Made by a program: the position numbers and the translations under genes
Source: Baffinella frigidus
Taxonomy: Eukaryota; Cryptophyceae; Cryptomonadales; Baffinellaceae
Assembly: GCA_026770585.1 (NCBI GenBank)
Contig: MU646398.1
Location: 276,634-303,250, forward strand
DNA length: 26,617 nucleotides
Reading direction: 5' to 3'
In this document: in pieces, positions 1-26,617 of the stretch
Numbering within the stretch: position 1 is the stretch's first letter
Layout: each line of letters starts with the position of its first letter
The notes under the pieces: generated by a model
What the model saw: the letters and a program-made list of their open reading frames with translations, nothing else
The model's database searches: none
What the model was told of the DNA's origin: nothing

Positions 1-758
1 GGGGGGGGGGGGGGGGGGGGGGGAGAAAGAAAGAGAGAAACTTGGTGCCGTTCGAGAGCCAATGGCCGTTAGATCGACTGTACTCGGGGTGGGCTCGTCG
101 GGGCCTAGGTTCTGACGATGGGCGTGCGGCGCGGCAGGTGGAAGAGGGCAACTGGTTCAAGCTCACCGCCATCGAGTAAATACAGAAGACGACATCCATC
201 GTGTGATGGTCGCTGTGGATGCAGACTCAGCAGACGTCAGTGTGATTGCATTGTGATCACACTGCCGTGTGATTCCAGTAGTCCTCACACTGCCGTGTGA
301 TTCCGTTAGTCCTCAGTGACTGGAGCATCCCAGTGATGCTGACGCCAGAAGTACCCTGCGCTCGCGAAATGGTGACATTTGAGTGCGCGATTCCAGGACT
401 CTGGGAAACCTAGTAAAGCGACTCGGGAACCCCGGTACGTCCACAGGTACATACACCATCAACCATAAATCATAAATCCTAAACCTATGACCCAACGACA
501 CGCCGTTCCAACGAGATGAGCGTACAACCTGTGTCTGAAGGGCTGGAGAGGCGTGGTGTGCACACGCGGACGTGGGTGCAAATTCAAAAAAAAATCGTGT
601 TTACTCGGCAACGCTCGCACCCTCATTCGAGGAGCGATTCTCGGAGGAGGCGGTTATTCCTTGTGCCGCTGCGGTACTCAGCCAAACCGGTGCTACGCGC
701 ACCTCGCTAACCCAGGGGAATATCTCACTCGAGGAGAGGAGCCACTCGCCTAAACCCC
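1..758. other. No gene; poly-G and short tandem repeats
   Basis: Poly-G at 1-23. A 31-bp tandem repeat (CACACTGCCGTGTGATTCC...TAGTCCT, two copies) lies at 257-315. A segment at 69-104 resembles 16426-16455. Open frames at 553-753 include a cysteine-rich stretch, but no exon is supported. Confidence 0.4.
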
Positions 759-879
759 TACAGGGGTACCTCGCTCATAAGAAACCGCGCCCCCCTAGGA
801 CCCTACAGTAGGCCTATGCCTAGGGCCCTATGGTGTTCCTAGGGGGGGGGCAGTTTCTTATGAGCGAGGTACCCCTGTA
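759..879. mobile_element. Foldback element, family A, copy 1
   Basis: TACAGGGGTACCTCGCTCAT... to ...ATGAGCGAGGTACCCCTGTA, about 35-bp inverted ends. The core is CCTAGGACCCTACAGTAGGC... then G-tract. It is inserted in telomere-type sequence (CCTAAACCCC | TAAACCCTAAA). No ORF of its own. Confidence 0.9.
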
Positions 880-1005
880 AACCCTAAACGCAATCTCCTG
901 CGCCGAGGGTTGCAGCGCAATCTCCTCCCCCGCCATCTCTCGAAACCCAGACCCACGTCCGGGTTGCACTCTTGGGTCTGGTTTGCCACTCTCGCGCACG
1001 CTCTC

Positions 1006-1066
<61 letters not shown>

Positions 1067-1137
1067 CGCTCTCTCTCGCTCTCTCTCGCTCTCTCTCGCT
1101 CGCTCGCTCTCTCTGTCTCACACACTCACGCCAACCA
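880..1137. repeat. Tandem CGCAATCTCCT repeat and long (CT)n tract
   Basis: CGCAATCTCCTGCGCC and CGCAATCTCCTCCCCC near 890-935, then CT/CTCG-rich sequence at 1002-1115. LSLSLS and RERERE open frames here are microsatellite translations. Confidence 0.8.
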
Positions 1138-1192
1138 GGCCCTCAGCCACCTCTCGGAGGCTACGCCTGTGGGGGATCGTGTCCTCGAGTGA
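1138..1192 (+). CDS. Possible terminal exon
   Basis: After CACGCCAACCAG it reads ALSHLSEATPVGDRVLE then TGA. The CT tract upstream would act as pyrimidine tract. No upstream exon was found. Confidence 0.25.
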
Positions 1193-1687
1193 CCGCTCTA
1201 GAAAAGGTCCCTTGGCCTTGCATGTCTTCCAAGAAGGGGCCGGGGTGGTCAGCCACCGCCGCTGGGAGGCCCCCCACCCCCACAGCTGCTGTCCGTCCGT
1301 TGGGCTAGAAGCCGCCGAGGAGTCCGTCCGTTGGACTAGAAGTCGCCGAGGAAAGGCGAGGACAGCGCGTAACCCTCCCACACCACCGTCGTGTTGCGGT
1401 CACCGTTGTCCTGCAGAGTTGGGGGGGGGGCGCGTTGAAACACGAGCTAGGGCCAGGAAATCGTGGGGGGGGGTAGCACCTTTAGGTCCTTTAGGTTTTA
1501 ATTTCTCCCAACATGGCCCAACGACACGCCCTTGTTTAGTGAAATGAAGGGGGGGGGGCAAAACAGGAGAGAAGAGGCTCATAACCTGTGATACGTGATG
1601 ACTTCGGATCATCTAGATGAGTGTGTTTTCCGCCGGCATCTCCCGTTGATACCGCGCGGACGTGGAAAGGATGATTTTTGGTCAAGC
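1193..1687. other. No gene; short duplications
   Basis: A 32-bp tandem duplication (GTCCGTTGGGCTAGAAGCCG...) lies at 1289-1355. CCTTTAGGTTTTAATTTCTC and CCAACGACACGCC near 1490-1528 recur at 24752-24797. Confidence 0.4.
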
Positions 1688-1797
1688 GTGGACGTGAAAA
1701 GGACGAGAAGTTGTGTCTCACCAGGTTTCACAAACTCATTTAGTACCACGAAACGAAACGTCGCGTTCTGAAATTCCCAGGAGCGACCTGGCGTGGT
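1688..1797. repeat. Dispersed 110-bp repeat, copy 1
   Basis: GTGGACGTGAAAAGGACGAG... ATTTAGTACCACGAAACGAA... ACCTGGCGTG. A further local repeat (TCTAGATGAGT-TGT...GCCGGCATCTCCC) occurs at 1610-1650 and 1797-1831. Confidence 0.65.
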
Positions 1798-2246
1798 CTA
1801 GATGAGTTTGTCGCCCGCCGGCATCTCCCAGGGAGGCGGCTCCCAGGCGGCCGGAGCGGGCGCCCGAGGTTTTTCCTGAGGTTATGAGGGAGGGGGCTCG
1901 TAACCTGGCTCCGAGTATTCTAGGTGAGGCCCGGGGGCAGGAGTCTGCTCCGTCCCCAGGGGAGAAGGCTCGTCCGCAGGCGTCTTCACCTGATGCCAGG
2001 CGCAGGTGCCCAGCACCACGCGTGATCGGTACAGAGAAAGGTCGTGCGTTACGTAAACTGTACATAGTGAGTTCAGTGAACATGGTGAGTTTAGTAACTA
2101 AATGCCGGGCGTGTCCGTGGAGGCATCCTTTACTGGATACAGGTCGGTACAGCGAAAGGGGTTGGTGTATAGAAACAAGTTGCGTTTATTACGGATCAAA
2201 ACCAAGACGGGCAGTTGGTAAGTGCAAAGTCGGTAGAGGCAGGTCG

Positions 2247-2254
2247 TATAAAAG
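2247..2254 (+). promoter_or_regulatory. TATA box candidate
   Basis: TATAAAAG in a good context, 65 bp upstream of an ATG in CACCATGAG context at 2312. Confidence 0.35.
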
Positions 2255-2311
2255 GGAGGGGAGAAAGTGTTAGCATTAGCCTTGATCCTTTAGTTTTACT
2301 TCACTCCCACC

Positions 2312-2602
2312 ATGAGCGGGCACCGGAACTTATTTGCAAAAACATCAATCTTCCTTTCGGATCACAGAAGACTAGGACCTAACCGCCAAACTGGGGGTAG
2401 CAGGTCTCGAACCTTCTGTGCGCCGGTAGAGGTCTGGCCCATCTCCTTTCCCTGCCCGTCAGGACACTTGACTCACGTCAATCCGCTAAGGACCTCATCT
2501 CACTGTGAGAGTAGCTACGTACAACTACGAAGTGGACCTCGCAGGCGCCAGACTGAATGGCTCAAAGACGGAACTCTGTTCCACGAACACCCAGGACAGT
2601 AA
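2312..2602 (+). CDS. Small ORF with TATA box and AATAAA, uncertain
   Basis: 96 codons beginning MSGHRNLFAKTSIFLSDHRR and ending LFHEHPGQ. It is preceded by a TATA box and a good start context, and an AATAAA overlaps and follows the stop (2602-2608). There is no recognisable domain, and composition is not clearly coding. It may be a chance unit or a short gene. Confidence 0.25.
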   Translation: MSGHRNLFAKTSIFLSDHRRLGPNRQTGGSRSRTFCAPVEVWPISFPCPSGHLTHVNPLRTSSHCESSYVQLRSGPRRRQTEWLKDGTLFHEHPGQ

Positions 2603-2889
2603 AATAAAGTCCTTAGCAGTATGGACATCAAACAAATCCCATCGTGAAGGTTTGTAGGCAAGCAAGCAGAGCGGCTCGAGCCGTGCATACGAGGATCTGA
2701 CGTGTTAGAAAGCTGGCTTGGTAGGCGTCGGCCTGGCGCAGACATACGAGGGTCCTAAGTTGTTTTTAAGGAAGGTGGCTTGACTGTGACAAGGGACGAG
2801 GGGCCCCACTCACCGGAAGGGACTTCTGGTAGGCGTCAGCCCTCCTCCTCCCATCCGCCTCCTGTGGTTTCCAGGACCTCTGTCTCAGT

Positions 2890-3021
2890 CTAGAGAGATT
2901 GATACTTTATTGCCAAACAATCAGCGCCAGTGCCGCACATGCTACACATTGTGCCACTTACTGTACCTCGTGTCGGCCGCTCATACGAGCATTTTCCGGA
3001 TGTATTCTCACTCCACCTCAT
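2890..3021. repeat. Dispersed repeat, plus orientation (partner at 17397)
   Basis: The segment from AGAGAGATTGATA through CACATGCTACACATTGTGCC and CGGCCGCTCATACGAGCATT to CTCCACCTC is the reverse complement of 17397-17524 with few changes. Confidence 0.7.
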
Positions 3022-3437
3022 ACATGTCTCAGTCTATTTGCGCCCACCAATTTGGCGAGACGCCCGTGAGCTTCCTGCCGATGCCAGGACCGAGAGAGTT
3101 GCTTTCTTGAGGAAGTACAGCTGATCGAAACTACATAAAAAACATAAACCTGTGGCCGTGACCTATTATTCATGGCATTTTTTTTGCAAAGATTTCCCGA
3201 AGCATTGAAGGAGATGCAATCTGCGTCGGACGTTTCATTACTTGACAGGTCTCACTCAGTGGTCACTGAGTGACCACTTGTTGCTGTCAAGTTGGACACA
3301 TTGGAGCTCCTCAGAACAGGTGGCAGGTCTTACTCTCTGAGTGGGCAGCGTGTTGCTTTACTCCCAAGTAGTCTCAATCGGCTGTACTCTCAAGTCTCAT
3401 TCACTCAAGTCTCATTCTCCCCAACATTGGAGCGCAC

Positions 3438-3919
3438 CTCGTCGATGGCGGCGGGGTCAGGGGACGTCTCTTCGGCGTGGACGATGCCCGGCGGCGAGGG
3501 GAGGGGCGCGAAACGCCACTCGTGGAACGGAGACCACAACGTGGCCACGGGGGGCCTGCCGAGAGACCTCACTTCAGAGGTCAAAAAGGCGCATCGTGAA
3601 AAAGGCGCATCTTTTCTCGCGGGGGGCGTCGAAAAGTGAAGAGCGATGGAAAGTGAAGAGGGATGGTGGGGGAGGAGGATGGGGGCACGTACATCTGGGC
3701 GCGCCAGCGGAGGTATGCGAGCTGGTTCTGCTCCGTAAGGAACCAGCCGAACCACTCGTTCCTGCACAAGGTGTGAAGGATGAAAAACTGGTGGTGAGAA
3801 GATGTCTGGTTTCGTTCCCCCAAGGGGTTTCTGGGAGAGTACAGAGGAGTGGGAGGAGCTCACCGGACGAACGGAAGGGAGGAGCTGGAAAGCGCGCGGC
3901 AGACGACGGCGCGCGGCAC
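3438..3919 (-). CDS. Unknown gene, three internal or 3' exons
   Basis: Read on the minus strand: exon 3919-3864 (18 codons plus 2 nt, donor GTGAGC), exon 3761-3693 (after CTTGTGCAG, donor GTACGTGC), exon 3555-3438 (after CTCTCGGCAG). Phases match throughout: CG|G gives Arg and AT|G gives Met. The protein reads VPRAVVCRALSSSSLPFV, then NEWFGWFLTEQNQLAYLRW, then PPVATLWSPFHEWRFAPL and on to DPAAIDE. The middle exon is rich in aromatics and looks strongly coding. After 3438 the frame either uses a GTGCGC donor or reads ten more codons to a TGA at 3405. I do not recognise the family. No start exon was found. Confidence 0.6.
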
Positions 3920-4400
3920 CTGCCCACGGCGAACAGGGATTGTTGCTCAAGCTAAAACTCAGAAGACAAGGGAAAAACAACGCCCCTTGATTCCGGTTTA
4001 CGGGGGGTCAGATTTGGGCATCGTGCGAGAGGAAAGGCTTCGTGGCGAAGAGTGGCATCATGCATACCGTCGCTCCAATCCTGTAGCCAGCGACGCGCGA
4101 ATATCGAGCCAGCATTGTTTCTTAGTGAACGTTTTCCCGAATTATTCGGTCAAAATTATTTTGACTATCAATATTTTTTTGACTATCAAATATTTTGTGC
4201 CCGAAACAGCAGCGGACGTTCCGCGCTCTGACGTGTCCCGACGGCGAGATGCCAGGCCTCACGTGCTTCGTTTCGTCCGACTGGTCGCCCACTCAACGCC
4301 TCTCGTGCTTTGTCTCGCGTCCGGTTGTTGCGTACTGAGCGCGCACGAAGCTTCTTCCCTCCCCCGTGATTTCCCTTGGTCTTGCCGTGCCGCACCCAAG

Positions 4401-5012
4401 GTTGTGGCCAACCCGCGACCAATCGGCAGGTTCGCGCACTCCAAGGCGGTGGAGCTGCCCGGTCGGCCGGAGAGCAGAGAAGAGGCTCTCGAGATGCTGT
4501 CTACAGCTCTGAAAGAGAGAATATCGCAGGTCCGGGCCGGAGCACCCGCCTTCCCCGGATCGAGTTTTTGAGACGACGAGGGAAGAAACGAGAGAGGGTT
4601 CGGCGGTACAGGCTTTGCTGGAGAAAATCTTCGTGAAACATGCGTCGACTTAGCCTGCGTCCACCAGCACCCATCATGGCAAAACCTCCTTCCCGAAATT
4701 TGGGTAGTTTAGCCTACGGTATTGCCTACGGTAGGCCGTAGGGCTGATAGGCCCAGCTTTCTCGTAGGAACCCTACGGCCTGCGGTAGGCAATGCCGTAT
4801 GCTCAACTAACCTAATTTCGGAGGGAATGCTTTCTTGGCACGATGCCTTGCGGCGGGGGGGTTTCCGGGCTGCAATTGAAATTTGAAAAACACAAAATGG
4901 CGGGCAGGTGTGGTACATGGACCCCCGGATTGAGGAGCTGGTCGAAGTTGTGACCGGACAGGAAGTCCGTGACAACGCCCGCATCAAGGTTCAGAGGCCT
5001 CTCCAACACTAG
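4401..5012 (+). CDS. Unknown gene, last two exons
   Basis: Exon 4401-4529 (43 codons, after CGCACCCAAG, donor GTCCGG) encodes VVANPRPIGRFAHSKAVEL and ends ALKERISQ. Exon 4908-5012 (after GGCGGGCAG) encodes VWYMDPRIEELVEVVTGQE and ends VQRPLQH then TAG. Both junctions are phase 0. The protein looks basic and helical. The open frame runs upstream of 4401 without a stop, so the exon may start earlier. The 378-bp intron contains the palindromic element at 4693-4821. The minus-strand gene at 3438-3919 lies divergently upstream. I do not recognise the family. Confidence 0.55.
4693..4821. mobile_element. Foldback element, family D (CCTAATT/CCGTA type), inside an intron
   Basis: The two arms are imperfect inverted repeats of about 50 bp: CCGAAATTTGGGTAGTTTAG... 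against its near complement ending ...AACTAACCTAATTTCGG. The centre is short and rich in CCTACGG. No ORF is present. Similar arms occur at 5138-5201 and 19504-19575. Confidence 0.65.
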
Positions 5013-5137
5013 CGATGCCTCACTCGGGTTGACTGTCAGACTATCCTTGAGTTGACAAGCTGGGTGCGTGATAAAAAAACGTTAAGTTAGGAGCGGGGAA
5101 GAGCCCGGGCTCACCCAATTGGTGAACCCAAATGGAT

Positions 5138-5201
5138 CCGGCATTCCGTACAACCCTACCGTATTGCATACCGTAGCACCCTGCGGAATGCCGCATTTAG
5201 G
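5138..5201. mobile_element. Foldback element, family D, short copy
   Basis: CCGGCATTCCG and CGGAATGCCG form the arms around a core with CCCTACCGTATTGCATACCGTAGCA. It is followed by TTAGG and a further partial GGAATTAGG. It is related to 4693-4821 and 19504-19575. Confidence 0.55.
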
Positions 5202-5254
5202 TTGACGTCGGAATTAGGCCGTCCACCCTTACGGCGTGTGGACGAATCTCATGT

Positions 5255-5398
5255 GGAAACACTTATAATTTACAAGCTGGATTTCAATCGAAATTACTAC
5301 ACGTTTGCTTTAATATGACTAGTAAAGATCGTTCTGTTTTGTAAATTTCATTGAATCCAGTTTATAAATTCGTCGAATCCAGTTTATAAAAGTGTTTG
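5255..5398. mobile_element. MITE-like AT-rich element
   Basis: The ends are inverted (GGAAACACTTATAA against TTATAAAAGTGTTTGC). Subterminal repeats (AGCTGGATTTCAATCGAAAT against ATTTCATTGAATCCAGT) and a partial second ATCCAGTTTATAAA follow. It is AT-rich against GC-rich surroundings and about 140 bp long. It has no coding capacity, and I saw no clear target duplication. Confidence 0.5.
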
Positions 5399-5470
5399 CG
5401 TCTGAAATCGGTGGCAGGTGAAGCGTTCTGCAGCCAATCTCGCCGCGCTCGGCCGCGCCAATCGGTCCAC

Positions 5471-5505
5471 CCCTAAACCCTAAACCCTAAACCCTAAGCC
5501 CTAAA
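5471..5505. repeat. Short interstitial CCCTAAA array
   Basis: About five units of CCCTAAA with one CCCTAAG variant. It is not next to a recognised exon. Confidence 0.85.
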
Positions 5506-5563
5506 CTTTCGGCGGCGCCGCCTCGCCCCCTTCCCTCTGAGAGGTACCTGCTGCCGCCGGATT

Positions 5564-5680
5564 CCTAGCTCTGGCTCAGTCTATTTGGGCTCACCAATTT
5601 GGTGAGCACAGGATCGATCCCGCTCCGAAGTTGACTGGTGTGTACCGCACACCCAACCCAGCATGTCAACTGGAGAATAC
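5564..5680. repeat. Dispersed repeat, family E (CACCAATTTGGTG type)
   Basis: Starts CTAGCTCTGGCTCAGTCT, contains the palindrome CACCAATTTGGTG, and ends near GTCAACTGGAGAATA. It aligns along its length with 7525-7645. Related heads are at 3027-3060 and, inverted, at 6065-6095. It is non-coding. Confidence 0.55.
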
Positions 5681-6196
5681 TTCAGAGGGATAATTATCAA
5701 CCGCTTGATTTAGACCCATTGGCGTGTCGCCTCCTCAAGTCCCCAGAAATGACGTGGCACCTCGCTGCCCACCGAGACAAAAATCGAGAGTGAGACCTCT
5801 GACAGCAATAGTGGACCCTCCGTCAACTTAAGTAACGGTGGATGACGTGTCACCTCCGCGTGAACCCTGATCGTTCGCAGGAGCGAGGGGGGCGCGGAGG
5901 GGGCCGCGACGATAATCAGCGGGGCGGCAAGCGGGTACGGATCCGGCCGCAACCCCCAGCTCTGCCTGCGTTTTATTATGGCTGTTCTAAAGGCTTTCTA
6001 TTCGCCCTTTGTACTGAATTTCTGCTCTAGAGAAATATTTTAAAGACGAGCCAGAATAAAACTGAGACAGAGCTAGGACCCGCCCCTCCAAACGGGGGAG
6101 CGCACGGCATCTCACCTGCTGTCTTGCGCTTGCCATCCGCGTAGGGTCACGACTGCTCGTAAACGCTAAACGCTAAACTCTAAACCCTGATTCCAG

Positions 6197-6286
6197 TCCT
6201 ACCTCTCTGCCTCACTCGGGTTGAAATACAATTCTTGAGCATTGGGGGAAATCGTATTTCAACCCGAGTGAGGCAGAGAGGTAGGA
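6197..6286. repeat. Perfect 33-bp inverted repeat with 24-bp loop
   Basis: Arms 6197-6229 and 6254-6286 are exact reverse complements by eye, starting TCCTACCTCTCTGCCTCACT. The loop is 24 bp. No ORF is present. A piece of the arm (CTCACTCGGGTTGA) also occurs at 5018-5032. Confidence 0.8.
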
Positions 6287-6896
6287 CCACCTTTTCGAGG
6301 AAGTGCGCTGTTGCCTGCACGGCGCACCACTGTCTCCACATTTATCATCCATCTCAATTAATACCATGTAGATATTACCTCTACACGATGCATCTACAAT
6401 ACCAACTGATTTTGCTATGCGCTGGCCCTTGGTGGTTTTCCTGGTGGCGGTGGCCCTGCAGGTACCAGGGTGTAGGGTTCTACGCGCGGGTCAGCGCCGA
6501 CCCAAAACCCAAAGCGCACCAGCGCTGGCGCATGGTGTTTTTATTGGTGGCGGTGGCCCGAACACGAGCACTGCCGAGGGTCGTTTCAGAAGCCATTCAA
6601 CCACTGCTCATACACCCCTGCGCCTGATTCCCTGACTACTTCTGAATTCAGCGGGAGTTTGGTTCCAAACTGAGGGTACAGGCCGCCCTTTTACTACGGA
6701 AAGCACACGTTTGCTCCTGTAGCATAGCCCACACTCACGCTGAAAGTGACTCAGGTTCTGAACACTGGGCCGTTGACCGCAGGTGGAATATGGTCTCCGA
6801 TCTGAAGCCTGGATCGGTACTGCCCTGCAGCCCGACCCTTGTCCTCCAATCTTGAGCTTCGACGAGAGCCGTTCTCGACCGGTGGAGCCACCGTGC
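6287..6896. other. No gene recognised
   Basis: An open frame runs through 6417-6635, but it starts with a chance hydrophobic stretch built on a diverged internal duplication (CGCTGGCCCTTGGTGGTTTT... and CGCTGGCGCATGGTGTTTTT...). I see no splice-bounded exon that looks coding. Confidence 0.4.
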
Positions 6897-7007
6897 AAAC
6901 TAAACCCTAAACCCCCAACCCTAAACCCTAAGCCCTAAACCATAAACCATAAACCATAAACCATAAATCATAAACCCAAATCCCTAAACCCTAAACCCTA
7001 AACCCCT
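6897..7007. repeat. Interstitial telomere-type array
   Basis: CCCTAAA units mixed with CCATAAA and CCCAAAT variants for about 110 bp. The CCATAAA block is a local homogenised variant. Confidence 0.85.
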
Positions 7008-7429
7008 TTTTCTCCTCGAGGAACGCTATTGCTGGTGTTTGCACACAGCCCTGCATGACACCCTCTCTCGGCCCAAGGCCTCACACAACGATTCTCAACT
7101 CCACGTGTGCCTACGCTCACATGATCTCTGCTCAAGGCGAGCTATCCGTTGTTAGAGCGGTTTCTACGAAAACAATCAAACAATGCCACATGTTGATAGT
7201 CTAGTTTCAGCATCGTCAATGTTGAGCATTTTTGGAAATATTTTGGAGTGGCCAACAGATGCGAAACCCGCTCCAACGAAGTGACGAGACGATGCACCGC
7301 GGGTTGCAGTCCCCAACGTCAGTGGGAGCGTGGTACCAACCTGACCTAACGCTCAGGTTTGCACCCGCAGCATCGCACACACGCATGCGTAGAATAACCC
7401 AGGTCTGAACCCTGGTGGTAGCATGGCAG

Positions 7430-7530
7430 GCGGTGGTCCTCACCGTCGGAGGACAGCTCTTTGCCGCTTCTTACGAAACTTGGACCAAGGAAGAGGGTCA
7501 GCTCTTCGCCGCGTCTCATCTTTCCTAGCT
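7430..7530 (+). pseudogene. Copy of a KCTD-type BTB (T1) N-terminal exon
   Basis: After GGCAG the frame reads AVVLTVGGQLFAASYETW, then TKEEG, then a second QLFAAS and a TAG at about 7528. The pattern VxLxVGGxxFxxSxxTL is the first strand and helix of the KCTD/potassium-channel-tetramerisation BTB fold. The Asn of LNVGG is Thr here. The internal repeat of QLFAAS and the early stop suggest a decayed duplicate of 7701-7769. Confidence 0.5.
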
Positions 7531-7645
7531 CTGCCTCAGTCTGATTCGGGCCCACCAATTTGGTGAGCCCGATGAGCCCGGGCTCGTTTTCGCTCCAAAG
7601 TTGACGGTTTTGTACCACACACCCAGAACGTCAACTTAAGAATAG
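7525..7645. repeat. Dispersed repeat, family E, second copy
   Basis: Starts CTAGCTCTGCCTCAGTCT, contains CACCAATTTGGTG, and shares GTACCACACACCCA and GTCAACTTAAGAATAG with the 5564 copy. It lies between the two BTB-exon copies. Confidence 0.55.
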
Positions 7646-7700
7646 TCGGTCGAGGTAGGAAATGACAGCTGTAACGAAATGACGGGACGATGCACGGCAG

Positions 7701-7769
7701 GTGGTGGTCCTCAACGTCGGAGGACAGCTGTTTGCCGCTTCTTACGAAACTTGGACGAAGGAAGAGGGG
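7701..7769 (+). CDS. KCTD-type BTB (T1) domain exon, N-terminal part
   Basis: After TGCACGGCAG the frame reads VVVLNVGGQLFAASYETW followed by TKEEG. LNVGGxxF is the hallmark start of the T1/KCTD BTB domain (substrate adaptors of cullin-3 ligases, or channel tetramerisation). The exon end is uncertain: a GTCCTC follows GAGGG at about 7770. The matching second half lies 1.1 kb downstream at 8897-9001, but the middle of the domain was not found. So this is either a gene with an unrecognised middle exon or a broken copy. Confidence 0.5.
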
Positions 7770-8183
7770 TCCTCCCCCTTTCCTTTCCCCCCCTCGATGA
7801 AATGGACCGTCGTATGAAACGTGGACCAAAGAGGACCCCCGCCCCCCTTTCCCCTCTTGGCCTCTTTCTCGATGACTTGAATTGATCGATTTCCCGGTAA
7901 AAATGGCGTGAAAGGAAACCCAGCGTATGTTGCACGCTGTGCTGCGGATGCACAGTATCTTCTTCTTCTTCTTCCTTCCTTCTTTTTTGCCCTCTTAAGG
8001 CCATGTTAACACATCCAGACCTAGCGAAAGGTGATCAACTTACCAACTACCCACCGTGCGGAGGTCATATCTGGAGGGGATGGTGGCAGGCCGCATTTCC
8101 ACGGAAACACACTGTGTGTTGCATGCTAGGTTGTGGGCCAACGGAAACAATCAAACACTGCCATAAATTGACAACCCCCTGGT
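7770..8183. other. No gene recognised; CTT-rich dispersed repeat
   Basis: Contains a decayed third piece of the BTB exon tail (about 7805-7830) and a CTT-rich stretch at 7961-7990. The sequence after it (AAAGGTGATCAACT...) is also found at 15219-15250. No exon is supported. Confidence 0.4.
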
Positions 8184-8241
8184 CCTAAACCGACAACTTT
8201 CGGCTAAACCGACAACTTTCGGCTGAACCGACAACTTTCGG
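8184..8241. repeat. Tandem 20-bp repeat, three units
   Basis: The unit CTAAACCGACAACTTTCGGC is repeated three times. The array lies between two copies of a 36-bp direct repeat (GTC-TATCTGGAGGGGATGG..., 8065-8100 and 8249-8284). Confidence 0.75.
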
Positions 8242-8510
8242 CGCACAGGTCGTATCTGGAGGGGATGGTAACAGGCCGCATCCCTGTCTCTTTCGATGAG
8301 GTGCAGCCCCGCCAGCATCGCACGCAGGGCCCCCTATTTAGAGTCATCAGGGATATCCACTAGTTGGATAGCCCCGCCAGCGTTTGTACTTGACGCGTCC
8401 CGATCGAGGCACGGAGCACGATGCGCGTGCTCCGTCTAAGAATGCTGCCGGATGGATAGGACTCGACGTGACTGACAGGATTGCGTGCTCCACTTGACGT
8501 ATCCTGCACC

Positions 8511-8673
8511 CTGCGCCCTGCACCCTGCGCCCTAAACCCTACACCTAAAAACGTAAACCCTAAACCCTAAAACTCAAACCCGAAACCCGAAACCCGAAAC
8601 CCGAAACCCGAAACCCGAAACCAGAAATCCGAAACCAGAGACCAGGAACCAGAAATTCTGAACCCTAAACCCT
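8511..8673. repeat. Interstitial telomere-type array with CCCGAAA block
   Basis: CCCTGCG, CCCTAAA and then about seven successive CCCGAAA units, decaying to CCAGAAA. It ends 18 bp before the acceptor of the truncated BTB exon copy at 8691. Confidence 0.85.
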
Positions 8674-8690
8674 CTTGGTCGGGAGCGATC

Positions 8691-8729
8691 GCAGGCGGGG
8701 TGGGTGTTTCTCGACCGCGAACCCACGGT
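8691..8729 (+). pseudogene. Truncated copy of the BTB second-half exon
   Basis: GCGGGGTGGGTGTTTCTCGA and the following CCGCGAACCCACGG copy the start of the exon at 8897, including its CAG acceptor. After about 39 bp the sequence switches abruptly to a dispersed repeat (8729-8841). Upstream, a telomere-type array ends 18 bp before the acceptor. Confidence 0.55.
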
Positions 8730-8841
8730 TTCGTTGACCCTTGATTCCGGGGTGTTACGTGACTAATTTTATTCGAAAATCCCTTAAAGTTGATCATCTT
8801 CAGGCAAGACTTTTGATGAAAGGTTCGTAGTCCACCGTGTG
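8729..8841. repeat. Dispersed repeat, copy 1
   Basis: GGTTTCGTTGACCCTTGATT... to TTTGATGAAAGGTTCGTAGT plus CCACCG is shared with 13173-13293 with scattered substitutions and small indels. It is non-coding. Confidence 0.6.
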
Positions 8842-8896
8842 GCACTGCATGCGGTCCCTTGGACAGTCAATCGTAGTCAATCGCACCCCCCTTACA

Positions 8897-9001
8897 GGCG
8901 GGGCGGGTGTTTCTCGACCGCGACCCCACGGCATTCCGTCTCGTCCTCAACTTCCTTCGCGACGACACGGCATGGGCCCTGACCCCCCTCCCTTCGGGAT
9001 G
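8897..9001 (+). CDS. KCTD-type BTB (T1) domain exon, C-terminal part
   Basis: After CCCCCCTTACAG the frame reads GRVFLDRDPTAFRLVLNFL, then RDDTAWALTPLPSG. This matches the FIDRDPxxFRxVLNFLR...LP segment that closes the KCTD BTB domain. No good donor is obvious after LPSG. A tandem partial copy follows at 9029-9085. It could be one exon of the gene begun at 7701, or a fragment. Confidence 0.5.
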
Positions 9002-9028
9002 TTTTACTTTCATCGGTTCGGTTGCGCT

Positions 9029-9110
9029 AGTCGTGTCCTCAACTTTCTCCGCGACGACACGGCATGGGCCCTTACCTCCCCACCCCTGGGATTTCACCCC
9101 CCCCCCCCTC
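9029..9110 (+). pseudogene. Tandem partial copy of the BTB exon
   Basis: TCGTGTCCTCAACTTTCTCC and the following GCGACGACACGGCATGGGCC repeat 8938-8975 with substitutions, giving RVLNFLRDDTAWALTS. It lacks the VFLDRDP part and runs into a C-tract. Confidence 0.55.
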
Positions 9111-9427
9111 CTCGGGATTTTTCACGTTCGTCAGTTCGGGTGCACCGGTTTGCTGTTCGGTTGCACCGGTTTATCGCGGCATGCATGCAAACCGGTGCAC
9201 CATGCCGCATAGATCATTCGTTGACCCTGGCATGCCGCATAGATCAACCGCCACGTTTGATCTATGCGTGTGTTCGCCCCGCGATCCCGCTTAATATGTC
9301 CAAACGGGATCACTATCAAACGGGATACCACTTTCTGGAGGGGATCTGTTCGGTTGGCAATCACCTAACACTGAACTCGAACCACGAAATTCTAAACCCT
9401 AAACCCTAAACGCTTAACACGAAGCAG

Positions 9428-9475
9428 GTGCCGGTGCCGCGCGACCCAGCCGAGCGAGAAGCGCTCCTCAACGAG
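9428..9475 (+). CDS. Exon-like segment after a telomere-type array
   Basis: After CCCTAAACCCTAAACGC...GAAGCAG the frame reads VPVPRDPAEREALLNE (16 codons, phase 0), followed by GTCTAT as donor and a CCCCAAA array. It is splice-bounded and of plausible composition, but no protein family is recognised. Confidence 0.35.
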
Positions 9476-9486
9476 GTCTATCCCCC

Positions 9487-9595
9487 CTAAACCCCAAACC
9501 CCAAACCCCAAACCCCAAACCCCAAACCCCAAACCCCAAACCCCAAACCCCAAACCCCAAACCCCAAACCCTAAATCATGAACCCTAAACCCCAC
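9487..9595. repeat. CCCCAAA variant telomere-type array
   Basis: About eleven nearly uniform CCCCAAA units, then CCCTAAA variants. It lies in the putative intron after the 9428 exon-like segment. Confidence 0.9.
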
Positions 9596-9723
9596 CCATC
9601 ATCTTCAAGCCTCTCCCACCTTGTCGACGTTTCAGAGCGTTTCTTGGTGCCCAGCCTGCCCAGTTGAGGTCCTGGTACAAACCCGGCGCGGTTCCGTGAA
9701 GAGCCCACACGGTGCGTACCCCC

Positions 9724-9790
9724 ATTAACTTAGTCGGTGGAGCGTACGCTTTGTACGCGTAAGGTCGCGTGTTTGAACCGCTCACCCTCT
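9724..9790 (+). other. tRNA-Thr(TGT)-like sequence without acceptor stem
   Basis: D arm 9728-9743 (ACTT, loop AGTCGGTG, GAGC). Perfect 5-bp anticodon stem TACGC/GCGTA with loop TTTGTAC, so the anticodon would be TGT. T arm 9767-9783 has loop TTTGAAC and one mismatch. The would-be acceptor strands do not pair. A-box and B-box-like sequences are therefore present, but not a functional tRNA. It is either a tRNA pseudogene or the head of a tRNA-derived SINE. Confidence 0.5.
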
Positions 9791-9889
9791 TCAAACCACA
9801 CCATCGAATCCGACGAAACCTCGACCCCGCGTTCTAATTTAGAACCCATACCTCTCTCCACCCTCGACCCTGGCCCGGTCCTCCGGCCC

Positions 9890-9957
9890 CAAACCCTAAA
9901 CCCTAAACCCCAAACCCTAAACCCTAAACCCCAAACCCCAAACCCCAAACCCTCAAT
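9890..9957. repeat. Telomere-type array before the 9964 exon-like segment
   Basis: Mixed CCCTAAA and CCCCAAA units ending AAACCCTCAATCTGCAG, i.e. directly at an AG. Confidence 0.9.
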
Positions 9958-9963
9958 CTGCAG

Positions 9964-10020
9964 GCGCGATTTCTGCAGCTGGTGGGGCTCGAGAGCCTGG
10001 TGCAGAACGCCTGGGGAGAG
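9964..10020 (+). CDS. Exon-like segment between telomere-type array and (CA)n
   Basis: After AACCCTCAATCTGCAG it reads ARFLQLVGLESLVQNAWGE (19 codons, phase 0), then the donor GTACAC opening a CA repeat. The minus strand also reads openly (VLHQALEPHQLQKSRLQIE), so the strand is not certain. The plus strand is favoured because the array sits at the acceptor side, as in the MRH gene. Confidence 0.35.

Positions 10021-10021
<1 letters not shown>

Positions 10022-10075
<54 letters not shown>
10022..10075. repeat. (CA)n microsatellite followed by CT-rich tract
   Basis: About 26 uninterrupted CA units, then CT-rich sequence to about 10195. Confidence 0.9.
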
Positions 10076-10076
<1 letters not shown>

Positions 10077-10199
10077 CACTCTCTATCGCTCACTTTCGGC
10101 CTCTCTCTCGTTCTCTCTCTCTATCGACCTCTCTCTCTTTCAATCTCTCGCTCTCTCTCTCCCCCCCACCTCCCCCCCCCCTCCACTCTCTCTGCAAGT

Positions 10200-10270
10200 G
10201 CGCCTTGTGTCATCCACCACCGGCGCGTCCACAGCCCTGATTCTGCAAACACACGCGCTAACGGCGTCCG
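10200..10270 (+). CDS. Possible exon, weak
   Basis: One frame reads RLVSSTTGASTALILQTHAL followed by TA between a CT-rich tract ending GCAAG and a GTCCGT. The phase does not fit the preceding exon-like segment without a further exon. Confidence 0.2.
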
Positions 10271-10275
10271 TTCGC

Positions 10276-10455
10276 CCTAAACCCCAAGCCCCACGCTACA
10301 AAACCTATCCTAAAACCTAAAACCTAAACCCCAAACCCCAAACCCTAAACCCCAAACCCTAAATCCCACACCCTAAACCTCAAACCCCAAACCCCAAACC
10401 CCAAACCCCAAACCCCAAACCCCAAACCCCAAACCCTAAATCCCACACCCTACAC
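10276..10455. repeat. Telomere-type array before the 10466 exon-like segment
   Basis: CCCCAAA and CCCTAAA units with CCCACAC/CCTACAC variants at the 3' end, finishing CTCTGAATCAG at an exon-like acceptor. Confidence 0.9.
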
Positions 10456-10465
10456 TCTGAATCAG

Positions 10466-10516
10466 GTGTGCGTCCTGACGCTGCACGCGGATGCGGTGAC
10501 CAACCTGGTGCACACA
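10466..10516 (+). CDS. Exon-like segment after a telomere-type array
   Basis: After CCCTACACTCTGAATCAG it reads VCVLTLHADAVTNLVHT, with possible donors at GTGACC (10496) or GTACCT (10517). A decayed copy lies at 10687-10748, beyond the 9-bp minisatellite. It also resembles the repeated segment at 11509, 11667 and 11875 (VHVDAAPQVIKGIRA). Confidence 0.35.
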
Positions 10517-10552
10517 CGTACCTTCCCAACCCTAAGGTTTATGGCTTACGCT

Positions 10553-10683
10553 ATTGGAGCTATTGGAGCTATTGGAGCTATTGGAGCTATTGGAGCTATT
10601 GGAGCTAGTGGAGCTAGTGGAGCTAGTGGAGGTATTGGAGGTATTGGAGCTAGTGGTGGTATTGGAGGTATTGGAGCCATTGA
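10553..10683. repeat. ATTGGAGCT 9-bp minisatellite
   Basis: About fourteen 9-bp units, at first exact (GCTATTGGA), then with AGTGGAGCT and GGTATTGGA variants. It has no stop in several frames, so it gives false Ile-Gly-Ala or Leu-Leu-Glu proteins. Further blocks lie at 11414-11490, 11743-11766 and 11799-11860. Confidence 0.9.
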
Positions 10684-10686
10684 CTC

Positions 10687-10748
10687 GTGTGCTTCCTGAC
10701 GCTGCACGCGGACGCGGATGACGAATCTCGTCCACACACGTACCTTCC
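10687..10748 (+). pseudogene. Decayed copy of the 10466 exon
   Basis: Shares GTGTGC-TCCTGACGCTGCACGCGGA and CACACACGTACCTTCCCA with 10466-10528, with a frame-changing insertion. Confidence 0.6.
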
Positions 10749-10752
10749 CACC

Positions 10753-10978
10753 TTTAGGGTTCAGAGTTTAGAGTTAAGGGTTTGAGGTTGAGGGTTGCGT
10801 TTAGGTTGAAGGGTGTAGAGTGTACGGTGCACGGTGCACGGTGTAGGGTGTAGGGTGTAGGGTGTGGGGTGTAGGGTGTAGGGGGTAGGGTGTAGGGTGT
10901 AGGGGGTAGGGGGTAGGGTGCAGGGTGTAGGGTGTAAAGTGTAGGGTGTAGGGTGTAGGGTGTAGGGTGTAGGATTTG
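10753..10978. repeat. Reverse-oriented TAGGGTG telomere-type array
   Basis: The G-rich strand is on the plus strand here (GGGTGTA units with GTAGGGG and GTGCACG variants), opposite to every other array in the window. Confidence 0.9.
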
Positions 10979-11413
10979 GGGCCCCGGCCTCGACGCATGC
11001 TTTCGTCTCTGGCTGTCTCCGAACGCTGCTGGTTGATCCGAGTGTGCCGCGCCTCGACGCTGTAATCTGCAGTCGGAATAATTTCATGTAGTGTCACTCG
11101 CTGACCAGATAGCGCGGTTTTCGGATGCGCTGGCCACGCAAACAATGCACTGCCAGGGCGCAGTTTTTGTATTAGTCAACCCACCTGCGAATATGTAGTG
11201 AAGAGGTACCCAATCTGGGTACCTCGTTTCTAAGTTGACAGATTTTGTGGGTGAATTGACTTTTACAAAGTATCCGGCCTGGCATTGCCATGAAACAGTT
11301 GCAACCGTTGACTGTTTAGTCCCAGCACCGTCAACTTTTGCCGTTGTTTTATTCTTTTCGCGCGGCCAACAGATGAGAAAACCGCTCTCACGTCAGGGGT
11401 TTGGTTGCTCACT

Positions 11414-11920
11414 CTATTGGAGCTATTGGAGCTATTGGAGCTATTGGAGCTATTGGAGCCATTGGAGCCATTGGGGCCATTGGAGCCATTGACTTGTCCT
11501 GGTCGGCAGTGCACGTGGACGCCGCCCCGCAAGTCATCAAAAGGCATCCGTGCTGTTGCCATTGCGTCGTTGTTTTCATGGTGTTCACATCGTGGCGGTG
11601 TTCACACGTGTGAAAACATCTCTAGCGCCAGTCAGTTGGTTGCTGACGAAAGAGTGCGCGTCGGCAGTGCACGTGGACGCCGCGCCGCAAGTCATCACAG
11701 GCATCCGCGCTTCCAATCTGAGAGTGCTCGTCGGCAGTGCAGTATTGGAGCTATTGGAGCCATTGACTCGTCCTCGTCGGCAATCAGTTGGCTGATCACG
11801 CTATTGGAGCTATCAAAGCTATTGGAAGTATTGGAGCCATTGGAGCTATTGGAGCCATTGAATCGCCCTCGTCGGCAGTGCACGTGGACGCCGCGCCGCA
11901 AGTCATCAAAGGCATCCGTG
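11414..11920. repeat. Tandem cassettes: 9-bp minisatellite plus 50-bp conserved segment
   Basis: Three copies of a segment reading GTGCACGTGGACGCCGCGCC plus GCAAGTCATCA-A-GGCATCCG at 11509, 11667 and 11875. The first and third are directly preceded by a block of ATTGGAGCC/ATTGGAGCT units. The segment can be read as VHVDAAPQVIKGIRA, suggesting it came from an exon, but no stable exon structure can be drawn. Confidence 0.65.
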
Positions 11921-12205
11921 CCTTCGTCGCAAAGGCACTCCTCACCCCCCACCACCTTTTTCACTATTCACAGACAATCATCCGCCACTCCCTTTCCATA
12001 CACTCAAGTTATCAGAGGGATCCGCGCATTCATGGCAAAGAAAGCCACGAATATTTGTGGTTTGGCAGATGTCATATGCCACTCCCTTTCAAAGCTTTCA
12101 CGACACTCCCTTTCAATACACTCCGACACCCCCTTTCAACACACTCCGATGCTCCCTTTCAGTACACTCAGACACTAGTTAGCCCAGAGCCCATTTCTCC
12201 CCCCC
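11921..12205. repeat. CACTCCCTTTC... short repeats
   Basis: Six or so spaced copies of CACTCCCTTTCAATACACTC and variants between 11983 and 12170. No gene is recognised. Confidence 0.5.
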
Positions 12206-13648
12206 ATGGAGATGCAGCTTCCACTCGTGCGAGACATCCTCAACTCCCATGCTGCGAACCGCACCAGCGCTCTGACGGCAAGCTGGCACCCTCCCGTCAC
12301 ACACACAGAGTCACACACACAGACCGTGGCTCGCGCGGTCGAGCTCGGCTGGATCCCGCTCTGCAACACCCGCGATTTCGTGATGTTGTTGATACCTATT
12401 TTTTGTTTGTTGAAATTCCAATAACGTTCATTTGTTTTTGCAGACGGTGGCGGGAGAGCAGTGCAGCTACTCCCTGGACGGGACGCAGCTCTCGCTCAAC
12501 CTCGACGCGGGCCACGGGGGGGTCGAGCTGCCGTCCCACGGTCGCGCCCCGCCCCCGCATCGTGTGTTGAGCAGCCTCGGACGTTTCACGCATCCAGTGG
12601 CATCCTCACCACCCTCTCGAGGCCTCCCAAGGTCAGCAGCACCCTCACCACCTTCTCGTTACTAGGTCCCTTGTTCTAGGTCCATAGTTGGAACATTTAG
12701 GGACCGCGCTGCCGTCCCACGGTCGCGCCCAGCCCCCCAGCATGGGTCCATCCATGGGCCCATCCGCGCGGATGGGCGCGACCGTGCCCAATGGGCTCAT
12801 CCAGCAGCACCCCCACAACATCCTCCCCGCATCGTGTGCTGAGCAGCTTCTGAAGCGGGCGCGGTTTCGTTTGCCATGAAGCAGGCGCGTGGCAACCGAA
12901 ACCGCGCCCGCATCGCTTTCATCCCGGAAGATAACTGAATCAGTTCCTTTTCAATAGGAGTTTGAATAGGAGAAATTAGTTAAGGCATAGTAAATTCAAT
13001 TAGGCCTCCTAATTAAATCAAAATTCCCATTAGGCAACTGATTCAGTCATCTTTCGAGAGGAGATTGCTGAGCAGCCTCTGGGTCCGCGGGGTGAGGTTC
13101 CGAGTGCTTACCGCGCCGCATTGTCTGTGGTGTCCCTTTCCCATGGCATAAACCCCACCCCCCACACGGTGGGAATCGAGGGTTTCGTTGACCCTTATTC
13201 CGGGATATTACGTGACCAATTTGCCTAGAAAAAATCTTCAAGTTAATTGTGTTCAGTTAACTTGACTTTTGATGAAAGGTTCGTAGTCCACCGAGTGGTA
13301 ACATAGCAAACAGGTGAGGCATATTGAAATGCAGCGGCGTCCCTCCATCTGACCTTTCCCCCGGCAGGGCTCGGAAGGGTTCCCTCCTCCACTGTTCCCT
13401 ACCCCCTAAACCCCACCCCTACCCTCTAAACCCTGAACACCCTCTGAGGCAGGCCTCGGAGGGTGGAACCACCCGCACTCGCTGCTTACGGCTCTCAAGA
13501 CCCAGGGCTGGGAAGTGCTGCGTGAGGTGACCCCCCCCCCTCAAACCCTGAACCTTGCAACCCTCAACCCTAAATCTTAAACGCTTCACGCTAAATACTC
13601 AACCCTGAACCTCCTCAAACGCAGTTCCCTGGCCAGCGCAGACCCTGA
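12206..13648 (+). CDS. Unknown gene, possible four-exon 3' part
   Basis: Proposed exons: 12206-12379 (MEMQLPLVRDILNSHAANRT... to CNTRDF), 12444-12582 (after TTTGTTTTTGCAG; TVAGEQCSYSLDGTQLSLNL...), 13453-13526 (after CTCTGAGGCAG; LGGWNHPHSLLTALKTQGWE, VLRE), 13625-13648 (after CAAACGCAG; FPGQRRP then TGA). Phases match. The first intron is short and T-rich with a classic acceptor. The exon at 13453 is the most convincing. The link 12582 to 13453 uses a GTTTCA donor and is the weakest step; without it exon 12444 reads on to a TAG at 12663. The true start is unknown, as the ATG at 12206 may be internal. The family is not recognised. Confidence 0.35.
12854..12919. repeat. Inverted repeat, 22-bp arms
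   Basis: GCGGGCGCGGTTTCGTTTGC(CA) and (TG)GCAACCGAAACCGCGCCCGC form a hairpin with a short loop. It lies directly before the MITE-like element. Confidence 0.65.
12926..13055. mobile_element. MITE-like AT-rich element with 20-bp inverted ends
   Basis: Ends GGAAGATAACTGAATCAGTT and AACTGATTCAGTCATCTTTC are inverted with two or three differences. The interior is AT-rich, about 90 bp, with AATAGGAGTTTGAATAGGAG. It is non-coding. Confidence 0.55.
13173..13293. repeat. Dispersed repeat, copy 2
   Basis: Same unit as 8729-8841: GTTTCGTTGACCCTTATTCC... and TTTGATGAAAGGTTCGTAGT plus CCACCGAGTGG. Confidence 0.6.
13361..13386 (+). pseudogene. Decayed copy of the start of exon 13453
   Basis: CGGCAGGGCTCGGAAGGGTT matches the acceptor and first bases of the exon at 13453 (GGCAGGCCTCGGAGGGTGG). 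A short telomere-type stretch lies between copy and exon. Confidence 0.45.
13540..13620. repeat. Degenerate telomere-type stretch before exon 13625
   Basis: CCCTGAA, CCCTCAA, CCCTAAA and similar units running to CTCAAACGCAG, an acceptor. Confidence 0.7.
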
Positions 13649-14173
13649 ATCACTGTTACTAGGGGGCGGTATTTACTGTAGGTACTGATTCCCGATCACT
13701 CTAACTGAGGGATCCTCGAAATCTTTGCGGCAGCGAACGCAACGAGAGAAACGTGCATTCCTTGCGGATCGAAACCACCATGGCCATACCGTATTCCTTT
13801 CCGTGACGGCCTTGGAAGACCAACCCCTGGGTCGACAGTCAGCCCCCGCCCGCTTTTCGTCGGCCGTTATTTCGCGATGGTACGGATATCAAATAAACTC
13901 CATTTTCTTCGGCAGGAAATGGCTGCGCTGCCCCGGGGAGCTCCCCCAGAACCCTCGCCAGCCCTCACTCCTGCCAAATCAGGTGTCTCCCTGGTTCCCC
14001 ACATTTTTCAGTTTCATCACGAAGTAGAGAAAACTGCGTTTATTTCGGTATTCCGAAATCAGTTTCCAAGTCACTGGAACCTACGCCCCTCTCCTGATTT
14101 TCGGCCCTAGGGGCAGGCGCGGCTCAATTTTGAACAGGGTTTGATCACTGCCGTCTAACCGAGGGTACCTCCA
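13649..14173. other. No gene recognised
   Basis: Contains a copy of a dispersed motif (GGATCGAAACCACCATGGCC at 13767, also at 17625 and 17813). Similar 33-bp segments flank it at 13685-13717 and 14139-14172 (GATCACT...CTAAC-GAGGG). Open frames here lack splice-bounded coding pieces. Confidence 0.4.
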
Positions 14174-15026
14174 ACCGTAAACCCTAAACCCTACGCCCTC
14201 AAACCTGAGCACTGAACCCCAAACCCTAAACCCTAAACCCTAAACCCTAAACCCTAAACCCTAAACCCTAAACCCTAAACCCTAAACCCTAAACCCTAAA
14301 CCCTAAACCCTAAACNNNNNNNNNNNNNNNNNNNNNNNNNNNNNNNNNNNNNNNNNNNNNNNNNNNNNNNNNNNNNNNNNNNNNNNNNNNNNNNNNNNNN
14401 NNNNNNNNNNNNNNNNNNNNNNNNNNNNNNNNNNNNNNNNNNNNNNNNNNNNNNNNNNNNNNNNNNNNNNNNNNNNNNNNNNNNNNNNNNNNNNNNNNNN
14501 NNNNNNNNNNNNNNNNNNNNNNNNNNNNNNNNNNNNNNNNNNNNNNNNNNNNNNNNNNNNNNNNNNNNNNNNNNNNNNNNNNNNNNNNNNNNNNNNNNNN
14601 NNNNNNNNNNNNNNNNNNNNNNNNNNNNNNNNNNNNNNNNNNNNNNNNNNNNNNNNNNNNNNNNNNNNNNNNNNNNNNNNNNNNNNNNNNNNNNNNNNNN
14701 NNNNNNNNNNNNNNNNNNNNNNNNNNNNNNNNNNNNNNNNNNNNNNNNNNNNNNNNNNNNNNNNNNNNNNNNNNNNNNNNNNNNNNNNNNNNNNNNNNNN
14801 NNNNNNNNNNNNNNNNNNNNNNNNNNNNNNNNNNNNNNNNNNNNNNNNNNNNNNNNNNNNNNNNNNNNNNNNNNNNNNNNNNNNNNNNNNNNNNNNNNNN
14901 NNNNNNNNNNNNNNNNNNNNNAACCCTAAACCCCAAACCCCAAACCCCAAACCCCACACCCCAAACCCCAAACCCCAAACCCCAAACACCAAACACCAAA
15001 CCCTAAACCCTAAACCCTCAACGCAG
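14174..15026. repeat. Long telomere-type array containing the assembly gap
   Basis: Nearly perfect CCCTAAA units at 14219-14315, then 606 N (14316-14921), then CCCTAAA, CCCCAAA, CACCAAA units to 15026. The open frames across the gap are artefacts. The array ends AAACCCTCAACGCAG at an exon-like acceptor. Confidence 0.95.
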
Positions 15027-15068
15027 CGGGGGGGTGGCCTGGGACATCCCCGTCGGCCGCGGTGCAAC
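15027..15068 (+). CDS. Possible exon after the long array
   Basis: Bounded by ACGCAG and GTGCCC. One frame reads GGVAWDIPVGRGAT. It is only 42 nt and judged mainly by analogy with the MRH gene introns. Confidence 0.25.
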
Positions 15069-15143
15069 GTGCCCTGTACTCCCCTGACCTTCAGTTGGAG
15101 ATTTGACCAGTTTGCAATTTGACCACTCCTCCGACTAGCCCCA

Positions 15144-15199
15144 CCTCTTCTTCTTCTTCTTCTTCTTCTTCTTCTTCTGCTTCTTCTTCTTCTTCTTTT
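15144..15199. repeat. (CTT)n microsatellite
   Basis: About 18 CTT units with one TGC interruption. The downstream sequence resembles that following the CTT-rich tract at 7961. Confidence 0.9.
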
Positions 15200-15484
15200 T
15201 TACCCGCATAGCCTTCTGAAAAGTGATCAACTCAAGTACCTACCGCCGCTTGTATCGGGCGGGCTTGACGTGTACCTTGCATGCACGTGCCCTGTACTCC
15301 CCGCCCCGACTGCCCCCAACTCTTACAGTTTACTTCCTTGTCATTTTCCTCCACGCTGTAGGGCTAGACCCCCGCATGCAAAATGTCTGACGGTGGTGGT
15401 GTTTTCGACGACAGGTCGTAACTCGGAATTTCAGATACAAGTCTTATTTTAAATTTTGCACCCGGATCCGAACTTTTGTATTCG

Positions 15485-15595
15485 GACTTGACGTGGAAAG
15501 GACGAGGAGCTGCGTCTCACCAGGCGGCTACGTACCATTTAGTACCACGAAATGAAACGTTGCGTTCTGAAATTCCCAGTCATGACCTGGCGTGT
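15485..15595. repeat. Dispersed 110-bp repeat, copy 2
   Basis: GACGTGGAAAGGACGAGGAG... ATTTAGTACCACGAAATGAA... ACCTGGCGTG matches 1688-1797 over its full length with scattered substitutions. Confidence 0.65.
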
Positions 15596-15753
15596 TTTCG
15601 ACGCCCGGCAGGTCGGGAAGCTTTGGAGGCGGGATACCCGATCAGGTACGGGGGTCACTCGAAATGATTTAGGGTGTATGGCTTATGTTTAGGGTTGGTG
15701 TTGGTCGGAAATGTTGCTTCACAGAAAGTCGAGGTTGGCGTTCTGCTTGACAG

Positions 15754-15966
15754 TACAGGGGTGACTCGAAATTCAGGACACGCCCCGCCCCAAGGGTGGT
15801 GATATGCTCCTAGGACAAGAACAACGATAAGACCCTAGGGTGGTGCGTGTCCTTATTCGGCAATAAGGACACACCCCGCCCATAGGGTGGCCACATGCTC
15901 CCTAGGACACGCCCTGCCGTAGGACCCTAGGGCGCTGCGTCTCCTTATTCGAGAGTAACCCCTGTA
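15754..15966. mobile_element. Foldback element, family B, dimer-like
   Basis: TACAGGGGTGACTCGAAATT...AGGACACGCC to ...TCCTTATTCGAGAGTAACCCCTGTA. Inside, GTGTCCTTATTCGG/CAATAAGGACACACC forms a second dyad, so it looks like two palindromes fused in tandem. It shares the terminal TACAGGGGT with family A. Confidence 0.75.
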
Positions 15967-15975
15967 CCACCAGCC

Positions 15976-16384
15976 CTCCAAAGTGAATCAAATCGAGGAT
16001 GGAGCTTGAGCCGTTTTCTTCATTTTAAGTAACCCTTGTCCTTATTCGCGAGCAACCCCTGTAGCCGCGAGAGGCTTTGATGCTGCGCATGATGGAATTT
16101 CGACCGTGTGTGTGGAACTACAGGGGTACCTCGCTCATCAGAAACCGCCTCCCCCTAGGACCCTACAGTAGGCCTATGCCTAGGGTCCTATGGTGGTCCT
16201 GGGGGGGGGGGGAAGTTTCTGATGAGCGAGGTACACCTGTAGTTCCTCACACACGGTCAAAGCTCCGGCATACGCAGCATCAAAGCCTCTCGCGGCTACA
16301 GGGGTCACTCGCGAATAAGGACGGGGGTTACTTAAAATGAAAAAAACTGCTCAAGCTCCATCCTCGATTTGATTCACTTTGGAG
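15976..16384. mobile_element. Nested 409-bp palindrome with family A element at its centre
   Basis: Outer arms 15976-16118 and 16242-16384 (143 bp each, about 90% complementary; from CTCCAAAGTGAATCAAATCG inward to GTGTGTGGAAC). Within each arm lies a family B-like end (ATTCGCGAG...CCCCTGTAG). Family A copy 2 (16119-16241) occupies the exact centre. A lone family A right end follows at 16384-16399. Confidence 0.85.
16119..16241. mobile_element. Foldback element, family A, copy 2
   Basis: TACAGGGGTACCTCGCTCAT... to ...ATGAGCGAGGTACACCTGTA. The terminal bases are flanked by GGAAC and GTTCC, the inner tips of the outer palindrome. Confidence 0.9.
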
Positions 16385-16479
16385 CGAGGTACCCCTGTAG
16401 TCCCGGACGAGCCCGCTTCGGGGCGTTAGATCGACCGTATTCGGGGTGCGCTTTGACACTGACGCCGAACGGTGCATGT

Positions 16480-16546
16480 TTTGCCTCAGCAACTTCTGGT
16501 TTTGCCCCAGCAACTTCTGGTTTTGCCCCAGCAACTTCTGTGTTGC
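16480..16546. repeat. Tandem 21-bp repeat, three units
   Basis: TTTTGCC(T/C)CAGCAACTTCTGG repeated three times, followed by GCGGAGAGCAGG-GAAACGAG, a motif that recurs at 16631, 16738 and 16970. Confidence 0.8.
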
Positions 16547-16825
16547 GGAGAGCAGGTGAAACGAGAGCCGGGCCTTGTAAGTCTAGGACCTAAAAATTTG
16601 ACCTGAATGCTGAAGCCGATTGGTGCACCGTGCGGAGAGCAGGCGAAACACAAGGCACACCTTGGAAGACTTTGACCGAAACGACTGCTAGAGCTTCGAC
16701 CGTTTTGAAAAGCCCAATGGTGTGTAATGGTGCACCGTGCGGAGGGCAGGCGAAACAGGCGCCGGGCCCGACGCCACGCGACTCCTTGCTCGCGCGCTTC
16801 ACGCTTCGCCGATGACCTCCCGGGA

Positions 16826-16947
16826 TACAGGGGTACCTCGCTCATAAGAAACCGCCCTCCCCTAGGACCCTACAGTAGGCCTATGCCTAGGGCCCTACGG
16901 TGGTTCTAGGGGCGGGGGCAGTTTCTTGTGAGAGAGGTACCCCTGTA
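16826..16947. mobile_element. Foldback element, family A, copy 3
   Basis: TACAGGGGTACCTCGCTCAT... to ...GAGAGAGGTACCCCTGTA. It is flanked by 99-bp direct repeats at 16728-16826 and 16957-17055 (TGGTGCACCGTGCGGAGGGC... / TGGTGCATCGTGGGGAGAGC...). Confidence 0.9.
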
Positions 16948-17055
16948 AAGCTGAATTGGTGCATCGTGGGGAGAGCAGGCGAAACAGGCGCCGGGCCCGA
17001 CGCAGCGTGACTCGTTGCTGGCGCGCTTCACGCTTCGCCGATGACCTCCCGGAAT

Positions 17056-17396
17056 GCCGAGGGATTGAGGGGGGGAACAGGTCTATTTGTTTCAAGCACG
17101 AGCTCCGGGGAAACAGGTTGCTTTTTTGAGGAGTCGAGATGGGTTGAGCGAGGGGGGGCTAAGCCCTAACGGCACGAGGGATTGAGCACCTCACCGAGCG
17201 CCAGCAGCCGCATTTGGCGCCACCGCCTCTGCAGGGCCTTGTGTGTGAAGACTAGCCTGGGATCGGCCCGCCTCGGGAGAGCCTTTTGCCAACCGCCTAC
17301 ACGTACGTTTTTAGTAAAGTCAACGTGGGTGCTTGCGCCGCGGCGGCTGCTGCATGGGGTGCCTTCGCCGGCGTCGATGCATGGAGGACACTGTAG
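17056..17396. other. No gene recognised
   Basis: GC-rich sequence without a splice-bounded coding piece that I would defend. Confidence 0.35.
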
Positions 17397-17524
17397 GAGG
17401 TGGAGTTAGAATCCATCCGGAAAATGCTCGTATGAGCGGCCGACACGGGGTACAGTAAGTGGCACAATAAGTAGCATGTGTGGCACTGACGCTGACTGTT
17501 TTGCAATATCAATCTCTCTGGAGG
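17397..17524. repeat. Dispersed repeat, minus orientation (partner at 2890)
   Basis: The segment from GAGGTGGAGTTAGAATCC through AATGCTCGTATGAGCGGCCG to CAATATCAATCTCTCTGG is inverted relative to 2890-3021. Open frames across it on both strands are explained by the repeat. Confidence 0.7.
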
Positions 17525-18009
17525 ACGCTGCATGGAGGTGGCAGAGAGACCAACAGCTTTCAGCTCCTGCCCTTGCACGAGTGTTGGGCTGCATTCCTAG
17601 TGAGAGAAGGTGCGTTTATCAAGGATCGAACCCAACATGTCCATCATGCATTTCCTTTCCGTGAAGGTCGCAGGCAGGGTACTTTCGACACAGTGAGACA
17701 GGCACGCTGCCACTTTGCTCCACGTTGGTTGTGTTTTGGGGGCATTGGGCCCCCTGCTGGTAAGATGATCTGCGAGAACGGAAGAGAAAAAAAAAACATG
17801 CATGTGTTACGGATCGAAACCAGCATGGCCATCATGTATTTCCAGCCGTGAAGGCCGTGTAAGACTAGTGGAAACAGTTTTCATCAAGTGCAACACAGTC
17901 AAGTACCAACAACCCCAACACCGAGAATCTTCCTTCCTTGTCTCTCTGGGATAAGAAGCCTTGACATGCCTCCACCAAATTTTCCCGCCCCCCTCACACT
18001 TTCTAGCAG
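17525..18009. other. No gene recognised; dispersed motif copies
   Basis: GGATCGAACCCAACATGTCC at 17625 and GGATCGAAACCAGCATGGCC at 17813 belong to a motif also at 13767. Upstream exons of the 18010 gene may lie here but were not identified. Confidence 0.35.
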
Positions 18010-18326
18010 GAAACCAAGCAGGCGTGCGGCGTTTTCGGCGGAGGCTGGACATGCTGCATCAGCTGCGCGGCAGGTGCAGAAGGGACGCTCGATGCGCGGG
18101 GGGGGTTCTTGGCGACGGTAAGGGGCGAACGCCGAAATCGAACGCGCGGTGCGCCGCCACCACGAAGCCGAGGATCCACCGGGGTGCACGCCGGCTGCAC
18201 TGCTGCCCTCTGCAGGTGGAAGAGACGCGCGCGGTCAAGGAGGACTGCGAGAAGTTCAACACGCCACCGTCTCGGCTGCCAGAACTTCCCAAGCCCGCTC
18301 TGCAACAACTTCCGCCCACGAAGTAG
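18010..18326 (+). CDS. 3' end of an unknown gene (two last exons)
   Basis: Two exons join in phase. The first is 18010-18073 (after TTCTAGCAG, donor GTGCAG), ending ...AASAARQ. The second is 18216-18326 (after CTGCCCTCTGCAG), starting VEETRAVKEDCEKFN and ending LQQLPPTK then TAG. The joined peptide is an alanine-rich helix running into a charged helix and then a proline-rich C-terminus. I do not recognise the family. Upstream exons were not found. A second possible donor, GTAAGG at 18118, would change the frame and looks less good. The gene ends 284 bp before the ATG of the MRH receptor, in the same direction. Confidence 0.5.
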
Positions 18327-18610
18327 GTGTCCAGGGCCCCTGGAAGATCCGTTCCTCCAGAATCCGCCGCCCAACCACCCGTGCAGGAGTGGAGCGCCCA
18401 ATCTAAACCCTTTTGACCGTTCGCCTCTTCAAAGTGTAGCACAGGCGCATCAGCCATTCACCGAAAATCGCGGCTAAATCCGTACCAGGCCGTCCTACAC
18501 GGTTGTGTCGAGAAAGTTGACCCAACGGAACCTGCAAATTGTTTTTTGGCTGGTGCGTCACTGGGGCAGGGAAATCCCCGAGGCGGAAGGGCGGCAGGCG
18601 GGCCGGTATC
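18327..18610 (+). other. Short intergenic region, likely MRH gene promoter
   Basis: 284 bp lie between the stop of the upstream gene and the receptor ATG. I see no TATA box, no telomere-type array and no foldback element here, in contrast to the introns that follow. Promoter function is inferred only from position. Confidence 0.35.
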
Positions 18611-21600
18611 ATGTGGTTCAAGGGGGGATCAGGCGCAGTGCTGGCGGTTCTGGCAGTTTCGATGGTCGGGCCGTCGCGGGGAAACCGTTTCCAGGAGGCG
18701 TGGGTGATGAACTGCGAGCACACGTTCCCAGACGGGACCACCTACGACCTGAGCCCGCTGACGCGGACGGCGGGACGCCCGGACTACATGGGGCGCGACA
18801 AGGCGAATAACAACTACTACATGAACATCTGTTCAAACGTCCAGGAGATCCCCAAGGAGTGCCGCGCCCTCAATAAGAACGTCCGCTCGCCTGTTTACCA
18901 GGTAGCCGACCCCCACCCACTCTGCGCAGCCTCGCTACCTGGTGTGAGGGTTTCACTTCGCTCCAACCCCTCTCCGCATACAGACTCCCTCTGGGGACTG
19001 CTCCCCTAGCCTCAGCCCGCCAGCCGTGCAGGAGCGAGGGCTGGGCGAACTTTCCGGAGCCGCAGGAGGAGGGGTGGCAGGATGTGGCGGGCGGAATTAT
19101 TAAGGGGTGATGGGGACGGCAGGTTCGGAATGACAGCTTCTGCCACTGGCTGGGGCTGGAGGGCAGCCACAGATGGGACTTAATCGGTACTTTCCCCCCG
19201 GGACCCAGATACTGCACGAACCTCACAAATCCAGGGTGCGGTTTTCAATATCCGTTTTGGTTTTTGCGAAAGCGCGGCGGGGTTAGACAAGAGATGGAAC
19301 TCGGAGTCCGAGCAGAGGATCCGAAGCGAGTGCGCCGTGCTGGTGCAGTTGATCGACGGCTGCGGTCGCACAGGTGTATCAGTGGGCGTATCCACCCTGA
19401 ACCACGACTTGGAATTTTGAAAATCTCAAATTCTGGAGCGCAGCACCCGGTGGCTGCAGACTCCAGCACTGGATAAGGGTGGATGCCTGAATGCTAGCAT
19501 CAACCTAATTCCGGCGTTCCGTAGGGTGCTACGGTATACCATACGGTAGGGTGCTTACGGAATGCCGGAATTAGGTTAATGCCGGAATTAGGGCGTCCGC
19601 CCTGACATCCCGGATTCTGGGGAGGGCGCGCTCTGTGGCAGCGCAGCCACCAGCCACCCGAAGTGAACCAGATCAGGTCGGAGTTGACTATTTTTTTCAC
19701 TAGAGGTACACCTCAGAAGTGTACCTCTGGTGAAATTTACTACAGGTGGAATATCCCGATCTGGTTAACTTCGGGTGGCTGGTGGTGGGGAGGGCTCTGT
19801 GGCAGCGCTGGGGAAGCGGATCATGTGGGCGGTGTGCTGCTGGTATGGTGTGGTGGCCGCAGAAAAGGGCAGCCCATTGGTGGGGGGGGGGGAGTGGGTG
19901 CAGAACAGGGCGTTTGAACACGATACTGAGGCGCGGTGCGTGGGTGCAGAAAAGGGCGGTGGAACACCTCACTGTGGGTGCAGAAGTGGGTGCAGAAACG
20001 GGGAGTGAAACAGGTTTCTGAGGCACGGTGCATTGGTGCGGAAGAGGGCAGTGTGAGGCTTACTGAGACGCCGTTGTTTGGGAGCAGAAAAGGACAGCCC
20101 GCTGGTGGGGGTGCAGCTGACATACACGGATGGTGAGTACTGCCGCGAGGGGGGCGGGAACCGCCAAGTCAAGTGCGACCCCCCCTTCTCTCTCTCTCTC
20201 TCTCTCTCGCTCGCTCTCGCTCTCGCTATCTCGCTCTCTCCTTCCCTCTCTCTCGCGCTGTCTATCTCGCTTTCGCTCTCGCTCTATCTCTCTTGTTCTC
20301 TCTTTCGCTCTCGCTCTCGCTCTCGCACGCCTTCTATATCTATCTCTCTCTCTCTGGCGAGTACTGCTGCGAGGGAGGCGGGAACCGCCAAGTCAAGTTC
20401 ATGCACCCCGCTTCTTGTTCGTTATCACCCTCGAGCTTCTTCTTGGCGGGGGTAGGCCTGGGCGTAGGACCTACCGCGGCGCTGCGCCTTGCGAGAGAGA
20501 GAGAGAGAGAGAGAGAGTGTGTGTGTGTGACAGAGAGAGCGAGAGAGAGCGCGCGCGAGAGAGAGAGAGGGAGGAACAGTGCGAGAGAGAGAGGGGGAGA
20601 GAGAGAGAGTGTGTGTGTGAGAGAGAGAGAGAAAGGCAGCATGGATGAATGGGGCGTGTCCTGCACCCACGGGCCGACCCAGCATCCGGAAGCACCCCGG
20701 CGCGGAAGGAGCCAGAGGCGAAACGCCAGGGACCCCACACGGGGCTAACAGCCCTACATGACCATGCTCCGCTCGAGAATGCAAGAGGGGCCTTTATACA
20801 TGTGGGGCTGTAAATATTTGTACCAGGATAGGGTATTCCAACCTCGTGACTGTGCTAATTTCGCAGAGTTACGTGACCAATCAACGAAAATTACTACACA
20901 CATGCCCACTTTTAAAAGCACATATGTTTTAACATTCTCTCTCGTGTGGCTAGATCGGAACAGGCCTTGTTTTTGTTAGCGCCGCGGCGCCCCCGGGCGC
21001 CCTTCCACGGCACCCAAATATTTCGGGCCCGTAACATTTGAGTGTGGCATTAAATGCTGCAGAGCAACCCGGTGAAATGTTGCAGAGAATCCCCCCTGCA
21101 GTGATGGGGGGGGTGCTGTCAGGGCGGGTGAAACCACCCTGAAAGAGAGATTTCAACCGACACGCCCCCGCCCTGACTCTCAAGTGCACGATTCCGCTCG
21201 CGTTGCCTCCCCCCCCATTTTTGCAGATATATACGGCCCTGATGTGTGCATATCTACTGCGACGGAATGTCTTGGATCAGGAGCAGACTTCAAACCATCA
21301 GATTTTTCCACATGGGAGGGCTTGAGGTTGTGCTGTTCTCTGAATCCGAAGATTCTGAAGCAACCCCCCCCCACCCACACAGGCTGCAGATTTACTGTGA
21401 CGGGATGAGCCGTCTGCCATCAGTAGCAGACTAACAAACCATCAGCATGTTTCACATGGGGAAGGCGTGAGGTTGTGCTGTCCTCTGATTCTGAACCCTC
21501 CCCCCCACATCCCACCCCAGGCTGCAGATTTATTGCGACGGGATGAGCCGTCTTGGATCAGTAGCAGACTACTATGTCACAGCCGACTCGCCGTGCAGCT

Positions 21601-23040
21601 ACGTGGTGAAAACCTACACCCTGAACCCTAAACCCTAAACCCTGAACCCTAATCCCCAAACCCTGCACCCTAACCCCTAAACCCTAAACCCTAAACCCTA
21701 AACCCTAAACCCTAAACCCTGAACTCGAAACCCCAAGGTGACACACGGCTGCCACCAAACCCTAAACCCTAAACCCTAAACTCCAAAGCCTAAACCCTCA
21801 GGTGACGTTTCCGTCGCCGCACGGGTGTCCGAAGGTCGCCACGACGAGTAAAGGGGCTTCCTTCTTGATCGGGTGAGCGCCCAGCCTCCTCGAGGGGGGG
21901 GGTCCGCGTCAGCTGCCCCTTTCGACGCTCCTCCATTTCGCAAACCCTGGCCTTGTTAAGTGGCCTCTGGCCTTGAAAAGTGGACCCTGACCTTGTACGG
22001 TGTTGCTGCCACAGAGCCCCAGGACTCGTGACTGCTCACAGCTTCCCCTGATACCAAGCCTGTTCGGAGTAGTTACCATCCTGATGCAAGTTTGCCTGGT
22101 GTAGTCAAGAGGTGTGGGACTGTTACCTGGTGTAGAGCTCTGCCTTGATTATCTAGTTGCACTGCAACTCGCATGGTTGTCCCAGCGGCCTGACCCCCCC
22201 GCCATTCCGCACGGGCTGCTCGTGTTGTCTGGGGGCCCTTTACCCCAAACACGAAACCCTCAACCCTAAACCCTAAACCCTGAACCCTGAACCCTAAACC
22301 CCAAACCCTAAACCCTAAACCCCAAACCCCAAACCCTCAGGCTGCTGGTGTTGGCTGGGGCGTACTTTGGGGGCGGGGTTAGCTACAATGTCATTCGACG
22401 ACACATGCCGCTCGGTCTGTCCCCTCCCGCCCTACCACAAGAATTCGAGGATCTGGTCCAAGGAAATGGCTCGAGCTCCAGCCTCGATTTTATCCACTTG
22501 GGAGGTATTGTGGTACAGGGGTTACTCGGAATTAAGGACACGCACTTTCTTAGGGTCCTCCGTCTGCCCCCCGCCCAACAGGGGTTACTCGAAATTAATC
22601 TTGGGGTGGTGCAGTAGGGCTAGTCCAAGAAGCATAGGACCGCCCTAGAGCCGGTGCGTGTCCTTAATGTCGAGTAACCCCTGTACCTCTCTCCAACGCA
22701 ACCTCTCGTGACTGTTGAATGAACCGCGCTGGGTTTGTACCAAGACGGAATCTACAACAGGCGCGCTTGATACCAGAATGCCCTCTGATTAGACAACAGT
22801 GGTGGGTGCCTCGAAAAGCCTGCTGTTAGGCCGAGCATGTGTCTGAGAACAACCCGGAGAGAGAATTAGGACCATATCCCTTACGTGGCGAGGGGGTCAA
22901 AATTGACCCCTGACAGGTACTAGGCAGGTCCCAGGGCCCTACCGTAGGGCGTATGAGCCTACTCACCACTTAAGGGATAGATAGAGTGTGCGCCCTAAAC
23001 CCTAAAGATGGCGAGAGCGTGTGTGTGTGTGTGTGTGTGT

Positions 23041-23088
<48 letters not shown>

Positions 23089-23950
23089 GAGCGAGCGAGA
23101 GAGAGATGGAAGTCCCTAGGACGGGCCCGCCTCGCGTTCACGCCCGTCATAGAGACACAACAAAACTTGGCCAATGCGGGTGAGAGAAGCGGCATTATCC
23201 CAGACGCGGTCCTCACACACACACACACACACACACGGCCTGAACGCCGAATGCCGCGCCTTAACACTCCAAACCTCAAACCTTACACTCCTAAACCCTA
23301 AACCCTAAACCCTAAACCCTAAACCCTAAACCCTAAACCCTTAACCCCAAACCCCAAACCTTAAACCCCAAACCCCAAACCTTGAACCCCAATCCCTAAA
23401 CCCCAACCCCCCCCAACCAGACGTCGAGGCGGTCCCGCATATAGAGTTCTGGCGCGCGCTACCCGCCACCATCGTGGAACAGGTTAGACCCTACACTCCT
23501 CGGGACACTACGGGGAACATTCTCAACGTAATCATTGTTTTGTTTCTGAAGGAAACATGCCAAACTTGAGCAATGTTTGGTCACGTTGTCCCCGGATGTC
23601 CGGGGGGGATGTGCTCTGTAGCCTCCGCGCTACCCGCCACGATCGTGGAACAGGTTGACCCCTAAACACTAAACCCTAAACACTAAACCCTAGACCCCAA
23701 ACACCAAACACCAGACACCAAACACCAAACACCAAACACCAGACACCAGACACCAAACAACACACCCCAAACCCCACACCCCACACCCCACACCCAAAAC
23801 TCAAACCCCTAAACCCCGAACCCCAAACCCCAAACCCCAACCCAGGGCTACGCGTTCCTCGACTGGGTGATGGTCAAAATCGGGAAACGGGAGCCGCATC
23901 TTGGGGAGGCTGAGGCGGGGGGGGCGGGGTATGAGTGGACGGGCTTGTAG
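18611..23950 (+). CDS. MRH-domain type I membrane receptor (M6P receptor/Atg27-like), 8 exons
   Basis: Exons: 18611-18901, 19123-19186, 20088-20172, 21521-21605, 21802-21872, 22341-22414, 23421-23482, 23846-23950. All introns are GT...AG and all phases match, giving 837 nt (278 residues plus TAG). Residues 1-24 form a signal peptide. Residues 35-184 form an MRH domain with eight cysteines (35, 74, 84, 104, 137, 152, 172, 184), the strands GVQLTYTDGEYC and RQVKLQIYCD, and the C-x-Y plus final Cys 12 residues later that are typical of the fold. The Arg (144) and Tyr (174) matching sugar-contact residues are present; the Glu position looks like Asp169 and the Gln cannot be placed, so lectin activity is uncertain. 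Residues 193-212 are a membrane helix. The tail has YNVI (YxxPhi-like sorting signal), then PHIEFWRALP, which matches the PHxxFWxxLP motif of M6P-receptor/Atg27 tails. Family role: cargo or membrane-protein sorting in the Golgi-endosome-vacuole system. The domain architecture is confident; the exact orthologue is not. Confidence 0.88.
19504..19575. mobile_element. Foldback element, family D, in MRH intron 2
   Basis: CCTAATTCCGGCGTTCCGTA... to ...TACGGAATGCCGGAATTAGG, with a core of TACGGTATACCATACGGTA. A further GCCGGAATTAGGG follows. Confidence 0.8.
19647..19785. mobile_element. Foldback element in MRH intron 2, flanked by direct repeats
   Basis: Arms CCACCAGCCACCCGAAGTGA... and ...TTCGGGTGGCTGGTGG pair over about 31 bp. 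An inner dyad AGAGGTACAC...GTGTACCTCT lies in the centre. The flanks GGGAGGGCGCGCTCTGTGGC (19620) and GGGGAGGGCTCTGTGGCAGC (19786) are direct repeats. Confidence 0.75.
19849..19876 (+). pseudogene. Echo of MRH exon 3 start, in intron 2
   Basis: GCAGAAAAGGGCAGCCCATT plus GGTGGGG copies the acceptor and start of exon 3 (GCAGAAAAGGACAGCCCGCT at 20084). Diverged GTGCAGAA-(A)GGGC units fill the space between. Confidence 0.7.
20132..20167 (+). other. Source segment of exon 3 echo
   Basis: Coding segment GGTGAGTACTGCCGCGAGGG... of MRH exon 3, which is repeated at 20357-20397. Confidence 0.6.
20188..20355. repeat. (CT)n-rich microsatellite in MRH intron 3
   Basis: CTCTCT with CTCG and CTAT interruptions, lying between exon 3 and its echo. 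Confidence 0.9.
20357..20397 (+). pseudogene. Echo of MRH exon 3 end, in intron 3
   Basis: GCGAGTACTGCTGCGAGGGA... to GGGAACCGCCAAGTCAAG matches the end of exon 3 (20132-20173) with few changes and keeps a GT at the splice position (CAA|GTTCAT). Confidence 0.8.
20490..20637. repeat. (GA)n/(GT)n microsatellite in MRH intron 3
   Basis: GAGAGA tracts with two GTGTGTGT blocks. Both strands give long false ORFs. Confidence 0.9.
21248..21590. repeat. 138-bp tandem repeat: two echoes plus real MRH exon 4
   Basis: The segment GCAGATTTATTGCGACGGGA recurs with a 138-bp period at 21248, 21386 and 21524. Only the last has the full exon. The second carries a TAA where the exon reads on (GCAGACTAAC), and the first has lost its acceptor (TGCATATCTACTGCGACGG). 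Confidence 0.85.
21616..21801. repeat. Telomere-type array filling MRH intron 4
   Basis: CCCTAAA, CCCTGAA and CCCCAAA units occupy most of the 196-bp intron and end AAACCCTCAG at the acceptor. A short GGTGACACACGGCTGCC at 21736 may be a decayed echo of exon 5. Confidence 0.95.
21960..22005. repeat. Degenerate tandem repeat in MRH intron 5
   Basis: TGGCCTTGTTAAGTGGCCTC, then TGGCCTTGAAAAGTGGACCC, then TGACCTTGTACGGTG. Confidence 0.7.
22213..22236 (+). pseudogene. Echo of MRH exon 6 start, in intron 5
   Basis: GGGCTGCTCGTGTTGTCTGG plus GGGC matches AGGCTGCTGGTGTTGGCTGG plus GGCG at the real acceptor (22339). A telomere-type array separates the two. Confidence 0.65.
22246..22340. repeat. Telomere-type array at the end of MRH intron 5
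   Basis: CCCTAAA, CCCTGAA and CCCCAAA units ending AAACCCTCAG exactly at the exon 6 acceptor. Confidence 0.95.
22514..22685. mobile_element. Foldback element, family B, in MRH intron 6
   Basis: TACAGGGGTTACTCGGAATT AAGGACACGC to GCGTGTCCTTAATGTCGAGT AACCCCTGTA. An internal AACAGGGGTTACTCGAAATTAA marks a second partial end. Confidence 0.85.
22874..22980. mobile_element. Foldback element, family C, in MRH intron 6
   Basis: TATCCCTTACGTGGCGAG to CTCACCACTTAAGGGATA, with an inner CCCAGGGCCCTACCGTAGGG. It is related to 25153-25319. Confidence 0.65.
23020..23236. repeat. (GT)n(GA)n and (CA)n microsatellites in MRH intron 6
   Basis: GT then GA tract at 23020-23105, and CA at 23213-23236, about 108 bp apart. 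Confidence 0.9.
23262..23420. repeat. Telomere-type array at the end of MRH intron 6
   Basis: CCCTAAA units, then CCCCAAA variants, ending CCCCCAACCAG at the exon 7 acceptor. Confidence 0.95.
23626..23656 (+). pseudogene. Echo of MRH exon 7 end with donor, in intron 7
   Basis: CGCGCTACCCGCCACGATCG plus TGGAACAGGTT repeats the 3' end of exon 7 and its donor (23455-23485). Both copies keep GAACAG|GTT, so either could be spliced; the phase would differ only if the intervening part were kept. Confidence 0.8.
23656..23845. repeat. Telomere-type array at the end of MRH intron 7
   Basis: CACTAAA, CACCAAA, CACCAGA and CCCCACA variants, ending CCCCAACCCAG at the exon 8 acceptor. Confidence 0.95.
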
Positions 23951-24231
23951 GGGGGGGGGGGGGGTCTGGGGACAACCCCCACTTAGGCACTTAGGCATAG
24001 CCGGAGTGACTTTACACGAGTCACGTCCTAGAAGTATTATAGGGTGGGGGTGGGGTGGGCGGGTGGGGCGGGGGTGGCTTGCTGGCATGTGGGAGGGGGG
24101 TACCTGTTTATGATATGGGTAAGAACAGCAGGGCTGGGTGACTGGGGGGGTGGGGGGGCGGGGGTGAATGCTGTCTTGAATGAGAGGGTTGAATCAGAGA
24201 TGGATGCCGGCTTGGATGAGAGTGGTTCTGA
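23951..24231. other. 3' flank of the MRH gene, G-rich
   Basis: Runs of G (23951-23963, 24145-24164) and GGGGTGG-type sequence. I saw no clear AATAAA shortly after the stop. Confidence 0.4.
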
Positions 24232-24352
24232 TACAGGGGTACCTCGCTCATAAGAAACCGCCCCCCCCCTAGGGACCACCGTAGGGCCCTAGGATAGGCC
24301 TACTGTAGGGTCCTAGGGGGGGGCGGTTTCTTATGAGCGAGGTACCCCTGTA
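24232..24352. mobile_element. Foldback element, family A, copy 4
   Basis: TACAGGGGTACCTCGCTCAT... to ...ATGAGCGAGGTACCCCTGTA. Inverted ends match over more than 35 bp; the core is ACCGTAGGGCCCTAGGATAG. Confidence 0.92.
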
Positions 24353-24406
24353 GTGTACGCCCGTGACTTTTGGCGCGTCGGTTCAGCCTGCACGTGCATG
24401 TACATG

Positions 24407-24527
24407 TACAGGGGTACATCGCTCATCAGAAATCGCCCCCCCCCCCCCTAGGACCGCCGTACATGTAGGGCCCTAGACATGGTCCTACAGTAGGGTGCTA
24501 GGAGGAGGCACTTTCGCTTCTCAGAAC
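24407..24527. mobile_element. Foldback element, family A, copy 5, right end decayed
   Basis: TACAGGGGTACATCGCTCAT... with C-tract. The right half is diverged (GGAGGAGGCACTTTCGCTTC...). An ACATGTACATGTAC tract abuts the left end. Confidence 0.75.
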
Positions 24528-24627
24528 TGAGCACGCATGGCTGGCACGGTTCCCTGGACATATGCCAGAAGTTGACATTCGGGCTGAAGAGGCAGTCGGG
24601 ACTGCAGAGGGCAAGTTCGTTTCCCCG

Positions 24628-24721
24628 TACAGGGGTGCCTCACTCACAGTAGGGCTATGCCTTGGGCCCTATGATGGTCCTAGGAGGGAGGGCGTTTTCT
24701 TATGAGCGAGGTACCCCTGTA
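24628..24721. mobile_element. Foldback element, family A, copy 6, internal deletion
   Basis: TACAGGGGTGCCTCACTC, then directly CAGTAGGGCTATGCC, then ...ATGAGCGAGGTACCCCTGTA. About 25 bp of the left arm is missing. Confidence 0.85.
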
Positions 24722-25152
24722 AGGACGCAGCCCTCTACCCCGGGTCTTGAGGTCCTTTAGGTTTTAAATGCTCTCAACATAGCCCAACGACACGCCATTC
24801 CGTAGAAAGGACTGCAGAGAAAAAACAATTGCTTTCGGATCGCGTTTCGCTCTCCAGTGCAGAGGCTCGCGAAGAGGGGATACAGGGTGGTTCTCTTGGG
24901 GTGTTTGAGGAGTCCCAAGTGGGAGCATGCTCGCGCACACACCGAACCCAAGTCAGCCTTTATGAGGCTCATGGTATCCCATGGTTGAAGTATAAAAGCT
25001 CCAGCCACGGATACCCCACAGGGTGAGAGGGATTGTGTGTGGGGGTGATGTGAAATCAGTCAAGACACCAAAGATGAAAGGAGATAAATGTGGTATTGTT
25101 GGGATTCCTCTCGCCCCGAGGCGGGCCCGTCCTACGCCTTGCGTCCTCACAC
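24722..25152. other. No gene recognised
   Basis: GTCCTTTAGGTTTTAAATGC and CCAACGACACGCCATTCCG repeat sequence at 1488-1530. A TATAAAAG lies at 24991 without a clear gene after it. Confidence 0.4.
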
Positions 25153-25319
25153 ATAACCCTCAAGTGGCGATAGGGTGAAAATTGACCCCAAAGAGGTCCT
25201 AGGCTCCTACGTATGCCCTACGCTAGACGTATCCCTTTAGTGGCGAGTAGGCTCGTACGCCCTACCGTAGGGCCCTAGGACCTGCCTAGGACTTTCACCA
25301 GCTCGCCATTTAAGGGATA
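25153..25319. mobile_element. Foldback element, family C, composite copy
   Basis: TAACCCTCAAGTGGCGAT to CTCGCCATTTAAGGGATA, with an internal TATCCCTTTAGTGGCGAG at 25229, so it appears to be one and a half elements. Confidence 0.65.
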
Positions 25320-25446
25320 CTTTAGGTCCTTTAGATTCGTCGAGCTCCCAAAATTGGCGGACACTGGAACGTATCCTGCAGAAAGGCTTCCTTACTGAGA
25401 GCGGTTCATGAGAACCACGTGACTCCGGGAGCGGTTTTTGAGGGAA

Positions 25447-25771
25447 TCCGATCGGCGCCGATCGTAGTATTACTACACGCCGATCGGAGTCAGGATAAGA
25501 TAACGGATATTGGTCTTTTTTCGAAATGAGTCCTTCAAAACCCTACAAGTGTTATTAACGGCCCCTTATGTGTGTCCATGAAGAAGACACGTCTTTATGA
25601 AGAAGACATGTCTTCTTGGGGCCGTATCAAGGATGAGATGATTTTAAAATATGAACTGACTGGTCTTGCCATTAGACCAGTCAGCTACCAGCAGACCAGT
25701 CAGTAACCAGGAGTCTGGTGACACAGTCCCATGTGTAACGTCACTCTGGCTATCCTACACGGGACTGTGTC
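25447..25771. repeat. Series of four hairpins
   Basis: Stems: TCCGATCGGCG/CGCCGATCGGA (25447, 25478); ACGGCCCC/GGGGCCGT (25558, 25618) enclosing AAGAAGACATGTCTTCTT; CTGACTGGTCT/AGACCAGTCAG (25656, 25674, right arm repeated at 25693); GACACAGTCCC/GGGACTGTGTC (25720, 25761). No ORF. Confidence 0.7.
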
Positions 25772-25880
25772 CCCAAGATCAGGCTGAAGACTCGCTCGAC
25801 TTCTTCAAGAACTGAACATGGGTGTCGTATCCGCTGTCATTAGTACCCTGTAGCGACAGGCTCTCCAACGATTTTCTGAG

Positions 25881-26156
25881 GTGGGCATGGCTGTGTACTA
25901 CGGCGGAGGTTGTCTCGGCTCGGTGAAGCATGGCTTTCCTGCAGAACAGGTTTATGTGTCCGCCTATGTTGGGAGCTCGAAGAACCTCAAGGACCTAAAG
26001 GGAGGGTCTCAAGGGACTCCTGCCACACATTCTGACCACTGCCTCGCCCGCCCTCGAAGGAGCGGGGCGCTAGGATACCCCCAAAAAGACACGGCTAAGA
26101 GCAGAGAAACACGTCTGGATGCCTCTCGTTCTCGCCCGGTGCCAAGACCAGCGTGA
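25881..26156 (+). CDS. Open frame with plausible coding start, unknown
   Basis: The frame reads MGMAVYYGGGCLGSVKHGFP, then AEQVYVSAYVGSSKNLKDLK. Composition of the first 45 codons looks coding. The rest (Arg/Ser-rich) does not, so an exon may end near GGTCTC at 26006. No family is recognised. It lies between the hairpin series and two family A elements. Confidence 0.3.
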   Translation: MGMAVYYGGGCLGSVKHGFPAEQVYVSAYVGSSKNLKDLKGGSQGTPATHSDHCLARPRRSGALGYPQKDTAKSRETRLDASRSRPVPRPA

Positions 26157-26176
26157 CGCCGGGTAATTTGTCCAAC

Positions 26177-26295
26177 TACAGGGGTACCTCGCTCAGAAAA
26201 ACTGCCCCCCCCTAGGAGCACCTTAGGGCCTTAGGCATAGGCCTACTGTAGGGTCCTAGGGGAACGCGGTTTCTCATCAGCGAGGTACCCCTGTA
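26177..26295. mobile_element. Foldback element, family A, copy 7
   Basis: TACAGGGGTACCTCGCTCAG... to ...ATCAGCGAGGTACCCCTGTA. Flanked by TAATTTGTCCAACTA (26164) and TAATTTGTCTCCGACTA (26294). Confidence 0.9.
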
Positions 26296-26346
26296 ATTTG
26301 TCTCCGACTAGGGGGACGTGTGCAGGGTGGTCAACTGTTTCGTCGG

Positions 26347-26466
26347 GTGGGGGTGCCTCGCTCATCAGAAACTGCCTCCGCCTAGGACCCTACAGTAGGC
26401 CCATGCCTAGGGCCCTACGGTGGTCCTAGGGTGGGCGTGCTTTCTGATGAGCGAGGTACCCCTGTA
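26347..26466. mobile_element. Foldback element, family A, copy 8
   Basis: The left end is altered to GGGGGTGCCTCGCTCATC; the right end is ATGAGCGAGGTACCCCTGTA. Flanked by 36-bp direct repeats (26309-26344 and 26465-26500) that differ at one base. Confidence 0.9.
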
Positions 26467-26530
26467 GGGGGACGTGCGCAGGGTGGTCAACTGTTTCGTC
26501 CGTGGCTTTAATCGATTACGCCTGTAAGAT

Positions 26531-26575
26531 CTCTCTCTCTCTCTCTCTCTCTCTGAGCAGCCTGCCCCCTCAACT

Positions 26576-26609
<34 letters not shown>

Positions 26610-26617
26610 GCTCTCTC
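26531..26617. repeat. (CT)n microsatellites
   Basis: Two CT tracts (about 26531-26553 and 26577-26600) separated by a short unique piece, running to the end of the window. Confidence 0.9.

Follow-up and report, generated by a model that had tools for sequence, protein, structure and literature searches.

Do the introns of this locus carry decayed copies of their own exons, and how could such copies have come about? The window analysed here is a stretch of 26,617 nucleotides of nuclear DNA from the cryptophyte Baffinella frigidus, a cold-water alga. Its exon coordinates were set mainly from homologous proteins, and 31 exons in three genes (BTB, MRH and L034) were compared with their surroundings.

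Exon echoes in the window

The MRH product scores 31.4 bits against Pfam ATG27 (cut-off 27, scored on an early exon model), and this ATG27-type protein has full-length homologues in cryptophytes. A second MRH copy or allele was considered and is absent among the matches listed. Three-frame readings of L045 and L034 gave no match in Pfam and the L045 peptide none in the PDB; the L045 gene is therefore a reading of the sequence alone.

The first-pass annotation had described decayed intronic copies of MRH exons 3 (start and end), 4 (twice), 6 and 7, and all of them are recovered by self-comparison and by searches of exons against their flanks (Table 1). The m3 start echo lies directly before, and partly overlaps, a tandem array of period 46 (19894-20097), while the m3 end echo (20356..20398) reads GEYC.EGGGNRQVK. 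A telomere-like array separates the m6 start echo (22214..22234) from its exon. In the BTB gene the pair 10466/10687, the pieces belonging to the exon at 12444 and the echoes of the b exons are found again, but the pair 13453/13361 is marginal and absent from the 30-bit scan. The filler between b6 and its echo (10529-10686) is mainly an GCTATTGGA array, and a dispersed element starts at 8729, the inner edge of the b3 start echo.

Table 1. Exons, echoes and related features, with positions in the window
Feature	Position	Strand	Basis or remark
BTB exon b1	7701..7768	+	P0014/P0015
b1 whole-length echo, upstream	7421..7497	+	94%
Older partial b1 echo	7283-7320	+	82%
Filler, b1 echo to b1	7498..7691	.	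dispersed CTAGCTCTGCC element makes up 131/194 bp
BTB exon b2	8249..8300	+	homologous protein
b2 start echo	8062..8096	+	91%
BTB exon b3, 3' end uncertain	8898..8966	+	homologous protein
b3 start echo, upstream	8692..8728	+	95%
b3 end echo, downstream	9035..9076	+	93%
BTB exon b6	10466..10517	+	P0014
b6 whole-exon echo, downstream	10687..10750	+	89%
BTB exon b7, inferred GC donor	11879..11934	+	homologous protein
b7 start, two echoes	11498-11553 and 11659-11710	+	95%, 96%
BTB exon b8	12444..12540	+	homologous protein
b8 end echo with flank, two pieces	12705-12737 and 12825-12853	+	94%, 90%
Marginal start echo of b9 (13453-13526)	13363..13380	+	18 columns; P 0.006, single test
Analogue outside BTB and MRH	16728..17055	+	99-bp direct repeat (16728-16826, 16957-17055)
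MRH exon m1	18611..18901	+	P0001 at 100%; echo not found
MRH exon m2	19123..19186	+	homologous protein; echo not found
m3 start echo, upstream	19859..19886	+	25/28 bp; 0/500 shuffles equal
MRH exon m3	20088..20172	+	homologous protein
Filler, m3 to m3 end echo	20175..20355	.	CT-rich microsatellite, simple 169/181 bp
m3 end echo, downstream	20356..20398	+	93%; with splice-site bases
Far m4 start echo	21247..21289	+	79%
Near m4 start echo	21365..21433	+	87%; true tandem copy, period 136
MRH exon m4	21521..21605	+	homologous protein
MRH exon m5	21802..21872	+	homologous protein; echo not found
Short m6 start echo	22214..22234	+	0/500 shuffles
MRH exon m6	22341..22414	+	homologous protein
MRH exon m7	23421..23482	+	homologous protein
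m7 end echo, downstream	23626..23656	+	97%; GT included
MRH exon m8, last	23846..23950	+	homologous protein; echo not found
Second analogue	26311..26501	+	~35-bp direct repeat (26311-26345, 26467-26501), read from sequence

A same-strand copy lies within 1 kb of 17 of the 31 exons (16 in the segment comparison). Inverted copies within 1 kb were found for 0/31 exons, and same-strand copies at 1-4 kb likewise for 0/31. The 30-bit scan counts echoes at 6/15 BTB, 4/8 MRH and 7/8 L034 exons; 14/31 exons, including all five first BTB exons, have no echo. Ordinary non-exon intron segments have a local copy in 15.6% of cases on the same strand and in 8.1% inverted. The echoes are commoner than local copies elsewhere: the figure of 16/31 exons compares with 15.6% for intron segments (P 3e-6) and with 22.7% for segments lying outside genes (P 4e-4). 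Over 65 kb, repeat pairs 100-500 bp apart comprise 127 direct and 22 inverted ones, and of 17 islands, 15 have more direct than inverted pairs, one has equal numbers and one the reverse; at spacings below 100 bp, 56 inverted pairs (hairpins) face 8 direct ones. Direct repeats inside introns exceed chance, a feature of the staggered-break class known from Daphnia. Local duplication, often with filler, is well supported outside the MRH gene and outside the window too. The echoes are real.

Interweaving of haplotypes or noisy reads during assembly is highly improbable as their source. Long runs of the assembly do read N, which accounts for 160,894 of 200,000 letters sampled. The copies, however, lie within gap-free stretches, differ from their exons by 3-21% and obey a biological polarity, and P0001 is encoded by the intact MRH exons.

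Polarity, coding signature and copy edges

Copies of exon starts lie upstream and copies of exon ends downstream in 29 of 34 rows. Sorted by eye, the rows comprise 13 upstream start-only, 16 downstream end-only, 1 against the rule and 4 whole-exon or internal copies; counted per exon side, the ratio is 20 to 1 (P 2e-5). Such a strict polarity is absent from the first-pass annotation. Similar clusters were listed for kinesin, kinase, SNF2 and dynein AAA_9 profile hits, as same-strand neighbours overlapping at least 20 profile positions and picked by eye. Eleven of these 13 clusters follow the rule, one is near-internal on the expected side, one is an equal-copy pair and none runs against it. 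Shortened copies with stops occur in 4/13 clusters, and TCP1 and myosin profile hits have no such neighbouring copies.

We propose, with a probability of about 0.55, that short stretches have been duplicated locally, frequently with DNA captured between the two copies, that the echoes are the scars of these events, and that selection keeps the exon-sparing ones. A segment X of ~20-120 bp would be doubled, with the copies mostly 100-300 bp apart, and the outcome would be either a plain tandem duplication or X-filler-X. The filler may be any captured DNA, such as a microsatellite, a telomere-like array, a hairpin element or unique DNA. We infer a neutral process in which a staggered break is followed by fill-in of both overhangs and by end joining with an insert. 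Events inside an exon would be lethal. After an event covering the acceptor, the downstream copy would carry the intact exon and the upstream copy a dead exon start, and an event covering the donor would give a dead exon end downstream; the polarity would thus arise because selection keeps only duplications leaving the exon intact. The intact exon would keep evolving synonymously and introns would gain tens to hundreds of bases per event. Kinesin cluster C123, with a stop within its longest copy, counts against this reading.

The differences between exon and echo bear a coding signature. They fall on the three codon positions as 21/19/76, with 73 synonymous and 43 nonsynonymous changes, and where at least two echoes all differ alike from the exon, all 7 changes are synonymous. 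The spacing of differences modulo 3 gives a weak signature (0.369, interval 0.332-0.413); the codon-position count is the clearer coding signal. Nonsynonymous differences amount to 41/105 where one dead copy predicts 54% (P 0.002), and P becomes 0.03 under an assumed strong GC-to-AT bias, a bias that the exon-echo changes do not have. This deficit weighs against the duplication-scar proposal. The deficit, the third-position excess and the absence of stops in the echoes of the three genes (BTB, MRH, L034) would suit functional duplicated exons, either alternative or mutually exclusive. Yet most copies are partial and lack one splice site, near-whole copies exist only for b1, b6 and l3, some kinesin and kinase copies contain stops, and echo indels are frame-breaking in 7 cases and frame-keeping in none. 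No complete additional exon, open in frame and bounded by a splice site at either end as mutually exclusive exons should be, was found, and a function as duplicated exons appears quite improbable.

The exon-internal edge of the copies stays inside the null in all rows, while the intron-side edge often runs on, and in about one third of the 34 rows homology extends into the intron above the 99% null. Many copies end within ~10 nt of the splice site, and several of high identity stop 2-9 nt beyond it but cover 30-70 nt of the exon. Such edges would be expected if duplication were tied to splice junctions and exon ends were preferentially copied outward, for example where DNA breaks at R-loops over splice sites, or where nascent RNA serves as the repair template. 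The excess at exons (16/31 against 15.6% of segments) points the same way, as do the listed local repeat pairs of L034, each of which, judged by eye, seems to be in contact with an exon or a copy of one. A uniform process would predict about equal rates in exons and introns by our estimate, and 52% of exons against a net ~8% of intron segments were seen, which weighs against the duplication-scar proposal. Conversely, intron flanks erode fast by indels. In 11 rows chosen for extending, divergence is 17.6% in the intron part and 7.4% in the exon part; the ratio of 2.38 is near the 2 expected for two neutral copies against one. Gaps per 100 bp number 6.8 in introns and 0.8 in exons of these rows, and fast intron indels partly account for copy ends near splice sites. 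Because of this erosion, and of the homology running into the intron, the arguments from exon excess and edges are blunted, and copying anchored at exons seems unlikely to us. Exon excess and sharp splice-site edges are nevertheless not fully explained by short local duplication.

In 9 cases an exon has several echoes on the same side, and the one closest to it is the best match in only 4. An age ladder with the nearest echo youngest is rejected, and a simple series of exon-adjacent events does not fit.

What lies between the copies

Arrays had been thought to lie especially between echo and exon. This is not borne out: simple repeat makes up 18.0% of filler (33 rows, some overlapping) and 29.4% of other intron DNA, which speaks against arrays as a special filler; a coarser first count gave 17.2% in filler against 16.0%. 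Some single fillers are nonetheless almost wholly array (169/181, 133/158 and 96/105 bp). A nucleosome-sized filler, suggested by several fillers of 140-195 bp, was discarded, the wider gap histogram being broad. Telomere-like arrays are orientated with transcription, 40 to 3; in the sense orientation the C-rich telomere repeats hold neither AG nor GT.

Spacer homology above the 99% null is absent in 28 of the 34 rows (three of them partway), and inserts flanked by a repeat but unrelated to either flank are present, as in the Daphnia-type class. In the other 6 rows the whole unit is homologous above that null (e.g. periods 136, 160, 239 and 152), and 12/15 profile-hit spacings, before SNF2 was added, cluster within 229-285 bp. 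Both would follow from plain tandem duplication of 130-280 bp units by slippage or unequal crossing-over, with intron parts eroding and no capture of filler. The 28 rows below the null, however, include pairs of 94-97% identity, in which erosion could hardly have erased the homology, and some spacers consist of one array, or of a dispersed element beginning at the copy edge. As a general explanation, plain tandem duplication is again unlikely.

Dispersed elements offer another possible origin. Elements of three families (A, B and C) lie between direct repeats of 37-99 bp in 5/28 rows, of which 3 exceed the 99% null. Outside BTB and MRH, a dispersed hairpin element (16827-16946) sits between both copies of the 99-bp repeat, and the repeat at 26311..26501 encloses another copy of it, which the motif scan did not pick up. 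Introner-like mobile elements that create introns and leave long target duplications would account for such sandwiches, and by protein comparison relatives seem to lack seven BTB introns and four ARM introns. Against this, dispersed repeat occupies 9.2% of fillers and 15.5% of other intron DNA, long flanking repeats are missing from most element A copies, and intron ends show no in-register repeat. One sequence family common to many introns, the hallmark of introners, was not found in the 96 kb compared, and we regard such an origin as very improbable.

Intron growth and comparison with known systems

The suggestion that introns here grow or arise by local duplication holds for the duplications, often with filler, and for growth, but not for birth. 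Intron b2/b3 measures 597 nt here and ~114 nt in a relative, and intron c1/c2 378 against ~90 nt, the relative's lengths being inferred from unspliced residues in P0015. At the compared junctions the relatives' proteins are contiguous or contain shorter unspliced introns, and P0015 reads through c3/c4, c5/b1, b3/b4 and b4/b5, both seen at the protein level only; the introns at these four junctions hold 8, 14, 5 and 45 C-rich units here. In the 25 introns whose ends are certain, the mean in-register run is 2.88 (null 2.91 +/- 0.11, P 0.62) and a tolerant score gives P 0.52; an earlier set of 27 introns, with four ends misplaced or unsure, agrees (2.41, with 2.64 for the null). The birth of introns by AGGT-type duplication finds no support, there being no in-register repeat above chance. 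Nor are echoes confined to new introns: they occur in 3/5 shared and 7/11 lineage-specific introns (16/27 classable, Fisher P 1.0). The echoes appear to lengthen existing introns, not to give rise to new ones.

The closest parallel is Daphnia pulex, in which direct repeats occur within introns and between an intron and one adjacent exon; Li et al. 2014 (PMC4202315) attribute them to repeated staggered double-strand breaks, with passive lengthening of the introns. Repeat lengths in Daphnia range from 4 to 17 bp, or from 4 to 12 bp where the exon is involved; of 90 new introns 61.1% have internal repeats, compared with 16.2% of 617 established introns. Baffinella introns likewise share direct repeats with the adjacent exon. 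Unlike those of Daphnia, the copies are 20-120 bp, occur in shared and lineage-specific introns, and have a polarity; none is described for Daphnia in the available text of that paper. Fill-in of both 3' overhangs (43-50) by CST-Pol alpha-primase before end joining duplicates tens of bases, and the same complex fills in telomere ends (PMC8355091); that system concerns induced breaks in mouse and human cells, and its available text does not mention captured filler. Tandem genomic duplication of AGGT, a route of intron gain reviewed in PMC3443670, shares with the echoes a local duplication carrying splice-site sequence, but in-register duplication does not exceed chance in the 25 Baffinella introns. 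Rogers and Bendich 2025 (PMC11782384) interpret direct repeats that measure 4-30 bp and lie at splice sites or close to them as insertion scars; the Baffinella copies are longer, decayed and often several per exon end.

The mammalian precedent invoked for interstitial telomere repeats is published, but simple target duplications are a minority there, with 6/130 rodent and 4/25 primate loci (PMC2246262) and 3/66 horse loci (PMC7215372). Human interstitial telomeric repeats lie in introns in 31% of cases and in exons in none (PMC2246262, PMC7215372). Baffinella resembles mammals in having telomere-type arrays at internal sites, in mammals sometimes with target duplication; unlike there, its arrays are a large intron component, orientated with transcription and not enriched at echo junctions. 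In the open-licence literature, judged by the listed titles and starts of abstracts, exon echoes in a cryptophyte are not named.

A bolder version of exon-anchored copying, which we consider doubtful, is that a process anchored at splice junctions copies exon ends outward and fills the gaps with C-rich telomere repeats to which the spliceosome is blind. If true, introns would owe their growth to break repair that is linked to transcription and draws on the telomere machinery, and the former ends of every exon would surround it as a fossil series.

How introns lengthen, and at what rate they are born, is hard to see since the traces fade. Because the echoes are apparently scars of many small duplications, the introns of Baffinella may bear a readable record of their own growth, in which the conserved exon serves as a reference copy and so makes each decayed echo recognisable and placeable. 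A genome-wide catalogue of echoes would make intron growth countable and test whether breaks prefer exon borders. Such a catalogue would also ask whether introns tolerate orientated telomere-type DNA because such DNA gives the splicing machinery no signal.

Genes and the local copies of their exons

The joined exons of the MRH gene (18.6-24.0 kb of the window) match Baffinella frigidus protein P0001, which aligns with the window as eight separate segments, at 100% in all but one (96.7%, including a codon divided by a splice site). Other organism-named matches to the MRH query come from Hanusia, Proteomonas and Rhodomonas, which we take to be cryptophytes, at 49-53% where most of the query is covered. 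Thus, the MRH gene is a genuine ATG27-type gene and the window is nuclear DNA of B. frigidus. A BTB/T1-domain gene (about 4.4-14.0 kb; homologues P0014 and P0015) and an armadillo-like gene on a different contig (L034; support from proteins P0016 and P0017) complete the exon set, which was set by protein homology and splice sites (n = 31; 15 BTB, 8 MRH, 8 L034; with less certainty for l7-l9, c1, c4, b10 and where b3 ends). Among 25 introns with sure ends, 24 are GT-AG and one is GC-AG.

Each exon with 20-nt flanks was compared with 1 kb on each side at a threshold of at least 30 bits. Same-strand decayed copies (echoes) are found for 17 of 31 exons and inverted ones for none; 9 of the 15 BTB exons have no echo at this threshold and distance. 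The echo positions listed in the first-pass annotation were borne out, with a single marginal case at 13361. A separate count gives 16/31 exons (52%) with same-strand echoes, 0/31 inverted and 0/31 at a distance of 1-4 kb. Size-matched segments drawn in introns away from exons and echoes give 15.6%, 8.1% and 7.7%, respectively, and a second set outside genes 22.7%, 13.8% and 12.9%. Away from exons, these rates leave direct local copies with a net surplus of some 8-10 points; for exons the figure is 52%.

The window occupies C96:276634-303250 of the assembly examined, which is eukaryotic and comprises 382 Mb in 1364 contigs; 14 of 20 randomly sampled 10-kb stretches were all N (160,894 of 200,000 sampled letters, runs up to 10 kb). 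In 65 kb of gap-free DNA (the window and six random islands), direct pairs outnumber inverted pairs at 100-500 bp spacing (127 vs 22), whereas below 100 bp inverted pairs, which are hairpins, dominate (56 vs 8). Direct pairs prevail in 15 of 17 islands, with one tie and one island with fewer, in a non-random sample of which ten were taken from a telomere-repeat search. As an independent check, the entire assembly was searched with protein profiles, yielding 89 matches for kinesin, 25 for SNF2, 19 for dynein AAA_9 and, among the matches listed, 151 for kinase. Same-strand neighbours overlapping by at least 20 profile positions within about 650 bp, judged by eye with a criterion set post hoc, form at least 13 clusters (kinesin 6, SNF2 3, AAA_9 1, kinase 3 among the matches listed); chaperonin (14 matches) and myosin (10 matches) have none. 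Echoes extend beyond the MRH gene. One kinesin exon is preceded by three shortened copies at spacings of 270, 252 and 229 bp, and the longest copy, assumed to be the exon, itself has a stop within the aligned stretch. Spacings fall at 229-285 bp in 12 of 15 cases (kinesin, kinase, AAA_9), a range that those of SNF2 (about 196, 202, 224 and 605) match less well.

Polarity and decay of the echoes

The strongest regularity, absent from the first-pass annotation, is polarity. Of 34 exon-echo pairings, 13 are upstream echoes with nothing but the exon start and 16 are downstream echoes with nothing but the exon end; two are whole, two internal and one contrary, the last being the start portion of a near-whole l3 copy on the downstream side. 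The profile clusters obey the rule in 11 of 13 cases, with one near-internal copy on the expected side, one equal-copy pair and none contrary among the matches listed. Polarity would follow because selection keeps only duplications that leave the exon intact: one straddling the acceptor would leave the intact exon as the downstream copy, one straddling the donor as the upstream copy, and one wholly inside the exon would destroy it.

By an informal estimate, the exon excess and the closeness of many copy edges to splice sites are greater than a uniform process would give, and rapid wear of intron flanks accounts for part of this. The surplus of copies at exons, the many copy edges close to splice sites and the similarity order, with similarity highest for the closest echo in just 4 of 9 sets, together keep alive a duplication mechanism anchored at exons.

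The exon-interior edge of the copy lies within the null in all 34 pairings, and on the intron side homology runs on above the 99% null in about one third. The entire spacer is homologous in six, which are therefore plain tandem duplications (m4, period 136; l7, 160; l9, 239 and 152; l2 twice); in the other 28 spacer homology is below the null. In 11 extendable pairings the intron part shows 17.6% divergence and 6.8 gaps per 100 bp and the exon part 7.4% and 0.8, a divergence ratio of about two to one, as for two neutral copies against one, plus rapid indel wear in introns.

Seven indels in the echoes of the three genes break the frame and none keeps it. Stop codons are absent from these echoes and are borne by shortened copies in four profile clusters. 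Where all of two or more echoes differ identically from the exon, 7/7 changes are synonymous, which identifies the exon as the functional lineage. The nonsynonymous share of differing exon sites (41/105) is below the 54% that a single dead copy should give (P 0.002; P 0.014 and 0.03 if a GC-to-AT bias of 2 or 3, respectively, is assumed, a bias not seen in the exon-to-echo changes themselves). This deficit is left unexplained by reading the echoes as dead copies.

Fillers and telomere-like arrays

Fillers between echo and exon are CT microsatellite, GCTATTGGA array, telomere-like array, dispersed elements and unique DNA. In 5 of 28 cases, covering three element families, the element has a direct repeat of 37-99 bp on either side (scores 153, 146, 120, 86 and 64; null 44.6 at 95%, 109 at 99%). 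A sixth high score was discounted because it came from an adjacent element copy; a case of 18 bp in L036 fell under the 95% null.

On the sense strand 40 telomere-like arrays are C-rich and 3 G-rich (2076 vs 120 bp; P 3e-9; four genes, including one on island L045 without homologue). The orientation holds on either genomic strand, with a minus-strand gene among the four. (CCCTAAA)n contains neither AG nor GT while its complement contains both, and we read the orientation as reflecting selection on splicing rather than how arrays arrive. By raw count, 11 of 27 introns have such a unit finishing no more than 17 nt from the acceptor. Arrays had been said to lie often between echo and exon; simple repeats proved rarer there, not commoner.

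Features in the window and elsewhere in the assembly
Feature	Location	Remark
Telomere-like arrays	5471-5506, 6900-7005, 9485-9594, 9887-9952, 10312-10450, 21609-21798, 22242-22337, 23278-23403, 23658-23840	Window introns; L034 and L045 too
N run	14316-14921	Within telomere-like array
Intron-like stretch	L045 2364-2530 (C96:103969-104135)	By eye: entirely telomere-like repeats, GC-AG; 9-bp direct repeat CCCAGGCAC on both sides, in apparent coding sequence
GCTATTGGA arrays (9 bp)	10550-10682, 11414-11491, 11800-11860	Around b6 and b7; contributes to intron-side homology of one b7 echo
Apparent GC donor, b7	11934-11935	AAG/GCACTC; from length match to P0014
Hairpin elements (about 120 bp)	760-878, 16120-16240, 16827-16946, 24233-24351, 24629-24720, 26178-26294	Ends ACAGGGGT/ACCCCTGT; clusters in L036 as well
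Nested palindrome	16010-16400	By eye: hairpin element copy within longer inverted repeats
Dispersed element (about 164 bp)	20769-20932	m3/m4 intron; at least 39 more genome copies, mostly 90-93%
Profile-found exon copies with spacings	C123, C112, C506, C657, C101, C18, C231, C612, C23	

Intron growth

P0015, a relative's protein, has 30 extra residues at the c1/c2 junction and 38 at b2/b3, the latter insert starting with V and ending with Q. Since these resemble unspliced introns, P0015 is taken as translated from genomic DNA, which puts the c1/c2 intron at 378 nt here against about 90 in the relative and b2/b3 at 597 against about 114. P0015 is continuous across seven other Baffinella junctions (two weakly aligned) and P0016 across four further ones; from P0011 and P0012, the m1/m2 and m3/m4 introns appear to be shared. 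Against 18611-18901, within the single exon m1, P0013, a relative's protein, apparently has two unspliced introns, so intron differences run both ways among cryptophytes.

Among 16 of 27 introns that could be classed, echoes occur in 7/11 lineage-specific and 3/5 shared ones, and so are not confined to the lineage-specific class. In-register repeats at intron ends are not above chance in the 25 introns with sure ends. The closest published idea encountered is intron growth through repeated staggered breaks in Daphnia, whose repeats are much shorter than the Baffinella echoes (PMC4202315). The first-pass annotation suggested that introns grow or arise by local duplication around a break; birth finds no counterpart in the intron-end repeats, whereas growth agrees with the longer c1/c2 and b2/b3 introns. 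Together with their presence in shared and lineage-specific introns alike, this makes the echoes a record of intron growth.
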